Positions 1-64,000 of a stretch of 64,000 bases of DNA are shown here, piece by piece; within the stretch, counting starts at the first letter, position 1, and each line of letters opens with the position of its first letter. The position numbers and the translations under genes are program-made. The notes under the pieces are model-generated. The model worked only from the letters and a program-made list of their open reading frames with translations, did no database searches and was not told the origin of the DNA. Source of the stretch: Acidobacteriota bacterium (GTDB taxonomy: Bacteria > Acidobacteriota > Terriglobia > Bryobacterales > Bryobacteraceae); contig JAPKYZ010000021.1 of NCBI GenBank assembly GCA_026394055.1, positions 62,001-126,000 on the forward strand. The letters are read 5' to 3'.

Positions 1-1696
1 GGCGCGGCTGATTGCGCGTGCCGGGGCCGGAATCGATGCCCCAGGCGGTGTTGGCATCGCCATCGATGGCAAAGTCAATCGGCCCGGTGACGCGGAGCCC
101 TTGCTTCTGGGCGTCGCTCTTGTCGTGATACATCGCCTCCAGCGGCGTCTTCGGCAGGTTGACGTCGGCGCTGGCGCGGAGAATCTTGACCTTCTCTTTT
201 TTGTCGGGCGCATTGGCCGGGGCCACTTCCACTTCGAACTCGGTGAGTGCCGCCGTGCCTTTGGGGGACCGGCCGGGGCCGCCCATGGGCAGATCAGGGT
301 CCATCAGCAGTTCGAGCCGCACGGCGCCGACTTGCTTCAAATCAGTCTTCAGCGTCAGGTGCGCGCGATGCTTGGTGGGCGCATAGCCAGCCTGCAGCAT
401 GCCGTTGTCCGGCATTCCGATATAGCGCGCCCCACCGGTGGAGATGTCTTCCACTTCCGGCTTCACCACGGTCCAGGAAGGCTGCTTAGCAAGGAGCCCC
501 TCTTTCCAGGCCGCGAAGCGCTTTTCCCAATCCGGGTTGCGGTGCTTCAGTTCGTCTTCCACTTCGCGCGTGCGGCGGTAGATCTCAGCGCGCTTCATCT
601 CTTCGGCGGGCGTGAAGACGCGGATGGAGCCTTCGTGCGAATCGTTCAGGAAGGCGAACAGCTGGTAATACTCTTCCTGCTTCAACGGGTCGAACTTGTG
701 GTTGTGGCACTGCGCGCACTGGATGGTGACGCCCAACATCGACTTGCCGACGGCGTCCATGCGGTCAAACATGCTCTCCATGCGGAACTGTTCCGGGTCG
801 ATGCCACCTTCTTCGTTCACCATTGAGTTGCGCAGGAACCCAGTGGCGACGCGCTGATCTTGCGTGGCGTTCGGCAGCAGATCACCAGCCAGTTGTTCAG
901 TGATGAACTGGTTGTAGGGCAGGTCACGATTCAAGGCGTTGATCACCCAATCGCGGTAGAAAAAGACGTTGCGCTGCTTGTCCTTCTCAAAGCCATCAGA
1001 ATCGGCGTAACGCGCTGCGTCCAGCCAGTGGCGCGCCCAGCGTTCGCCATAGTGCGGGGAGGCGAGCAACCGGTCGACGGCCTTCTCATAAGCGCGCGGC
1101 GATTTGTCGGCCACAAACTGATCCACTTCCTGCGGCGTGGGCGGCAGACCCGTCAGGTCGAGCGCGAGGCGGCGTAGCAACGTCGCTTTGTCGGCAACGG
1201 GCGATGGCTTCAAGCCTTCGCGCTCCAGCTTGGCCTGGATAAAACGGTCGATCGGGTGGGCCACTTTGCCAGCCGGTAGCGCGGCCTTCACGGGCGGCAC
1301 AAAGGCCCAGTGCTTCTTTACCGTCGCCTCCACCGAAAGCTCGTCCGGCCAATTGGCGCCCTGTTCGATCCAGCGTTTGATCACGTCAATCTCGGCCGCG
1401 GGCAAGGGCTTGCCACCCATCGGCATGCGGGCCTGATCGCCCAAGCCAGCAATGCGTTGGTACAAGCTGCTGTCGGCCGCCTGTCCGGCGTGCAGCGTGC
1501 GGGCGGCCACTGATTTCGAATCGAGCCGCAGATTGCCCAGTTGCGCTTTCGCGCCGTGGCAACCGTTGCAGGCGCGGTTGAAGATCGGCTGTACGTCGCG
1601 GGCGAAGTCGACACGGGCGGAATCAACACGGGCAGAATCAACACGGTCCTGCGCTTGAAGGGCAGCCAGCGGAAGGAGAAACAAGATCCAACGCAT
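1..1696 (-). CDS. Secreted PSCyt1 (planctomycete cytochrome c)/DUF1549 protein, partial
   Basis: The gene starts at the ATG at 1694-1696 and runs off the left edge, so about 565 residues are visible and the C-terminus (normally DUF1553) is missing. A short hydrophobic signal peptide (MRWILFLLPLAALQAQ) is followed by a haem-binding CNGCH motif near residue 40 and the PSCyt1 ending motif (MPMGGKPL ... EIDVIKRWIEQGA). A DUF1549 region follows, including ERWARHWLDAARYADSDG and a second haem-like motif, QCAQCHNHKFDP. Such proteins are common in Planctomycetes and Acidobacteria and are thought to be exported redox proteins linked to polysaccharide breakdown; no substrate can be read from the sequence. 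It is divergent from the DUF1080 gene at 1788, and such pairings are common. Family call is firm, function is not. Confidence 0.9.
   Translation of the reverse strand, partial: MRWILFLLPLAALQAQDRVDSARVDSARVDFARDVQPIFNRACNGCHGAKAQLGNLRLDSKSVAARTLHAGQAADSSLYQRIAGLGDQARMPMGGKPLPAAEIDVIKRWIEQGANWPDELSVEATVKKHWAFVPPVKAALPAGKVAHPIDRFIQAKLEREGLKPSPVADKATLLRRLALDLTGLPPTPQEVDQFVADKSPRAYEKAVDRLLASPHYGERWARHWLDAARYADSDGFEKDKQRNVFFYRDWVINALNRDLPYNQFITEQLAGDLLPNATQDQRVATGFLRNSMVNEEGGIDPEQFRMESMFDRMDAVGKSMLGVTIQCAQCHNHKFDPLKQEEYYQLFAFLNDSHEGSIRVFTPAEEMKRAEIYRRTREVEDELKHRNPDWEKRFAAWKEGLLAKQPSWTVVKPEVEDISTGGARYIGMPDNGMLQAGYAPTKHRAHLTLKTDLKQVGAVRLELLMDPDLPMGGPGRSPKGTAALTEFEVEVAPANAPDKKEKVKILRASADVNLPKTPLEAMYHDKSDAQKQGLRVTGPIDFAIDGDANTAWGIDSGPGTRNQPR
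1611..1646. repeat. 15-bp tandem repeat inside the cytochrome c/DUF1549 gene
   Basis: Two adjacent 15-bp units (1611-1625 and 1626-1640, one base different) and the start of a third encode VDSAR-VDSAR-VDFAR directly after the signal peptide. Because the unit is a multiple of three, copy-number change would lengthen or shorten the linker without a frameshift. Confidence 0.85.
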
Positions 1697-1787
1697 CACC
1701 CCCTAATCTACACCCGCCGGTCTCGGAAAAGGGGCTCGCCACAGGGAGTGGTTCTGTGGTGGCGGCGAGGCTGATAAACTTCCCGTG

Positions 1788-2570
1788 ATGAAAATTGTTG
1801 CCCTCCTGGCCGTCGGCCTCTTCGCGTTTGCCCAGCAGACCCCCTCCAAGCGTCCCGGCTATAAGGACGCACCGCCGATTCCGGAGCAGAAGTGGCTGGT
1901 CCACGATCAGGACCGGCCCTATCCCCGCCAGATCACGCCCGGCGCCACGCCCGGAGCGGCACCCTCCGACGCCATCGTGCTGTTTGATGGCAAGAATCTC
2001 GATGCGTTCCAATCGCGCAAGGGCGCGGCGGGCTGGAAGGTGGAGAACGGCTATGCGGAAGTCGTGCCCAGAGCAGGCGCCATCTTCACCAAGGAGGCCT
2101 TTGGCGACATGCAACTGCACGTCGAATGGGCATCGCCCGCCAAAGTGACCAGCGGCGACCAGGATCGCGGCAATTCCGGCATCGAGATCATGGGCCGCTA
2201 CGAGATCCAGGTGCTGGACAGCTGGGACAACCCCACCTACGCCGACGGCCAGGCCGGCTCCATTTATGGCCAGTGGCCGCCGCTGGTGAACGCCGTGCGC
2301 AAGCCCGGCGAATGGCAGAGCTACGACATCATCTTTGAAGCGCCCAAGTTTGAGGGCGAAAAGCTCATCAAGAACCCGTACGTCACCGTGATCCACAATG
2401 GCGTGCTGCTGCATCACCGCCAAAAGATCGTCGCGCCCGTCGCCCACCGTGCCGTACGCCCCTTTGTCGCCCACGCAGCGGAGCTGCCCTTGCAGTTGCA
2501 GGACCACGGCCACACGGTCCGCTACCGCAACATCTGGGTCCGCCGCCTGCGCGGCTACGACCAGCCGTAA
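1788..2570 (+). CDS. Secreted DUF1080 (3-keto-disaccharide hydrolase-like) protein
   Basis: This 260-residue protein has a short signal peptide (MKIVALLAVGLFAFAQQ) and the DUF1080 fold. Recognisable motifs are IVLFDGKNLDAFQ near residue 65, GNSGIEIMGRYEIQVLDS near 130 and QAGSIYGQ, with RYRNIWVRRL at the C-terminus. The family is a concanavalin-like beta sandwich, some of whose members act on 3-keto-glycosides; the substrate here is unknown. A GTG directly before the ATG (1785) is an alternative start. The gene is divergent from the cytochrome c/DUF1549 gene, with 91 bases between the starts, which suggests shared control. Export to periplasm or cell surface is inferred from the signal peptide. 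Confidence 0.88.
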   Translation: MKIVALLAVGLFAFAQQTPSKRPGYKDAPPIPEQKWLVHDQDRPYPRQITPGATPGAAPSDAIVLFDGKNLDAFQSRKGAAGWKVENGYAEVVPRAGAIFTKEAFGDMQLHVEWASPAKVTSGDQDRGNSGIEIMGRYEIQVLDSWDNPTYADGQAGSIYGQWPPLVNAVRKPGEWQSYDIIFEAPKFEGEKLIKNPYVTVIHNGVLLHHRQKIVAPVAHRAVRPFVAHAAELPLQLQDHGHTVRYRNIWVRRLRGYDQP

Positions 2571-2585
2571 AACGGGTGGCCGCGA

Positions 2586-3350
2586 TCAGTTCGCCGCGAG
2601 GCGAGCGAAATAGCCCCGGAAGATCACCGGCTGAGGCGTCGCTTCCCAAACCGGAGCCAGCGTCATGGCACACCAGCGGCGAATCTCCGCCAACGGTGTT
2701 CCGGCACGCACGGCGGCGGCGACGTTCGTTTCCGTCAACATGTAGTCGAGATAGAAGTTGGGGTTGAGCGTGACGGGGATCTCGAAATGCTCGGCAGCCC
2801 GCAGATGAAAGCCCGTCGCGACCGGTGCGAGCAACTCCGGGCTTAACGTTCGGCCCTCAAAGGCAGGCGCGGGATAGCGTTGCATGAACGCCTCAAACCA
2901 ATCATCCAGACGGCTGTTGTCGGCAAAGCTGCGGCCGGGGGAGAAGTCGTACACCAGCAGTTGGCCGCCAGGAGCCAGTACGCGGGCCGCTTCGGGAAAG
3001 AAGCGGTCCAGATCGGCGTAGTTCAACGACCCGGCCGCGGCGATCAGATCCACCGAGTGCGCGCACAAGGGCAGCACTTCGGCTTGACCGGCGAGAAAGT
3101 CCGCCTCAGGAGAAACTCGGGGCGCCCACTTGAGCATGGCGTGGGCGGGCTCCAAGCCAATGCGGTGACGGGCTACGGCGGTCAGCGCTTCCGTCGAGAT
3201 GCCAGCGCCGCAACCGACATCGAGCGCCCGCTGAAATGCGGTCCCCGGGCTGAGTGCGGAAAATGCTCGCTCCACTACCCGAGGATGCACTGGCGGCCGG
3301 GATAACGCATAGCCCGCCGCCATGTTGTCGGTCCCAAAGGGGTTCGCCAT
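2586..3350 (-). CDS. Class I SAM-dependent methyltransferase
   Basis: This 254-residue cytosolic protein has the SAM-binding glycine motif DVGCGAGISTEAL near residue 45. A motif II region (PLCAHSVDLIAAAGSLNYAD) and a motif III region (ARVLAPGGQLLVYDFSPG) follow, typical of Methyltransf_11 enzymes. The substrate cannot be told. It ends 15 bases after the convergent DUF1080 gene and lies downstream of the PLP enzyme gene (3380-4618) on the same strand with a 29-base gap, so the two may be co-transcribed. The family call is strong; any specific reaction would be guesswork. Confidence 0.85.
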   Translation of the reverse strand: MANPFGTDNMAAGYALSRPPVHPRVVERAFSALSPGTAFQRALDVGCGAGISTEALTAVARHRIGLEPAHAMLKWAPRVSPEADFLAGQAEVLPLCAHSVDLIAAAGSLNYADLDRFFPEAARVLAPGGQLLVYDFSPGRSFADNSRLDDWFEAFMQRYPAPAFEGRTLSPELLAPVATGFHLRAAEHFEIPVTLNPNFYLDYMLTETNVAAAVRAGTPLAEIRRWCAMTLAPVWEATPQPVIFRGYFARLAAN

Positions 3351-3379
3351 TCCTCGATTCTAAGGATGGACCATCAGAG

Positions 3380-4618
3380 CTACCGCTGCGCCGCGCCGGA
3401 GCGGCCCATGATCGGCCACACATCCACGATGTCGTTGCCTTTGGCGATGTAGTAACGGTCGTAGCAGTTGGTGCTCATGTCGAGGTTGCTGCAGTAGATC
3501 TCGACGCGGTCGCCCACCTTGATCTCGCCGCCGCCGTCTTTCCAGGTCAGCAGGCCGTATTCGGCGCCTTGCGTCGATACTTCCAGCCAGGGCATGCCCT
3601 TCACCGTGTCGGTGGGCTTGGCCAGCGCCTTGTTGCCGTAGTCGGTGGAGACCTGGCGCGCGTGGTGCTTGCTATCGACGGTCACCAGCACTGACAGGGA
3701 GCTTTCAAAGTCGGTGTATTCGGTGTCGTTCGACTGGCCGCCCACCTTCTTGTAGAGCGAATCCATGAAGACATAGGAGCCGCACTCGAGCTCGGTCAGC
3801 CCGAACTCCCGGTCCATGTTGTAGGTGCCGGTGGAGCCGCCGCTGACGATGTTCACCGGCAGCCCGGCCTTCTTGGCCAGCAGCATGGTTTCGTTCACGC
3901 CCGAGAGATCTTCCTGAGACTTCTTACGGCGGGCGGCGAAGCCCTTGGTGTGGGAGGCGTAGCCGGAATAGGCCATGAAGCCTTCAAACTGGATGTTCTT
4001 CGATTGGTGCAGCTTCTGCGCCAACTCCAGCGCCGGTTGGCCGTTGGCGATGCCTTGCCGGGTCAAGCCGGCGAAGACCGACGCCGCCACCCGCGCCTTC
4101 ACCTTGGCGGCGCCCGCGGCTTCTTCCACCCAATCGGCCACCCGCATGTCGTCGACGACAAACATAAACGTGGGGTCCTTCTTGGTGAGCGCGATGGCGC
4201 GCATCAGGTTGTTGCGGCTGCCGGGCTGCTTGGTCCACAGGACACCCGTGATGCCACCACGAGACATCAGTTCCGATTCGGCGATGGTGGCGGCGGTGAT
4301 GCCAATGGCGCCCGTGGCCATCTGCCGCTTGGCGACGTCGACGCTTTTGTGCACTTTGACGTGCGGCCGCAAGTTGATGGGCGCCTTTTTGGCGTAGTCG
4401 GCCATCGTCTTGATGTTCTTCTCGAACAGGTCAATGTCCACCACCATGCACGGGGTGGGCAGCACGTCCTTGGTCATGCCGCGGAAGTCTTTGCGGGCGA
4501 TCCGCTGCTCCAGTTCGGCGTAGGGGTAGGTGGGGACGTCGGCCCGGGCGACGCGAGGTAATGCGGAGCCCGCCAGTGCGGCGGCGCTTCCCATGAAAAA
4601 CTGGCGGCGAGTGGTCAT
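3380..4618 (-). CDS. Tat-exported D-threonine aldolase/DSD1-family PLP enzyme, altered metal site
   Basis: The protein is 412 residues if started at the ATG at 4616-4618, chosen because it directly precedes a twin-arginine signal (MTTRRQFFMGSAAALAGSA). An upstream start would bury that signal. The alanine-racemase-like PLP barrel follows, with PTPCMVVDIDLFEKNI and LRPHVKVHKS, whose HVK lysine is the expected PLP Schiff-base residue. The C-terminal beta domain (GDRVEIYC ... NCYD ... VDVWPI) fits D-threonine aldolase/D-serine dehydratase. The metal-binding His-x-Cys of that family appears to be Asn-Leu-Asp here, by a gap-free comparison from memory. Tat export fits an enzyme that binds its cofactor before leaving the cytoplasm. 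Substrate unknown; a D-amino acid is the family expectation. Confidence 0.85.
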   Translation of the reverse strand: MTTRRQFFMGSAAALAGSALPRVARADVPTYPYAELEQRIARKDFRGMTKDVLPTPCMVVDIDLFEKNIKTMADYAKKAPINLRPHVKVHKSVDVAKRQMATGAIGITAATIAESELMSRGGITGVLWTKQPGSRNNLMRAIALTKKDPTFMFVVDDMRVADWVEEAAGAAKVKARVAASVFAGLTRQGIANGQPALELAQKLHQSKNIQFEGFMAYSGYASHTKGFAARRKKSQEDLSGVNETMLLAKKAGLPVNIVSGGSTGTYNMDREFGLTELECGSYVFMDSLYKKVGGQSNDTEYTDFESSLSVLVTVDSKHHARQVSTDYGNKALAKPTDTVKGMPWLEVSTQGAEYGLLTWKDGGGEIKVGDRVEIYCSNLDMSTNCYDRYYIAKGNDIVDVWPIMGRSGAAQR

Positions 4619-4797
4619 ACGTGAAGTTACATCAAATCGGCCACCCGATGCCAGTGCTGTTTTTCGCGAGCCCGCCGCAATGCCCACTGCGCTGTTTTTG
4701 GCGGCGGGCTGTAATGCCCGCCGGGGGAGCCGCCGATTGAATCACTGAGCGACGGGTCCGCGCCCATCGGGTGCCCCAACGCCAGGAGGCTACGACT

Positions 4798-5280
4798 GTG
4801 ACTTGGAACAAAACGGCGGCGCGCAGCAATGGTGGCGGTAGTGGCAGTGGCGGCAGCGGTACGGCCACCGCGCCCACCCGGACACCGGTGACGGTGCGGA
4901 ATGTGGTGGCGGAAGCGGCCCAGGAATCGGCATTGCGCCGTCAGGAGATCCAGGCCCTGCTGGAAGAGTATGCCCGGAAGCAGGAAGCATCCGCAGCCCC
5001 CAGTTCCGGCGGCGCCGCGGCAGCCGCCACTCCGGCCCCTGCTACCGCAACCGCTCCAAAAGCAGCTCCGGTTGTCGCATCCGCGGCGGCGCGTCCGGCG
5101 GCGGCGAAGTCCGGGACTCCGATGACTCCGGCTTCGATCGACCGGCGCCTGCAATCACTGGAGACCGCCATCGCCCGCATTGAGACCAAAATCTCGGGTG
5201 GCGTGCGGGGAGACAAGGTGGAGGAGATCGCCTCCATCGTCGAGGATCTGCTGGTAAAGATCCGTAGCCTGCGCGGGTAA
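4798..5280 (+). CDS. Small Ala/Pro-rich protein with C-terminal coiled coil, unknown function
   Basis: The GTG at 4798 is chosen because AGGAGG lies at 4784-4789, eight bases upstream; the GTG at 4771 lies before that site. The 160-residue product has a Gly/Ser-rich N-terminus, a charged helix (residues about 40-65, ending LLEEYARKQ) and an Ala/Pro-rich linker. A predicted coiled coil lies near the C-terminus (SIDRRLQSLETAIARIETK, then VEEIASIVEDLLVKI). There is no signal peptide or membrane segment. I do not recognise a family. The strong ribosome-binding site and ordered C-terminal heptads argue for a real gene; the reverse-strand frames here have neither. Confidence 0.65.
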   Translation: MTWNKTAARSNGGGSGSGGSGTATAPTRTPVTVRNVVAEAAQESALRRQEIQALLEEYARKQEASAAPSSGGAAAAATPAPATATAPKAAPVVASAAARPAAAKSGTPMTPASIDRRLQSLETAIARIETKISGGVRGDKVEEIASIVEDLLVKIRSLRG

Positions 5281-5339
5281 ACACCCGCTGAACCACCTCC
5301 GGAAGCGCGCGGCAGCCCCGATTTCAGGCGCCGCAGCCG

Positions 5340-5858
5340 TTAGTGGGCCCCCGCAACGGCGCCTTCCAGCGCCTCAGGCAGCTCAGCCAACAGCGCCTCA
5401 TCCGGAGCCGGCGCCAGAGGCACGATCACTTCCGTGGGCGCAGTTAGGGCCGCCATGGCCATCTGAGCCAGATCCTCTAAAGAGGCCTGCCGCAACACCC
5501 CAGTCATCGCCAGTTCGGCATTGCGCCAGACCTGATGAGTCACCATGGCCCGAACCGGGGGAGCGTTTTGCAGCACCGCGAAGCGCGCATCCAGGTGAAT
5601 CGGCCCCTCCACGGCTTCCACAATTTGTAGAAGATTGATCTCCGCCCCGCGGCGCGTCAGTTCAAAACCGCCCTGGACCCCGCGATAAGAATGCGTCAGG
5701 CCGGCTCGGGCAAGGCTTTGCAGTACCTTACCCAGAAACTGCACCGGCACCTGAGCACGTTCCGCCAGTTCATCCTTGGTCATCCGCCCGCCTCCTGGAT
5801 TTAGCTCCAGTTCCAGCATGACGCGGACCGCGTAGTCTGCCGCACGTGTAAGTTGCAT
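5340..5858 (-). CDS. Rrf2-family transcriptional regulator without cysteines
   Basis: This 172-residue protein opens with the Rrf2 winged-helix signature (MQLTRAADYAVRVMLELE) and continues with the recognition region (VPVQFLGKVLQSLARAGLTHSYRGVQGGFEL). A GGAGGAGG ribosome-binding site stands upstream of the ATG. IscR, NsrR and RirA bind an Fe-S cluster through three cysteines near residues 90-105, but this protein contains no cysteine at all, so it cannot hold such a cluster by cysteine ligation. Cluster-free Rrf2 members such as CymR exist. The tail (residues 140-172) is acidic and Ala-rich. It is divergent from the Oar receptor gene at 6197, which it could regulate; no direct evidence shows this. 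Confidence 0.88.
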   Translation of the reverse strand: MQLTRAADYAVRVMLELELNPGGGRMTKDELAERAQVPVQFLGKVLQSLARAGLTHSYRGVQGGFELTRRGAEINLLQIVEAVEGPIHLDARFAVLQNAPPVRAMVTHQVWRNAELAMTGVLRQASLEDLAQMAMAALTAPTEVIVPLAPAPDEALLAELPEALEGAVAGAH

Positions 5859-6196
5859 GGATCAACCTCCTCCAAACGATAAACGTGAAGCAATCTATCA
5901 GCCACAGTTCTATCTGGCAAGTTTTGGCCCGAAAAACCCTTCTTTTCTGGCCAGAGCAGTACGGTTAACCCCGGAGTACGGTGCGTGGGAAGACCCAAAT
6001 CGGGTTTTTTGACACACACTTGTCACAAAGCTGGACACCGGCTGGTGCTCTTCGTCTCCCGCCCCCGAATTCCTGGGCTTCGGCGGCATACCAAACACTC
6101 AAGAATCGAAATGGTAATAGACTAGGCGCCGGGGAGAGCCCCGTATTGCGGCTGCATGACATCCAAGCCGTGCAGCTCACCTTCAGGAGGTCAACG
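5859..6196. other. Intergenic region between rrf2-like gene and Oar receptor gene
   Basis: This 338-base stretch holds no gene I can support. The frame of the receptor stays open upstream to 5981, but that part has no signal-peptide character. Visible elements are a perfect 10-bp palindrome (TCTGGCCAGA, 5946-5955), a TTGACA hexamer (6009-6014) with TGACA/TGTCA half-sites (6010-6014, 6021-6025), and AGGAGG at 6185-6190 for the receptor. It probably carries the divergent promoters. Confidence 0.5.
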
Positions 6197-9100
6197 ATGA
6201 ACCGATCCTATGTTCGCGCAGCGTCCGCGCGATTAATCCTATTCACCCTGGCGGCCACGTTGCTGCCGAACCTTTCGCTGGCTCAGGTCAACACATCCAC
6301 CATCAATGGCGCCGTCACCGACGAGAGCGGCGCCGGGGTGCCCAACGCCAAAGCGCTGGTGACACTGACCGCCACGGGTCAAATCCGTGAGGCGATGGCC
6401 AATGGCGCGGGCGAGTTCGTGGTGCCGCAGTTGGCCCCCGGCGGGTACCGCATCAGCGTCACGGCGCCAGGCTTTCAGACCGCGGTGGTGGAGAACCTCA
6501 CTCTCGCCATTGCGGAGCGGGCGACCGTGAACATTGTCTTGAAAGTGGGCCAGACCAGCGACCAAGTGACCGTGGAAGCCAGTGCCACGCCGCTGCTCGA
6601 ATCGGAGACGTCATCGTTGAGCCAGACCATCACCCGGCGCACCATCAACGACCTGCCGCTGAATGGCCGCAATTACATCACGCTGGGCAGCTTGTCGCCG
6701 GGCGTGATCCCGCAGTTGCCCACGGGTACTGGGCCCTCCAGCTTTATTGCCTCCACCACGCAGCGCGCGGACCGCAGTTTGCTCGTGGGCGGGCAGCGGG
6801 AAAGCTCCACCAGCTATCTGTTTGACGGCGTCGAGATGCGCAACCCGCGTATTGGTGACAGCTCCATCACGCCGTCGCTTGATGCGGTGCAGGAGTTCAA
6901 GATCCAGCGCAACTTCTTTCAAGCCGAGTTCGGCAACGCGCCCGGCATCATCAACGTGGCCAGCCGCGGCGGCTCCAACCAGTTCCACGGGACGGCCTTT
7001 GAGTTTCTGCGCAACAACGCCATGGACGCGCGCAACTTCTTCGCCTCGACAGTGGAGCCGTTCAAGCGCAACCAGTATGGCGTGGCCGGCGGCGGCTACA
7101 TCAAGAAAGACAAGATCTTCTTCTACGGCAACTGGGAAAGCTTCAAGCAGCGCCTGGGCGTCATCCAGCGCGGCATCTTCCCCACGCAGTCTCAGCTGGG
7201 CGGCGATTTCAATGGCGTGGCGTCCGTGATCAATGACCCGCTGACCTTCGACGCCAATGCCAACACCCGGCTGCCCTTTGCCGGCAATCGCGTTCCGGCC
7301 ACGCGCATCAACCCGATCTCGAAAAACTTCTTCCAGTACATCCCGGTGGTGAACGCGCCGACGGTGAATGGCGCCAACCTCACCGGATCCCCGGTGCAGC
7401 GCCTGGATGATGATCAGTTCAACCTCCGCGGGGATTGGCAGATCAGCAACAAGCACTCCTTGTTCGGCCGCTATAGCTGGCAGAAGGCGCCGCTGTCCCC
7501 CGCCGCGCTGGTGCCGCTGGGCGGCGCGCTGGTGGATTCCAAGGGCATCTCGGCGGTGGCGCAGCTGACGTCGTCGATCTCACCCACCATCGTCAACGTG
7601 GTGCGCGCGTCCTATACCTACATGACGCTGTTCGGCAAGCAGGTGACGGTGGACAAGAACATCGCGCAGGACATCGGCATCACCGGTGTGTCGACCGCGC
7701 AGGTGAACTGGGGCGTCCCCAACGTCGGCTGGCAGGGCTATAGCGGCATCGGCAGCAATGGCCTGACGCAAGGCAATGTGCTGAACAACTATCAGGTGAC
7801 CGACGGCCTCACCTGGATCCGGGGCGGGCACTCCATCAAGACGGGATACGACATTCGCCAGACGCGCTTCCTGCTGAACAGCGACAATGGCCCACGCGGC
7901 AGCTTCACCTTCAATGCCAGCTACACGGCCTCGCTCAACCCCACCACCGGTAACCCCGTGGCGAACACCGGCAATGGTGTCGCCGACTTCCTGCTGGGCT
8001 ACCCCACCAACATGAGCGGCGCCGTCGGCACTTCCGCGACGCACTTCACCTTCTTCACGCACAACCTCTATTTGCAGGATGACTGGCGCGTCAGCAAGCA
8101 GCTGACCATCAACTACGGCCTGCGCTGGGAGTTCGTCGGCCCGGCCACGCCGATTGAGCAGGAACAGAGCCACGTCTACGGCTTTGACTTCCGCACCGGC
8201 AAGCAGCTGTTCCCCACCCTGGGCCAGATCCGGCCCTCGATCGTGTCGCCGGACTACAAGAACTTTGCGCCGCGCCTGGGCTTCGCCTACAACCCGAACT
8301 GGGCGCCCACCGTGGCCATCCGCGCGGGTGCGGGCATCTACTATGACCAGACCCAGATGAACGAGACGCAGTTCACCACCAACGGGCCGCCCGTGTTCAC
8401 GCAGCAGAACCGCAATGCCACGGGCCGCGGGCTGCCGGAGTTTGAGTTCGGCAAGAACACGCTGCCGGTGGTCGTGGTACCGCCGGTGGATGCCAACTAC
8501 ATCACGCCGGCCGGCACCAATCTGTTTGCCACGGAGCTGGATGGCCGCAAACCGCGCGTCTACATGTGGACCATGTCGGTGCAGAAGTCGTTCTGGAAGG
8601 ATTGGGTGGCCGAGGCGGCCTATGTCGGTTCACAGGGCCGGCGCCTGTCCAAACGCTACAACGCCTACGCCAACGTGACGCCGGGCGTGCTGTATGACGT
8701 CACGCCGGGAGTGGCGACGCAGTACCCGCGGTTGAGCGGGATGCTGTATTCATCGCTCGCGGGCAAGTCGCAGTTCCATGGCTTGAACCTCAAGCTGGAG
8801 CGCCGGTTCAACAACGGCTTCCAGTTGCTGATGGCCCACACGTATGCCAAGTCGATCGATACCGATTCGGCCGGTTCATTTGGCTCGCCCAACTTGAACC
8901 CGGCCAACTTCCAACTGGACAAAGGCCTTTCCGACTTCGACATCCGCAACCGCTGGGTAACCAGCCTGGTGTATGAGCTGCCGTTCGGCAAGGGCAAGGC
9001 GTTTCTGAATTCGATGGGCAAGGCCGGCAATCTGGTGGTGGGCGGCTGGCAGTTGAACACCATCGCCTCCTGGCAGTCCGGCGTGCACCGCAGCGTCACG

Positions 9101-9511
9101 TCGCCCAACGGCACAACGCTGGCCTTTGTCACGCAGCGCGCCGATGCCACGGGCCAGAGCCCCTTCGCCTCGTTCAACGGAATCACCCCGGGTGAAGACT
9201 TTGGCGGCGCCAACAAGGGCCGCTACTGGTTCAACCCGAACGCCTTCTCCGCCACGCTGCCGCTGAAGTTCGGCACCTCCGGCCGCGACATCATCACCGC
9301 ACCCGCTTGGTGGAACTTCGACATTTCCGCCTTCAAGAACTTCACCATCAAAGAGGGCATCTCCGTGCAGTTCCGTGCGGAGGCCTTCAATGCGTTGAAC
9401 AACGTGAAGTTCTTCCCGCCGGATATGAACGTGGTGTCGCCCACCTTTGCGACGCTCCAAAGTGCGGACCGCCCGCGCGTGATGCAGCTGGGGCTCCGCT
9501 TGACCTTCTGA
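6197..9511 (+). CDS. Oar-type TonB-dependent receptor with carboxypeptidase-regulatory-like domain (1)
   Basis: This 1104-residue outer-membrane protein starts at ATG 6197, with AGGAGG seven bases ahead and a signal peptide ending about residue 33 (LLPNLSLAQ). Residues about 35-115 form a carboxypeptidase-regulatory-like beta domain (INGAVTDESGAGVPNAKALV). A plug region follows (NDLPLNGRNYITLGSLSPGV; VQEFKIQRNFFQAEFGNAPG), then a long beta barrel ending in the outer-membrane signature QLGLRLTF with terminal Phe. This architecture is the Oar type first named in Myxococcus and greatly expanded in Acidobacteria, where many copies probably import oligosaccharides or other large substrates using TonB energy. 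The ligand is not readable. Its neighbours are the Rrf2-like regulator and, convergently, a receiver gene. Confidence 0.93.
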   Translation: MNRSYVRAASARLILFTLAATLLPNLSLAQVNTSTINGAVTDESGAGVPNAKALVTLTATGQIREAMANGAGEFVVPQLAPGGYRISVTAPGFQTAVVENLTLAIAERATVNIVLKVGQTSDQVTVEASATPLLESETSSLSQTITRRTINDLPLNGRNYITLGSLSPGVIPQLPTGTGPSSFIASTTQRADRSLLVGGQRESSTSYLFDGVEMRNPRIGDSSITPSLDAVQEFKIQRNFFQAEFGNAPGIINVASRGGSNQFHGTAFEFLRNNAMDARNFFASTVEPFKRNQYGVAGGGYIKKDKIFFYGNWESFKQRLGVIQRGIFPTQSQLGGDFNGVASVINDPLTFDANANTRLPFAGNRVPATRINPISKNFFQYIPVVNAPTVNGANLTGSPVQRLDDDQFNLRGDWQISNKHSLFGRYSWQKAPLSPAALVPLGGALVDSKGISAVAQLTSSISPTIVNVVRASYTYMTLFGKQVTVDKNIAQDIGITGVSTAQVNWGVPNVGWQGYSGIGSNGLTQGNVLNNYQVTDGLTWIRGGHSIKTGYDIRQTRFLLNSDNGPRGSFTFNASYTASLNPTTGNPVANTGNGVADFLLGYPTNMSGAVGTSATHFTFFTHNLYLQDDWRVSKQLTINYGLRWEFVGPATPIEQEQSHVYGFDFRTGKQLFPTLGQIRPSIVSPDYKNFAPRLGFAYNPNWAPTVAIRAGAGIYYDQTQMNETQFTTNGPPVFTQQNRNATGRGLPEFEFGKNTLPVVVVPPVDANYITPAGTNLFATELDGRKPRVYMWTMSVQKSFWKDWVAEAAYVGSQGRRLSKRYNAYANVTPGVLYDVTPGVATQYPRLSGMLYSSLAGKSQFHGLNLKLERRFNNGFQLLMAHTYAKSIDTDSAGSFGSPNLNPANFQLDKGLSDFDIRNRWVTSLVYELPFGKGKAFLNSMGKAGNLVVGGWQLNTIASWQSGVHRSVTSPNGTTLAFVTQRADATGQSPFASFNGITPGEDFGGANKGRYWFNPNAFSATLPLKFGTSGRDIITAPAWWNFDISAFKNFTIKEGISVQFRAEAFNALNNVKFFPPDMNVVSPTFATLQSADRPRVMQLGLRLTF

Positions 9512-9528
9512 GGCGGACCCTGGAATCA

Positions 9529-9557
9529 GGAGGCTCGCTCATCGAAAGTGAGCCTCC
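9529..9557. terminator. Hairpin between convergent genes, possible two-way terminator
   Basis: An 8-bp inverted repeat (GGAGGCTC at 9529-9536, GAGCCTCC at 9550-9557) with a 13-base loop lies in the 65-base gap between the receptor stop and the receiver stop. There is no clear T tract on either side, so intrinsic termination is uncertain. Confidence 0.55.
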
Positions 9558-9576
9558 CTGGTCTTGAACTGGCGGC

Positions 9577-10050
9577 CTAGAGAAACGCCTTGATCAGCCG
9601 CGTTTGGATGTCTTTCAGCGAATCGTGGGCGTTGTCCAGGTCGCTGATCATCGCCTGAACTTGCCGCAGCAGCTGCGTGCGCTCGACGGCGCTGTTGACG
9701 ATCATCAGCAGCTGGGCGTTCTCCCAGGGCTTTTCGAGGTAATGGTAGAGCCCCACCGCGTTGATCGCCTGGATCGCACTGCCTTTGTCGGCGTGGCCGG
9801 TCAGCAGGACACGGGCGGCCTCGGGCTGCAGTTCTTTTGATTTGGCCAGCAGCTGGATGCCGTTCATCTGCGGCATCAGGTAGTCGCTCACTACCAGATC
9901 GACCGGGTGCGTTTCCAGGTGCCGGATCGCTTCAGCGGGGCTCAAGAATGTGTGGACGTTGCATTCCGTTTCGAGCATCAGCAGCGCTGAAACGCTGGTC
10001 AATACCATCTCTTCGTCGTCTACCAGAACGATCTCCGGTTGCGGGTTCAC
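9577..10050 (-). CDS. Single-domain response regulator (receiver)
   Basis: This 157-residue protein is essentially one CheY-like receiver. The acidic pocket is DDEE (residues 11-14), the phosphoacceptor Asp is residue 56 in VVSDYLMPQMNG, and Thr84 (LLTGHAD) and Lys107 (LEKPWE) are in place. A C-terminal helix (residues 115-157) carries no recognisable output domain. The sequence resembles receivers of the RpfG/HD-GYP type with the output part absent. The GTG start at 10048-10050 directly abuts the stop of the histidine kinase gene at 10051, so the two are almost certainly translated together and form a kinase-receiver pair. The output is likely protein-protein contact rather than DNA binding. 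Confidence 0.92.
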   Translation of the reverse strand: MNPQPEIVLVDDEEMVLTSVSALLMLETECNVHTFLSPAEAIRHLETHPVDLVVSDYLMPQMNGIQLLAKSKELQPEAARVLLTGHADKGSAIQAINAVGLYHYLEKPWENAQLLMIVNSAVERTQLLRQVQAMISDLDNAHDSLKDIQTRLIKAFL

Positions 10051-10833
10051 TTAGGGCTCCTTGGTCGTAATCGGAATGCGGATTTCAAATGTCGTGCCGC
10101 GGCCGAGCTCGCTCGTAAACGTTATCGTCCCACGATGCTGCTCGGTGATGATGCGGTAGGTGAGCGGCAGGCCCAGACCCGTCCCCACACCCAGCGCCTT
10201 GGTGGAAAACGCGGTGTGGAAGATCTTTTGCTTCACTTCGTCCGTCATGCCGGTGCCGGTATCGGCGATCGAAATCAGTACTTGATCACCTTCCACCGCC
10301 GTCCGCACCGTCACCTGGCCTTCCGCCTCAATGGCCTGCGCAGCGTTCACGAGCAGGTTCAACAGCGCCTGGCCGATCAGCTGCGGATTGCATTCCACCG
10401 GCGGCAGGTCGCCCAAATCGGTGATGAAGGCGATGCGGCGCTTGTACTCGCTGCCCACCAGCAGAATGGAATCTTCCACCAGCTGGTTGAGATGGGCCGG
10501 GCACAGGCCCTCTTCTTCGCCGCGCGCGTGCAGCTTCAGCCCTCGGATGACGCCCGAGATCCGCTGGCAGGCCATCCGATCCACCTGGACCAGATTGCGC
10601 ATCATCTTGAGCAACGCCAAAGCCTTCGGCGGACCCCCAGCGCCCAGCTGAGCTTCGATGGCTTCGAGCGATCGTTCCATCACATCGATGTTTGAAAAGA
10701 TGGAGGCGATCGGCGTGTTGATCTCATGGATCACGCCCGCGGCCAGTTGGGCCAATACGGCGTCTTTTGAAAGCGCGGCCACCTGCGCCCGCAGGCGCTC
10801 CAGTTCGAATTCGGTGGCGGCGGCCGGTTCCAT
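10051..10833 (-). CDS. Soluble sensor histidine kinase
   Basis: The 260-residue kinase has no membrane segment and no long sensor region. A short N-terminal coiled coil (FELERLRAQVAALSK) leads to the H box AAGVIHEINTP with His36. The HATPase domain has an N box (LLNLLVNAAQAIEAEG), a G1 box (ADTGTGM), an F box (KIFHTAFSTK) and an intact G2 box (GVGTGLGLPLTYRII). Lacking its own sensor, it probably takes its signal from a partner, and the genes directly upstream encode a cyclic-nucleotide-binding-fold protein and a membrane transporter-like protein. The stop abuts the receiver start, and only two bases separate it from the upstream gene. Phosphotransfer to the adjacent receiver is inferred. Confidence 0.92.
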   Translation of the reverse strand: MEPAAATEFELERLRAQVAALSKDAVLAQLAAGVIHEINTPIASIFSNIDVMERSLEAIEAQLGAGGPPKALALLKMMRNLVQVDRMACQRISGVIRGLKLHARGEEEGLCPAHLNQLVEDSILLVGSEYKRRIAFITDLGDLPPVECNPQLIGQALLNLLVNAAQAIEAEGQVTVRTAVEGDQVLISIADTGTGMTDEVKQKIFHTAFSTKALGVGTGLGLPLTYRIITEQHRGTITFTSELGRGTTFEIRIPITTKEP

Positions 10834-10835
10834 CG

Positions 10836-11258
10836 CTAGTTCCCAGCCAGTTGGCGGAAGCGGCGGACCAGCGTGGTGAAGATGGCGGCCGTGATCTGCA
10901 TGTTGTCGCTCAGCAGATCATAAAAGTCACCGCGGCCGATCTTCAGTAGCAGCACGTCGGTTTCGGCCCGAGCCTCCACCGGCATCGGCTCCGGATCAAA
11001 CAATGCCCAGGAGCCCAGCACTTCGCCTTGCTTGGCCGTGTGGATCACCTCCGTACCGCGGACCAGGGAAACGTCGCCATCGAGAATGACGTAGAGCGAA
11101 TCCACTTCGCGCTTCGGCTCGAGAATCGTGCGGCCCGGAGCGATGTGCACCTGATGGGCAATCGAGGCGATGCGGGAGAGCTGCTCGCCCGACAGGTTCT
11201 TAAAGAGGTCCACCGCTTCCAGTGCGATGACTTTTTCGACGATGTTTAGTTCGGCCAT
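10836..11258 (-). CDS. Cyclic-nucleotide-binding-fold (CAP_ED) protein, likely non-canonical ligand site
   Basis: The ATG at 11258 (MAELNIVEKVIAL) gives 140 residues and a 13-base overlap with the upstream gene. A longer frame to 11375 exists but would overlap that gene far more. The fold is recognisable from LFKNLSGEQLSRIASIAHQV, then PGRTILEPKREVDSLYVILDGDVSLVR and VLLLKIGRGDFYDLLSDN. In the phosphate-binding cassette the usual Gly-Glu-x-Ala-Leu ... Pro-Arg-x-Ala is here GSWALFDPEPMPVEA, so the Glu and Arg that hold cAMP or cGMP are absent. It has no DNA-binding domain. Homologous domains are sometimes fused to HEAT-repeat transporter-like proteins; here it is a separate gene. A protein-contact or altered-ligand role is inferred. 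Confidence 0.85.
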   Translation of the reverse strand: MAELNIVEKVIALEAVDLFKNLSGEQLSRIASIAHQVHIAPGRTILEPKREVDSLYVILDGDVSLVRGTEVIHTAKQGEVLGSWALFDPEPMPVEARAETDVLLLKIGRGDFYDLLSDNMQITAAIFTTLVRRFRQLAGN

Positions 11259-13972
11259 GCGGCAATCAGGCGGTCCACTTCCAAGCCTGCCTTTCCATTG
11301 AGCGACAGGACATCCGCCTTCAAGGATGACATCTTCAACTCCGTGGCGGCGGCAATGGCGCAGCAGACCAGCCACGGGTCACCGGACCCGATCAGCTCCC
11401 GCAGGGCCGATTCCAGGGTGTGGCGTTGAATGCCATAGAGATCCTTTGCCCGGTCCAGGACGCGGGAGTGATCGTCCAGCAAGGGCATCAGATAGCGCTT
11501 CGCGTCGCGGTCGACCACCGAATCCAGGAACTCGATAGCGGCGGAATGATCTTCCGACGAACGGCCCTTCAGCGCCCGGTGCGCGGCATGGATCTCGGCC
11601 GCCGGATACCGCAGGCCCAGCAACTGGAACAGCCGCAACAGCGTGGTGCTCAACCGTTCTTCCAGCGTCGAAGCCAGCAAGCGCGTAGCGCCAGTAGCGG
11701 AGGTCTGTTGGCGGAACGGGTCAATGGCGGCGGACAGCACGTAGTAACGCTTCGCTTCGTCGAGGATCTCGCGATCCACCACAGCGGGGCCGAAGCTGAG
11801 TTCGGGTGCCGCGCGGCGCAGGCGGGAGAGTGCTTCCACGACGGCCGCGCGAAGGCTCAGGTCTGGCACCGAAAGCGCGGCCATCAGTTCATCGGCGGCA
11901 CGCTGATCCCGCATATGTTCCAGCGCCCGCGGAATGCGGCGGCGGATGTTGGCCGGAAGCTGCGGGTCCTCCAGCAGGTCACGCAGCGTGCCCGCAATGG
12001 TGGAGCCATAGTTGGCCAGCGCATCCAGCGCCGGTCCCCGCAACTGGCTATCGGCCAGCCGCTGCACAATGGCCTCCAGATAGTGGCGCTTGCGGAGCAG
12101 GCCCGCCGTCATCAGCGCCGCCTCGGCAACCCCGGCTTGACCATCGGCCAGCAGCGAATGCAGCAGCGGCGTGCCGGTGTCGCCCAGGGTCCGCAGCGCA
12201 ATGGCGGCCAGGCGGCGCTTGGCGGCGTCCGGGCTGGAGGCGAGCGAACTCACCCAGTCCAGCGTGAGCGATTCCGCCGGCTGCACCGCCAGCGCGGCTT
12301 CGGCCACGATGCTCGAAGGATGGTTCAAGAGCCGCAAAGCCAAATCCCGGCGCTCCGGCGAAACGGCGAGAGCGTAGTCCACCGCCGGCTTGATGGAGGG
12401 CGTCGTCGCGCCGGCCCGGGCGTTGCGGATCTCAGCCAGCGCCTGTGGCAGCAAGCTTTCGTCGCCCGCCTTTTCGGCCAACGCAAACACCCGCGCCCGG
12501 ACATCGGGGAACCGGCTGCCCGCTAGTGTTGTGGCCAGCGGCACCGCGTCATAACCTTCGGTTTCCCCCAGCAGCCGCAGTGCGTACGCCGACTGGCGAG
12601 CATTGTCGCCGCGAGCGGTATGCTCCAGTAGCGCGATCACCTGCGGGTCACTCACGGAAATGCGGATCTCGTCGAAATCGAGCGTTCGGGATTCCAGGCG
12701 CCGCCGCACACTGCGTAGATATTCGCGCTGGGCCATCCAAGCAAGCACGCTCCAGCTAGCGGTGAAGAACAAGATCACCAGCGACAGTTCACGCGGCTTC
12801 ACGGCCAACCACACGGTGAACACCTGCAGAAAGAGCCCACCAAAGCCGCGGCCGAAACGGTCGACAAAGATGTCGAGGAAGGCCTTGGTGCGATTACGTA
12901 AGTCGAGCGGAAGCGGCAGATAGAGCAGTTCCATGCCGGTGCGGTTGAAGGTGTAGCGGGTGGCCGCCTCCGTCAAGCGCGCCAGCGACGTGGAGAGCAC
13001 CCCCGGCGCAAAGAAGATGCCGAGCGAGGTGAGCGAGATCGTGATCGGCATGATCTGCAACACGCCCCCCACGCCCACCCAACGCACCACCGCCGCCGTC
13101 AAGAAGAACTGAAAGACAAAATTGACCAGGTTCAGGTAGATGCCATTGAACGACCCCATAAAGGCGGTCAGCTCGCGGCCCTTGAACTGCGATTTGGCGA
13201 AGACCTGGAACTGGTATTCCACCGTCACGTCCACGATGAAGGTGAGCAGCACAATGCCCACAATCACCTGCAGGTGGCGATAGTGGCGGATGTCGCGCAT
13301 GATGTCGCCAAAGCGGAAGGTCTCCTCCGGCTCGTCTTCGTGCGCTTTGGCCTTTTCCAGATTCACGCCCGGCACCCGGAGCAAGCCCACAAACATCAGG
13401 TACGCCAGCAGCGTCACCAGAGCCGAGAAGTAGATCAGGTTGTTCTCGCCGATCATGGTGACCGCAAAGGCGGTGAAGCTGCCGCCGAAACCCGCGCCAA
13501 TCACGCTGCCCAGGCCCAACATGCCGTAGAGCCGCTTGGCTTCGCGCGTATTGAAGACGTTGGCGGCCAGCACCCAGCCCTGGGTGACCATCATGATCGA
13601 AAACATGCTCACCCAGATGTTGAAAACATAGTAGGTCCACACCCACTGGAACTTGATCAAGTACCCCATCAGCACCGTGAAGGCGATGGAGAAGAACGTC
13701 GCGGCGTTCACCGCGGCCTTCAGCGAGATCTGCATGGTGACGCGCGAATAGACGTAGGCCAGCAGGCCGCCGACGGGTGCGATCAACATGTACAAACCAG
13801 GGAGTTTGTCCGGGTCCATCCGGTCGACAAACAACGCGCGGGAGACCGGCTTCAGAATGTAGTACGCGAACAGAACGAACATCAAGTACAGGCTGACGAA
13901 CAACGTCCGGCCGTACTCACCTTCGCGGACATCCAGGAAACTTCGGCGGAATCGACTGAGCTGAGCCAGCAT
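11246..13972 (-). CDS. NTT (ATP/ADP translocase)-like membrane protein with C-terminal HEAT repeats
   Basis: The start is placed at ATG 13972 (MLAQLSRFRRSFLDV), giving 908 residues. The N-terminal half, to about residue 420, is a multi-span membrane domain (YGRTLFVSLYLMFVLFAYYI, ILKPVSRALFVDRM; later GAGFGGSFTAFAVTMIG) resembling the Npt1/Npt2 nucleotide-transporter family. The C-terminal half, about residues 450-800, is a chain of short helical repeats of HEAT type (for example ARQSAYALRLLGETEGYDAV). Rickettsial and chlamydial members exchange ATP and ADP; free-living homologues with HEAT domains have unknown roles. It heads an operon with a cNMP-fold protein, a kinase and a receiver, so a sensory role is plausible. 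Only 35 bases separate it from the divergent kinase gene. Confidence 0.8.
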   Translation of the reverse strand: MLAQLSRFRRSFLDVREGEYGRTLFVSLYLMFVLFAYYILKPVSRALFVDRMDPDKLPGLYMLIAPVGGLLAYVYSRVTMQISLKAAVNAATFFSIAFTVLMGYLIKFQWVWTYYVFNIWVSMFSIMMVTQGWVLAANVFNTREAKRLYGMLGLGSVIGAGFGGSFTAFAVTMIGENNLIYFSALVTLLAYLMFVGLLRVPGVNLEKAKAHEDEPEETFRFGDIMRDIRHYRHLQVIVGIVLLTFIVDVTVEYQFQVFAKSQFKGRELTAFMGSFNGIYLNLVNFVFQFFLTAAVVRWVGVGGVLQIMPITISLTSLGIFFAPGVLSTSLARLTEAATRYTFNRTGMELLYLPLPLDLRNRTKAFLDIFVDRFGRGFGGLFLQVFTVWLAVKPRELSLVILFFTASWSVLAWMAQREYLRSVRRRLESRTLDFDEIRISVSDPQVIALLEHTARGDNARQSAYALRLLGETEGYDAVPLATTLAGSRFPDVRARVFALAEKAGDESLLPQALAEIRNARAGATTPSIKPAVDYALAVSPERRDLALRLLNHPSSIVAEAALAVQPAESLTLDWVSSLASSPDAAKRRLAAIALRTLGDTGTPLLHSLLADGQAGVAEAALMTAGLLRKRHYLEAIVQRLADSQLRGPALDALANYGSTIAGTLRDLLEDPQLPANIRRRIPRALEHMRDQRAADELMAALSVPDLSLRAAVVEALSRLRRAAPELSFGPAVVDREILDEAKRYYVLSAAIDPFRQQTSATGATRLLASTLEERLSTTLLRLFQLLGLRYPAAEIHAAHRALKGRSSEDHSAAIEFLDSVVDRDAKRYLMPLLDDHSRVLDRAKDLYGIQRHTLESALRELIGSGDPWLVCCAIAAATELKMSSLKADVLSLNGKAGLEVDRLIAAWPN

Positions 13973-14007
13973 AGTATCAGGGGGACCAGACCGCACGCCA
14001 GTGTAGC

Positions 14008-15435
14008 ATGGAGCCTATGCGTAAACCCGCAATGATGGCGGCTCTCGGCCACTACCTGGCCCCCGGCGCCGCCGAGCAGGATGAGGGCTTCCGCGAGGAG
14101 ATTTTCAATCAGAGCCATCACGGCCTGCGCATGATCGCGGCCTTAACCGCCGGCGGAGCACTGCTGCTGATGGCCGGCTGGTGGCTGCTCTATCCGCATG
14201 GAAAGTCGACGGCGGCACGCCTGTGGGCCGACCTGCTGATCATCTCGTTGGGCGGGCTGGGGCTGGGCCTGTCAAAGTGGACGGCAATCTATGAGCGGAC
14301 CCGCCTGGCCGCCTTGCTGCTGCTGCAACTGACGGCGGCCTGCCTGATCGGCGCGTCGCTCTATTTGAGCTCAGTCGAGCCTGCGGCCGAGGACTTTGTC
14401 GCCTCCCAAATGACGCTCACCGTCTTGATCGCCGTGGTCGCCTTGCCGCTGCGCCCGGTGCAGACGTTGCTGCATTGCGCCGGGATCATGGCGGTGTACG
14501 GCGCCGCCGTCGCGGTCGCGGCCCAAACGTTTCTTCCCGGAGCCACGGCGCGGCCGGAGTACTTCCTGTTCATGGCGGTGATGGCGTCGCTGGCGGTAGT
14601 ACTGTCGGCGACGATGTACGCCGAGCGGCGGAACCTCTACTTTGGCCAAATGAAGACGTTGCAGGCCGTGGGCGATCTGCGGCGCACCCAGCAGCAGTTG
14701 GTGCGGTCAGAAAGTGCGGCCTCGATGGCGCGACTGGCGGCGGCGATCAGCCATGAGCTGAACACGCCGGTGGGAGCGCTCAAGAGCAGCGTCGACACGT
14801 TGCTGCTGTTGGCCTCACGCCAGGCCACCGCGCCGCCGGAGCAGATGCCGCGTCTGGTGAAGCTGCAGGCCGATCTGCGCCGCTCCATCCAGGAATCGGC
14901 CACCCGCTTGCAGGAGATCGCCGCTCGCGTGGCCCGGTTTACGAATCTCGACCAGGCGGAAGTGCAGCAGATCGGGCTGGCGGAGGCTCTGGGCGACGTG
15001 CTGGATCTGCTGCGGTCCAAGGTGCCGGCGGGCGTCGAGATGCGGCGGGAGTTTTCGGATGTGCCCCGCCTGGTGGGGAACCCGCAGCAGATCAGCGCGG
15101 TGTTCTATGACCTGGTGCACAACTCGCTGCGCGCGGTGGGCGATGCCGGACGGGTGACCCTGCGGCTCCGCATCCGCTCCGGGGCCGTGGAGGTGGAGAT
15201 CGAAGACACCGGCCGCGGCATTGCGCGCGACAAGCTGGCCCACATCTTTGAGCCGGGCTTCGAAGAAAGCGCCGGCCGCATGTCCACCGGCAACTGGAGC
15301 ATGTTCACCGCCCGTCAGGTAATTCGCGAGCACGGCGGGGAGATCATGATCGAAAGCGAAGCCGGAGCCTGGACGCGGGTGATCGTGCAGTTGCCCGTGG
15401 GTCCGGCAAGCGGCAGGATAAACAGCGGCGCCTAG
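14008..15435 (+). CDS. Membrane sensor histidine kinase with atypical G2 box
   Basis: The 475-residue protein has about six hydrophobic spans in residues 40-205 (GALLLMAGWWLLYPHG; TLTVLIAVVALPLRPVQTLL) and no periplasmic ligand domain. A coiled stretch then leads to the H box AAAISHELNTPVGALKSSV. The catalytic domain has an N box (VFYDLVHNSLRAVGDAG) and a G1 box (EDTGRGIARDKLAHIFEPGF). The G2 box, normally GxGLGL, is replaced by STGNWSMFTARQV, which may affect nucleotide-lid closure. ATG 14017 is an alternative start. It is divergent from the transporter-like gene with a 35-base gap, and no receiver lies on its strand, so the receiver at 9577 is a possible shared partner. That link is inference. 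Confidence 0.88.
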   Translation: MEPMRKPAMMAALGHYLAPGAAEQDEGFREEIFNQSHHGLRMIAALTAGGALLLMAGWWLLYPHGKSTAARLWADLLIISLGGLGLGLSKWTAIYERTRLAALLLLQLTAACLIGASLYLSSVEPAAEDFVASQMTLTVLIAVVALPLRPVQTLLHCAGIMAVYGAAVAVAAQTFLPGATARPEYFLFMAVMASLAVVLSATMYAERRNLYFGQMKTLQAVGDLRRTQQQLVRSESAASMARLAAAISHELNTPVGALKSSVDTLLLLASRQATAPPEQMPRLVKLQADLRRSIQESATRLQEIAARVARFTNLDQAEVQQIGLAEALGDVLDLLRSKVPAGVEMRREFSDVPRLVGNPQQISAVFYDLVHNSLRAVGDAGRVTLRLRIRSGAVEVEIEDTGRGIARDKLAHIFEPGFEESAGRMSTGNWSMFTARQVIREHGGEIMIESEAGAWTRVIVQLPVGPASGRINSGA

Positions 15436-16181
15436 ATCCCCAGCACTTCCTTCAGCTCTTTCACCCGATCCCGCGCCACAGTCAACTCCGAGCGTTTGGC
15501 ATCTTTCAGCCGTACCAGCATCCGGCCACCGAAGTAGGTGTGGAGCTCGTGAATATAGGCCAGGTTCAAGATGGTGGAGCGGTGGATGCGGATGAAGCGT
15601 TTAGGGTCCAGCTTGGCTTCCATCTCGGCGATGGTCGCATCGATCATGTAGTTCTTGGTTTCGGTGGCGGCGTAGGTTAGCTTGTCTTCGGCGAAGAAGT
15701 GGGTGACGCGCGAGAGATCGACAAACTCGACGCGGTCGCCGATCTTGGAGGCCACGCGCTCCGGGTAGGCGGGCTTTTGGTCGGTCAGCAGCTGGCGCAA
15801 CACCTGGGAGAGATCAGGCACGGGCGCGGCCGCGGGGCGCGAGGCTAGTTTGCGGAGGGCACGGTGCAACTGAGCAGGCTCGATGGGCTTCAGCAGATAG
15901 TCCACCGAATTCACGTCGAATGCCTGGAGCGCGTATTGGTTGTAGGCCGTGGTGAAGACCACCAGCGGCTGTGGCTCCAGGCGGGCCAGCATCTCAAAGC
16001 CGGTCAAGCCGGGCATCTGGATATCGAGAAACAGGACGTCGGGCTTCAGCCGCGGCAGCTGCTCCAGCGCCTCCACGGGATCGGTGGAGCGGCCGACAAT
16101 CTCCACCTGACCGGCCTCCTCAAGCAGCCGTTCCAGTCGCCGCAACGCCAGCGGCTCATCATCTAGGAGATACGCGCGCAT
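15432..16181 (-). CDS. LytTR-family response regulator
   Basis: This 249-residue protein has a receiver with acidic pocket LLDDEPLALRRL, phosphoacceptor Asp53 in FLDIQMPGLTG, Thr77-Thr78 and Lys98 in DYLLKPIEPAQLHRAL. Residues about 140-245 form a LytTR DNA-binding domain (RFIRIHRSTILNLAYIHELH; GGRMLVRLKDAKRSELTVAR). LytTR regulators bind direct repeats upstream of targets, often genes for extracellular or cell-envelope functions. The start overlaps the kinase gene by 19 bases, a sign of tight co-translation. Its stop overlaps the convergent kinase gene (ending 15435) by four bases. Targets are unknown, and no repeated operator was seen nearby. Confidence 0.94.
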   Translation of the reverse strand: MRAYLLDDEPLALRRLERLLEEAGQVEIVGRSTDPVEALEQLPRLKPDVLFLDIQMPGLTGFEMLARLEPQPLVVFTTAYNQYALQAFDVNSVDYLLKPIEPAQLHRALRKLASRPAAAPVPDLSQVLRQLLTDQKPAYPERVASKIGDRVEFVDLSRVTHFFAEDKLTYAATETKNYMIDATIAEMEAKLDPKRFIRIHRSTILNLAYIHELHTYFGGRMLVRLKDAKRSELTVARDRVKELKEVLGI

Positions 16182-17236
16182 GGGATCTCCGCGAAGGGGA
16201 TTTCGAGGGTGACCGTCATTCCGGTTCCGTTGGCAAAGCGCATCGCGGCGCGGGAGCCGTACTGCACGGCCAGGCGCCCTTCCAGCAGATCCAGCCCGTG
16301 GCCCGAGGGCCGAATCTCCGGGTTGAAGCCCGGGCCGTCGTCCCAGACCGTGAGCTCAAAGCCGTGGCCTCCTTCGCGGGTGGCCCGGACGCGGATCAGG
16401 CCGCCTTCCCGGCGCGGAGACACGGCATACTTCACGCTGTTCTCGACCAGAGTTTGAACCGCCATGGGGGGCACGGCTTGGGCCAACACGGCCGCGTCTA
16501 CTTGAATGTCGTACCGGAGACGATCGCCAAACCGGGTACGCTCAATTTCCAGATAGTCGGTGACGGTCTTCATCTCCTGCTCGACGGTGACCAGTCCATT
16601 GCCGCCTTGGTCGATGGCGAAGCGGAGGAAACGGGAGATGCGCTCCACTTGCTGCTCCGCGCGGTCGGGGTCCTCCCGAATCAAAGCCGACACGGAATTG
16701 AGGGCGTTAAAGAGAAAGTGCGGGTGAATGCGTGATTCCAGTGATGCCAGGCGCGCGTCGGAGGCCAGCTTCTCGGCCCGCTCCTTTTCAAGCTCACGGG
16801 TGCGCAGCTCAAGCGTGGTGGCCTCCAGACGGGTCCGCAGTGATGCATAGACCACTGACCCGATGCCGAACGCCTCGGTAAGGATCACCGCGATCTTGAC
16901 GCTGTTGCGAAACGTCACCGTGATCTCGTTGAAGGGCACCACGCCAATCAACACCAGCAGCGCGGTGGCCAGGGCCGTGCCGCCCACCGCCACCAGCGCG
17001 AGCAACGCGGCAATCGAGGACCACCGCCGCAGTGTCGGCAGGCAGAAAAGCCGCGGGGCGATCATGGGCATGATGCCGGCCGAGATCAACCCGATGACGT
17101 TTGAGAAGACGTAGCTGTAGGCGAAGGTGATCATCAACGCGCGCCACCGGCCCCAGCCGCCAAACAGCATCAGCAGCAAGGGCGGAATGCAGGAGATCAC
17201 CGCATTCAAGGCGAGCAGTTGCAGCCAGCGCTTCAT
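16163..17236 (-). CDS. LytS/YehU-type sensor histidine kinase
   Basis: The 357-residue protein has about four membrane spans in residues 1-135. A helix rich in Glu and Arg (LELRTRELEKERAEKLASDA) leads to the His_kinase signature ESRIHPHFLFNALNSVSAL, with the phosphorylated His near residue 174. The ATPase part shows PPMAVQTLVENSVKYAVSPR and DDGPGFNPEIRPSGHGLDLL. This class pairs with LytTR regulators, as here. The gene begins one base after the stop of the TPR/haem-motif gene, so the three form one transcription unit. No periplasmic sensor domain is present, so the signal may come through the membrane or from the co-transcribed secreted protein. That last point is inference. Confidence 0.93.
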   Translation of the reverse strand: MKRWLQLLALNAVISCIPPLLLMLFGGWGRWRALMITFAYSYVFSNVIGLISAGIMPMIAPRLFCLPTLRRWSSIAALLALVAVGGTALATALLVLIGVVPFNEITVTFRNSVKIAVILTEAFGIGSVVYASLRTRLEATTLELRTRELEKERAEKLASDARLASLESRIHPHFLFNALNSVSALIREDPDRAEQQVERISRFLRFAIDQGGNGLVTVEQEMKTVTDYLEIERTRFGDRLRYDIQVDAAVLAQAVPPMAVQTLVENSVKYAVSPRREGGLIRVRATREGGHGFELTVWDDGPGFNPEIRPSGHGLDLLEGRLAVQYGSRAAMRFANGTGMTVTLEIPFAEIPCARIS

Positions 17237-17926
17237 CTACTTTCCACTATGACAGCCGAGGCAGCCGGCCTTTTGCGGCGCCAGCTTGCCGGTTTCCAGC
17301 CACTCCTTGGCGTTGCGGGCATAGACGGTATCCGGCAGCGATTCCACCGCGCGTTGATAGAACCGCTTGGCCTTCTCCTTGTCGCCCAGGCGATTGGCCG
17401 CGTCGGCGATACCCAGCAGCAGTTCGCCGCGCGGGTGGGTGCCGATCTGGTCGAGAATCTTTTCTTGAAGCTCGTAGGTATGCTGGTAGTCCGCCATCGC
17501 CCGGTCGAGCAGCGGCTCCACGTGCGGCCCTTGCTGGAAGCGGGTGGCGGTCAGCAGAACAGCGCCGCGGGGGATGCGGACGCCGATGCTATCGGGCGCC
17601 AAGGCCACGGCTCGGTCCATTTCAGCGATGCCCTTGGTGGAGAGTTCCATACCCTTCTGGGGATCGCCTTTCTGGAAGGCCTGACCAGCCTGATAGTAGA
17701 GCCCTGAGCCGTGCCACACCAGCGCCTCGGCGTGGTTGGGGTCGGCGGCCAGCGTGGCTTCGGCGGTGGTCATGGCGCGGGCGAACGCCTCCGCATTGCC
17801 CGCAAATCCCGCGAAGAAGTCGTTGCGAACCTGATGGTCGAATCGTGTGCCTTGGCCATTGGAAAGCGCACCAAACAGGAAGGCCGCCATGGCCGCAGTA
17901 GAGAGCAGGGTGAGACGTTGCTTCAT
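17237..17926 (-). CDS. Secreted TPR protein ending in a c-type haem motif
   Basis: The ATG at 17926 is chosen because a signal peptide begins there (MKQRLTLLSTAAMAAFLFGAL). The 229-residue protein then carries TPR-like helices: EAFARAMTTAEATLAADPNH, EALVWHGSGLYYQAGQAFQK, LLGIADAANRLGDKEKAKRF and YQRAVESLPDTVYARNAKEW. The last eleven residues are KAGCLGCHSGK, a complete CxxCH haem-attachment site three residues from the C-terminus. A tail haem with no cytochrome fold around it is unusual; haem could be covalently attached and report redox state, or the Cys pair could do something else. Its stop directly abuts the LytS-type kinase start, which suggests it feeds that two-component pair. Confidence 0.82.
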   Translation of the reverse strand: MKQRLTLLSTAAMAAFLFGALSNGQGTRFDHQVRNDFFAGFAGNAEAFARAMTTAEATLAADPNHAEALVWHGSGLYYQAGQAFQKGDPQKGMELSTKGIAEMDRAVALAPDSIGVRIPRGAVLLTATRFQQGPHVEPLLDRAMADYQHTYELQEKILDQIGTHPRGELLLGIADAANRLGDKEKAKRFYQRAVESLPDTVYARNAKEWLETGKLAPQKAGCLGCHSGK

Positions 17927-18045
17927 GGTTCGAGTGTCAGGCAACTCCGCGTCCGGGTGGCAGATTTCTGGATGAACCGGCAGCATTTGCGGATGAAGGG
18001 TTAGACTGGGACCTTGCGCGGTGTGGCCGCCGCCCGCTTTCCCTC

Positions 18046-19245
18046 ATGCTGCGACGCTGGATCCCTACCGTTACGATGATGCTGGTCTCAACGATCAGCT
18101 ACATTGACCGCAATACACTTGCCCTGCTGATCCCCACCATTCGCCAGGAGACCGGCATCAGCGCGGAGCAGTATGGCTTTATCGTCTCCGCCTTTTCGAT
18201 CGCCTACATGGTGGGCAACCCCATCTGGGGCGCATTGCTCGACCGGCTCGGGCTGCGGTTGGGCATGCTGTTGGCCGTGGGCTTGTGGACGGTGGCCTCC
18301 GGTGCGCATGCCTGGGCTGCGGGCTTCTTGAGTTTCGCCGCGCTGCGCCTGGTGCTCGGATTTGGCGAAGGAGCGACCTTCCCCGGCGCGCTGCGCACAG
18401 TGACGCAGACATTGCCGCCGGAGAATCGCGGACGCGGGGTCGCGCTCTCTTACAGCGGCGGGTCACTGGGCGCGATCATTACGCCGCTGCTGATGGCGCC
18501 GGTGGCGGCGTTGCTCGGGTGGCGGGGCGGGTTCCTGTTCACCGGGGCGATCGGCGTGTTGTGGCTTGCGTGGTGGAGCTGGCTGTCACGCCGGGACGAC
18601 ATTCGCGCGCTGCCGGTGGCGTCAGAAGATCAGCGCCCGCGGGTAAGCTTTCTCGATCGCCGGTTGTGGGCCTTTCTCTCGTCCTACGCGCTAGGGTCGG
18701 TGCCGCTGGGCTTTGTTTTGTACTACGGCGCGCTCTATCTGGCGTCGCCGCGCTTTGGCTTGACGCAGAGCCAGCTGGGTCAAGTGCTGTGGATTCCACC
18801 GCTGGGGTGGGAGGTGGGGTACTTCTTCTGGGGCTGGGTGTGTGACCGGCTGGGCGGCCGCTCGATCCGGAACATTCTGGCGTTGGCGACCGTGCTGAGC
18901 CTGCCGCTGATTGCCGCGCCGTACGTCCGGTCACTACCGGTGCTGATGGTGCAGTTGTTCTTTGCGATGTTCATCACCAGCGGCTTTATCATCCCTAGTG
19001 TCCACTACGCCACGCACACGTTCTCGCGAGCGCAGACGGCACTGATCGCAGGGCTTGGTGCCGGGTCGTTCTCGGCGTTCATTGGCGTGCTGGCGCCGCA
19101 GTTCGGCCGCTGGTTTGACCAGCAGAACTATGAGCTGGCGTTCCTGGTCGCGGGCCTGCTGCCGGGCGTCGGGTTCGTGTTGTGGATGGCGCTTACAGGC
19201 GGAGGAAGATCTTCCGCGAATAAAGAAACCAGCCCAGCAGTGTAA
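18046..19245 (+). CDS. Major facilitator superfamily transporter (anion:cation symporter-like)
   Basis: The 399-residue protein has twelve predicted spans and an opening signature (STISYIDRNTLALLIPTIRQ) like the ACS/hexuronate transporter group. The MFS loop motif GALLDRLGLRLGM follows span two, and the second half repeats the pattern (GWVCDRLGGRSIRN). Family members import sugar acids, phthalates or similar carboxylates with protons. Its ATG at 18046 has no clear ribosome-binding site. The 3' end overlaps the oppositely oriented acyltransferase gene by 53 bases, so the two could affect each other by antisense transcription. The substrate is unknown; the acyltransferase neighbour hints at amino sugars or sugar acids only weakly. 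Confidence 0.88.
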   Translation: MLRRWIPTVTMMLVSTISYIDRNTLALLIPTIRQETGISAEQYGFIVSAFSIAYMVGNPIWGALLDRLGLRLGMLLAVGLWTVASGAHAWAAGFLSFAALRLVLGFGEGATFPGALRTVTQTLPPENRGRGVALSYSGGSLGAIITPLLMAPVAALLGWRGGFLFTGAIGVLWLAWWSWLSRRDDIRALPVASEDQRPRVSFLDRRLWAFLSSYALGSVPLGFVLYYGALYLASPRFGLTQSQLGQVLWIPPLGWEVGYFFWGWVCDRLGGRSIRNILALATVLSLPLIAAPYVRSLPVLMVQLFFAMFITSGFIIPSVHYATHTFSRAQTALIAGLGAGSFSAFIGVLAPQFGRWFDQQNYELAFLVAGLLPGVGFVLWMALTGGGRSSANKETSPAV

Positions 19246-20293
19246 GAAGAGCCACTTCGCTCAGCGAGAACAGCAGCGATGCATTAGCCGGCGACGCCAG
19301 CGGGGCGTAGACGTTGGGCCAGAGCCAGGCGTGGGCTCCGGACAAATTCAAGATGCGGGCGAGGATGCCGCTTGAGACGTAGAGAGCCAGCGCGTTCATG
19401 CCCACCATCTCCATCGGACGGAAGGGTGTCCGCCAACCGCGCACATCCACCACATACCAGCACAGCCACAGCAGCATTGCGGCCAAGCCACAGGTGAACA
19501 GCACGTAGGACGAGGTCCAGATCATCTTGTTGATCGGGAACCAGCCGTCAATCAGCATTCCGGCAAAGGCGAGGACAGCCCCCAGCAAGGGGATGTCGCG
19601 CATGCGCTTCTCCCGGATCAGGTAGCCGGCGATGGCTCCCAGCAGGACATTGCAGACCGCGGGGAACGTGGACAGGATGCCTTCCGGGTCAAAGATTTTG
19701 GTGCCGGAATAGAGGTGACCGGCCAGCAGCTTCGCATCGATGTACTGTTCCAGGTTGCCTTCCGGCTGCAGCACGCCCGGGCCAAAGCCGGGCACCGGCA
19801 CCAGCGTCATCGCCGCCCAATAGCCCGCCAGGATCGCCGCCGTCCACACCGCCTGGCCGCGCACGGAGTTGGTCAGATAGATCGCTGAGGCCAGCACGGA
19901 GCACAGGCCGATGCGTTGCAACACGCCAAAAATGCGGACGTGCTCCCAGTCAAACTTAGGGACCAGATTGAAGAGGAAGCCGATCAGGAAGATGATGCCG
20001 CCCCGCCGCAGGGCGTGGGCAAACAGGACCCGTTTGTCGGCACCCTGCTCCACGCGCCGGGCGTAGGAGAAAGTCATGGCGACGCCGACGATAAACAGGA
20101 AGAAGGGGAAGACCAGATCGGTGGGCGTCCAACCATGCCAGGGCGCGTGCTTCAGCATGGCGTAGGCATCTTTGCCGGAGCCGGGATTGTTCACGAGGAT
20201 CATGAACGCCACGGTTAGGCCGCGGAAGACGTCAAGCGACGCCAGACGCGCGGGTCCGGTGGCGGGCGGGGGCAGGGCGGCGTGGGATCTCAA
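19193..20293 (-). CDS. HGSNAT-like membrane acyltransferase (COG4299/NagX type)
   Basis: The 366-residue integral membrane protein has about ten spans. Its opening motif LASLDVFRGLTVAFMILVNN and the following HAPWHGWTPTDLVFPFFLFI are hallmarks of the bacterial relatives of heparan-alpha-glucosaminide N-acetyltransferase; the His in APWHGW is in the conserved loop. These proteins are thought to acetylate amino sugars across the inner membrane and often sit with chitin or GlcNAc genes. The 3' end overlaps the MFS gene by 53 bases in convergent orientation. Upstream, after three bases, lies a small secreted protein gene on the same strand, likely in the same operon. The family call is strong, the substrate inferred. 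Confidence 0.88.
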   Translation of the reverse strand: MRSHAALPPPATGPARLASLDVFRGLTVAFMILVNNPGSGKDAYAMLKHAPWHGWTPTDLVFPFFLFIVGVAMTFSYARRVEQGADKRVLFAHALRRGGIIFLIGFLFNLVPKFDWEHVRIFGVLQRIGLCSVLASAIYLTNSVRGQAVWTAAILAGYWAAMTLVPVPGFGPGVLQPEGNLEQYIDAKLLAGHLYSGTKIFDPEGILSTFPAVCNVLLGAIAGYLIREKRMRDIPLLGAVLAFAGMLIDGWFPINKMIWTSSYVLFTCGLAAMLLWLCWYVVDVRGWRTPFRPMEMVGMNALALYVSSGILARILNLSGAHAWLWPNVYAPLASPANASLLFSLSEVALLTLLGWFLYSRKIFLRL

Positions 20294-20296
20294 GGG

Positions 20297-20647
20297 CTAT
20301 TTCTTCTTCGCCGTGAATTTACCTTCTCCAAGCTCCCCGTAGATGGCTTTGCCTTCCATCGTCGTCGCGCTGGTGAGCTTGCCTACGTAAGTGAGCCGGA
20401 GCTTTTCGCCGCTGTATTCGGCGTTGCCCACCAGCTCAATGGCATCACCATCCAGCTTGCCCACCAGCGGCACATCGCCCAGCGTGCCCGAGTACTTGCC
20501 AGTTATCTTGGTGCCGTCTTGCTTTAGCTCCACCGTGGGTGCGCCACTGCCAGCGGAAAGGTCGACGGTGAAGAACCACGTGCCGGTGACGTCGGCCGCA
20601 AACAAGGCCGCGCTGGTCAGCGCGAGCAGTAATAGTCGAGTAAACAT
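20297..20647 (-). CDS. Small secreted beta-rich protein, unknown function
   Basis: The 116-residue product has a signal peptide (MFTRLLLLALTSAALFAAD). It continues with alternating strands and turns: VTGTWFFTVDLSAGSGAPTV, ELKQDGTKITGKYSGTLGDV, LVGKLDGDAIELVGNAEYSG. The pattern GTW ... L(K)QDG ... I(T)GKYSG is common in small lipocalin-like periplasmic proteins of Acidobacteria and Planctomycetes with no known function. It ends with three lysines. The stop lies three bases before the acyltransferase start, so the two are probably one operon, but no functional link can be named. Confidence 0.75.
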   Translation of the reverse strand: MFTRLLLLALTSAALFAADVTGTWFFTVDLSAGSGAPTVELKQDGTKITGKYSGTLGDVPLVGKLDGDAIELVGNAEYSGEKLRLTYVGKLTSATTMEGKAIYGELGEGKFTAKKK

Positions 20648-20700
20648 TGAGTTACCTCCGTGAGTTGCGAGAGTGGCCGGGCCTCGGTTGAGGCGCGCGC

Positions 20701-21045
20701 CTACCCCTTGGACAGTTTACCTGCAAGTTCGCGCAGGAATTCCCAGGTGTAGATTCCAGTGCTGTGGTTGTCGTTCCAGTAGATGCGGATGGCGTAGTTG
20801 CCGATCGGCTCTACACTGTTGATTCGCAGCGCCGGCTTGTACATCTGGAATGGGCTGGCGGCGGGTGGGGCTGCTTCCTGGTAGTTGGAGCGTTGCGGCG
20901 GCGTGCCATGGGCGCCGGTGCAAGTGGCGCACGGGCATTCATCGCGGAGCAGGGCCAGCGGGTAATCCGCATGGTGGCCGTCTTTCCAATCGATGGCAAT
21001 GCCGCGGCTTTTGGAGATGGCGATGTGTTCGGGGTCAGCGGGCAT
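20701..21045 (-). CDS. DUF971 (gamma-butyrobetaine hydroxylase-like N-terminal) protein
   Basis: This 114-residue protein matches the DUF971 pattern: ISKSRGIAIDWKDGHHADYP, LALLRDECPCATCTGAHGTP, then PIGNYAIRIYWNDNHSTGIYTWEFLREL. In eukaryotic gamma-butyrobetaine hydroxylases this domain holds a structural zinc; here the CPCATC cysteines could do so. Stand-alone bacterial members have been linked to Fe-S cluster protein maturation, but the role is not settled. The gene lies 12 bases downstream of the RelA/SpoT gene on the same strand and is probably co-transcribed with it. Confidence 0.9.
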   Translation of the reverse strand: MPADPEHIAISKSRGIAIDWKDGHHADYPLALLRDECPCATCTGAHGTPPQRSNYQEAAPPAASPFQMYKPALRINSVEPIGNYAIRIYWNDNHSTGIYTWEFLRELAGKLSKG

Positions 21046-21057
21046 GGGTGGTTCGGC

Positions 21058-23262
21058 TTAATGGATTCGGTTGACGTCGCGGACGCCCGAGACGCGGCGC
21101 AGCGCGGCCATGATCTTGTCGAGGTGCTTTTTGTCGCGGATCTCGATGGTCATGTCGATGATGGCGCCCTCTTCCAGGTTCTTGTGATTGGTGTGCGCTT
21201 CCAGCTTCTGGATGTTGCTGTTCTCGGCGGCGAGAATTGACGTGAACTGCGCCAGCATCCCCGGCCGGTCCCCGGCATGAATCTGGACTTTGATGGGGTA
21301 GGACTCTTTGGGGGAGCGCCCCCACTTAACGTCGATCTTGCGCTCCGCCTCGAACATCAGGTTCTGGACGTTCTTGCAGCTGGTGGAGTGCACGGCAACG
21401 CCGCGGCCGCGGGTGACGTAGCCCACGATTGGCTCACCCCACACTGGGTCACAGCAGTTGGCCCGGAAGGTCAGCACGTCGGCCGCGCCGTTCACCGTGA
21501 TGACGGGTTCGCGGCCGTCTTTGTACTCGGGCTTTGACAGCGTTTGCCGCTCAGCCTCGGTCTCGAGCGGGACCTGGTCCGGTGCCAGACGCTTGATGAC
21601 TTCGCGTGGCGAGAAGCGGCCGTACCCCAGCTGGGCATGAAGGTCTTCGAGCTTCGCCAGGCCGTAATCCCGGATCACTTCTTCGGTGCGGGCCTTGGTG
21701 ACACGCGACAGGGCGACGCCCAGACGGCGCGCCTCGGTTTCGAGATACTTCTCGCCGATCTCGATCGCCTTGGCCCGCTCCGCCTCACTGATGTGGTGCT
21801 TGATGCGGGACCGGGCGCGGGAGGTCTTGACGAACGCCAGCCAATCCTTCGAGGGGGTATGGGAGGCCTGGGTGAGGATCTCCACCACATCGCCGTTCTG
21901 GAGCTGATGCCGCAGCTGGACGATGCGGCCATTGACGCGGCACCCCACGCAGGTGTTGCCGATGTCGGAGTGGATGGCGTAGGCAAAATCCACCGGCGTG
22001 CTCTCATGCGGCAGCATGATCACGCGCCCCTGCGGCGTGAAGACGAAGACGTCCTCCTGCTGCTGGAGGTCCATCTTCATGGTTGACATGAAGTCGGCGG
22101 GGTCCCGCACCTCGCGTTGCCATTCCACCAGTTGGCGCAGCCAGGCGATGCGCTGGTCTTCGGGGGCTTGGCCGCGCTTGCCTTCTTTGTACTTCCAATG
22201 CGCCGCGATGCCGTCTTCAGCGATCCGGTGCATCTCTTCAGTGCGGATCTGCACCTCAAACATCTGTCCGCCGGGCACCATCACGGAAGTGTGGAGGCTC
22301 TGGTAGAGGTTGGGCCGGGGGATGGCGATGAAGTCCTTGATGCGGCCGAAGATGGGGCTCCATTCGGCGTGCATCACACCCAGGGCGGCGTAGCAGTTCT
22401 TCACTGAATCGGTGATGATGCGGAGGGCCAGCAGGTCATAGACCTGCTCAATTCCGATCCGCTGCTGCTTCATCTTCACCCAGACGGAATAGGGTCGCTT
22501 CAGCCGGGCTTCGACGCGGGCCGGGACACCTTCGGCCTGGAGCTTTTCTTCGACGGACGCCTTGATCTGGTTGAGAAACTCCTCGCTGGCGTTGCGGCTG
22601 GAGTGGATCTTATCGCGAATCTCGGCGAAGGCCTCTGGTTCGAGGTGCATGAACGCCTGATCCTCCAGCTCCGCCCGGATCTTACCCATGCCCAGGCGAT
22701 GCGCGATGGGACAGTAGACTTCCAGCGTCTCCTGGGCGATCCGCTTCCGCTTCTCTTCATCGAAGACTTCCAGGCTGCGGATGTTGTGCAGCCGGTCGGC
22801 GAATTTGACAATGATGACGCGGATGTCGGAGACCATCGCCAGCAGCATCTTGCGAACGCTTTCGGCTTGGCGGTCTTCGCGGGAGTAGAGATGCAGCTTG
22901 CCGATCTTGGTGACGCCTTCGACACAGCGGAGCACCTCCTCACCAAACTGCGTCCGGATCTCCTCAGGCTTGGTGGCGGTATCTTCGAGCAGGTCATGGA
23001 GCAGGGCGGAAACCAGGCAAATCATGTCCATCTGCTGGTCGACCAGGATCTCAGCGACGGCGAGTGGATGGGTGATGTAGAGCTCGCCCGTCTTCCGGCT
23101 TTGGGTGCCGTGGCGCTGCTTGGCCAGCAGGTAAGCCTGGTCGAGGAGTCCCAGATCCTCCGAGGGGCGGAGCTGCGCCACACGGCGCCGCAGGGCCTGG
23201 TACTGGGCATCAGCGGCGGCAGGCCGGTCTAACTCCAGTTCGGCGGGGACAGAGGGGGGCAT
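21058..23262 (-). CDS. Bifunctional (p)ppGpp synthetase/hydrolase, RelA/SpoT family
   Basis: The 734-residue protein has all the domains of a long RSH enzyme. The HD hydrolase domain carries THPLAVAEIL and the catalytic ALLHDLLEDT (HD at residues 89-90), so (p)ppGpp breakdown should be active. The synthetase domain (GRIKDFIAIPRPNLYQSLHT, MVPGGQMFEVQIRTEEMHRI) looks intact. A TGS domain (DVFVFTPQGRVIMLPHESTP), a Cys-containing linker and a C-terminal ACT domain (IKVQIHAGDRPGMLAQFTSI) follow. It makes and removes the stringent-response alarmones in the cytoplasm and probably binds ribosomes. A terminator at 23268-23300 separates it from the upstream ExbB/D operon, so it needs its own promoter within a short gap. 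Confidence 0.96.
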   Translation of the reverse strand: MPPSVPAELELDRPAAADAQYQALRRRVAQLRPSEDLGLLDQAYLLAKQRHGTQSRKTGELYITHPLAVAEILVDQQMDMICLVSALLHDLLEDTATKPEEIRTQFGEEVLRCVEGVTKIGKLHLYSREDRQAESVRKMLLAMVSDIRVIIVKFADRLHNIRSLEVFDEEKRKRIAQETLEVYCPIAHRLGMGKIRAELEDQAFMHLEPEAFAEIRDKIHSSRNASEEFLNQIKASVEEKLQAEGVPARVEARLKRPYSVWVKMKQQRIGIEQVYDLLALRIITDSVKNCYAALGVMHAEWSPIFGRIKDFIAIPRPNLYQSLHTSVMVPGGQMFEVQIRTEEMHRIAEDGIAAHWKYKEGKRGQAPEDQRIAWLRQLVEWQREVRDPADFMSTMKMDLQQQEDVFVFTPQGRVIMLPHESTPVDFAYAIHSDIGNTCVGCRVNGRIVQLRHQLQNGDVVEILTQASHTPSKDWLAFVKTSRARSRIKHHISEAERAKAIEIGEKYLETEARRLGVALSRVTKARTEEVIRDYGLAKLEDLHAQLGYGRFSPREVIKRLAPDQVPLETEAERQTLSKPEYKDGREPVITVNGAADVLTFRANCCDPVWGEPIVGYVTRGRGVAVHSTSCKNVQNLMFEAERKIDVKWGRSPKESYPIKVQIHAGDRPGMLAQFTSILAAENSNIQKLEAHTNHKNLEEGAIIDMTIEIRDKKHLDKIMAALRRVSGVRDVNRIH

Positions 23263-23267
23263 AAATT

Positions 23268-23300
23268 GAAAAACGGGCGGCTCCGTGAAGGGCCGCCCGT
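23268..23300 (-). terminator. Rho-independent terminator of the TonB/ExbBD/lipoprotein operon
   Basis: On the minus strand a perfect 9-bp stem (ACGGGCGGC/GCCGCCCGT, plus-strand positions 23273-23281 and 23292-23300) with a 10-base loop is followed by TTTTTCAATTT. It lies 35 bases after the lipoprotein stop and just before the RelA/SpoT start. Confidence 0.88.
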
Positions 23301-23334
23301 CTAATTATATCGGACTGAACTGACTGGCTGAAGG

Positions 23335-24192
23335 TTACTTCGCTTCCTCGGAAACGATACCGCCAGCGGCCTTCTTCTCCAGACGCTCGGCCTTGATCTT
23401 CTTGGCCTGCAACGCTTTTTGAATCCAGTCGTCCGCCATCTTCACTTCCGCGGCGCACTGTTCCTTGGTGTCGGCCAAGTCAGCCCGCTGGCGGTAGTAC
23501 AGGTTCATGTAAGCCATCGCGTCGTCGTACTCGGGGTCGATCTCAATCGCTTTTTCGAGATCCTTGATGCCCTTATCCAACTGCGCGGCCCACTTCTCCT
23601 TCAACTCCTCGCGGACCTTCTTGTCCTTCAGCGGACCCGGCTCTTCCGGCTTCATGCTCAGCTTGTCGCGGACCTGCTTGTAGTCCGGATACCACTTCAG
23701 CCACGTGATCACGGCCAACGAGTACCAACCGGACTTCGCCTTGGGGTCAGCATCGACCAGCTTCTGGTACCACTCCTTGGCCTCGTCCAGCTTCTTCAGC
23801 TTTTCTTCGAGGCCCGGGATGCCCTGGGCTTGGCTGTAGCGCAGCGAGGCGAGAGATTCAATGGCAATCTTGTTGCCAGGTTCCTGTTGCAGAACCTTCA
23901 TGAACTCTTCGTTCGCCTTAACCGCGACTTCCTTGTTCTCGGGCGACTCGGCGCCCGGAATGAACTGGCTCATGTAGGCCGTCGCCAGATAGAGACGGGC
24001 GGTCGGGAACTCGGGGTCCAGTTCTACCGACTGGCGGAAGTGATCCGCGGCATCGGCGAACTTGGCGCCCTTAAAGCTCTGCACGCCTTTGTTCAAGTGG
24101 TCGCGAGCGCGAAGCTTCTCGCAGCCAGTGGACAGCAGCGTGAGCGCGGCCACGGCCAGGGCGACAATGACATTGCGGGATGAGAGGATCAT
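23335..24192 (-). CDS. TPR-repeat lipoprotein
   Basis: The 285-residue protein has a lipoprotein signal ending LLSTGCEKL, with the lipobox Cys at residue 24. TPR-like repeats follow: RDHLNKGVQSFKGAKFADAA, DHFRQSVELDPEFPTARLYL, EEFMKVLQQEPGNKIAIESL and a last unit GIKDLEKAIEIDPEYDDAMA. The C-terminus is Lys-rich. It is the last gene of the TonB-ExbB-ExbD-ExbD operon; its ATG overlaps the stop of the upstream ExbD gene (ATGA). The start neighbouring asparagine after the Cys (Cys-Glu) does not suggest inner-membrane retention, so an outer-membrane lipoprotein is likely. A scaffolding role for the energy-transducing complex is inferred from position only. Confidence 0.88.
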   Translation of the reverse strand: MILSSRNVIVALAVAALTLLSTGCEKLRARDHLNKGVQSFKGAKFADAADHFRQSVELDPEFPTARLYLATAYMSQFIPGAESPENKEVAVKANEEFMKVLQQEPGNKIAIESLASLRYSQAQGIPGLEEKLKKLDEAKEWYQKLVDADPKAKSGWYSLAVITWLKWYPDYKQVRDKLSMKPEEPGPLKDKKVREELKEKWAAQLDKGIKDLEKAIEIDPEYDDAMAYMNLYYRQRADLADTKEQCAAEVKMADDWIQKALQAKKIKAERLEKKAAGGIVSEEAK

Positions 24193-24620
24193 CGGCCTTC
24201 CTCCACGCCCTTGGTCATCAAGCCGACCTTATCGAGGGCGGCACCCTTGGCGATGTCGATCGCGCGGGCCACATACATGAAGTCCAGATCAGGATCGCCC
24301 TTAACGAACACCACGCGCTCGGCGCGGGTCTTGAAGATGCTTTCCAAACGTTCCTGGAGATTGGCCTCCAACACCGGCTCCTGATTGAGCTTCATCGACT
24401 TGTCTTTTTCGATGATGATCACCACCGTCCGGTCTTGATCCGGAGGCGGGGGCGGAGAGTTCGGTGGGGGCGGCTGCGGTACGACCGCTTCCAGTCCTTT
24501 CGGCGTCAGCGGTGTGATGACCATGAAGATGATCAGCAGCACCAGCAGGACGTCGATGAGCGGCGTCATGTTAATTGTCGACTGCGGGCCGCCGTCCCCG
24601 CCTCCAGCTGCCATTGCCAT
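24189..24620 (-). CDS. exbD: ExbD/TolR-family proton-channel subunit (second copy)
   Basis: This 143-residue protein has one membrane span near the N-terminus (MTPLIDVLLVLLIIFMVITP), with the conserved Asp in TPLIDVLLVL that carries protons in ExbD and TolR. A Pro-rich periplasmic linker (PQPPPPNSPPPPP) leads to a small folded domain (LEANLQERLESIFKTRAERV, VFVKGDPDLDFMYVARAIDI). The N-terminus is Gly-rich. With ExbB it forms the inner-membrane motor that drives TonB. Two ExbD genes in tandem are common in bacteria with many TonB receptors and may give mixed complexes. It is 44 bases downstream of the first ExbD gene, and its stop overlaps the lipoprotein start. Confidence 0.93.
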   Translation of the reverse strand: MAMAAGGGDGGPQSTINMTPLIDVLLVLLIIFMVITPLTPKGLEAVVPQPPPPNSPPPPPDQDRTVVIIIEKDKSMKLNQEPVLEANLQERLESIFKTRAERVVFVKGDPDLDFMYVARAIDIAKGAALDKVGLMTKGVEEGR

Positions 24621-24664
24621 AGAGATTCTCCTCGAAAGATTCTTCCCGGTTGCGTCCGCCCAGC

Positions 24665-25111
24665 CTACTTGGTGGCGACCGCAGCTTCCTTATTCTTCTG
24701 GTCCTGCTCGGTGATCAAACCGATTTGCTCAACGCCAGCGGCGCGCAGGTTATCCACCACGTCCACCACAACCTCATACCGGGCACGAGCATCGGCCTGA
24801 ATGAAGACCGTCTTATCCAAGCGGCTGGTCAACATATCCTTAACCTTCGCCGGCAGGGCATCGGGGGCGGTCTTGGTGGTCTTCAAAAACACTTCACCAT
24901 TTCGCGTCACAGAGATCAGGACGGCATCGTCCTTGTCGGCATCCTGCATCGCGATCGGGTTCTTCGCCTTGACCTTCTCAACAGTCACACCCTTGGATAG
25001 CATGGGCGTGATCACCATGAAGATGATGAGCATGACGAGCATCACGTCGACCATGGGGGTGACGTTGATGTCATTCACGACTCCCTGGAGTTTTTTCTTC
25101 TTCTTCGACAT
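24665..25111 (-). CDS. exbD: ExbD/TolR-family proton-channel subunit (first copy)
   Basis: The 148-residue protein begins MSKKKKKLQGVVNDINVTPM, a charged cytoplasmic tail. One span with the conserved Asp (VDVMLVMLIIFMVITPM) and a periplasmic domain (LPAKVKDMLTSRLDKTVFIQ, ADARARYEVVVDVVDNLRAA) follow. It differs from the second copy in lacking the Pro-rich linker, so the two periplasmic domains reach different distances from the membrane. It lies between the ExbB gene (88-base gap) and the second ExbD gene and works in the ExbB-ExbD proton channel. Assignment to TolR rather than ExbD cannot be excluded, but no TolA, TolB or Pal gene is present here. Confidence 0.93.
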   Translation of the reverse strand: MSKKKKKLQGVVNDINVTPMVDVMLVMLIIFMVITPMLSKGVTVEKVKAKNPIAMQDADKDDAVLISVTRNGEVFLKTTKTAPDALPAKVKDMLTSRLDKTVFIQADARARYEVVVDVVDNLRAAGVEQIGLITEQDQKNKEAAVATK

Positions 25112-25199
25112 CTTTCCTTCGCTCCTTCCAAACTCGCCCCGGCCGGATCCGTCTTTCAGGACCCGGCGCGGGATTCAACTCGTAGGGACCAGACCCAGG

Positions 25200-25931
25200 C
25201 TACTTGGAGGTCTTCTGAGAACGCTTGATGAAGTAATCGATCATTTCCGTGCTGGAGTTGCCCATCTCGACGTTGAACGCTTCGAGCTTATTGGTGAAGA
25301 AGTTGAACATCATAACGGCCGGGATAGCCACGAACAGACCGATAGCGGTCGTAACGAGGGCTTCCGAGATACCGCCGGCGACGGCGCCGAGACCGGTGGA
25401 CTTTTCGGTCGAGATGCCCTTGAAGGCGTTGATGATGCCGACGACGGTACCGAACAGACCGACGAAGGGACCGGTGGAACCGATGGTGGCCAGGGCGGAG
25501 ACGCCGCGCTTCATTTCGGCCTGAACGATGGCTTCGGCACGCTCGAGAGCGCGACGGGAGGCTTCGATCTCTTCACCCGAAATTTCGGCGCTCAGCTGGT
25601 GGGCGCGGAATTCCTGCAGGCCAGCCACGACGACCTTGGCCAAGTGGCTCTTCTTGTAGCTGTCGGCGATCTTGATGGCTTCGTCGAGCTTGTTTTCACG
25701 CAACGCGCCGGCCACCTTGGGGGCGAACAGGCGGGACTGGGTGCGGGCGGCATTGAAGGCCATCAGGCGGTCAATCATGACGCCGATCGACCAGGCGGAC
25801 ATGATGAACAGGATGATAACGACGACTTTAGCGAGCCATCCCATCTGGTTCCACATCGAGATCGGGTCAAAGGCGATTCCGCCGGCTTCCTGAAGGAACA
25901 GGAAAGCCATCTGTTGTGCGAGCAAAAGCAT
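25200..25931 (-). CDS. exbB: MotA/TolQ/ExbB proton-channel family protein
   Basis: The 243-residue inner-membrane protein has three spans. The first is near residues 30-50 (MGWLAKVVVIILFIMSAWSI), followed by a long cytoplasmic part. The family signature ATIGSTGPFVGLFGTVVGII and LVTTAIGLFVAIPAVMMFNF form spans two and three, lining the proton path. With the two ExbD proteins it converts proton flow into TonB movement. It follows the TonB gene with an 89-base gap containing a hairpin (25987-26013) and precedes both ExbD genes. The three Oar receptors in this window are likely clients of this motor, as no second set is visible. Confidence 0.95.
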   Translation of the reverse strand: MLLLAQQMAFLFLQEAGGIAFDPISMWNQMGWLAKVVVIILFIMSAWSIGVMIDRLMAFNAARTQSRLFAPKVAGALRENKLDEAIKIADSYKKSHLAKVVVAGLQEFRAHQLSAEISGEEIEASRRALERAEAIVQAEMKRGVSALATIGSTGPFVGLFGTVVGIINAFKGISTEKSTGLGAVAGGISEALVTTAIGLFVAIPAVMMFNFFTNKLEAFNVEMGNSSTEMIDYFIKRSQKTSK

Positions 25932-25986
25932 TGTTACTTATCTCCTACGAGTTGAATTGAGTTTCTGGTCTGGATTGGTCAAGGCC

Positions 25987-26013
25987 GCCGCGCCCCAGGG
26001 TAAGGGGCACGGC
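25987..26013 (-). other. Stable hairpin between tonB and exbB
   Basis: A 10-bp stem with one G-U pair (25987-25996 and 26004-26013, loop of seven) lies seven bases after the TonB stop. No T tract follows on the minus strand, so it is more likely an mRNA-stability or attenuation element that sets the TonB-to-ExbB ratio than a full terminator. Confidence 0.5.
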
Positions 26014-26020
26014 GCCCTCC

Positions 26021-26779
26021 TTACTGGCTCAACGTAAAGTTGACGTCGATCTGGGTGATCACTTCCACCGGGTCGCCGTTCAACAGCGTCGGTTGATACA
26101 CCCACTGCTTCACCGCTTCAGTCGCCGACTGCACAAGCAGGGGGTGACCGCCGAGGAGTTGCAAATTCTGAATGGTGCCGTCCTTGCCAATGATGGCCGT
26201 GAACTTCACCGTACCCTGGATGCGGGCCTGCTTGGCCAGCGGAGGATACACAGGCTTCGGTTGCCGAACCAGTTTCGCTGCCTGCACGTTACCACCGACG
26301 CGGATCGGGCCCGAGGGAGGCTTGGGCTTTTCCTGCTTCGGAGGAGGCGGCGGAGGCGGAGGAGCCGCGTTCGGAATGCCACCAATGATGCCACCGAGAA
26401 CACCGCCACCGACGCCACCAGGCACACCGCCCGGAACACCGCCCGTGACACCGCCCGAGACCGGCGGAAGTTCATCTTCCTTGATCATGGCGACGTCTTT
26501 CGGGATGCTCTTGGGGGCCATCAGGCGGCCCATATCGATCTGCCGCGGGGCAACCTTAACAATCTTGACGGCCGCGGGAGGCGGCGGAGGAGGGGGAGGA
26601 GGGGGCGGCGGCGGAGCCACCAGCGAGGCTGACAGGCTAGCCATCGGGAGCGCCTCAAAGTAGATCAGCGGAATGACCACCAGCACGATGATCAGGCCGA
26701 TCTGAACAGCAAATGAGATCAGGAGGGAAGACGCCGCTCGCGTCTTATTCTTGTCTTCAATCAACGATTGCTCAAACAT
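26021..26779 (-). CDS. tonB: TonB energy-transducing protein
   Basis: The 252-residue protein has a cytoplasmic tail, one span (residues about 20-42, LLISFAVQIGLIIVLVVIPL) and a run of 13 consecutive prolines near residues 55-67. A Gly/Val/Pro-repeat stretch follows (GGVTGGVPGGVPGGVGGGVL) and then a second proline run. The C-terminal TonB domain (YPPLAKQARIQGTVKFTAII, AVKQWVYQPTLLNGDPVEVI) contacts TonB boxes of outer-membrane receptors. The two Pro/Gly regions make a long, stiff periplasmic spacer. It heads the operon with ExbB, two ExbD proteins and a lipoprotein, and is the likely partner of the Oar receptors found here. Confidence 0.94.
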   Translation of the reverse strand: MFEQSLIEDKNKTRAASSLLISFAVQIGLIIVLVVIPLIYFEALPMASLSASLVAPPPPPPPPPPPPPAAVKIVKVAPRQIDMGRLMAPKSIPKDVAMIKEDELPPVSGGVTGGVPGGVPGGVGGGVLGGIIGGIPNAAPPPPPPPPKQEKPKPPSGPIRVGGNVQAAKLVRQPKPVYPPLAKQARIQGTVKFTAIIGKDGTIQNLQLLGGHPLLVQSATEAVKQWVYQPTLLNGDPVEVITQIDVNFTLSQ

Positions 26780-26839
26780 AGCTACCTTTCCCTGCTTTTA
26801 AACCGACTCACGCGGCCTTGACCGCGCGTACCCCATTGC

Positions 26840-28045
26840 TCACCTGGATCCCTTACGTCCGGCAGGCGCTGCCGCCACCGGGGCGGTAGGCGCCTTCTTC
26901 CGGCTCTCGAGGAAGTTTTGCCAGAATATCAGAAACGGGCTGGCGATGAACACGGAAGAATAAGTACCCACCGCGATGCCCGCCACCAGTGCGAACGAGA
27001 AACCATTTAACACCGAACCACCGAACAACCACAAGGCCACCGCGCTTAAAAACGTCAACCCGGAGGTCAGGATCGTACGGCTCAAGGTTTGGTTGATGCT
27101 GGCGTTGACCAGCTCTTCAAACCCCGTCTTGCGCGACCCGCGCAAATTCTCGCGAATACGGTCAAAAACCACGATCGTATCGTTCATCGAGTAGCCCACC
27201 AGCGTCAACAGCGCCGCGACGACCGTCAGATCCAGCGGCTTGTTGAACAGCGAGAACAACCCCAGCGTGATAATTGTGTCGTGGAACACGGCCAGCACGG
27301 CCGCAAACCCGTACACAAACTCAAACCGGAACCCAATGTAGACCAACATACCGGCGAGCGCCAACAACGTCGCCTGGATGGCCTTGGAGCGCAGTTCACT
27401 GCCCACCTTGGGACCCACCACTTCCACGTTGCGGATCGCAAAGGGAGCCAGATAGCACTCCTGCTTCACGGTGGCGATCACGGCCGGCGTCACGCCCGCG
27501 AGATTAGCCATCTCGTCAAAAGAGGCAATCAACCCGGAGCGCGGCGGCGTGTTGCGGAACTCCATCATTGCTTTCGCCAAATCTTGCAACTGCTGCTCTG
27601 ACAGCGGCACACCGGCACGCTGCAGGGGCCCACGCAAGCGCTCCGCCAAGGAGGCCTGTGATGCATTATTGAAATCAAGCTTGCCGGACTGCGGTTGGCC
27701 GAATGTGGTATCGAGCGTCTGCACCATGGTGGAGCGCGCCGATTCCAGCTCTTTCTCGCCCTGCAGTTCGGTCCCGATCATGATCTCGTTCTTGCCCGAA
27801 GTGACTTCCTGGACGGAAATCTCACCCCGGATCTTGGCTCCAATTGCCGAGCGGACCTTGTCCACCTGCGGCGTCGAAGCGAAACGGACATTCATGACCG
27901 CGCCACCCTTGAAGTCGATCCCGTACTCCGGACCACCCTTTACAACCAGGCTCACCAAGCCGGCTGCCGTCAAGATCAGCGAAGCGATGATAAAGGGCCA
28001 CTTCTTGCCCAGAAAGTCGAAATTTGAATTCTTAAATAACTCCAT
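26840..28045 (-). CDS. secF: Protein-export membrane protein SecF
   Basis: The 401-residue protein has six spans, the SecF opening pattern (FDFLGKKWPFIIASLILTAA; YGIDFKGGAVMNVRF) and the hallmark MNDTIVVFDRIRENLRG in the membrane domain. It is about 80 residues longer than the E. coli protein because the first periplasmic region is enlarged (roughly residues 110-195, including NNASQASLAERLRGPLQRAG and LAKAMMEFRNTPP). SecD and SecF use proton flow to pull exported proteins through SecYEG. It is the last gene of tgt-yajC-secD-secF, with a 114-base gap after secD. An alternative function is unlikely; the identity is firm. Confidence 0.96.
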   Translation of the reverse strand: MELFKNSNFDFLGKKWPFIIASLILTAAGLVSLVVKGGPEYGIDFKGGAVMNVRFASTPQVDKVRSAIGAKIRGEISVQEVTSGKNEIMIGTELQGEKELESARSTMVQTLDTTFGQPQSGKLDFNNASQASLAERLRGPLQRAGVPLSEQQLQDLAKAMMEFRNTPPRSGLIASFDEMANLAGVTPAVIATVKQECYLAPFAIRNVEVVGPKVGSELRSKAIQATLLALAGMLVYIGFRFEFVYGFAAVLAVFHDTIITLGLFSLFNKPLDLTVVAALLTLVGYSMNDTIVVFDRIRENLRGSRKTGFEELVNASINQTLSRTILTSGLTFLSAVALWLFGGSVLNGFSFALVAGIAVGTYSSVFIASPFLIFWQNFLESRKKAPTAPVAAAPAGRKGSR

Positions 28046-28159
28046 CGTTCAAGCCAGCTGGCTGTGCCCGGCTCGTTTACTTGTCTGAGCCATAGACACC
28101 GCCACTTCCTCACTGGTTCCCGGCAACCTGCCTGCGAACCTCTAAATCTCAGTGAACCC

Positions 28160-29788
28160 CTAAATACTGAGAGACTCCACCTGCTTCTTGCCAGACAGTT
28201 CCCAATCGAAAATCACCCGCGACACAAACACGGCGGTGAAGACATTGGCCAGCAGACCAATCACCAGTGTCACCGCGAAACCCTTCACCGCGGTGGTGCC
28301 GAAGATAAAGAGGAATGCACAGGAAACCACAGTCGTGACGTGGGTGTCAACAATCGTCCACCAGGCTTTTCCAAAACCCGCGTCGATCGCCACCGCAACC
28401 GCTTTGCCGGCGCGCAGTTCTTCACGGATACGTTCAAAAATCAGCACGTTGGAGTCGACCGCCATGCCGATCAGCAAGATGATACCCGCGATCCCCGGCA
28501 ACGTCAGCACCGCGCCAAAGTAGGCCAGGCAGCCGATCAAGATTACCGCGTTCAAAATCAACGCCAGCGTCGCATTGATGCCGCTCTTCTTGTAGTAGAA
28601 AAGCATCACCAGTGTCACCGCCACCAGCCCGATCAGGCCGGCCTGCAAGCCCTGAGCGATAGAGTCCGCCCCCAGAGAGGGCCCCACGCTGCGTTCTTCG
28701 AGGTATACGATGCCCGCAGGCAGGGAGCCAGCCCGGAGCACCAGCGCCAAGTCCGACGCCTCCTGCTGCCCAAAAGCGCCCGAAATGCGGCCTTGGTCAG
28801 AGATGCGGCTTTCGATGGTGGCCACGCTGCGGATGGCGCTATCGAGGATCACGGCCAAACGCTTGTTGATATTGGCTTCCGTAAAACGCTCAAAGCGGCG
28901 GGCGCCGTCTTGCGACAACACAAAGTTGGTTTCCCAACGGCCGGTGGCGCCGTCCTGGCTGGGCCGGGCATCGCGCAGGTCGCGTCCGGTCACTACCGCG
29001 GTACGGGTTAACAGATACCAGCTTTCCGAGGCAGCGCTGGGGTCACCCGCGCGCGGCAACTGCTTCACCAGCCGGGTGTTGAGCGGCAACACGCCACCAA
29101 AGTTAGCCAGAGCGCCCTCACGCGTCGGGAATGGCCCTTCACGGACTTCAGAGATTTCGAGCAACGCCGCCGTTTGGATGATCTGCTTGATGCGGGCCGG
29201 ATCGTCGACACCCGGCAGCTGCACCAGCAGCTCGGCTTCTTCTTCCGTGCGACCGCTAGGCTGCACCGAGGATTCCGCCAGACCCAGGCCATTGATGCGG
29301 TTCTCGATCGTGCTCTGGGCGCGAGTGACGGTATCCTTGCGGAGCGCCAGCGCCTCAGTGGGCTTCAAATTCATGCGGTAATCAGTGGAGTTGATCGCCG
29401 TCAGCGTCCAGGGCGCATAATTCTCCGTGATCACCTGACGGAAGGCACCGGCCTTGTTCGCCTCAACACCCTTCACCGTGATTTCGATCTTGGAGGCGTC
29501 GGCCAGCGTCTGCGGGTCGTTCCGTTCGAGGCTCGCGTAGTTGACCTGAGCCTTACCCAGCTGGTCGCGGAGATTTTCGATCACGCGGTCGGCTTCCGCC
29601 TTGAAGGCGTCCTGCACTTGCACTTGCAGCATCAGCTGGCTGCCACCGCGCAGATCGAGGCCCAACTTGATGTTCTGGTTCCAGTTGGCCACCAGCTCAT
29701 CTTTCGACTTCGGCAATCCAATGATGCCGTACACGCAGACCAGGATGGTCGCCAGAATCACCAAAAATTTGACTTGTAAACTCTTCAT
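28160..29788 (-). CDS. secD: Protein-export membrane protein SecD
   Basis: The 542-residue protein has a first span (VKFLVILATILVCVYGIIGL), the D1 motif IKLGLDLRGGSQLMLQVQ and a large periplasmic P1 domain. A five-span C-terminal domain carries the signature MAVDSNVLIFERIREELRAG. P1 includes NRINGLGLAESSVQPSGRTE and ELLVQLPGVDDPARIKQIIQ, which are standard. It forms a complex with SecF and YajC at the SecYEG translocon. It begins six bases after the yajC stop and is thus co-translated with it. Length and domain order are normal. Confidence 0.97.
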   Translation of the reverse strand: MKSLQVKFLVILATILVCVYGIIGLPKSKDELVANWNQNIKLGLDLRGGSQLMLQVQVQDAFKAEADRVIENLRDQLGKAQVNYASLERNDPQTLADASKIEITVKGVEANKAGAFRQVITENYAPWTLTAINSTDYRMNLKPTEALALRKDTVTRAQSTIENRINGLGLAESSVQPSGRTEEEAELLVQLPGVDDPARIKQIIQTAALLEISEVREGPFPTREGALANFGGVLPLNTRLVKQLPRAGDPSAASESWYLLTRTAVVTGRDLRDARPSQDGATGRWETNFVLSQDGARRFERFTEANINKRLAVILDSAIRSVATIESRISDQGRISGAFGQQEASDLALVLRAGSLPAGIVYLEERSVGPSLGADSIAQGLQAGLIGLVAVTLVMLFYYKKSGINATLALILNAVILIGCLAYFGAVLTLPGIAGIILLIGMAVDSNVLIFERIREELRAGKAVAVAIDAGFGKAWWTIVDTHVTTVVSCAFLFIFGTTAVKGFAVTLVIGLLANVFTAVFVSRVIFDWELSGKKQVESLSI

Positions 29789-29794
29789 CGCTAA

Positions 29795-30103
29795 TTACCC
29801 TTGGGCCTCCGGCTTGGCGCTCATCATTCCAGCCACCGCACTCCGGGCGATTAATACCTTGACGCCGTCCGGCTTCAAGCGCAGAACCAGCGTATCGTTA
29901 TCGGTGTTGATCGCGGAAACGGACCCGATCAGTCCGCCATTGGTGACGATTTCATCACCATTCTTCAACGCTTCCAGCATCTGCTTGGTCTGCTTCTTCT
30001 GCTTCTGCATAGGCAGGAACAAAAGGAAATAGAAGATCGCGAATATCAGCAGGACCGGCAGAAAGCCGAGGATCGGGTTTTGCGACTGCAAAAGAAAGGC
30101 CAT
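29795..30103 (-). CDS. yajC: Preprotein translocase accessory subunit YajC
   Basis: The 102-residue protein has one N-terminal span (PILGFLPVLLIFAIFYFLLF) followed by the YajC core LPMQKQKKQTKQMLEALKNG, DEIVTNGGLIGSVSAINTDN and a short tail. YajC associates with SecDF and AcrB in other bacteria. Position between tgt and secD is the classical arrangement seen in many Gram-negative bacteria. A 103-base gap separates it from tgt upstream, enough for a promoter of its own. Confidence 0.96.
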   Translation of the reverse strand: MAFLLQSQNPILGFLPVLLIFAIFYFLLFLPMQKQKKQTKQMLEALKNGDEIVTNGGLIGSVSAINTDNDTLVLRLKPDGVKVLIARSAVAGMMSAKPEAQG

Positions 30104-30206
30104 GTCGGAAGTTCAATCTTAGAACGCGGTCGGAACAGATTGCTTGGCGGGAGCCCCTTAGAACGTACTATGCCTCAGGACTCGCCCTCGATCCCCAGCC
30201 GGCGGT

Positions 30207-31993
<1,787 letters not shown>

Positions 31994-32022
31994 AACGCTT
32001 TCCCTCTCTTCCCCGGCTTCCC

Positions 32023-32562
32023 TTAATCCGGCTTGCGGGCGGCTTCCAGCAGTTGCCGCAGCAACAGGTCCGAGAAAACACCGTTGGCCCGGAATCGCAC
32101 TTGGCCTTGCCGGTCGAGCAACACCAGCGCGACACCGGCCTCTTTATCCTTACCGATTCCCAACCGGGCCCGCCAGGTGGCCTCGTCTTTCACCAACGGG
32201 ATCATGCGGCCTTGGGCCTCCTTGGGGGTCTCCTTGCGCATCCCGGAACGGATGAGGCCCCGCACCAGACGCGGCGCGGCTTCGATCACGGGAAGCTGAT
32301 AGGCCACGCCAGCAGCGCCGATCTCTTGCTCGAAACGTTCGGCGAACTGGCGCGAAGGCTTGGCCGAATCCTGGCTAAACCCAAACACCAGCAGCGCCAC
32401 CTGACCCCGCGCCGCCTCCGGCAATTTCACGACGGCGCCGGAAAGCGATTCTCCTTCCACGGGTGGCAAGGCCGCCCCCAATTCCAGAATCTGTCCCGGA
32501 GCCACGGCCAGTGTCAATGCTATCCAGGCGGCGGAGCGCCACAGGATCCCCAGTAGAGTCAT
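32023..32562 (-). CDS. Secreted thioredoxin-fold protein, ATP10-like, without CxxC
   Basis: The 179-residue protein has a hydrophobic N-terminus (LWRSAAWIALTLAVAPGQ) likely to be a signal peptide. Its body resembles the thioredoxin-like ATP10 family: QVALLVFGFSQDSAKPSRQF, then MIPLVKDEATWRARLGIGKD and VALVLLDRQGQVRFRANGVF. The redox CxxC is absent (no cysteine), so it cannot be a disulfide oxidoreductase. Mitochondrial ATP10 helps assemble the ATP synthase; bacterial relatives are uncharacterised. It is upstream of the SDR-like gene (29-base gap) on the same strand. The family call is from motif memory and moderately certain. Confidence 0.65.
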   Translation of the reverse strand: MTLLGILWRSAAWIALTLAVAPGQILELGAALPPVEGESLSGAVVKLPEAARGQVALLVFGFSQDSAKPSRQFAERFEQEIGAAGVAYQLPVIEAAPRLVRGLIRSGMRKETPKEAQGRMIPLVKDEATWRARLGIGKDKEAGVALVLLDRQGQVRFRANGVFSDLLLRQLLEAARKPD

Positions 32563-32660
32563 GGCTCCATTGTGGCGGGTGAGGTCGAGTTTTGTGAAGG
32601 TGCCTGGCCGTCTGGCTAAGACATGTGAAACTTTGCCGGAACTCGGCTAATCTGAGAGGT

Positions 32661-33152
32661 ATGTGGCGCACTCTTGTTGGCTCGGCTGTGGTTCTCTCGA
32701 TTTCGCTGCTGGTGATGAGCCAGCCCCCGGCTACGGTGCACAAGCCCTTTGCTCCTTTTGTTTTGACCGCGATGGCGGCGGGCGAATCGACGCGGGTGGA
32801 CTGGCGCACGCTGCGCGGGTTGAACTATCGCACCGGCGAGAAGACCGAACCGCTGAAGCAGGTGGACGGCAAACAGGTGAAAGTGCCGGGCTTCATGGTG
32901 CCGCTCGAGGATGAAGACGAGTTCGTCACCGAGTTTTTGCTGGTGCCCTACGTTGGCGCTTGCGTCCACACGCCCCCGCCGCCGCCCAACCAGATCGTGA
33001 TGGTGAAGATGGACGCGGGCAAGAAGACGAAGGTCAGCTTCTGGGACCCGGTGTGGGTGCACGGCAAGCTGGAAGTGCAGACGGTCCGCAGCCCGTACGG
33101 CGATGTCAGCTTCAAGCTGGGCGCCAATTTGATCGAACCCTACAAAGACTAG
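32661..33152 (+). CDS. DUF3299 lipoprotein-like protein of a zinc-uptake cluster
   Basis: The ATG at 32661 is chosen because a hydrophobic export signal follows (WRTLVGSAVVLSISLLVMSQ); GAGAGG lies just ahead but very close. The 163-residue protein carries the DUF3299 core almost unchanged: VKVPGFMVPLEDEDEFVTEF and LLVPYVGACVHTPPPPPNQI. The Cys and His in GACVH are candidates for metal binding. In Pseudomonas aeruginosa the zinc-responsive operon PA4063-PA4066 combines DUF3299, a His-rich protein, an ABC ATPase and a permease; the same four families stand here in a row. A periplasmic part in zinc acquisition is therefore inferred. Confidence 0.87.
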   Translation: MWRTLVGSAVVLSISLLVMSQPPATVHKPFAPFVLTAMAAGESTRVDWRTLRGLNYRTGEKTEPLKQVDGKQVKVPGFMVPLEDEDEFVTEFLLVPYVGACVHTPPPPPNQIVMVKMDAGKKTKVSFWDPVWVHGKLEVQTVRSPYGDVSFKLGANLIEPYKD

Positions 33153-33272
33153 CTCGGTCCAGCCCCATGTGAGCTTGGGGCTTTTCGAGTGCAGGAGTAG
33201 CGCCATGCGTGAGCTTGGGGCTTTTTCCATGATGGGAGAGTAGCCCCAAGCTGACGCATGGGGCTGGCCGAG
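33152..33272. repeat. Nested inverted and direct repeat between DUF3299 and ZrgA-like genes
   Basis: An imperfect 30-bp inverted repeat has one arm at about 33152-33181 and the other at 33242-33272; both contain AGCCCCATG ... AGCTTGGGGCT. A third, direct copy of the inner part (GCGTGAGCTTGGGGCTTTTT) lies at 33207-33226 between them. The transcript could fold into one long stem or two alternative hairpins. It lies in the gap between two genes on the plus strand and may act as an attenuator or processing site, or belong to a dispersed repeat family. Confidence 0.75.
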
Positions 33273-33331
33273 CCCGTTTCTCTGCGATGGGTATTTACCT
33301 GGGCGTCCCAATTCGATAATCTATTCTCACC

Positions 33332-33874
33332 ATGCGCACGATCCGATTGTCCGCTTCTTTGCTGATTCTGCCCGTAGCCTTGCTGCTGGGCGCTGACGAA
33401 AAGCACAAGCACGACCACAAGAAGGCCGGCCACGGAGCTCACGTCCACGATACGGCGGAGGTGGACATCGCAGTGGAAGGCAAGGGCGGCGAGATCGAGA
33501 TTCGCGTGCCCGCCATGGGCGTGGTCGGCTTTGAGTACGTGCCCAAGACAGCCGCCGACAAGAAGAAGCAGGCCGACGCGTTGAAGGCCGTTGAAACCAA
33601 TATCGGCAGCCTGATCATGCTGGATCCGGCGGCCGGTTGCAAGCTGACGCCCAAGGGCAACGCCCACGTGGACCAGGAAGAAGAGGACCACGCGGAAGTT
33701 CACGCCAAGTTCACCGTGGCTTGCGCCAAGCCCTGGGCCGGAACCAAGGCGACCTTCGGCTTCTCCAAAGCCTACAAGGCCGTAGCCAAGGTGAAGGTGC
33801 AGGCGGTGGGCGCCGCTGGGTCAACGGGCGCGGAGATTGTGGGCGACAAGGGCTCCGTCACGCTGCCCAAGTAG
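33332..33874 (+). CDS. His-rich periplasmic zinc-binding protein, ZrgA family (DUF2796)
   Basis: The 180-residue protein has a signal peptide (MRTIRLSASLLILPVALLLG) followed by a His-rich segment (KHKHDHKKAGHGAHVHD) suited to binding zinc. The DUF2796 core then reads EVDIAVEGKGGEIEIRVPAM, GVVGFEYVPKTAADKKKQAD and a Cys pair in the later part (AAGCKLTP, FTVACAKPW). ZrgA of Vibrio binds zinc and passes it to an ABC transporter. The next two genes encode an ABC ATPase and permease on the same strand. The role in zinc capture in the periplasm is well supported by family and context, though no Zur operator could be recognised. Confidence 0.9.
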   Translation: MRTIRLSASLLILPVALLLGADEKHKHDHKKAGHGAHVHDTAEVDIAVEGKGGEIEIRVPAMGVVGFEYVPKTAADKKKQADALKAVETNIGSLIMLDPAAGCKLTPKGNAHVDQEEEDHAEVHAKFTVACAKPWAGTKATFGFSKAYKAVAKVKVQAVGAAGSTGAEIVGDKGSVTLPK

Positions 33875-33941
33875 AGTCGCTGGGTTTTGAAAAATCGTGC
33901 CGCCCGGTTGGCGACGGCGCGAATCAAGCACAATAGTGATC

Positions 33942-34640
33942 ATGGCTGACGCAGTGTCGCTGGTTGATCTGAAATTTGAGTACCGGAAAGGCCGTCCGGT
34001 GCTGGATATCCCTTCCATGCGGGTGGCCGCAGGCGAGCGGGTGTTCTTGTTTGGGCCTTCCGGCAGTGGCAAAACCACCCTGCTCGGCCTGATGGCCGGT
34101 GTACTGCGCACCACGGTGGGCCAGGTGCAGATCCTGGGCCAAGACCTCGTCAAAATGTCGCCCTCCCAGCGGGACGCTTTCCGGGGCAGCCACGTGGGCT
34201 ACATCTTTCAGCTCTTCAACCTGATCCCTTACCTGACCGTGGAAGAGAACATTACGCTTTCCTGCCGCCTGTCGCCCGAGCGGCGCAAGCGGCTGGGCGG
34301 CAAGTCACTGGAAGCAGCGGCGCGCGACGTCGCGGCCCGGCTGGGGATCGACGGCTTGCTGAAGGAGAGCGTGACGGCGTTGAGCGTCGGCCAGCAGCAG
34401 CGCGTGGCCGCCGCGCGGGCGCTGATTGGCACGCCGGAGCTGGTGGTGGCCGACGAGCCCACCTCATCGCTCGACCACGACCATCGCGAACGGTTCATCG
34501 AGCTGCTGTTTGAGGCGACCAAAGCGGCCGGGTCCACGCTGATCTTTGTCAGCCACGACCGGACGTTGCAGCCTCTGTTTGACCGGGCCATTGCGCTGCC
34601 GGAGATCAATCGCGCATCGAAACTGGAGGCAGCGGCCTAA
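33942..34640 (+). CDS. ABC transporter ATPase of the zinc cluster
   Basis: Started at ATG 33942 (MADAVSLVDLKFEYRKGRPV), the protein has 232 residues. A Walker A (FGPSGSGKTTLLGL), a Q loop (FQLFNLIPYLTVEENI), a signature (TALSVGQQQRVAAARALIG) and a Walker B (LVVADEPTSSLDHD) are intact. It resembles the LolD/MacB group that works with FtsX-type permeases, as encoded next with a single-base gap. In the zinc-cluster context it probably energises metal transfer or a related envelope process, because such permeases lack the usual channel of importers. Cytoplasmic, membrane-associated. Confidence 0.92.
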   Translation: MADAVSLVDLKFEYRKGRPVLDIPSMRVAAGERVFLFGPSGSGKTTLLGLMAGVLRTTVGQVQILGQDLVKMSPSQRDAFRGSHVGYIFQLFNLIPYLTVEENITLSCRLSPERRKRLGGKSLEAAARDVAARLGIDGLLKESVTALSVGQQQRVAAARALIGTPELVVADEPTSSLDHDHRERFIELLFEATKAAGSTLIFVSHDRTLQPLFDRAIALPEINRASKLEAAA

Positions 34641-34641
34641 T

Positions 34642-35904
34642 ATGGTGGTCCTATCGCTGGCGTGGCATTCACTCAAGAACCGCAAGCTGACTACATGGCT
34701 GACGGTGATCTCGATTGCTCTTTCGGTGGCGCTGCTGCTGGGCGTCGAGAATGTGCGCACGGGGGCGCGCGAAAGTTTTTCAAACACCATTTCCGGCACC
34801 GACCTGATTGTCGGCGCCCGTGGTGGCTCGTTGCAATTGTTGCTCTATGCGGTGTTCCGTATGGGCTCGGCCACCAACAACATCACCTACGCCAGCTACC
34901 AGCACTTCGCGGAACACCCGGCGGTCGCCTGGACCATTCCCTATTCGCTGGGCGATAGCCACCGCGGCTTCCGCGTCGTCGGCACCACCAACGACTTCTA
35001 CCAGCACTACAAGTTCCGCCGGGACCGCAAAATCGAGTTCGCGGCGGGCAAGATGCCGGAAGGCATTTTTGATGTCGTGCTCGGCTCGGACGTAGTGGAC
35101 GCATTGAAGTACAAAGTGGGCGACAAGATCGTGATCGCCCACGGCATCTCAACCAAGACGATTCAGGACCACGCCGACAAGCCGTTCACCGTGGTGGGCA
35201 TTTTGAAGCGCACGGCGACGCCGGTCGACCGCAGCGTCTACATCTCGCTCTACGGCATCGAAGCGGTCCACATTGATTGGTCCGACGGTGGCCCACCCAT
35301 GATCGGCGAAGAAGTGCCCGCCGACAAGATCAAGAAGGACGAGCTGAAGATCAAGCAGATCACCGCCTTCCTGCTGCGCACCAAGTCCCGCATCGACACG
35401 CTGCGCCTGCAGCGCGAAGTATCGACCTTTGAAGATGAGCCGCTGCAGGCCATCATCCCCGGCGTCGCGCTGGCCGAACTTTGGCGCACGATTGGCTTTG
35501 CCGAAGACGCGCTGCAAGTGGTGACGCTGTTTGTGCTGATTGTGGGCATGCTGGGCATGCTGGTTTCGCTCTACACCTCGCTCAATGAGCGGCGCCGCGA
35601 GATGGCGATCCTGCGCGCCATTGGCGCGGGTCCGATGAAGATCATCTCCCTGCTAGTGCTCGAATCCGGCCTGCTGGCCATCGCGGGCAGCGTGCTGGGT
35701 GTAGCCATCATCTACGGCCTCAGCTTCGTCGCCCAACCCCTCATCGAGCAGCAGTTCGGCCTCTACCTGCCCGTGCAGCCGCCCACCTCAACGGGCTACA
35801 TCTACCTGGGCGCAGTCGTGATCTCCGGCATCCTCATCGGCTTCGTACCGGCGGTGAAGGCTTACCGGAATGCCCTGCTCGATGGGTTGAGCGTGCGGCT
35901 GTAG
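34642..35904 (+). CDS. FtsX/MacB-type ABC permease of the zinc cluster
   Basis: ATG 34642 starts one base after the ATPase stop; a longer frame to 34546 overlaps the ATPase and is rejected. The 420-residue protein has the type VII topology: one N-terminal span (LTTWLTVISIALSVALLLGV), a large periplasmic domain (residues about 50-290) and three C-terminal spans (VVTLFVLIVGMLGMLVSLYT; FtsX signature LNERRREMAILRAIGAGPMK). It matches the permease of PA4063-4066-like loci. Mechanotransmission permeases move periplasmic substrates rather than pump across the inner membrane, so how this helps zinc uptake is an open question. Confidence 0.92.
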   Translation: MVVLSLAWHSLKNRKLTTWLTVISIALSVALLLGVENVRTGARESFSNTISGTDLIVGARGGSLQLLLYAVFRMGSATNNITYASYQHFAEHPAVAWTIPYSLGDSHRGFRVVGTTNDFYQHYKFRRDRKIEFAAGKMPEGIFDVVLGSDVVDALKYKVGDKIVIAHGISTKTIQDHADKPFTVVGILKRTATPVDRSVYISLYGIEAVHIDWSDGGPPMIGEEVPADKIKKDELKIKQITAFLLRTKSRIDTLRLQREVSTFEDEPLQAIIPGVALAELWRTIGFAEDALQVVTLFVLIVGMLGMLVSLYTSLNERRREMAILRAIGAGPMKIISLLVLESGLLAIAGSVLGVAIIYGLSFVAQPLIEQQFGLYLPVQPPTSTGYIYLGAVVISGILIGFVPAVKAYRNALLDGLSVRL

Positions 35905-35975
35905 GCAACCGTCGGCCGAATCCGAGATCCGGGTAGTGGCTCCGAAATTGGCGCAAGCGAGGCCACAGCCGAGGC

Positions 35976-36254
35976 TTACGCTCGCACCCGCTCCTTCTGC
36001 AAGCGCTCCGCGAGGAAGACTTTCAGCAAAGACTGATAAGGCACATCGCGCTGATTGGCCAACACCTTCAGGTCTTCGATCATCGAGACTGGCAACCGCA
36101 GGGAGATTGTTCGAAGCGTCGGCTTCAAGTTGGGCAACTTCCGCCGCTCGGCTTTGGACCAGTCAATGAACTCGGTCGAGTCGTTAACCGCCCAAAACTC
36201 ACGCTCCTCGTCTTCAGAACTGAACTTAGGTAGAGGCTTCTTCGTGTTGGGCAT
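35976..36254 (-). CDS. brnA: BrnA-like antitoxin (ribbon-helix-helix)
   Basis: The 92-residue protein has an acidic N-terminal half (FSSEDEEREFWAVNDSTEFI) likely to bind the toxin and a CopG-like ribbon-helix-helix (LRTISLRLPVSMIEDLKVLA) for DNA. It follows the toxin gene and overlaps it by 29 bases, the toxin-first order known for BrnTA. The complex normally represses its own promoter; a 19-bp palindrome just upstream of the toxin start is the likely operator. Ends with KERVRA. Identity is good from paired context. Confidence 0.88.
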   Translation of the reverse strand: MPNTKKPLPKFSSEDEEREFWAVNDSTEFIDWSKAERRKLPNLKPTLRTISLRLPVSMIEDLKVLANQRDVPYQSLLKVFLAERLQKERVRA

Positions 36255-36546
36255 ATGCTTTGTTCTCCTTTCGGTTCATGTCACGTGTGGAAATGACTCT
36301 AATTCGATCGCGGCGAATCGTGAAGGCCACGAAGAGACGGCGTCCGGTTCCGGTCTGCCCAAGGGCAAAGTAACGCTTTTCGCGACCTGAGTGCGCGAGG
36401 TCGCTGCGAATGATGAGTGGCTGATTGAAGAACACATCCTCCGCCTCTTCGGGCGTCACCCGATGCCGGTCCCAGTTCTTGCCGGTATTGGCTTCATCCC
36501 AATCAAACCCGGTGCAGCTAGCTAGCGGATCGCGGTGGGTCGCCAC
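36226..36546 (-). CDS. brnT: BrnT-like ribonuclease toxin
   Basis: The 106-residue protein carries the BrnT pattern: FDWDEANTGKNWDRHRVTPE, EAEDVFFNQPLII, then EKRYFALGQTGTGRRLFVAF and RIRVISTRDMNRKENKAY. BrnT cleaves RNA with a RelE-like fold; Arg and His residues of the core are retained. The GTG start at 36544-36546 lies only eight bases below a palindrome that includes a TATACT hexamer, so the transcript may be nearly leaderless. An internal start is possible, since typical BrnT proteins begin close to FEWD. Toxin and antitoxin genes overlap. Confidence 0.9.
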   Translation of the reverse strand: MATHRDPLASCTGFDWDEANTGKNWDRHRVTPEEAEDVFFNQPLIIRSDLAHSGREKRYFALGQTGTGRRLFVAFTIRRDRIRVISTRDMNRKENKAYAQHEEAST

Positions 36547-36553
36547 GATATCA

Positions 36554-36572
36554 GTATATGACAGGCATATAC
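36554..36572 (-). promoter_or_regulatory. Palindromic operator/promoter of brnTA
   Basis: Perfect 7-bp half-sites GTATATG and CATATAC are separated by five bases. On the minus strand a TATACT hexamer (36553-36558) overlaps the palindrome and could be the -10 box. Position and symmetry suit autorepression by the ribbon-helix-helix antitoxin. Confidence 0.65.
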
Positions 36573-36590
36573 ATATTGTGCGGGCTGTAC

Positions 36591-37850
36591 CTATGCAAGG
36601 CTGTCAATCGTCCCCAGCGCCTGCGTAAAATCATCGAGCAGATCGCGCCAGTCCTCAATCCCAATCGAGACGCGCACCAGCCCATCCGTCACCCCAGCCA
36701 GCGCGCAGGCCTCTTCGCTGAAGCCGGAATGGGTGGTCGATTTCGGGTGACAGGCCAGCGTCTCCACACCACCTAACGACACAGCATTGCGGGCGAGCTT
36801 GACGGCGCGGAGGAACTGGAAGGCGGCGGGCTTGCCGCCCTTTAGTTCAATGGCGAACATGGCGCCGGGGAAGTCGCATTGGGAGCGGAAGATGCGGAGT
36901 TGTTCCGGGTCGGTGAACAGGGTGGGGTAGTAGAGCTTGGCTACTTGCGGGTGCTCAACAAGCTGCTCGGCGATGCGCTGGGCGTTCTTTGATTGCTTGT
37001 TCATCCGCAGGTGGACGGTGGGCAAGCGGCTGTCGAGAATCCAGCATTCATCGGGCGCGAGGATGTTGCCGAACAGGCTCCGCTTGCTGCGGACCGGGGC
37101 CAGCACGGCGGGGTCTTTGGAGATCGCAACCCCGGCCAGCAGATCGCTGAAGCCGCCTAGGTACTTGGTGGCGGAATAGAGCACAATGTCCGCACCCAAC
37201 AGCAGCGGGTGCTGGAAGGCCGGGCCCAGGAACGTGTTGTCCACCATCACCAGGGCTCCACGCTGCTTGGCGGCAGCGGCGGCGCTGGCGAGGTCGGTCA
37301 TCTTCAAGGTCGGGTTGGCCGGGCTTTCGAGCAGGACTACTTTTAGCTTGGGCGTCGTCGCGATCGTTTGGGCGATCAGCGCGGTCTCGCCCGCTACCAC
37401 CGGGACGCCGATGATGCCCCACGGCTCCAGCACGTCTTCAATCAGGTGCTGCGTGCCGCCGTAGATGGGCACGGTGTAGACCAGAGCATCGCCGGGCTTC
37501 AGGTGCGCCATCAGAGCCGTCATAATCGCCGCCATGCCGGAGTTGAAGACCAGCGCGGCAGCGGCGCCTTCTTCCAGCGGCACCAGGTGATCTTCGGTGA
37601 TCTGCGCGTTCGGCGTATTGAAGCGCGAATAGACCAGATCCACTTGTTCGCCCGGGTTGAAGGCGGTGCGGCCCGCCATCAGGTTGAAGGCGTGCTCAGC
37701 GGCCTCTGGGCTTTCGAACACATAAGTGGAACTGCGGAAGACGGCCGGGCGGGCCGAGCCCACCGAGAGTGTGGGGTCGAAACCACGGGTCAGGACTTCG
37801 GTGGTGGGGCGCAGGCGGCGAGGATGATCGGACAGAGAATGATCGGACAC
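36591..37850 (-). CDS. Cys/Met-metabolism PLP enzyme (cystathionine gamma-synthase/methionine gamma-lyase family)
   Basis: A GTG at 37850 (SDHSLSDHPRRLRPTTEVLT) gives 419 residues, close to family size. PLP sites are present: NSGMAAIMTALMAHLKPGD (phosphate binding), YGGTQHLIEDVL with the stacking Tyr, ALVMVDNTFLGPAFQHPLLL with the Asp, and the Schiff-base Lys in VLYSATKYLGGFSDLLAG. Near the N-terminus YSRFNTPN is in place of the usual YSR-NPT. Members cleave or form C-S bonds of cystathionine, methionine or homocysteine; which one cannot be told. The gene lies between brnTA and a methyltransferase gene on the same strand. Confidence 0.9.
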   Translation of the reverse strand: MSDHSLSDHPRRLRPTTEVLTRGFDPTLSVGSARPAVFRSSTYVFESPEAAEHAFNLMAGRTAFNPGEQVDLVYSRFNTPNAQITEDHLVPLEEGAAAALVFNSGMAAIMTALMAHLKPGDALVYTVPIYGGTQHLIEDVLEPWGIIGVPVVAGETALIAQTIATTPKLKVVLLESPANPTLKMTDLASAAAAAKQRGALVMVDNTFLGPAFQHPLLLGADIVLYSATKYLGGFSDLLAGVAISKDPAVLAPVRSKRSLFGNILAPDECWILDSRLPTVHLRMNKQSKNAQRIAEQLVEHPQVAKLYYPTLFTDPEQLRIFRSQCDFPGAMFAIELKGGKPAAFQFLRAVKLARNAVSLGGVETLACHPKSTTHSGFSEEACALAGVTDGLVRVSIGIEDWRDLLDDFTQALGTIDSLA

Positions 37851-37889
37851 AGTGCCTCCACCGCCAAGTGTATGCCCTCCTGGCACACG

Positions 37890-38570
37890 CTACAGCTTGG
37901 CGCCCAGGATCGTCGTGGGCCCACGCCGCCAGAAGCACTCGGGCTCGGCAAAGCCTGCGGCGATCATGGCGAGCAACTCTTCGCGCACCGAGAAGTAGGT
38001 ATCCTCTTCCGCCCAGTCGTCCAGGTTCTGAAAACCCTGCTCCAGCGTGAAGCCCTTGCTAGCCATGAAGGCTGCCCACTCCTGGCGGATCTCTAGCCAA
38101 AACGGCCCGGCCGTGGCGTCGTTGTTCAGGAAGACGCCGCCGGGGCGGATCGCTTGGCGGATGCGCGAATAGACGCGTGTCTTCTCATCAAGCTTCGGAA
38201 TGTGATGCAGCGCGAAAGCCGAGAGCACGGCGTCGACCGTGGGCATTTCATCCGCAAAGGAGCCCAGGCTCAACTCCACGCGATCCCGGAAGCGCTCCAG
38301 GCGACCCATCGCGATGTTCAGCATCTCCGGGTCGATGTCGCGCACAATCACCGTCACTTGGGGGAACCGCCCCAGCACCGCTTCCGCCAGCGAGCCGGTG
38401 CCGCCGCCCAGGTCCACCACCACGGGACGTTCCGCCGTCAGCGCCGCCGCTAGCAGATCCAGTTGCACGCCGCGGCTTTCGTCGTAGTGCGGGATGTAAG
38501 TGCGGATAATCCGGTCGTACTCTTGGGTGTCGAGCCGGAGATGCGCGGAGACGGAATGTTCAGTGGCCAT
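37890..38570 (-). CDS. Class I SAM-dependent methyltransferase
   Basis: The 226-residue protein has a SAM motif VVVDLGGGTGSLAEAVLGRF near residue 55. VTVIVRDIDPEMLNIAMGRL and a post-motif (TVDAVLSAFALHHIPKLDEK; IRQAIRPGGVFLNNDATAGP) complete the fold. It is soluble. The substrate is unknown. It ends 39 bases before the likely start of the PLP enzyme gene on the same strand, so a shared operon with sulfur amino-acid chemistry is possible but unproven. Not related closely to the methyltransferase at 2586. Confidence 0.85.
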   Translation of the reverse strand: MATEHSVSAHLRLDTQEYDRIIRTYIPHYDESRGVQLDLLAAALTAERPVVVDLGGGTGSLAEAVLGRFPQVTVIVRDIDPEMLNIAMGRLERFRDRVELSLGSFADEMPTVDAVLSAFALHHIPKLDEKTRVYSRIRQAIRPGGVFLNNDATAGPFWLEIRQEWAAFMASKGFTLEQGFQNLDDWAEEDTYFSVREELLAMIAAGFAEPECFWRRGPTTILGAKL

Positions 38571-38634
38571 GGTGATCCCTATCCATCAGGATGCCATGGC
38601 CACCGGCACTCCACCGCGGAGCACGTGGAAGCAG

Positions 38635-41600
38635 TTAGAAGACAAACCGCAGGCCCAGCATCACGCGCCGGTTGCCGCCATCGGTGGGCCCTTCCAGCAG
38701 GAAGCTGGGCGAGGAATAGACCGCGTCCGGAATGCCCCAATCGCGCGTATTGGTCAGGTTGAAGAAGTTGGCGTGGAACTGCAGCGTGCGGCCTTCACGG
38801 ACCCGGATGTTCTTGATCACCCCCAGGTCCAGCCGGTTGATGCCGTCGGCGCGGAGGATGTTGCGGCCCGCATTCCCGACGCCCGTGGGATGAGCGGCGG
38901 TGATGGCGCGGAACAGCGCCGCGCCACCGGCGGCCTGTACTTCGCGCACCGTCATGGAACTGAGATTAAGGCCCGTATTCAGATCCGGCCGCGTCGGCGT
39001 GCCGACGACGTTGCCGGTGGTGCGGCCCCGCGGGTCTACACCATTCAGCACAGTAAATGGCGCGCCGCCTTGGAAGGTAAGAAAGCCGCTCACCTGCCAG
39101 CCGCCGGTCACGCGGCCCAACAGGCCGGATTGGCCACGGCGGAAGGGCAGCTCGAAGACGCCATTGGTGGTGAACCGGTGCGGCCGGTCGTAAGTGGAGC
39201 GGGCCCGGTCCAGGTTGCGATTGGTGGGGTCCTGCGGAAAGGCGATCTCGCCGCGCGCCGAGGGGTTGAAGACTTCGCTGGCGCCATCAATGAAGCTGCT
39301 CCAGGTGTAGTGCGTAGCGAAGGAGAAGTTGCGCGACAGGCGCTTTTCGAGGCTCGTCTGCAGTGAGTGGTAAGTGGACGAGGTGCAGTTGCAGCGTTCG
39401 CGGATGACGCCGCGGTTGGGGTCGACCCGGCGGCCGTTTTGTTCGAGCACGGGCGCATTGCCGTCGATCGATTGGAACAGCCCCGTCCCTTTGGTGCCGA
39501 CATAGCCGATGCTGGCCGCATAGCCGCCGCCCAGTTCGCGCTGGAACTGCAGCGAGACTTGCTCCGACAAGGGCGCGCGGAAGTCGGGCGACGTGATGGT
39601 GCGGATCAACAGATTCGGGTTCGACAGCGGCGGCACCTGGCCATTGCGAATGTTGTTGATCGCGTTAAATGCGTTGGGCCGCACCGAACCGGGCAGCGAC
39701 GGGTCCACCGGGATGTCGTAGGCAAACACAAACGGGAACGAGCTGCCGATGTTCAACGGGATGTTGAGGTACATCGTGTCGTAGGTGCGAGAATAGCCGC
39801 CGCGCAGCACCAGCTTGCCGTCACCCGTCAACCAGCCCAACATGCCCGGCGCTTGGCCAAAGCGATAGTTGAAGCCGAACCTCGGCGCCCAGTTGTTGAG
39901 GTCGCGCTTGGGGACGGGGCCGTAGGCATAGGCGGGGTTGTTATTGTTCAGCGCCAACACCCGTTGGTTCTGATCCGCCAGATTCTGGAACGGGTTGCCC
40001 GGCGCTTCGTAGCGGATGCCATAAGTGATGGTGAAGTTGGGCCGGAGGCGCCATTCATCCTGGGCAAAGAAGAAGAAGTCGTAGTAGCGATAGCGCAGCG
40101 TCGACAACGCTCCGGGCAGTAGAGCGTTGATCTGCGCAGCGGTGGCGCGATCATCGGCTAGAGCTTGCAGGTTGGCGTATTCCAGGCGTCCGCGGAGCTG
40201 CGGGAGGAAGCTGCCGAACTGTTCCTGCCGCCGGAAGTCGAAGCCGAACTTCATGGAATGAGAGTTGCGGATCACCGACAGAGAATCCTGGATCTGGTAG
40301 CCGTTCACGATGGTGGCTTGCGGATAGTTGGCGGCTAAACCAATGCCCGTGCGGCTGGTGCTGGCGTTGAACTGCCGCAGGCCGAGATCAGGAATTTCGA
40401 TGGAGGGGATCCGCTCAGCCACCGCTGGATTCTCCGCGTTGGCCGAGCTTTCATAGCGGTTATAGGAAGCCCGAAATTCATTCAAGACCGTCGGCCGCAA
40501 AGTGCTGGTGAAGGTGGCGATGGCGGACTTTGACCCCAGCGGCGTCACCGTCGTCAACCCGGCGGGTGTGGCTTGTCCCTGTCCCCCGGCGGTGGAATCG
40601 TCCACCATGAAGCGGCCCATCAGGCTGTGCTTCTGATTGAACCGGTGGTCGACACGGCCCGAGTATTGCCAGTCATCAAACTTGCCCGCGGCGGCGCCAG
40701 TGATGTTGCCCAGGGGCACGATGATGGTGCGTCCATCGGCGGTAATCATCCGCGATTGGCCGTTGGCCACGCCCGCTGGCAGATTGTCGAGCAGTGCGCG
40801 CACGGCGGGACGTCCGGCGGCGATGGATTCAAGCGCCCGCCGCCCTTCTTCCGTCGGCGCGCCATTGATGGTGGACCCCGAGCCCAGCACGCGCGTGGTC
40901 CAACGCTGGAGCGAGCCAAAGAAGAACGTCTTGTCCTTGATCACCGGGCCGCCGAAGGTGCCGCCGTATTGATGCTCGATGCGGAAGGGTGCGTCCGTGA
41001 AGCCGGCCGCTTTGTCGAGATTGCTCCGCGCGTTCAGCTTGTTGCCGTTGTAGAACCAGAAGCCGGAGCCATGGAACTGATTGGTGCCGCCTTTGGTGAC
41101 GATGTTCACCACCGAGCCCGCGGCACGGCCAAATTCGGGCAGAAACTGGTTGGTGATGATGCGGACTTCGCCGATGATATCGGGGTTGTTCAAGCCTTGC
41201 AGCAGGCCGCCGGTGGAGCCGTAGTAGCTGTCCTGCCCGTCGATCAGGAAGGCGTTCGAACGCAGCCGGTTGCCGTTGGCGGAAAAGGCGGTGGAGGTAC
41301 TCTCGGTGCCTTGGTTGCCCTGCGCGCCAAAGCCATTGTTGCCGGAGCTGATCACGCTGATACCGGGGACCGACGCGGCCAGGTTCAGGATGTTGCGGTT
41401 CGTAGAAAGCGGCAGTTCCGAGACACGTTTCGCATCAAAGTTAGTCGAGATCTCCGCATTGGTGGTGTTGATGATGGGCGATTCCGCCACCACCGTGACG
41501 GCATCGCGAACAGAGGCCACCTGAAGCTTCACCTGAAGTTCGGCGCGTTGGTTAAGGGCCAGTTGGACGGCCGGCCGGATGTATTTGGCAAAGCCCTCCT

Positions 41601-41841
41601 TCTCCACGGTCACTTCAAAATTCCCAATGGGCAGTTGCAGGGCGCGGAATTGGCCGTCGTCATTGGTGGTGGTTTCAGTCTTGATATTGGTTTCCAGCTG
41701 GCGCACAGCCACCTTGGCCCCCGCGACCGGGCCGCCGGTGGCGTCAAGGACTCGGCCCAATATTTCACCCGTGGTCCCTTGCGCGAAGGCGGATACGGCC
41801 GCGAGCAGAAGCGCGGCCGGAGTTACGGCTAACTTAATCAT
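38635..41841 (-). CDS. Oar-type TonB-dependent receptor with carboxypeptidase-regulatory-like domain (2)
   Basis: The 1068-residue protein has a signal peptide (MIKLAVTPAALLLAAVSAFA) and a carboxypeptidase-regulatory-like domain at residues about 25-105 (ILGRVLDATGGPVAGAKVAV). A plug (SELPLSTNRNILNLAASVPG; PDIIGEVRIITNQFLPEFGR) and a barrel ending VMLGLRFVF follow. It shares the architecture of the other two receptors but differs in the plug: it carries GNNGFGAQGNQGTESTSTAF and no DLPLNGRN box. The ligand is unknown. There is no regulator or glycoside hydrolase gene beside it; downstream on the same strand is the methyltransferase at 37890. Confidence 0.93.
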   Translation of the reverse strand: MIKLAVTPAALLLAAVSAFAQGTTGEILGRVLDATGGPVAGAKVAVRQLETNIKTETTTNDDGQFRALQLPIGNFEVTVEKEGFAKYIRPAVQLALNQRAELQVKLQVASVRDAVTVVAESPIINTTNAEISTNFDAKRVSELPLSTNRNILNLAASVPGISVISSGNNGFGAQGNQGTESTSTAFSANGNRLRSNAFLIDGQDSYYGSTGGLLQGLNNPDIIGEVRIITNQFLPEFGRAAGSVVNIVTKGGTNQFHGSGFWFYNGNKLNARSNLDKAAGFTDAPFRIEHQYGGTFGGPVIKDKTFFFGSLQRWTTRVLGSGSTINGAPTEEGRRALESIAAGRPAVRALLDNLPAGVANGQSRMITADGRTIIVPLGNITGAAAGKFDDWQYSGRVDHRFNQKHSLMGRFMVDDSTAGGQGQATPAGLTTVTPLGSKSAIATFTSTLRPTVLNEFRASYNRYESSANAENPAVAERIPSIEIPDLGLRQFNASTSRTGIGLAANYPQATIVNGYQIQDSLSVIRNSHSMKFGFDFRRQEQFGSFLPQLRGRLEYANLQALADDRATAAQINALLPGALSTLRYRYYDFFFFAQDEWRLRPNFTITYGIRYEAPGNPFQNLADQNQRVLALNNNNPAYAYGPVPKRDLNNWAPRFGFNYRFGQAPGMLGWLTGDGKLVLRGGYSRTYDTMYLNIPLNIGSSFPFVFAYDIPVDPSLPGSVRPNAFNAINNIRNGQVPPLSNPNLLIRTITSPDFRAPLSEQVSLQFQRELGGGYAASIGYVGTKGTGLFQSIDGNAPVLEQNGRRVDPNRGVIRERCNCTSSTYHSLQTSLEKRLSRNFSFATHYTWSSFIDGASEVFNPSARGEIAFPQDPTNRNLDRARSTYDRPHRFTTNGVFELPFRRGQSGLLGRVTGGWQVSGFLTFQGGAPFTVLNGVDPRGRTTGNVVGTPTRPDLNTGLNLSSMTVREVQAAGGAALFRAITAAHPTGVGNAGRNILRADGINRLDLGVIKNIRVREGRTLQFHANFFNLTNTRDWGIPDAVYSSPSFLLEGPTDGGNRRVMLGLRFVF

Positions 41842-42022
41842 CGAGACAACCCCTTGTGGCGCGGAGATAATTTCGCACCCTTAGAGATAGGAAGTAACCC
41901 GGTTGTGGCGGAAGCGGTCACAAATTGTGGCGGGGTGCGCTACGGGGCTGGGCGAATCGGAAAATCGCGGGGCGAACGGGCGGCACCAGCGAGATCGAAA
42001 AGCGGGCGCGGCCGGTGGAAAG

Positions 42023-42607
42023 CTAGCGTTCGGTTTGCCGCAGAGTGCGCTCAATCCGCCGGTCCGGCACCACCCATAGCAGAGCGACACCGCAGTAGAG
42101 CGCAACCGCGATCCAGCCATTCACGTAGCCCAGCGGGATGGCCGCAATGTAGGCGAGCGGCGATAGCTTGCCCTTCCAATCGGCCCCCAGCGCCGCGGCC
42201 AGCAAGGAGCCATCGCCCTGGTGCGAGACAATCGCCCGCTGCAGCGTGAAGTACGCAATCGCCGACATCAGCAGCACAGCGCCGTAGAACGCCAGCGGAG
42301 CCGGGGCCAGAAAGTTCTGCCCCACCCACGCCGTGGCAAACGGCAACAACGACAGCCAGAACAGCAAGTGGAGATTGGCCCACAGAATACCCGCGCTGAC
42401 GTGGTGGACGGTCTGCAGCAAGTGATGATGGTTGTTCCAGTAGATGCCGACGTAGAGGAAGCTTAAGACGTAGCCAGAGAAAACGGGCAGCAGAGCCGCC
42501 AGTGACCACCAGTCCGCGCCCCGCGGCACTTTCAATTCGAGCACCATGATGGTGATGATGATGGCCAGCACACCATCGCTGAAGGCTTCCAGGCGGTTCT
42601 TTTGCAT
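42023..42607 (-). CDS. TMEM175-family potassium-channel-like protein (DUF1211)
   Basis: Starting at ATG 42607 gives 194 residues and places the family motif close to the N-terminus: MQKNRLEAFSDGVLAIIITI. The FSDG motif in helix one and the following hydrophobic helices (about six) are the mark of bacterial TMEM175 channels, which conduct potassium. Other spans include LPVFSGYVLSFLYVGIYWNN with HHHLLQTVHH, and LLFWLSLLPFATAWVG. The longer frame to 42661 has a hydrophilic extension of no known type. The ABC ATPase gene at 42744 is divergent, and no operon partner is seen. Confidence 0.88.
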   Translation of the reverse strand: MQKNRLEAFSDGVLAIIITIMVLELKVPRGADWWSLAALLPVFSGYVLSFLYVGIYWNNHHHLLQTVHHVSAGILWANLHLLFWLSLLPFATAWVGQNFLAPAPLAFYGAVLLMSAIAYFTLQRAIVSHQGDGSLLAAALGADWKGKLSPLAYIAAIPLGYVNGWIAVALYCGVALLWVVPDRRIERTLRQTER

Positions 42608-42743
42608 GGTAATTGCCGGACCTTCCGGCCAAACTGCGTCAGCGGCGGCCCGTTTGGCCACTGTATCAATTCACGGCAGCAATTTGAGCGTGGGGCAAGG
42701 TGCGGTTGGCCCGGCCCACCACACCCGGCTATGCTGGCGAAGA

Positions 42744-43457
42744 GTGCCGATCCTCCAGGTCCAGCAACTGAGCAAGCGTTTCGGCAAGATTGCCGCGCTC
42801 GATGATGTCAGCTTTGCAGTGCAACCGGGTGAAGTGCTCGGGCTGATCGGCCCCAACGGCGCGGGCAAATCGACGCTGTTTGATTGCTTGGCGGGGTTGC
42901 TGCCCCATGACGGCGGCCGGGTGCTGGGGCCGCAGCTGCGGCCGGCTGTCCCGGCTGACTTACTGTTCTACGTCCCGGATGGCATCGTGCCTTGGCCGGA
43001 GCAGCCGCTGCGCTGGGTGCTCGATTTCGGCGTGGGCTTTTTTGGAGGCGTGGCCGGGCAGCGTGATGAGGTGGTGGCGGAGCTGGACCTGACCAACTTT
43101 CTGGATCAACCGCTGGGCGCGTTGTCGAAAGGTCAACGGAAGCGCGGGTTGCTGGCCTTGGGGTTGCTGGCGCCGCAGCCGCTGCTGCTGATTGATGAGC
43201 CGCTGGATGGCCTGGACTTGCGGCAAATGCGCGACGTCGCAGGGGTGCTGCGGAAGCATGCGGCGGCGGGGCGGACGTTGTTTCTTTCGATCCACCAGAT
43301 TGGCGATGCGGCGCGCTTTTGCGATCGCTTCGTGCTGTTGAGCGGCGGCCAGGTGCGCGGCGAAGGGACGATTGCCGAACTGGCGGCGGTCGCCCGCGCC
43401 CGGCACCCGGAGCGCGCGTTCACCGATCTAGAAGAGGTGTTTCTTGCGCTCACCTAA
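42744..43457 (+). CDS. ABC exporter ATPase
   Basis: The GTG at 42744 (MPILQVQQLSKRFGKIAALD) is selected because homology begins there; the frame runs open upstream but over the promoter region. The 237-residue protein has a Walker A (GLIGPNGAGKSTLFDCLAGL), a signature variant (GALSKGQRKRGLLALGLLA) with Lys-Gly-Gln, and a Walker B (PLLLIDEPLDGLDLRQM). The D and H loops follow. Between Walker A and the signature it is shorter than usual. It overlaps the permease gene by 14 bases, so the two make one exporter. The cargo is unknown. Confidence 0.9.
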   Translation: MPILQVQQLSKRFGKIAALDDVSFAVQPGEVLGLIGPNGAGKSTLFDCLAGLLPHDGGRVLGPQLRPAVPADLLFYVPDGIVPWPEQPLRWVLDFGVGFFGGVAGQRDEVVAELDLTNFLDQPLGALSKGQRKRGLLALGLLAPQPLLLIDEPLDGLDLRQMRDVAGVLRKHAAAGRTLFLSIHQIGDAARFCDRFVLLSGGQVRGEGTIAELAAVARARHPERAFTDLEEVFLALT

Positions 43458-44787
43458 CGCCGCGGCGTGGCTGTGGTTGCTCCGCAAAGAGTGGCGGGAG
43501 CTGCTAGTCTCCCGTTCCGGGTGGATGTTGCTGGTGCTGATGGGACCGTTGACCGGAGCCTCTTTCATCGCGGCGATGCGCAGCTACGCGGAGATCTCCG
43601 GGGTGAACGGAGGCTTGGCCGGAGTGGGTGAGGCGATGGCCCCGCTGATCGGCGTGTGGGCGCCCACGTTTAGCGCGTGCGAACTGGCGGCCGTGTTCCT
43701 GCTGCCATTTGTCGCCATCAGGATGGTGGGCGCGGACCGGCAAAGCGGCGCGCTGAAGCTGGAGCTGCAGCGCAACATCTCACCGTTCGCGCGCATGGGT
43801 GCCAAGGTGGCGGTGGCGCTGGCGGGCTGGTTGATCGCGATGCTGCCGCCAGCCAGCGCTCTGCTGCTGTGGAAGAGCTACGGCGGCACGCTCTACGCCC
43901 CGGAACTGCTGACACTAGCCGGCGGTCACGTGCTGAACGCGGCGCTGACCATCGCCCTAGGGGCGGCAGCCGCGGCCGTGACGGAGCATCCTTCCACCGC
44001 CGCCATCGCCACCCTGGGCGTGACGGTGGGTACCTGGATGATCCACTACTTTGCCGCGCTGCAGGGCGGCCTGTGGGAGCGCGCGGCAGCCTTCACGCCG
44101 GCGGCCATCATCGGGGATTTCCAGCATGGCCTGCTGCGGCTGAATGCGGTGCTGGTGGCGGTTCTCTTGACCCTGGCCGGGCTCGCGATCGCGGCCATCT
44201 GGCAGCGGCTGGGCGTGCGGACGTGGCGGCGCGGCGCGGCGTCCCTCCTGGTGACCTTCGGCGCAGCCGTGGCGATTTTCGGCGCGGCGCAGGTCCGCCC
44301 CAGTTGGGATCTTTCGGAAAGCCGCGGCAACTCCTTTCCGGCCGCTGATGAGCAAGCGCTGCGCGGGCTGCGGGAGCCGTTGAAGATTGTGGCGCACCTG
44401 GCGCCGGAGGACCCGCGGCGGACGGATCTGGAACGCAGTGCGTTCGGCAAACTGCGCCGCCTGATGCCGAATCTCGAGATCGAGTACCAGTCCGCCACCT
44501 CCACCGGGTTGTTTGAGCAATCAAATGCCGGGTATGGCGAAATCTGGTATCTCTATCAGGGCCGCCAACAGATGAGCCGGGTGACCACCGCCGACGGAGT
44601 GCTGGAATCGATCTACGAGATTGCGCAGGTGCAGCTGCCGGGCGATGTGCCGGAGACGGTCTTCCGGGGGCATCCGCTCGCGGTGCTGCCCGCCGGAGCC
44701 AGTACTGTATTCTATGGTCTGTGGCCCGGCTTGACGCTTCTGAGTGGAATCTTGATCCGGCGCCAGCTGCAACAATCACCCCGTTAA
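43444..44787 (+). CDS. ABC-2-type permease with GldG-like C-terminal domain
   Basis: The 447-residue protein has about seven spans. The first part is an ABC-2 permease (WLLRKEWRELLVSRSGWMLL; SGALKLELQRNISPFARMGA). After a span around residue 265, residues 290-420 form a soluble domain starting WDLSESRGNSFPAADEQALR, GLREPLKIVAHLAPEDPRRT, with RSAFGKLRRLMPNLEIEYQS. That pattern resembles the extracytoplasmic part of GldG-type proteins of ABC transporters linked to gliding and secretion. A final span ends the protein. Fusion of permease and GldG-like part in one chain, with a single ATPase, suggests a minimal two-gene exporter. Function not proven. Confidence 0.82.
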   Translation: MRSPNAAAWLWLLRKEWRELLVSRSGWMLLVLMGPLTGASFIAAMRSYAEISGVNGGLAGVGEAMAPLIGVWAPTFSACELAAVFLLPFVAIRMVGADRQSGALKLELQRNISPFARMGAKVAVALAGWLIAMLPPASALLLWKSYGGTLYAPELLTLAGGHVLNAALTIALGAAAAAVTEHPSTAAIATLGVTVGTWMIHYFAALQGGLWERAAAFTPAAIIGDFQHGLLRLNAVLVAVLLTLAGLAIAAIWQRLGVRTWRRGAASLLVTFGAAVAIFGAAQVRPSWDLSESRGNSFPAADEQALRGLREPLKIVAHLAPEDPRRTDLERSAFGKLRRLMPNLEIEYQSATSTGLFEQSNAGYGEIWYLYQGRQQMSRVTTADGVLESIYEIAQVQLPGDVPETVFRGHPLAVLPAGASTVFYGLWPGLTLLSGILIRRQLQQSPR

Positions 44788-44809
44788 TCGATCCCGGAAG
44801 AAGGTGCTT

Positions 44810-45601
44810 ATGAAGCCAATCCTCACTGCCAGCGTTGTGTTTTGCCTATCTCTCTCACTGCCTTTGGTGGCCGCGGAGAAGAAGGTAGATCTCTCGAAGG
44901 AGAAGCCCGGCAAGACTCCGGCGGCGTTCCAGCCCATGGTGGGTACCTGGGTGGTCGCCCAAGACGGCCCGGACAAGGTGATCATGCTGGACGGGCGGCC
45001 CTGGGTGGCCAGCAAAGACAACCCCACCAAGCTGCTGCTGCAAAGCGCCCGCCGCCTCTACGGCACCGCCAACGAAGAGTTGATGGACAACGCCAAGCAG
45101 TTCGCCTACTTTCCGGTGGCGGTGCTGACTGGCGTCGACAATTTTTCAAACGGGACCCTCAAGGTGAAGTTCAAGACAATGGGCGGAGAGACCGACCGCT
45201 GCTCCGGCATCCTGTTCAACGTCAAGCCCAATGGTGACTGGCTAGCCGTGCGCTTCAACGACACCGAAAACAACGTGGCCTTTTGGGAGTTTCACAACGG
45301 CATCCGCCGCAACCTGAAGTTCAGTGACCGCAGCAAGCCCTTTATGCTGGACCGGGCGGCCTGGCACGAACTGAAGCTGACCATTGATGGTGCCCAGCTA
45401 ACCGCCTTCCTTGACGGCCAGCTGGCGCTGGAATACACGCTGGGGAGCGAGCCGGTGGCCGGCAAGAGAGGGCCGCCGCACGAGGATCTCTATCCCAAAA
45501 ACAACCCCGTGCTGCGTCCGCCAGTGGCGGGCAAAGTGGGACTGTGGAGCAAGACCGACTCCACCAGCTACTTTAAGGACTACACGCTCGAAGCGAAGTA
45601 G
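44810..45601 (+). CDS. Secreted LamG/concanavalin-like beta-sandwich protein
   Basis: ATG 44810 has GGAAGAAGG ahead; the product is 263 residues with a signal peptide (MKPILTASVVFCLSLSLPLV). It continues with FQPMVGTWVVAQDGPDKVIM and a concanavalin-like region: NFSNGTLKVKFKTMGGETDR, CSGILFNVKPNGDWLAVRFN, DTENNVAFWEFHNG and KVGLWSKTDSTSYFKDYTLE. The layout resembles DUF1080-like or LamG-like domains that bind glycans, but I cannot assign a Pfam family with confidence. It follows the ABC exporter by 22 bases on the same strand, so the exporter might serve its envelope function; that is a guess. Confidence 0.78.
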   Translation: MKPILTASVVFCLSLSLPLVAAEKKVDLSKEKPGKTPAAFQPMVGTWVVAQDGPDKVIMLDGRPWVASKDNPTKLLLQSARRLYGTANEELMDNAKQFAYFPVAVLTGVDNFSNGTLKVKFKTMGGETDRCSGILFNVKPNGDWLAVRFNDTENNVAFWEFHNGIRRNLKFSDRSKPFMLDRAAWHELKLTIDGAQLTAFLDGQLALEYTLGSEPVAGKRGPPHEDLYPKNNPVLRPPVAGKVGLWSKTDSTSYFKDYTLEAK

Positions 45602-45619
45602 TCTTCCTTCGCGAGCCCG

Positions 45620-48600
45620 CTAAAACAGCACCTTCAGCACCAGCACCACCACGCGGGGCTGATTGTCCTGCGCCGGATCCAGCTGGCCGAAGCGGGGGTC
45701 CTGGACGTTGTTGGGCCGGGCGACCAAGCGGCCAAAGTAGGCGTAGTCCAGCGCATTCTGGAAGTCGGCGCGGAGCTGAACGCGAGCTGCCTCACGGATG
45801 CGGAACTCCTTGTAAGCGGAGAACTCCCAGCTTTCCAGATACGGACTGCGCACATCGGGGAAGCGCGTGGGCGCATCCACCAGCGTGAACGGCGCGCGCG
45901 CCTGCGTCGGGAACAGCGATGTATCGAACCACTTGTCAAAGAAGGGGTTGAACTCGCTGCGGCCCTGCTTCTTAGCCAGTTCGTCGCGCTGGCTGGAGGT
46001 GAGCTTGGCGCTGCGGGCAGCGGTCGGCGAGGCGTTCGGGAAGTCGATCGGCTGGCCGGAGCGGATCATGTATTGGGCATTGATGTTCCACCCGCCAAAC
46101 ACGGCATTGCCCCAACCACCCATGTTCTTCAAGAACGGCCGCCCTTTGCCGAACGGCAGTTCATAGGAGAAGGCGGCCGACAGCGTGTGCGGAATATCAA
46201 ACTCCACCAGCCGCTGCTCGAGCCCAGTCTGCGTCAGGTCACCCAGCGTCACATCCTGCGCATTCAGCGAGGCGACGCGTTCCAGCGATTTCGACCACGT
46301 GTAGCTGGCCTGCATCGCGAACCCGCGGCTGTAGCGGCGGGTGGCCTTGGCTTGCAGCGAATGATAGCTTTGTCCACCAATGGGCAGGTTCGAGATACCG
46401 ACCTGCTGGAAGTGCGGATAGGCGGCTAACAGCTGCTGGCGGGGCACGGTGGCTCCGTTAAAGGCCGACCCGGGCAGCAGGCCGCGCAACGGATTGGCTA
46501 CCTGGGCATTGAAGTACGCCGCCCGCTCGGCGACGGGCAACCGGGTGAGCTCCGCGGTAGGAATGAAGTTGAGATTGGCACTGACCGGCAACTTCCGGGT
46601 GAGGTTGCCGACATAGCTGACATCGGCCACCCACTGGAAGGGCAGCGCACGCTGGAAGCCGAAGCTGAACTGGTGCGAGTACGGTAGCGGGCGATTCAAG
46701 ATTTGGGCCCCGATGCCCAAACCCAGATTGGTGGCGAGGCCCTGGGAACTGCCAATCGGCTGCAGCAGGCCGGTGGGGAACAGCGACCGGGGGAACGGAT
46801 CGCTCAAGTTGGCGGCGGGCGTCAGGTTGTTGTCGGTGGACACAATCATGTCGGTGCGGCGCGAGAAGCCAGTGTCGGGTCCCGAAGCGCTTTGGCCCAT
46901 CATGAACAAGCCGTAGCCGCCACGGAGAACCGTCTTGGGCTGGATCTGCCAGGCGATGCCGGCCCGGGGCTGGAAGTTGTTCCAGTCACGATTGAAGGCC
47001 AACCGGTCGGCACCACTGCTGCCGGCGTAGAGCAAGCCACCCTTCACCGTCAGCCCTTGCACTTGAGACTGAATGGGGCTGGCCTGGTCGAACGCAAAGC
47101 CGCGCACCTGCCGGTTGTAGCGTTCCGCGATGGGGCCTTCGTAGTCCCAACGGAAGCCGAGGTTCAAGGTGACGTTGCGGGCGATCTTCCAATCGTCCTG
47201 GAAGAAGAGGGCGAAGTAGCTGTTCTGGTACGCCGGGTCCATGTTGCGGTCGACATAGCCCGAGGTGGGGTAGCCCAACAGGAAGGTGGCGAAGACGTTG
47301 CCGGAAGCGGCATCGGCGCGCTGCGGATCGGCCTGGGTCCAGTTGCGGCCAAACGTATAGTTGCCCGACGCGGAGGCAGGCCGGATGGCGTTCTGGTTAT
47401 AAAGCCGCGCCTCGGCGCCGAACTTCAGCGCATGCTTGCCGCGGTAGACCTGCATGTTGGGTTGCAGGCTGTAGGTGTCCTGCGATTCATAGCCGGAGGT
47501 CTGGGTGGCGCCGAGCGGCGAGAAATTGTTGCCGCTCAAGTTGAAGCGCGGAAATTGCAGGCCGACAAACTGGCTGACCAAGGCGCTGGGAAAGCCCAAC
47601 TCGCGCGGGTCGTAATCCTTGCCGAAGGTGTTGCCGCTGAAACCTTCATACCGGGCCAGACCAGCGCGCAGGTTGAACACCGAGGTGGGGCTGAGCGTCC
47701 AGGTCCAGTCCAGGCCCCAGTTGCGCGAGATGCGCGTCGAGGGGTATTCGCTGGACGGCTCCGCGGCGTTGGTGCCCCACTGGACACGGGCAAAGTTGTA
47801 CCAGGGCGTTTCGCCGTACCGGCCGCTGACGCGGTGGCGCGAGGTGAGGTTCCAGTCCATCTTGCCCAACCACTGGTCATAGAAGTTCTTGGAGCTGTTC
47901 ACGAACAAGTAGTTGTTCTGGCCGTCCAGCGATTCACTGACCCGGTTGGGCTTCGGGTAAAAGCTGGCGGCTTTGGCGGCCACCGGGTTGATTTGCTGGG
48001 CCGGAATGCGGTTGCCGGCAAAGGGCGTCCGGATGGTGGCGCTGCCTGACGCACGAGTGGTGGTCGGGTCATACATGGTGATCATGCGGCCCGCATTGTC
48101 GAGCGTGCGGCTGAAGTCGCCCCCCAGTTCCAGCGCCGTGGGCACGGTCCACAGCTGCGTTTGCGGGTTGCGTTCCCGCAAACCTTCCAGCGACACCATG
48201 AAAAACATCTTGTTGCGGCCGTCAAACACCTTGGGGATGAAAACCGGACCGTCCACCGTGAAGCCGAACGTATTGTTCTTGAACTCCGGCTGCTTCAGGC
48301 CCAGGGAGTTGCGCGAATAGCCGTTGGCGTTCAAATTGTCGTTTTTGAAGAACTCAAACAGTTGGCCGTGCAGCCGGTTGGTGCCCGTGCGCAGTGTCAC
48401 CGACGTGACACCGCCGCCAAATCGCCCATACTGCGCGTCGTAGGAGTTGGTGAGCACGGTCACTTCCTGGATGGAGTTCAGCGCCGGCGCAAAGCTGGCC
48501 GACCGGGACGCACGCACCGAAGAGATGCCGTCGATCAGCGTTTCGTTCTCGCCGGAGCGGCCCCCATTGATGGAGATTCCATTGATGTTGCCAAACGCAT

Positions 48601-49111
48601 ACAGCTCAAAGGAGCCCCAGTAGCGGCTGGTCTTAATCACCCCCGGCTGCGAGAACAGCAGCTGGTAAAGGTTGCGGCCGCTGGTCGGCAGATTGTCGAC
48701 GAACTTCTGTTCGATCACCGCCGAGCGCGACGCAGTTTCCGTGCTCAGCAACGGCACGTCGCCCGAAACGGTAATGCTATCCGCCACCGCGCCCAACTGG
48801 AGCGCAATGTCGATACTCAAGCGGTCCGCCGCCGACAGCGCAAATGCCTCCCGTACGGCCTTCTTGAAGCCGTCCTTGGTGACCGCCAAAGTGTAGTCGC
48901 CCGGTGCGAGAAAGCGGGTGAGATAGCGGCCGGATTCGTTGGTTTCGGTTTCGAACACGGATTGGCGCTCAACGCTGCGGACCTCCACTTTGGCTCCGGC
49001 CACCGGGGCGCCGGACGGGTCCGTCACCAAACCGGTGATGGTGGCCCGGAACTCCTGAGCAGAGGCCAAACCGCTGAGAACAAATATGAGGGGGAGAGCG
49101 AGTCGCCGCAT
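45620..49111 (-). CDS. Oar-type TonB-dependent receptor with carboxypeptidase-regulatory-like domain (3)
   Basis: The largest of the three at 1163 residues, it begins with signal MRRLALPLIFVLSGLASAQE. A carboxypeptidase-regulatory-like domain (ITGLVTDPSGAPVAGAKVEV) and a plug with DNLPTSGRNLYQLLFSQPGV and NSIQEVTVLTNSYDAQYGRF follow. The barrel ends VVVLVLKVLF. The plug lacks an obvious N-terminal TonB box, as usual for this group, so TonB contact remains inferred. It is convergent with the LamG-like gene (18-base gap) and divergent from the 3-hydroxyisobutyrate-dehydrogenase-like gene. The ligand is unknown. Confidence 0.93.
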   Translation of the reverse strand: MRRLALPLIFVLSGLASAQEFRATITGLVTDPSGAPVAGAKVEVRSVERQSVFETETNESGRYLTRFLAPGDYTLAVTKDGFKKAVREAFALSAADRLSIDIALQLGAVADSITVSGDVPLLSTETASRSAVIEQKFVDNLPTSGRNLYQLLFSQPGVIKTSRYWGSFELYAFGNINGISINGGRSGENETLIDGISSVRASRSASFAPALNSIQEVTVLTNSYDAQYGRFGGGVTSVTLRTGTNRLHGQLFEFFKNDNLNANGYSRNSLGLKQPEFKNNTFGFTVDGPVFIPKVFDGRNKMFFMVSLEGLRERNPQTQLWTVPTALELGGDFSRTLDNAGRMITMYDPTTTRASGSATIRTPFAGNRIPAQQINPVAAKAASFYPKPNRVSESLDGQNNYLFVNSSKNFYDQWLGKMDWNLTSRHRVSGRYGETPWYNFARVQWGTNAAEPSSEYPSTRISRNWGLDWTWTLSPTSVFNLRAGLARYEGFSGNTFGKDYDPRELGFPSALVSQFVGLQFPRFNLSGNNFSPLGATQTSGYESQDTYSLQPNMQVYRGKHALKFGAEARLYNQNAIRPASASGNYTFGRNWTQADPQRADAASGNVFATFLLGYPTSGYVDRNMDPAYQNSYFALFFQDDWKIARNVTLNLGFRWDYEGPIAERYNRQVRGFAFDQASPIQSQVQGLTVKGGLLYAGSSGADRLAFNRDWNNFQPRAGIAWQIQPKTVLRGGYGLFMMGQSASGPDTGFSRRTDMIVSTDNNLTPAANLSDPFPRSLFPTGLLQPIGSSQGLATNLGLGIGAQILNRPLPYSHQFSFGFQRALPFQWVADVSYVGNLTRKLPVSANLNFIPTAELTRLPVAERAAYFNAQVANPLRGLLPGSAFNGATVPRQQLLAAYPHFQQVGISNLPIGGQSYHSLQAKATRRYSRGFAMQASYTWSKSLERVASLNAQDVTLGDLTQTGLEQRLVEFDIPHTLSAAFSYELPFGKGRPFLKNMGGWGNAVFGGWNINAQYMIRSGQPIDFPNASPTAARSAKLTSSQRDELAKKQGRSEFNPFFDKWFDTSLFPTQARAPFTLVDAPTRFPDVRSPYLESWEFSAYKEFRIREAARVQLRADFQNALDYAYFGRLVARPNNVQDPRFGQLDPAQDNQPRVVVLVLKVLF

Positions 49112-49211
49112 AGGCCGTAGATTAACAGATCATGATTTCGACTGCATAACGACTGTATGACCGAAGTGGCTCTTCCATTGGGGAAGGCGTACGTCGTACA
49201 ATCGGCGACGA

Positions 49212-50108
49212 ATGGCAAACCTCGGATTTCTTGGATTGGGCATCATGGGCTACCCGATGGCCCGGCACTTGTTGGAAGCGGGACACCGGGTGGCGTTGTG
49301 GTCACACACCGGCTCCAAGGCGGTGGAACTGGCGGCCAAAGGCGACGGCATCGCCTGCGCTACGCCCGCCGAAGTGGGCGCTCAGGCGGACTGCATCTTC
49401 CTGTGCGTGGGCGACACCGCGATGTCGGAACAGGTGATCCTGGGGCCGAACGGAATTGTCGAGGGCGCCAAGCCCGGCACCGTCATCGTCGACGCCTCCA
49501 CCGTGTCCCCTTCGGCCAGCCGGGCAGTGTCGGCAGCGGTCGCGGCTAAGGGATTCCATTTTCTGGATGCGCCCTGCACCGGCTCCAAACCGGGCGCTGA
49601 GGGCGGCCGGCTGACTTTTATGGTCGGCGGCGACAAAGAGGTGTTCGAGCGCGTGAAGCCCTACTTCGAACCGATGGGCAAAAATCTCTACTACTGCGGC
49701 GGGTCAGGCTTGGGCCTACAGGCGAAACTGACGCAAAACCTGATTCTTTCCAACATCATGCAGGCGTTCAACGAAGGCCTGGTGCTGGCCACCAAGGGCG
49801 GCGTGCAGCCGGAATTGATGCTGGACATCCTGGAAAACTCGGCCGCCAAGAGCGGTCTGGTGGCCTTCAAAGCGCCCTACATCTTCCGCCGCGACTTCTC
49901 CACCAATTTTTCCGTAAAGTGGATGCACAAGGACATCGGGCTGATGCTGGACAGTGGAAAAGAGCTGGATGTGCCCCTTCCGCTCACCTCTTTGACCCAG
50001 CAGATGTTCCGCGCGGCGATCGCCAAAGGCTATGGCGATGACGATATCTGTAGCACCATCAAGGTGTTAGAGGAGATCGTGGGCGTCGAGGTGAAGGGGA
50101 CAACGTAA
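49212..50108 (+). CDS. 3-hydroxyisobutyrate dehydrogenase-family NAD(P)-dependent reductase
   Basis: The 298-residue protein starts MANLGFLGLGIMGYPMARHL, the family dinucleotide motif (GLGIMGxPMA). It continues with FLDAPCTGSKPGAEGGRLTF, MVGGDKEVF and a conserved Lys region (GSGLGLQAKLTQNLILSNIM), where the Lys is the expected catalytic residue. The helical C-terminal domain is complete (KWMHKDIGLMLDSGKELDVP). It could act on 3-hydroxyisobutyrate, tartronate semialdehyde, succinic semialdehyde or a similar beta-hydroxyacid; the substrate-binding motif DxPCTGSKPGAEGG does not settle which. Single-gene unit; its stop is followed by the RNA locus. Confidence 0.9.
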   Translation: MANLGFLGLGIMGYPMARHLLEAGHRVALWSHTGSKAVELAAKGDGIACATPAEVGAQADCIFLCVGDTAMSEQVILGPNGIVEGAKPGTVIVDASTVSPSASRAVSAAVAAKGFHFLDAPCTGSKPGAEGGRLTFMVGGDKEVFERVKPYFEPMGKNLYYCGGSGLGLQAKLTQNLILSNIMQAFNEGLVLATKGGVQPELMLDILENSAAKSGLVAFKAPYIFRRDFSTNFSVKWMHKDIGLMLDSGKELDVPLPLTSLTQQMFRAAIAKGYGDDDICSTIKVLEEIVGVEVKGTT

Positions 50109-50135
50109 ATTTACAGAAATCTGAAAAGATTTCTC

Positions 50136-50164
50136 TTGCAATTCCAAAATCCATATCCTAATAT
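50136..50164 (+). promoter_or_regulatory. Strong sigma-70-like promoter of the RNA locus
   Basis: TTGCAA (50136-50141) and TAATAT (50159-50164) are separated by exactly 17 bases. A 7-bp inverted repeat, ATTCCAA (50141-50147) and TTGGAAT (50164-50170), flanks the spacer and -10 box. The predicted start near 50171 coincides with the 5' end of a long structured RNA. No protein gene follows on this strand for two kilobases. Confidence 0.75.
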
Positions 50165-50170
50165 TGGAAT

Positions 50171-50348
50171 CAAGCCGGGGAGGCAACTCCCACCAAAGCG
50201 AGACTAACCTCATAAGACCCCTGAAGCAAACCTTCCCGGCGCCCCTCGGGGTTTGGGTCTTAAACCAAAGAGGATAGTCTGATCTCGACCTTGAACGGCT
50301 TCCGTCGCTGAGCTGAACTGCTCGTTGATTCTCTCCCTCCCTGGTTCA
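50171..50348 (+). ncRNA. Structured RNA candidate with 6S RNA-like architecture
   Basis: The locus lies in a 431-base gene-free stretch directly after a near-consensus promoter. The RNA can close on itself: bases 50173-50183 pair with 50336-50346 (11 bp, two G-U). Inside lies a long rod: AGACTA/TAGTCT (50201-50206, 50275-50280), CCTC/GAGG, TAAGACCC/GGGTCTTA (50213-50220, 50255-50262), AAACC/GGTTT and a GC cap. The 3' side holds two small hairpins (ACGG/CCGT near 50295-50305 and GAGC/GCTC at 50310-50323). Closing stem, large central open region, terminal rod and a length near 178 nt match 6S RNA, which binds sigma-70 RNA polymerase. A local GGGAG-GCAA-CTCCC hairpin (50178-50191) is an alternative fold. 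Class assignment is inference; a structured RNA is well supported. Confidence 0.6.
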
Positions 50349-50382
50349 CTGTGCACCGTCGCCCGCGGTAATGCTCCGTCTA

Positions 50383-50419
50383 CAAAAAGAAATTGCCGGC
50401 GAGCGCGAAGCCCACCGGC
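50383..50419 (-). terminator. Terminator after PEP-CTERM gene A
   Basis: On the minus strand a 7-bp GC stem (plus positions 50395-50401 and 50413-50419, one G-T pair) is followed by AATTTCTTTTTG. It lies 121 bases past the stop and resembles the terminator of the neighbouring PEP-CTERM gene in sequence. The rest of the stretch from 50420 to 50539 shows no gene. Confidence 0.75.
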
Positions 50420-50539
50420 TGTTCAATCTGCTTGCTGATGCCTTTTTGTTTTGTCTGGCGGGTCCTTGGGAGAGGCAATGCGGTTTCCGCCAGCTTGGAT
50501 GGAGAGGCTCCCTGATCCAAGATCCAATCTTCAATTGCC

Positions 50540-51211
50540 CTACCGGCTGAGGCGCACCCGGCGCGCCATCGCGATCAGGGCGATGGCTCCACTGCCGAAC
50601 ATGGCCATCGAGCCCGGTTCCGGTGTCGGGTTCTCGATATCGCCTTCCACGCGGAGGGCGTAGCGGAGACCAATGGGCCGGACCGTCCAGGGATCCGAGA
50701 CACTGCCGGTCTTAACGGCCGTGATGCCCTGATCGCCGGTGTTGTTGAAGGCCCAGCTGCCGTTGTAGGTGTCAAAGCCAGAGGCGATAACCCAGATGTC
50801 GCTGTTGGCGGCGATATAGTTGGGGGGAAAGTCGAACCACACGGTCGGCGTTGTGGTGCCCACGTAGAAGCCGACACTGCGAATGTTGTTGCCAGGCACG
50901 CCGCCATTGTCGGTCCAAGCCTGGAGGAGGAGCTGGCCAAAACCCTCTTGGAAAACACCGACGTTTTGCACAACACCGACGGCCACCGTGATCTTCTGCA
51001 GAACAACGGGCGAGCTGCCCACGTTGATCTTCACGGCCTCACGCAATGGATGGTCAAGCAGGGTCACGTCAGGACCTTGCACGGCACGCCCGAAGGCGGC
51101 GGTCGAGTCACCTGGGCCGAAGTTGTCAAAAATGATCGCGCCTTGGGCGGCCAAGGAGCCTAGCGCGAAAGCTGTAGCAAAAGCTCGGACTGCATGAGCT
51201 GTGAGTTTCAT
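50540..51211 (-). CDS. PEP-CTERM sorting-domain protein A
   Basis: The ATG at 51211 (MKLTAHAVRAFATAFALGSL) has AGAGGA ahead and opens a signal peptide. The 223-residue protein begins its mature part with AAQGAIIFDNFGPGDSTAAF and ends with the sorting signal PEPGSMAMFGSGAIALIAMA and RRVRLSR. The PEP motif, hydrophobic helix and Arg cluster mark a substrate of exosortase, which anchors or releases the protein at the cell surface. The middle is beta-rich (WVIASGFDTYNGSWAFNNTG) like choice-of-anchor domains. It is a tandem paralogue of the gene at 51444. No exosortase gene is in the window. Confidence 0.9.
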   Translation of the reverse strand: MKLTAHAVRAFATAFALGSLAAQGAIIFDNFGPGDSTAAFGRAVQGPDVTLLDHPLREAVKINVGSSPVVLQKITVAVGVVQNVGVFQEGFGQLLLQAWTDNGGVPGNNIRSVGFYVGTTTPTVWFDFPPNYIAANSDIWVIASGFDTYNGSWAFNNTGDQGITAVKTGSVSDPWTVRPIGLRYALRVEGDIENPTPEPGSMAMFGSGAIALIAMARRVRLSR

Positions 51212-51284
51212 AATGTTCCTCTTTTGGAATTTCGGATTCTTTTGGTTTCCGCTTTTCCGCACGGTGGTGCCGTGCGTTCGAATT

Positions 51285-51353
51285 GGAGTATGCCGTCCGA
51301 TGGGCTGCTGAGTCCTTGCCAAACTCTTCCAAAGCCCTTACAGTTTGCTTCGC
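51285..51353 (+). repeat. Copy of the regulator promoter block upstream of PEP-CTERM gene A
   Basis: About 69 bases match 52158-52226, with shared segments GATGGGC, GTCCTTGCC, CTTCCAAAG and CTTACA. On the plus strand both keep TTGCC(A/G), a 17-base spacer and TACA(A/G)T (here 51316-51321 and 51339-51344). At this copy no gene follows on the plus strand, so it looks like a relic of the tandem duplication, or it serves the PEP-CTERM gene on the minus strand. Confidence 0.7.
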
Positions 51354-51376
51354 GGCGCCTAGTGCTGTTGCAGCCA

Positions 51377-51408
51377 TAAAAAATGCCGGTGAGCGTGGGC
51401 CCACCGGC
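51377..51408 (-). terminator. Rho-independent terminator after PEP-CTERM gene B
   Basis: On the minus strand the perfect 7-bp stem GCCGGTG/CACCGGC (plus positions 51385-51391 and 51402-51408, 10-base loop) is followed by ATTTTTTAT. It stands 36 bases after the stop of gene B and ahead of gene A, so the two genes are separate transcription units. Confidence 0.85.
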
Positions 51409-51443
51409 TTTGCGAATCCGCTGCTGGAAGTACTTCGCCAGCC

Positions 51444-52082
51444 TTAACGGGCCAGCCGCCACTTCCGGGCGAGCACGATGAGGGCGATGGCTCCGCCGCC
51501 CAACTGGAGCATCGAGCTCGGCTCCGGCACCGGATTCACAAAACGTCCTTCCAGGCGGATAGCGTAGCGGTCTTCAATGGGCCGGACATTCCAGGGATTG
51601 CCGTTGGTGCGGCCAGCCGTGATGCCCTGGTCACCGGTGCTGTTGAAGGCCCAGCTGCCGTCAAAGGTATCGGTCGCGTCGATGCTGAACCAGTAGTCCG
51701 TGTTGGCCGAGAGCAGCATCTTGGGCGACGTGCTGACCGTGGGCAGAGCCATGCCGGGTACAACGCCGCCAAACAGGAGGGCGCCGGGCGAGCCGGCAGC
51801 ATCGCTGCGAATGCCGATGACCAGGATGCCATCACTACCTTGGATGGAAGATACCGCCATCGTGACCATGGTCAGAAACACGGGCGAGGCACCGATCCGG
51901 ATCTTCACCGCTTGATCGACATCGCCGATGGTCCCTACGTCGGGACCTTGCACGAGTCGGCCTCCTGGGGCCGTGGCATCGCCCGGCCCGAAGTTGTCAA
52001 AAATAATGGCGGCTTGGGCCGCGCTGGTTCCGATGATGGTTAGTGCGGCGAGAGCGCGCACTGTTTGAAGGGTAGATTTCAT
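51444..52082 (-). CDS. PEP-CTERM sorting-domain protein B
   Basis: The 212-residue protein has AGAGGAG ahead of its ATG, a signal peptide (MKSTLQTVRALAALTIIGTS) and the same mature start as gene A (AIIFDNFGPGDATAPGGR). The end is PEPSSMLQLGGGAIALIVLA, then RKWRLAR, a full PEP-CTERM signal. The middle part (TDYWFSIDATDTFDGSWAFN) aligns with gene A (STGDQGIT versus NTGDQGIT), so the pair arose by duplication. Surface location after exosortase processing is the family expectation; function is not known. It is divergent from the winged-helix/TPR regulator gene, which may control it. Confidence 0.9.
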   Translation of the reverse strand: MKSTLQTVRALAALTIIGTSAAQAAIIFDNFGPGDATAPGGRLVQGPDVGTIGDVDQAVKIRIGASPVFLTMVTMAVSSIQGSDGILVIGIRSDAAGSPGALLFGGVVPGMALPTVSTSPKMLLSANTDYWFSIDATDTFDGSWAFNSTGDQGITAGRTNGNPWNVRPIEDRYAIRLEGRFVNPVPEPSSMLQLGGGAIALIVLARKWRLAR

Positions 52083-52188
52083 AAGCTCCTCTGGTTGGTT
52101 GGATTTTCAGGGTCCGCTGTGCGGACCTTTGGCACGCTCTGGACGTGCGTTTCATGAGGAGTATGGCCTTGATGGGCACTTGGGGTCC

Positions 52189-52217
52189 TTGCCGTGCCCT
52201 TCCAAAGTTCTTACAAT
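52189..52217 (+). promoter_or_regulatory. Promoter of the winged-helix/TPR regulator
   Basis: TTGCCG (52189-52194) and TACAAT (52212-52217) with a 17-base spacer would start transcription around 52224-52226. The GTG at 52227 is then at or very near the 5' end, so the mRNA is probably leaderless, which fits the lack of a ribosome-binding site. Confidence 0.6.
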
Positions 52218-52226
52218 TTTCTTAGC

Positions 52227-53732
52227 GTGCCCCAATTACCCTTGTCTCGGCGGGAATACGTGTTTGCGGGGTTCCGGTTAAGTGCTTCAATTCTTGAGCA
52301 CAAGGGCCGGCTGGTCCCTCTTTCGCCCAAGGCGATCGACACGCTGTACTATTTGGTGGCCCGGGCGCCGGAGATTGTCGGCAAGGACGAGCTGATGAAC
52401 GCGGTCTGGCCGGATACCTTCGTCGTGGAATCGGGCCTGGCCCGCAACGTCTCGTTGATCCGCAAGACTCTGGAGGAGCACGGGGGTCCGGGAAGCTACA
52501 TCGAGACCATTCCCAAGCGCGGCTACCGCTTTGTGGCCCCCATTGAGATGGCGGCAGCGGCCACCGAGGGAGTCGAGACCGCCCCAGAGACACTTGCCGA
52601 TCCGGGCCCGGCAGCAATAGCCGCAACACCACCGTCCCCGGAGCCATCCCCGGAGCCACCGCCTTCGGCCCCGCCGCCTCCGCGCATGGGTCCAATGGCG
52701 CGCCGGGGGGCCCTGCTTGCCCTGGTGGCCGGAGCCTCCGTCGGAGGGCTCGCCCTGATGCGCCGGCTGCGGACGCCGGAGACGCTGCCCTATGAGGCGC
52801 CGGCCCGGATCGGCCGGTACCTGCTGGAAAAGGGTTCTCCCATGGAGGCTGAGCGGGCGCTGAAATGGTTTGAAGCAGCCGTGGTGGCCCAGCCACGATC
52901 GGCGGCGGCGCATGCCGGGCTGGCGGAGACACTGATTGCCCTGTATCGCTTGGCCTCGGGCCCGGAGGATGCGTTGTTGCGAGCCCGGACGGAAGCCGAG
53001 ATTGCCGTCGGGTTGGACCCGCGCCTCCCGGAAGCCCATGCCACCTTAGGCGCGGCGCGCATGAGCCGGTTTGACTTTGTGGGAGCCGAGCAGGCCTTCG
53101 TCCAGGGGCTGAAGCTGGACCGTCTGTCCGTGCTGAATCTCTACTACTTTGGCCAACTGCTGAGCTACGAGCGGCGCTTTGAGGAAGGGGCCGGTCTGCT
53201 GAAGCGCGCCATTGTCCAGGACCCCGTCTCCCCCTACCTGGGGGTGCAATTGGGCCGCATCTATTACAGCCGGGGTGACTTTCAGCAGGCAGCCCAACAG
53301 TTCGGTCAAGTACTGGAGCGGGAGGAACATGACAGCCTCTCCCACTACTACCTGGGCCTAATCCTCGGCTTTCTGGGCCGGCATGCCGAGGCCCAGGCGC
53401 AACTGGAGCAGGCGCGCCTACAACCATCGGTGCTGCGGACCGACCGGGCCTGGTTGGCTTTGCAGAAGGGCGACCGAGGTCCCGCCGAAGCGGTCTACCT
53501 GGAGACGAAGGCTGCCATCGCCGCGGGCGACATGATTCCCACCGCACTGCTGCTGATCAGCGTGGCCATGGGCCGCTTTGATGAGGCGTTGGCGTTGCTG
53601 GAGGGGGAGACCCGACAGAACTCTTTTAGTTTGATCGACCTGCAGGCGGACCCCCGGCTGGAACCACTGCGCCGCCAGCCCCGCTATCCGGCCATCGCCC
53701 GGCAGCTGTTCGGCGCGGCGGCGGCGTTGTAG
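52227..53732 (+). CDS. Winged-helix (OmpR-type DNA-binding) and TPR regulator
   Basis: With the GTG at 52227 the protein has 501 residues (a GTG at 52194 lies within the -35 box and is unlikely). Residues about 8-100 form a Trans_reg_C winged helix: GRLVPLSPKAIDTLYYLVAR, FVVESGLARNVSLIRKTLEE, YIETIPKRGYRFVAP. A Pro-rich linker and one span (RRGALLALVAGASVGGLALM) follow, then TPR repeats to the end (for example AERALKWFEAAVVAQPRSAA, AHAGLAETLIALYRLASG). This membrane-anchored CadC-like layout is very common in Solibacter-type Acidobacteria. It is divergent from PEP-CTERM gene B, which is the obvious candidate target. Confidence 0.9.
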   Translation: MPQLPLSRREYVFAGFRLSASILEHKGRLVPLSPKAIDTLYYLVARAPEIVGKDELMNAVWPDTFVVESGLARNVSLIRKTLEEHGGPGSYIETIPKRGYRFVAPIEMAAAATEGVETAPETLADPGPAAIAATPPSPEPSPEPPPSAPPPPRMGPMARRGALLALVAGASVGGLALMRRLRTPETLPYEAPARIGRYLLEKGSPMEAERALKWFEAAVVAQPRSAAAHAGLAETLIALYRLASGPEDALLRARTEAEIAVGLDPRLPEAHATLGAARMSRFDFVGAEQAFVQGLKLDRLSVLNLYYFGQLLSYERRFEEGAGLLKRAIVQDPVSPYLGVQLGRIYYSRGDFQQAAQQFGQVLEREEHDSLSHYYLGLILGFLGRHAEAQAQLEQARLQPSVLRTDRAWLALQKGDRGPAEAVYLETKAAIAAGDMIPTALLLISVAMGRFDEALALLEGETRQNSFSLIDLQADPRLEPLRRQPRYPAIARQLFGAAAAL

Positions 53733-53811
53733 TTCACCCCTTCGCACCCCAGCGCGCGGGCGCTCTGGATACGGCCCTCCAGGCGCGGGATACTCATCAA
53801 TGAGAGGTTGA

Positions 53812-54996
53812 ATGAAGCAGATTACTATCCTCGGCTCCACGGGGTCGATCGGCTGCAGTACGCTCGACGTCGTGCGCCAGTGGCGAGACCGGTTTGGCGT
53901 CTTCGCACTGGTCGCGGGCCGGAATATTGAGCTCCTGGCCGCGCAGGTGGAAGAGTTCCGGCCGCAGGTGGTGGTGACGGCGGACGAGGCGGGACGCGAT
54001 GCGCTGGCGGCCAAGCTTTCCGGTTCCGCGCACCAGCCGGAGCTGCTCTACGGCGCCCAGGCGCGGGTGCAGGCCTCCATCGCCCCGGAAGTCGGCTTTC
54101 TCATGTCGGCCATCGTCGGCGTGGCGGGCCTGGAAGCCACCTATGAGGCGATCAAGCGCGGGCTCCCGATTGGCTTAGCCAACAAGGAAGTCCTGGTAGC
54201 CAGCGGTGAGCTGGTGATGGCCGCCGTGAAGTCCGCTGGCACGGAGTTGCTGCCGGTCGACAGCGAACACAACGGCGCCCACCAATGCCTGCGCGCCGGG
54301 CGGCGCAATGAAGTCACCAAGTTAATCCTCACCGCTTCCGGCGGCCCCTTCCGCAAGACTCCGGCGGCAGATCTGGCGACCGTAACGCCGGCGCAGGCAC
54401 TGAACCACCCTACCTGGAAAATGGGCCAGCGGATCACCATTGATTCCGCCACGTTGATGAATAAGGGCTTTGAGGTGATCGAAGCCTGCTGGCTCTTTGA
54501 TTTTCCCGCCGGGGAAGTGGAAGTGGTGGTCCACCCGCAATCGAGCATCCACGCCATGGTGGAGTACAACGACGGCAGCGTGATCGCGCAGATTTGCGCC
54601 ACTGACATGCGGATGCCCATCCAGTACGCGCTCACTTACCCGGAGCGCGCCACCGCCCCGGTGCCGCGCATGGACTGGCAGCAGGCCCGCCAGTGGGAGT
54701 TCTATCCCCCTGATTTTGAAAAGTTTCCGTTGCTCGGGCTGGCCTACCAGGCCGTCCGGCAGGGCGGCTCAGCGGGCTGCACCCTGAATGCCGCCGACGA
54801 GATTGCGGTGGAAGCATTTTTGCAGGGCCACATCCCCTTCCCCGGCATCTGGGAAACCGTGGCGGAAACTTTGTCCCGAGTACCTGTATCGAACCCGCGC
54901 AGTGTGGCCGAAGTACTAGAGATAGACCGCCGCTCGCGCGAGATCGCCCGTTCCATAGTGGCGAAACGCGCAACCGGAACCGCCCGCCGCGCGTAG
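53812..54996 (+). CDS. dxr: 1-deoxy-D-xylulose 5-phosphate reductoisomerase
   Basis: The 394-residue enzyme converts DXP to MEP with NADPH in the non-mevalonate isoprenoid pathway. The start (MKQITILGSTGSIGCSTLDV) has GAGAGG ahead and contains the NADPH-binding GSTGSIG. Metal and substrate motifs are present: GLANKEVLVASGE, LLPVDSEHNGAHQCL, LTASGGPFRKT, TWKMGQRITIDSATLMNKGF and EVVVHPQSSIHAMVEYNDGS. It is followed 53 bases later by rseP on the same strand, a conserved pairing in many bacteria (dxr-rseP). Length is normal. Confidence 0.97.
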   Translation: MKQITILGSTGSIGCSTLDVVRQWRDRFGVFALVAGRNIELLAAQVEEFRPQVVVTADEAGRDALAAKLSGSAHQPELLYGAQARVQASIAPEVGFLMSAIVGVAGLEATYEAIKRGLPIGLANKEVLVASGELVMAAVKSAGTELLPVDSEHNGAHQCLRAGRRNEVTKLILTASGGPFRKTPAADLATVTPAQALNHPTWKMGQRITIDSATLMNKGFEVIEACWLFDFPAGEVEVVVHPQSSIHAMVEYNDGSVIAQICATDMRMPIQYALTYPERATAPVPRMDWQQARQWEFYPPDFEKFPLLGLAYQAVRQGGSAGCTLNAADEIAVEAFLQGHIPFPGIWETVAETLSRVPVSNPRSVAEVLEIDRRSREIARSIVAKRATGTARRA

Positions 54997-55049
54997 AATG
55001 AAAGAGATAGACTGGCGCGCCCGGGTGAGCCCGCGGTCAAAGGAGAGTC

Positions 55050-56390
55050 ATGGAGTTCATACAGAACGTTGGCGCGCTGTTGGTGCTGATCGGGATCATG
55101 ATTCTGATCCACGAATTGGGCCACTACTGGGCCGCCATCTACTTTGGCGTGCGCGTCGAGGCTTTTAGTTTTGGCTTTGGTCCGCGCATCTTCGGCTTCA
55201 AGAAGGGCGACACGGATTTCCGGTTCTCGCTGATCCCATTCGGCGGCTACGTGAAGATGACTGGGCAGTCCGACACCGGCGAAGCCTATGAGGCGTCCGC
55301 CGACGAAGGCTCGTTTATGAACAAGCCGCGCTGGCAGCGGCTGATCATCGCGTTTGCGGGTCCGGCGATGAACATCATCCTCGCCGTGGGCCTGGTCACC
55401 GGCGTGTTCATGGTGCGCTTCCCCAAAATGTTGAACGTGGACGGTCCGGCCGTGATCGGCCACATCGCCCCGGGCTCGCCCGCCGCTCAGGCAGGCTTGC
55501 AGGAAGGCGACCGGATTGTGCGCCTGGAAGACAGCGCCAATCCCACCTGGGAAGATGTGGCGCTGCGGGAGGCCGGTTCGGTGGATATCCCGCTGGCCGT
55601 GATTGTCGAGCGCAAGACGGACAAGGGTCCCACGACGGACCGCTATGTCTTGACGCCCAAGCTCGATTCCAAGACCGGTTTGGGCTACCTCGGCTGGTCT
55701 GAGCAGAACGAGACTCTCGTCGCCGCCGTTTCGCCCGGCATGGGTGCCGAGAAGGCGGGCTTGCAGAAGGGCGACGTGATCATCGCCGTCAATGGCGTGC
55801 CGCTGCACTCGACAATGAAGTTGCATGAACTGGTGCGCGCCTCCGCGGGCAAGCCGCTGGATGTAGCCTACGCGCGGTCCGGTGAGCGGGCCAAAGTGGC
55901 CGTGACACCGACGTTTTCCAAAGACGACACGCCCGAAGGCCGCTGGATGATCGGCGTCCGGCTGGAGCCGCGATATGTCATCACGCAGCTCTCCTTCCCT
56001 GATGCGTTGTCGGAATCGGTGAAGCAGAACACCCGCAGCGCGGGCCTGATTTTCGGCTTTGTGCGCGGCATCGTGGAACAGCGCATGTCGCCCAAATCAC
56101 TGGAGGGCCCCATCCGCATCGGCCAGCTTTCCGGCGAAGCGGCGCGCGAAGGCATCATCCCCTACGTCAGCCTGATGGCGATGGTCAGCCTGAATTTGGC
56201 GATCTTCAACCTGCTGCCGATCCCGATCCTGGATGGCGGCATGATCCTGATGCTGCTGATCGAAATGCTGATGCAGCGCGACCTGAGCCTGCGGGTCAAG
56301 GAGACCGTGTTGAAGTTCGGCTTTGTGTTCCTGATGGCGCTGGTGGTGTTTGTGCTCTACAACGACATCACCAAGACCATCGGCGGCTAG
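55050..56390 (+). CDS. rseP: Site-2 membrane metalloprotease RseP
   Basis: The 446-residue protein has the zinc motif MILIHELGHYWAAIYFGVRV (HELGH) in the first span and the second metal motif NLLPIPILDGGMI near the C-terminus. Two PDZ domains lie between: IGHIAPGSPAAQAGLQEGDR and VSPGMGAEKAGLQKGDVII. It cuts anti-sigma factors and other membrane proteins within the bilayer, so it links envelope stress to gene expression. GGAGAG precedes the ATG by a few bases. It lies behind dxr and overlaps the convergent deacetylase gene by four bases. Confidence 0.97.
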   Translation: MEFIQNVGALLVLIGIMILIHELGHYWAAIYFGVRVEAFSFGFGPRIFGFKKGDTDFRFSLIPFGGYVKMTGQSDTGEAYEASADEGSFMNKPRWQRLIIAFAGPAMNIILAVGLVTGVFMVRFPKMLNVDGPAVIGHIAPGSPAAQAGLQEGDRIVRLEDSANPTWEDVALREAGSVDIPLAVIVERKTDKGPTTDRYVLTPKLDSKTGLGYLGWSEQNETLVAAVSPGMGAEKAGLQKGDVIIAVNGVPLHSTMKLHELVRASAGKPLDVAYARSGERAKVAVTPTFSKDDTPEGRWMIGVRLEPRYVITQLSFPDALSESVKQNTRSAGLIFGFVRGIVEQRMSPKSLEGPIRIGQLSGEAAREGIIPYVSLMAMVSLNLAIFNLLPIPILDGGMILMLLIEMLMQRDLSLRVKETVLKFGFVFLMALVVFVLYNDITKTIGG

Positions 56391-57094
56391 CGCGGTGGCG
56401 CATCTGGGCGCACGATCTGGCTGACCGTCTCGAACTGACAGCCTTGTTCGAGCAAAGCTGGAATCAAGCGCCGGACCGCCTCGATGGTATTGGAGATATC
56501 GGGCTTGGCGGTCAAGCTGCGGCCGTCGTGCAGGCAAACGATCAGGCCCGCGGCGGGCTTGGCCAACACCAGCTCCGCAATGCTGGCACCCGAAAGATCG
56601 GTCCAGTCGCGGCCGATGACGCCCCACATCACGTTGGTCAACTGATGCGTCCGCAAGGCCGCCCGTAACCCGAACCACCGCACTCCAAACGGCGCGCGGA
56701 ACCAGTTCACCCGAGCATAATCGCCGAGTGTTTCCTGCGCCCGGTCGATCTCATCGCGGATGAAGCTACCGCTCTTGAGCCACAGCGCCGGATGCGTGTC
56801 GGTGTGGTTGCCAATCTCATGACGCTGGGCGACCTGCCGGGCGATCTCTGGCAAGCGTCGCGCATGGTGGCCCACTTGGAAGAACGTCGCCGGGACGTTG
56901 TATTGCGCGAGCACGCGCAACAGCTCCGGCGTTGATTCACTGGGGCCATCGTCAAAGGTCAAGGCGACCGACTTTCGACCAGCGTGCCCGCGCCAGACAT
57001 TAGGGCTGAAGACCGAGGAACGAGGATGCCGAGTGGCCAGCGATCCGGCGGCGGCCACGGCGGCACCGGCGGCCAAGGTGGGAAGTAGAATCAT
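56387..57094 (-). CDS. Polysaccharide deacetylase (NodB homology domain)
   Basis: The 235-residue protein has an N-terminal hydrophobic segment (LPTLAAGAAVAAAGSLATRH) that may anchor or export it. The NodB motifs follow: VALTFDDGPSESTPELLRVL with the metal Asp pair, EIGNHTDTHPAL with the His-x3-His metal site, and RAPFGVRWFGLRAALR for substrate. It removes acetyl groups from peptidoglycan, chitin or similar polymers in carbohydrate-esterase family 4; which polymer is not readable. The late motif LIVCLHDG provides the expected His. Its stop overlaps rseP. Confidence 0.92.
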   Translation of the reverse strand: MILLPTLAAGAAVAAAGSLATRHPRSSVFSPNVWRGHAGRKSVALTFDDGPSESTPELLRVLAQYNVPATFFQVGHHARRLPEIARQVAQRHEIGNHTDTHPALWLKSGSFIRDEIDRAQETLGDYARVNWFRAPFGVRWFGLRAALRTHQLTNVMWGVIGRDWTDLSGASIAELVLAKPAAGLIVCLHDGRSLTAKPDISNTIEAVRRLIPALLEQGCQFETVSQIVRPDAPPR

Positions 57095-57201
57095 TCAGCG
57101 CGCTTCGTTCGCAAGTATAGCGGGGACCACCCTGGGCCCGACACCCCGCCGGCCGTGATCACCCGCTTCGCCCGGCTGATCACCATGGAACGCCGATTAC
57201 C

Positions 57202-57681
57202 ATGGAGCATATGGACCGAACCGAATTGCTGCGCTTCGACGGTACCCTCGCGCACGATCCCCAGATCGGCCGGTGGTTCGACGAGCGTGCCGGTGAGTTA
57301 GGAGCCATCGCGCACCACTGGTTCGCGGTGATGCGGGAGTGTGGGGACGAAGTGCGGGAAGTACTCCATGACGGCTGTCCGGTCGCGTGTCTGGGCGAGT
57401 TCCCCTTCGCCTACGTGAACGTCTTCACCGCGCACGTCAACGTTGGGTTCTTTCAGGGAGCCAGCCTGCCAGACCCGGCCGGCCTGTTGCAGGGGACCGG
57501 CAAGTTCATGCGTCACATCAAGCTAAAACCAGGGACACCGGCCGACGCCATAGCACTGCGCCAACTGATCGATGCGGCCTACGTGGACATCAAATCGCGC
57601 GTCGAAAACGGTTATCGGAGCAGCGTCGGGCAAACAGGCGCGAACGGGACGGCAGAAAAGATTCGAGGCTCTATCGGGTAA
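57202..57681 (+). CDS. DUF1801-family protein
   Basis: The 159-residue protein contains DPQIGRWFDERAGELGAIAH, HWFAVMRECGDEVREVLHDG, PFAYVNVFTAHVNVGFFQGA and a Lys-rich strand (TGKFMRHIKLKPG). These fit the DUF1801/YdhG-like fold of unknown function. ATG 57211 is an alternative start. The tail after residue 140 (SVGQTGANGTAEKIRGSIG) is low in conservation. It stands alone on the plus strand, 18 bases from a tRNA gene read in the opposite direction. Family call moderate. Confidence 0.72.
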   Translation: MEHMDRTELLRFDGTLAHDPQIGRWFDERAGELGAIAHHWFAVMRECGDEVREVLHDGCPVACLGEFPFAYVNVFTAHVNVGFFQGASLPDPAGLLQGTGKFMRHIKLKPGTPADAIALRQLIDAAYVDIKSRVENGYRSSVGQTGANGTAEKIRGSIG

Positions 57682-57698
57682 GCGGAAGGCTGGGGAAA

Positions 57699-57775
<77 letters not shown>

Positions 57776-57854
57776 CAACCTTTCAATAATACCATCAGAG
57801 GGCGAGCCGATGCCATCGCCCGCTGGGCCATGGCGAAGGTAATTCGGTCCGGCA

Positions 57855-59708
57855 GTGAGGATCGCTGAGGTGCGCCAGAATGGAAGTATCCAGTCCGCTC
57901 ACCCAGCACTGCTCGAAAAGGTCTCCCAGCTGCCCACGCAGCCGGGCGTGTACCTGTACAAGGACGGCGCAGGCGACGTCATTTACGTGGGCAAGGCGAA
58001 GAGCCTGCGCGCCCGGGTCCGCAGCTATTTCAACGATGACAAGCTGGGCGACACCAAGACGTCCACGCTGGTGGCGACGGCTCGGGACCTGGAGTACATC
58101 CTGGTCGACAACGAGAAGGAAGCGCTGGCGCTTGAGAACAACCTCATCAAGCAACACCAGCCACGCTTCAACATCCTGCTGCGGGACGACAAGACCTACC
58201 CCTATATCAAGTTGACGGCCGAGAAGTACCCGCGCGTCTACGTCACGCGGCGGCTGCGCAAAGACGGCGCGACCTACTTTGGCCCCTACTTTCCGGGCAA
58301 CCTGGCGCATCGGCTGGTCCACTTCATCCACCGGCACTTCAAGGTGCCCTCCTGCAAAGTGGACTTCAACCGGACCCACAAAAATCCCTGCCTCCAGTTC
58401 CACATCCACCGCTGCCTGGGCCCGTGCGTTGAAGGGCTGACGACCGATCCGATCTATGCGCAGCATGTCCGCGATGTGCGCCTGTTCCTGGAAGGGCGCC
58501 ACAAGGATCTTTCGCGTGAGCTGCGCTGGCGCATGGAAGAGGCGGCCGAGGATCTGCGGTTTGAAGAAGCGGCCAGCCTGCGTGATCTAGTCACCACCGT
58601 CGAGGAGATCGAAGAGAAACAGAAGATGGCCGCGGCCGAAGGCGATGACACCGACATCCTGGCCTACTATGCGGAGCCGCCCCTGGGCGCCGTCAACCTG
58701 TTCCACCTGCGGCGCGGGCGCATCGTCGATCGCCGCGAGTTCTTTTGGGAGGACCTGCCCACCGAAGACGGCGTCTTCTCGCCGGCGGAACTGTTCTCCT
58801 CGCTGCTACTGCAGCTCTATCTCGACCAAAACTATGTGCCGGGCATCATCCACGTGCCGGTAGACTTCGAGGATCGCGAAGTGATGGAGGAGCTGCTTTC
58901 CGAAAAGCGCGGCCGCAAAGTGGAGATCCACACGCCGCAACGCGGCCCCAAGAAGCAGATGATGGCACTGGCCGAAACCAACGCCCAGCACAGCTTCGCG
59001 CAACGCTTCCGGGTGCTGAAGCCCAGCTCCAAGCAGATTTCAGAAGCGATGGCGGATGCGCTGAACCTGGCCGATCCGCCCAAGCGCATCGAATGCTTCG
59101 ACATCTCCCACATCCAGGGCACCGACAAAGTGGCCAGCATGGTGGTGTGGGAAGACGGCAAGATGAACAAATCCGCCTACCGGAAGTTCATCATCAAGAC
59201 CGTGGAAGGCAATAACGACTTTGCCTCGATGCACGAGGTCGTCACACGCCGCTACTCGCGCCTGAAAGAAGAAGGCCTCCCCTTCCCCGGCCTGGTGCTG
59301 ATCGACGGCGGCCTGGGCCAGTTGCACGCCGCGGCCGATGCTCTCGAAGCCATCGGCATCATCAACCAGCCGCTGGCGTCGATCGCCAAGCGCGAAGAGA
59401 TCATCTACGTGCTGGGCCAGGAAGACGAGCCCGTCGTGCTGGACCGCTTTTCGCCCGTGCTGCACCTGGTGCAAATGGTTCGTGACGAAGCCCACCGCTT
59501 CGCCGTCACCTTCCACCGCAGCCGCCGCAACACCTCACGCATGACCTCCGAACTAGCCGAGATCCCTGGCGTAGGCCCGAAGACAATTCAGAAGCTGCTC
59601 ACCGAGTTCGGCTCATTGGAACGCGTGCGGCAGGCGGAAGAGAGTGCACTGGTGAGGGTGCTCGGTGCAGTGGCGGCGCGCAAGGTCAGGCAGGCGCTGG
59701 GGACCTAG
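57855..59708 (+). CDS. uvrC: Excinuclease ABC subunit C
   Basis: The 617-residue protein carries the GIY-YIG nuclease (QPGVYLYKDGAGDVIYVGKA), the Cys-rich stretch (THKNPCLQFHIHRCLGPCVE) and the UvrB-binding UVR motif (RFEEAASLRDLVTTVEEIEE). The RNase H-like second nuclease (IECFDISHIQGTDKVASMVV; VLIDGGLGQLHAA) and a helix-hairpin-helix pair (LAEIPGVGPKTIQKLLTEFG) follow. It makes the dual incision in nucleotide-excision repair with UvrA and UvrB. The GTG at 57855 is used; GTG 57870 is an alternative, and neither has a clear ribosome-binding site. Single gene on this strand. Confidence 0.97.
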   Translation: MRIAEVRQNGSIQSAHPALLEKVSQLPTQPGVYLYKDGAGDVIYVGKAKSLRARVRSYFNDDKLGDTKTSTLVATARDLEYILVDNEKEALALENNLIKQHQPRFNILLRDDKTYPYIKLTAEKYPRVYVTRRLRKDGATYFGPYFPGNLAHRLVHFIHRHFKVPSCKVDFNRTHKNPCLQFHIHRCLGPCVEGLTTDPIYAQHVRDVRLFLEGRHKDLSRELRWRMEEAAEDLRFEEAASLRDLVTTVEEIEEKQKMAAAEGDDTDILAYYAEPPLGAVNLFHLRRGRIVDRREFFWEDLPTEDGVFSPAELFSSLLLQLYLDQNYVPGIIHVPVDFEDREVMEELLSEKRGRKVEIHTPQRGPKKQMMALAETNAQHSFAQRFRVLKPSSKQISEAMADALNLADPPKRIECFDISHIQGTDKVASMVVWEDGKMNKSAYRKFIIKTVEGNNDFASMHEVVTRRYSRLKEEGLPFPGLVLIDGGLGQLHAAADALEAIGIINQPLASIAKREEIIYVLGQEDEPVVLDRFSPVLHLVQMVRDEAHRFAVTFHRSRRNTSRMTSELAEIPGVGPKTIQKLLTEFGSLERVRQAEESALVRVLGAVAARKVRQALGT

Positions 59709-59779
59709 GTCGAGTGTTCGCAAGCCTCACAGATGCAGCGATACTTGGACACTACGGCCTGGCAGCTTGACTTGCGCAC

Positions 59780-60925
59780 TCAAGCGATCTGCCCAGCCCA
59801 GAGAGAATCGAGAAAATGGGCGACCGGCATGATCTCAATTCCGTCGCTGGTTTGGCGCGGGAATCGTTCCTGGCAGACAACGATGCGGCGTTTCAGGCTG
59901 GTCTCCTCCGACAGCGCTCGCAGGCCCTTCAGGTCGCGGTCGGAAACTGAATTGGCCGCCTTCACCTCAATACCAGTGTGGCCTTGCAAGACGAAATCGA
60001 CTTCGAACTGAGCGGCCTGGGTGCGCCAGAACGTCAGTGGCCAGTCCTTTTGGCGGTAGCTTAGCCAAGCACGCAGCTCGAGGTAGATCAAGTGTTCCAA
60101 GGCCTGGCCGTACTCGCGGGAACCGGCCTGCACGGCACCGCGATTCATCAGGTGATTCGCCACCCCAACGTCGAACAGGTAAAACTTGGCGGTCGAGACC
60201 GGCTTACGTTGGCGCCCCTCGCGGAAAGGCTCCAGCATCGAACCCAGCAGAGTGTCGTCCAGCAGTTGGAAATGCTCGCGCACCGTGCGGGCCGGAACCC
60301 CACTATCTGAGCCCACCGCTGTGAAGTTGACCAACTGTCCGTTTGACAGCGCAGCCACCTCCAGAAATCGGGTGAACGTCTCGATCGACCGGACAAGCCC
60401 CTCGGCTCGGATTTCCTCCTGGAGGTAAGCGCCGACGTATGCTTTCAGATCAGCATCGGGCTCATCGGAGGTGTAGACGGCGGGCAGGCTGCCGTACGAG
60501 AGCCGGCGGTCGAGGCCTTCGCCCGGCAACTCTGGCCAAACCAGCGGAAACAAACGAGCGATCCCCGCCCGCCCCCCCAACAGGTTCACGCCACCACGCC
60601 GGAGCGACCGGGCACTGCTTCCGGTCAGCACGAAGCGAAGGGTGCGATCACCGCTGAGCATGGAGTGGACCTCATTCAACAGAGCCGGCAAACGCTGGAT
60701 CTCGTCCACGATCACCAACTTCTCCGGGCCCAGGCGCTGGCGGACAAGTTCGGGGCGCGCGGCGAGTTCGCGGAACGTATCCGCTTGAAGCAGATCGTAA
60801 AGCACAGCACCGGGGAAAAGCTGCTTAAGTAGGGTACTTTTCCCGGTTTGGCGCGGCCCGAAAAGGAACATTGAGCGCCGGGTGAGTTGCTCGCGGAGAT
60901 TCAGTACCCGGTCATACATCCTCAT
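59780..60925 (-). CDS. AAA ATPase with DUF4143
   Basis: The 381-residue protein has a Walker A (LFGPRQTGKSTLLKQLFPGA), a Walker B with Glu (KLVIVDEIQRLPALLNEVHS) and a sensor motif (LRFVLTGSSARSLRRGGVNL, LGGRAGIARLFPL). The C-terminal DUF4143 domain (LPLTFWRTQAAQFEVDFVLQ, GHTGIEVKAANSVSDRDLKG) has a PD-(D/E)xK-like pattern: Glu, Asp and ExK. Such ATPases are widespread, often horizontally transferred and of unknown function; defence or DNA handling has been suggested. A perfect 27-bp palindrome stands 22 bases ahead of the start. It overlaps no other gene. Confidence 0.9.
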   Translation of the reverse strand: MRMYDRVLNLREQLTRRSMFLFGPRQTGKSTLLKQLFPGAVLYDLLQADTFRELAARPELVRQRLGPEKLVIVDEIQRLPALLNEVHSMLSGDRTLRFVLTGSSARSLRRGGVNLLGGRAGIARLFPLVWPELPGEGLDRRLSYGSLPAVYTSDEPDADLKAYVGAYLQEEIRAEGLVRSIETFTRFLEVAALSNGQLVNFTAVGSDSGVPARTVREHFQLLDDTLLGSMLEPFREGRQRKPVSTAKFYLFDVGVANHLMNRGAVQAGSREYGQALEHLIYLELRAWLSYRQKDWPLTFWRTQAAQFEVDFVLQGHTGIEVKAANSVSDRDLKGLRALSEETSLKRRIVVCQERFPRQTSDGIEIMPVAHFLDSLWAGQIA

Positions 60926-60947
60926 CGATTATGCCGAATATGCACTA

Positions 60948-60974
60948 TAATCCGCAACATCGTTGCGGATTATC
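60948..60974. promoter_or_regulatory. Perfect 27-bp palindrome before the DUF4143 ATPase gene
   Basis: The arms ATAATCCGCAAC (60948-60959) and GTTGCGGATTAT (60963-60974) are exact 12-bp complements around ATC. On the minus strand TTGCGG overlaps the arm and CATAAT lies 18 bases on, so the palindrome may cover the ATPase promoter. It is also eight bases after the AhpD-like gene stop. No T tract follows, so it looks more like an operator than a terminator. Confidence 0.65.
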
Positions 60975-60981
60975 GCCACAC

Positions 60982-61371
60982 CTATCCCTTGAACCGCTCG
61001 TCAACCTCCACCTGATACCCCGTCACCAGCTTGTTGGTCTCATTGGCCATGCCGACCACGGCCATCAGTTCGCCAAACATCTCGGGCGTCATCCCGGCTT
61101 TGCGGGCGGCGGCGGAGTGGGAGGCGATGCAGTAGTTGCACTGGTTGGTGGTGGAGACGGCGACGTAGATCAGCTCCTTGGTGAGCGGGTCCAGCGCGCC
61201 GGGGGCCATGATCTGCTTGATCGATTCCCAGGTGCGTTTGAGCGTCGCCGGGTCATTGGCGAGGGCCTTCCAAAAATTGTTGATGTAGTCGGTTTGGCGG
61301 GTCTGCATGATGTCGTCAAACACTGCCTTCACGGCGGGTGAGGCGTCGGCGTACTCGATCAGTTGGGGCAT
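60982..61371 (-). CDS. AhpD/carboxymuconolactone decarboxylase-family protein
   Basis: The 129-residue protein has the AhpD-like redox motif TTNQCNYCIASHSAAARKAG with CxxC and the following His (CNYCIASH). Helices from the CMD fold follow (MTPEMFGELMAVVGMANETN, KLVTGYQVEV). Such proteins use the Cys pair in peroxide defence or as reductants, usually as a trimer. It lies between the DUF4143 ATPase and the divergent hicBA genes. Only the fold and CxxC are certain. Confidence 0.9.
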   Translation of the reverse strand: MPQLIEYADASPAVKAVFDDIMQTRQTDYINNFWKALANDPATLKRTWESIKQIMAPGALDPLTKELIYVAVSTTNQCNYCIASHSAAARKAGMTPEMFGELMAVVGMANETNKLVTGYQVEVDERFKG

Positions 61372-61419
61372 CTCCTCACTCTAGCGGGCCGGACCGTTTC
61401 ATGGGTCTACACTGGGGAT

Positions 61420-61641
61420 ATGAAGCGCAAGGCATCCATCGTGATCGAATCTGATGAGCAGGGCTACTATGCGCGCTGCCCGGAGTTGAAAGGTTGTCAG
61501 TCGCAGGGCGACACTCTGGACGAAGCGATGCGGAACATTCGGGAAGCGATCGAGTTGTACCTGGAGACGCTGCCGGAAGACGAGCGCGAATCGCGTCTGA
61601 GCCAACAAATTCTGACGGCGACGATTGAGGTAAATGCCTAA
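61420..61641 (+). CDS. hicB: HicB-like antitoxin
   Basis: The ATG at 61420 (MKRKASIVIESDEQGYYARC) starts the conserved HicB domain; the frame extends to 61363 but overlaps the divergent AhpD-like gene. The 73-residue protein has PELKGCQSQGDTLDEAMRNI and REAIELYLETLPEDERE, the partly degraded RNase H-like fold that binds HicA. It lacks an added DNA-binding domain. The antitoxin comes first and overlaps the toxin gene by eight bases, so translation is coupled. Confidence 0.9.
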   Translation: MKRKASIVIESDEQGYYARCPELKGCQSQGDTLDEAMRNIREAIELYLETLPEDERESRLSQQILTATIEVNA

Positions 61642-61834
61642 ACTGCCTCGCTGGACGTCGGTTGAGGCGGAGGCTAGGTTGCGAGCCGCCGGCTTCGAGT
61701 TGATTCGCAGCAAAGGCAGCCACCGGATCTTCAAGAAGGATGAGAGACGCGTGGTCGTACCCTTCCATTCAGGGCGCATCCTTCATCCGAAGATCATTCG
61801 GGAAGTACTAGAAGCGATTGAGGAGGCTCCATGA
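61634..61834 (+). CDS. hicA: HicA-like mRNA interferase toxin
   Basis: The 66-residue toxin shows the HicA double-stranded-RNA-binding-like fold: RWTSVEAEARLRAAGFELIR and SKGSHRIFKKDERRVVVPFH with the catalytic His in GSHRIF. HSGRILHPKIIREVLEAIEE follows. It cleaves mRNA when free of HicB. Unusually, its stop overlaps the start of the methylmalonyl-CoA mutase gene by four bases (ATGA), so toxin and metabolic enzyme are translationally coupled. Confidence 0.92.
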   Translation: MPKLPRWTSVEAEARLRAAGFELIRSKGSHRIFKKDERRVVVPFHSGRILHPKIIREVLEAIEEAP

Positions 61835-63411
61835 GCAAGCTGGCCACAGCCCGCATCTACGAGACTCTGTCCGGCATTCCCCTCGAAGCCGCCTACACCG
61901 GCCATCCGCATCCGGCTGCTGCTCCGGGGCAGTTTCCTTACACACGCGGCATCCACGAAACCATGTACCGCGGCCGCTTGTGGACCATGCGGCAGTTCTC
62001 CGGATTCGCCACGCCGGAGGAGACGAATGCGCGTTATCGCTACCTGCTGAGCCAGGGGCAGACCGGGCTTTCGGTGGCTTTCGATTTACCGACGCTGATG
62101 GGTCTCGATAGCGATCATCCGCACTCGTTGGGTGAGGTGGGCAAGTGTGGCGTGGCGGTGTCGTCGCTGGAAGACATGGAGACACTGTTCGCCGGCATTC
62201 CGCTGGCTGAAGTCTCGGTTTCGATGACCATCAACTCCCCGGCGCCGGTGATCTGGGCCATGTATGCGGTGGCGGCGGAGCGGCAAGGGGCGGACGTCGC
62301 GGCGCTTTCCGGGACACTCCAGAACGACATCTTGAAGGAGTACATCGCGCAGAAGGAGTACATCTATCCGCCCGCGCCCTCACTGCGTTTGGCGGTGGAT
62401 GTCATCGAGTACACCGCGCGTCGTGCGCCGCGCTACAACCCGGTGTCGATCTCTGGTTATCACATCCGGGAAGCGGGTTCCAATGCCATTCAGGAGCTGG
62501 CCTTCACTCTGCGGGATGGCATTGAGTATGTCGACCAGATGGTGAAGCGCGGCATACCCGTCGACAACTTCGCGCCGCGGCTGAGCTTCTTTTGGAACGC
62601 GCACAACGACTTTTTTGAAGAGATCGCCAAGTTCCGCGCCGCGCGGCGCATGTGGGCGCACATCATGCGGGATCGCTTTGGGGCGCGCGATGAGCGTAGC
62701 TGGAAGCTCCGGTGCCACGCGCAGACGGCGGGCTGCACGCTCACCTGGCAGCAGCCGGAGAACAATCTGGTTCGCACGGCCGTGCAGGCGATGGCGGCGG
62801 TGATCGGCGGCACGCAGTCTCTGCACACGAATTCGCTCGATGAAGCCTACGCTCTGCCCAGTGAGCAAGCGGCCACGCTGGCGCTCCGCACGCAGCAGGT
62901 GATTGCGCATGAATCGGGCATCACCGAATTTCCGGACCCGTTTGGCGGCAGCCACTTTGTCGAACAGCTCACCGACGAGATCGAGCGGCGCGCCCAAGCC
63001 TACATCACCAAGATCGATGAGCTGGGCGGCATGCTGCCCGCGATCGAGCAAGGCTACCCCCAAGCCGAGATCGCCCAAGCCAGCTACGACTATCAGCGGC
63101 TGATCGAATCAAAGCGCCTGCTGATCGCTGGCGTCAACGCCTTCACGGTGAAGAATGAGCACCCGCCGGAACTGCTGCAGATCAGCGGCGAAGCGACTGA
63201 ACGCCAATGCAGTAAGCTGGCCAGCCTGCGGAAGCGCCGCGACGGCGCGGCCGTGGAACGGGCGCTCGAACGATTACGGGAAGCTTGCCGGGGCACGGAG
63301 AACACGATGCCGCACATCCTGGCCGCCGTCCGCGCCTATGCGACGACGGGCGAAATATGCGCGGCCATGGGCGACATCTTCGGCGGCTGGACCGAGACGA
63401 GCGTCCTGTAG
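61831..63411 (+). CDS. Methylmalonyl-CoA mutase family, catalytic (large) subunit
   Basis: The 526-residue protein is the (beta/alpha)8 barrel of the acyl-CoA mutase family: YRGRLWTMRQFSGFATPEET, GLSVAFDLPTLMGLDSDHPH, SVSMTINSPAPVIWAMYAVA, NPVSISGYHIREAGSNAIQE (His near residue 215) and TQSLHTNSLDEAYALPSEQA. The C-terminal B12-binding domain is absent, so the small subunit must be encoded elsewhere; none is seen up to the end. Members rearrange methylmalonyl-, ethylmalonyl- or isobutyryl-CoA; YxxRLW and the TMR motif favour methylmalonyl-CoA, but this is not certain. The start overlaps hicA by four bases. Confidence 0.93.
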   Translation: MSKLATARIYETLSGIPLEAAYTGHPHPAAAPGQFPYTRGIHETMYRGRLWTMRQFSGFATPEETNARYRYLLSQGQTGLSVAFDLPTLMGLDSDHPHSLGEVGKCGVAVSSLEDMETLFAGIPLAEVSVSMTINSPAPVIWAMYAVAAERQGADVAALSGTLQNDILKEYIAQKEYIYPPAPSLRLAVDVIEYTARRAPRYNPVSISGYHIREAGSNAIQELAFTLRDGIEYVDQMVKRGIPVDNFAPRLSFFWNAHNDFFEEIAKFRAARRMWAHIMRDRFGARDERSWKLRCHAQTAGCTLTWQQPENNLVRTAVQAMAAVIGGTQSLHTNSLDEAYALPSEQAATLALRTQQVIAHESGITEFPDPFGGSHFVEQLTDEIERRAQAYITKIDELGGMLPAIEQGYPQAEIAQASYDYQRLIESKRLLIAGVNAFTVKNEHPPELLQISGEATERQCSKLASLRKRRDGAAVERALERLREACRGTENTMPHILAAVRAYATTGEICAAMGDIFGGWTETSVL

Positions 63412-63446
63412 GGCTGAATCTAGTGCTGTCCTGCGGCCGAGGCCGA

Positions 63447-63487
63447 CAACAGAGAACACAGAAACTACAGAGTTTACAGAAATTACT
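63447..63487. repeat. Short degenerate ACAGA-type repeat
   Basis: About 41 bases consist of imperfect repeats of ACAGA(A/G) spaced by short TA-rich words, in the gap between the mutase stop (63411) and the ATPase. The base composition is much poorer in GC than the neighbourhood. It is too short and irregular for a CRISPR and may be slippage-derived. Confidence 0.55.
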
Positions 63488-63531
63488 CCATTGCGATAAT
63501 ATCGAAAAGATCGCTATACATCACGGACCCT

Positions 63532-64000
63532 GTCACCAATCCGTATGCGCCAGGAGCAGGTACGCCACCGCCCGAACTGGCCGGTCGGGATGCGTTGCGC
63601 GAACAGGTCAGGATCGCGATCGCACGGCATCGCCGCGGCAATCCGGCCAAGAGTGTTCTGATGGTTGGCCTTCGCGGAGTTGGGAAGACGGTACTGCTTG
63701 ATCAGATGCGTAACGACGCCGAAGCCGCCGGTGTTTACACAGTACGGGTGGAAGCTCCAGAGGGGCGTTCTCTTCCGGCAATCCTGGCTCCGCTCCTGCG
63801 TCAGGTTCTGCTCCGGCTCAGCCGCATAGCCGCCGCCAGGGACATCGCAACCAGGGGCTTGCGTGCCCTGGCTGGCTTCGCCAAGGCCCTGAAGATCACC
63901 TACAACGACATCGAGGTTGGCATAGACTTCGATCCTGAGCCAGGCCTAACGGACAATGGCGACCTTGAAGGGGACCTAGCGTCGCTGCTCGAGCAGGTAG
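63532..64000 (+). CDS. AAA ATPase (ORC1/Cdc6-like AAA_16 type), partial, without a standard start codon
   Basis: A frame of 156 codons runs off the right edge: TNPYAPGAGTPPPELAGRDA, LREQVRIAIARHRRGNPAKS, VLMVGLRGVGKTVLLDQMRN with a Walker A (GLRGVGKT) and a helical part (IAAARDIATRGLRALAGFAK). The homologous N-terminus normally reads M-T-N-P-Y, but here GTC (63532-63534) stands where ATG or GTG is expected. The frame is open upstream to a TAG at 63421-63423, with no ATG, GTG or TTG between. It may use a rare start, be an inactivated copy, or carry one base error. The GC content is slightly lower than that of neighbours. ATPase identity is firm, the start is not. Confidence 0.7.

Follow-up and report, generated by a model that had tools for sequence, protein, structure and literature searches.

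The locus and its conserved RNA core

The window analysed here is a 64,000-nucleotide stretch of an Acidobacteriota genome. Between the gene of a 3-hydroxyisobutyrate dehydrogenase family protein and a convergent gene for a PEP-CTERM protein (50540-51322), it carries a promoter followed by a conserved structured segment (Table 1). As the original prediction had stated, no protein gene lies directly downstream on the plus strand, the convergent gene being the next. The latter is the first of two adjacent genes for similar proteins on the minus strand (50540-52082), of which the first protein contains the PEP-CTERM motif.

Table 1 Features of the RNA locus (window positions unless another locus is named)
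Feature	Position	Strand	Remarks
3-Hydroxyisobutyrate dehydrogenase family protein, upstream neighbour	49212-50108	+	PF03446 and PF14833
-35 element TTGCAA	50136-50141	+	TTG[CA] in 95/95 related loci
-10 element TAATAT	50159-50164	+	TAnnAT in most relatives, 17-nt spacing
Conserved discriminator/start region TGGAATCAA	50165-50173	+	TTGGAA kept in most relatives
Conserved RNA core, 73 nt	50172-50244	+	Covariance-model match G000:C67:112172-112244
P1 stem, 5' strand GCCGGGGAGG	50174-50183	+	Pairs with 50231-50240
Loop box A UCCCACCAAAGCGAGACUAACCUC	50188-50211	+	Nearly invariant in alignments A1 and A2; predicted mostly unpaired
Loop box B AAGACCCCUGAAGCA	50214-50228	+	Nearly invariant in alignments A1 and A2
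P1 stem, 3' strand CCUUCCCGGC	50231-50240	+	Conserved partner of GCCGGGGAGG
Putative 3' end	50241-50262	+	Short GCCC-CUCG-GGGU hairpin, then UUGGGUCUUA
Tandem RNA copies (two or three, own promoters)	L077:2686-3723, L085:2913-3587, L145:2121-2479

The TTGCAA-N17-TAATAT promoter of the original prediction was found exactly as described and is kept in relatives. The best-scoring TATAAT-like hexamer stood 17 nt from the -35 element in 87 of the 95 related loci, with TATTAT, TAATAT, TAGTAT, TAAGAT, TATAAT and others as variants of the -10 element. Judged by the distance from this element, transcription is predicted to start at about 50171-50172. The sequence TTGGAA (50164-50169), which separates the -10 box from the start, was about as conserved in the family as the promoter boxes themselves; such conservation is unusual in a discriminator and perhaps marks a regulatory site.

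From the predicted start, the conserved part of the transcript extends to 50244 and comprises a 10-bp stem (P1) enclosing a 47-nt, A/C-rich and nearly invariant loop. In its own genome the core scored 100 bits with covariance model R1; with R2, a broader model, the score was 94.6 bits. The aligned relatives share the layout AAGCCGGGGAGG-CAACUCCCACCAAAGCGAGACUAACCUC-(variable A/U-rich linker)-AAAGACCCCUGAAGCA-(0-4 nt)-CCUCCCCGGCGCCC. P1 was paired in 99.6% of cells in 30 sequences, with double changes at three pairs. In 96 model-found copies (82 distinct) it was paired in 99.8% of cells, with double changes in 6 of the 10 pairs (32 cells); this second alignment is biased towards the structure because it was fitted to the model, while alignment A1 was built without the model. 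The covariation score of P1 was reached by none of 500 shuffles, sliding the partner strand by 1-3 columns brought pairing down to 50-68%, and the stem pairs had a mean predicted probability of 0.99. The sequence of the stem varies with compensation; the loop hardly varies, with about 40 of its bases nearly invariant. Its composition is 40% A and 35% C (75% A+C), it folds no better than shuffled loops, and no covarying helix was found inside it in the alignment of relatives. A peptide gene was ruled out, because ATG, GTG and TTG start codons are absent from the core in the window and the linkers differ in length by single bases among relatives, that is, by non-triplet changes.

The original prediction had outlined a longer RNA of 178 nt, closed by an 11-bp helix between its two ends. 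Folding of the segment 50171-50348 alone does give this structure as the optimum (predicted free energy -61.2 kcal/mol, z -2.2; 6 of 200 shuffles did as well), a property of the single sequence; the closed structure is not formed in the two sampled congeners (L004 and L005). The 5' strand GCCGGGGAGG pairs with CCUUCCCGGC at 50231-50240 and not with the distal segment near 50336-50346. DNA similarity to the two congeners ends at 50276 and 50269, and column conservation is near zero (background) about 10 nt past 50244. Because similarity stops so early and the congener segments lack the closing helix, the 178-nt outline was rejected and only its start was retained.

The 3' end probably falls within 50241-50262, the exact end being an estimate, which would give an RNA gene of about 75-95 bases. 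A terminator-like hairpin with a U-rich stretch was present at 40 of the 95 loci, against 12 expected. In some members of family f3, a strong hairpin and then T-runs lie directly 3' of the core; the 3' end is less clear in the family to which the present genome belongs.

Distribution and genomic neighbourhood

When 61 genomes (the present one and 60 relatives) were searched with the DNA sequence, the region from about the -35 box to about 50245 was matched in every sampled family member, with 79-96% identity in the relatives. Model R1 matched 60 of 250 genomes of the class, all in the same order, and in a phylum sample of 247 the two that belong to the family were the only ones it matched. With model R2, matches were obtained in 143 of 150 genomes of Bryobacterales, an order name taken from named contigs, and in 111 of 399 class genomes, all within the order. 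No match outside the order was thus seen in the class samples with either model; as the large covariance scans used stricter filters, a very diverged relative elsewhere may have been missed. Some of the seven genomes of the order without a match may reflect gaps in draft assemblies. Among the matches listed from a loop-pattern scan of named contigs were metagenome-assembled genomes (MAGs) of Bryobacterales, Bryobacteraceae, Candidatus Solibacter and Sulfopaludibacter, together with some records that bear only broader or different names.

The RNA is usually present in one copy per genome. Two or three tandem copies, each with its own -35 and -10 elements, were found in G244, L085 and L145, and one of the L145 copies has compensated stem changes (GCCGGAGAGG/CCUCUCCGGC). 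G534 has a second, diverged copy (C70:89167-89228, model positions 8-67) in addition to the normal one; it may be a paralogue that serves another function.

The genes around the RNA vary by lineage and include dxr, accD, purA, a cyclase-like gene or convergent genes. Many family members have the 3-hydroxyisobutyrate dehydrogenase-like gene first, then the RNA and then the isoprenoid-pathway gene dxr, which lies 120-260 nt downstream of the RNA. In family f3, the neighbours can be unrelated (a cyclase-like gene, a rhodanese-like gene with purA, or accD, all named from sequence). The position of dxr after the RNA in many family genomes, and a closing stem and conserved core that look aptamer-like, would suit a cis-acting leader, that is, a riboswitch or attenuator of dxr. 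In the present genome, however, dxr lies at 53812-54969 (C67:115812-116969), 3.6 kb from the RNA rather than directly downstream; a TPR regulator and two genes on the minus strand separate them. The two similar minus-strand genes and the TPR regulator are missing between the RNA and dxr in the congener G002. Moreover, dxr is divergent from the RNA in G010 and lies elsewhere, unlinked to it, in G040 and G054, so that in several genomes the RNA is not upstream of and co-oriented with dxr, and the tandem copies have promoters of their own. Because the neighbours change and dxr is distant, divergent or unlinked in several genomes, we regard the RNA as an independent gene; a dxr leader is rejected for the present genome and very unlikely in general. 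The conserved promoter, the varying neighbours and the promoters of the tandem copies likewise point, at the level of sequence, to an independent transcription unit.

Relation to known RNA families

6S RNA, a structured RNA from a stand-alone gene, binds sigma-70 RNA polymerase and serves as a template for product RNAs. The original prediction had offered the locus as either 6S RNA or an abundant, new small RNA of the lineage. The long, closed single-sequence fold of the right size spoke for 6S RNA; the two RNAs are alike in being structured and in having a separate gene and promoter. The Rfam 6S covariance model (RF00013), however, had no match at the locus, either at the gathering cut-off or up to an E-value of 10, and the best match in the genome lies on another contig (C85:7079-7206, minus strand, 35.8 bits, E 2.5e-5), aligned over the 6S central region. 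Nor is the 6S shape conserved, with its length of 160-200 nt, its closing stem, the central bubble and the terminal rod: only about 73 nt are kept, these contain no rod with a central bubble, and the distal stem is absent in congeners. The locus thus differs from 6S RNA in size, structure and sequence, and with a separate 6S-like gene in the same genome the chance that it is the 6S RNA of the lineage is next to negligible. The second half of the prediction, a new small RNA of the lineage, is strongly supported by the order-wide conservation. The sequence at C85:7079-7206 (L001:1501-1628, minus strand) falls below the Rfam 6S cut-off (35.8 versus 46.4 bits) and is likely the true 6S RNA of this genome. 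Among 20 relatives searched, 14 had 6S matches at other loci, two of them above the curated cut-off, and full-length 6S matches occur in relatives; the Rfam 6S model seems to under-call this lineage.

A scan of the whole window with Rfam matched only a tRNA, and a permissive scan of 49900-50600 gave no plausible family; a match to eiav_FSE at 50177-50237 (23.1 bits, far under the cut-off of 40) was taken as a chance resemblance. Acido-1 (RF01686), which resembles the present RNA in being a noncoding RNA motif reported from Acidobacteria, had no match at the locus and, in five genomes of the order, none that passed the cut-off. A weak Acido-1 match under the cut-off (27.8 bits, E 0.007) was seen in G040 at C1:5167377-5167437.

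C-rich single-stranded seed motifs are known from the LhrC-type and RsaE-type sRNAs of Firmicutes, and LhrC, too, occurs in several copies, as the present RNA does in its tandem arrays; sequence, structure and lineage differ from those of the Bryobacterales RNA. In the alpha-r14 family, an ultraconserved anti-Shine-Dalgarno motif lies in unpaired regions while the stems are otherwise variable (PMC10746234). With alpha-r14/NfeR1 of the alpha-proteobacteria and its CCUCCUCCC motif, the Bryobacterales RNA shares a stand-alone gene, a sigma-70 promoter and a conserved C-rich unpaired motif among changing stems (PMC10746234). The two differ in that alpha-r14 has three hairpins with an identical motif, whereas the present RNA has one stem and one large loop with different C-rich boxes; the CCUCCUCCC motif is absent from its core, and alpha-r14, from another phylum, has no sequence match to it.

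Our literature search found no paper on small RNAs of Bryobacterales. 'Solibacter-1', a motif from Solibacter usitatus, is listed as unsubmitted by Weinberg et al. (2010; PMC2864571). The present RNA may be this motif, though the RNA is usually single-copy. Judged by its sequence, the RNA is a new family without a match in Rfam 15, of a kind that is already known.

Possible modes of action

The existence of the RNA gene is well supported by the comparison of genomes. With moderate confidence, we consider that the segment from 50171 to about 50262 encodes a stand-alone, sigma-70-transcribed noncoding RNA of an order-wide family that probably acts in trans through base pairs formed by its loop. 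In such a mechanism, transcription would be driven by the sigma-70-type promoter and P1 would hold the loop open, so that the C-rich loop boxes (UCCCACC, UAACCUC and AGACCCCUGAA) could pair with G-rich, Shine-Dalgarno-like segments near the start codons of several mRNAs and lower their translation, possibly with the assistance of Hfq. Being near-invariant and predicted to be mostly unpaired, the loop would offer an accessible conserved seed, and a gene for Hfq is present in the genome.

A search for pairing of the loop with 412 predicted start regions, drawn from 464 kb of the genome, yielded no target. Overall, the predicted pairing did not exceed that of shuffled loops, and contiguous pairing runs in these regions were not in excess, except for a single run of 14 bp, for which the expected number was about 0.1. 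This run, the best single site, precedes a cytochrome-like gene and overlaps the stop codon of the gene before it; one congener retains the site, and in the other it is weakened. The loop preferred start regions over gene interiors somewhat more than shuffled loops did, with 7 of 120 shuffles as extreme, in a comparison in which the choice of starts was guided by Shine-Dalgarno strength. Because the target tests gave no excess, base pairing in trans rests on the anatomy (an open, C-rich, nearly invariant loop, a compensating stem, the promoter, the tandem copies and Hfq) and on the analogy with alpha-r14.

The invariant loop could equally be a binding site for a protein or a ligand. A lineage-specific housekeeping RNA that binds or sequesters a protein at its loop would be consistent with a loop kept across the order, with the usual single copy and conserved promoter, and with the negative or weak outcome of the pairing test. 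Against it, the C/A-rich loop is predicted to lack structure and contains no covarying internal helix, and no partner protein is known; we consider such an RNA rather unlikely. A stand-alone aptamer, whose invariant loop would fold round a metabolite or ion, appears quite improbable; it might involve a pseudoknot between AAGACCC in loop box B and the complementary GGGUCUU of the tail (50255-50261). In the first 40-60 nt 3' of the core, complementarity to the loop exceeded that of shuffled flanks, often through these two motifs. The mean difference over the first 40 nt was -2.0 kcal/mol (t -6.7), a statistic inflated by the relatedness of the genomes, which are not independent. The tail motif is missing from several family loci and was not seen in the second main family; the pseudoknot is suggestive but not universal, and box B hardly varies. 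If the 47-nt loop of this order-wide RNA did bind a protein or ligand, which we entertain tentatively as a doubtful case, the RNA would be a new functional class of noncoding RNA rather than another antisense sRNA.

Bryobacterales, an order of soil bacteria comprising Solibacter and its relatives, turn up in many environmental genome collections. Nearly all genomes of the order carry the RNA, which the alignment makes it possible to annotate and which gives experimenters a direct starting point for work on post-transcriptional control in a poorly known phylum.
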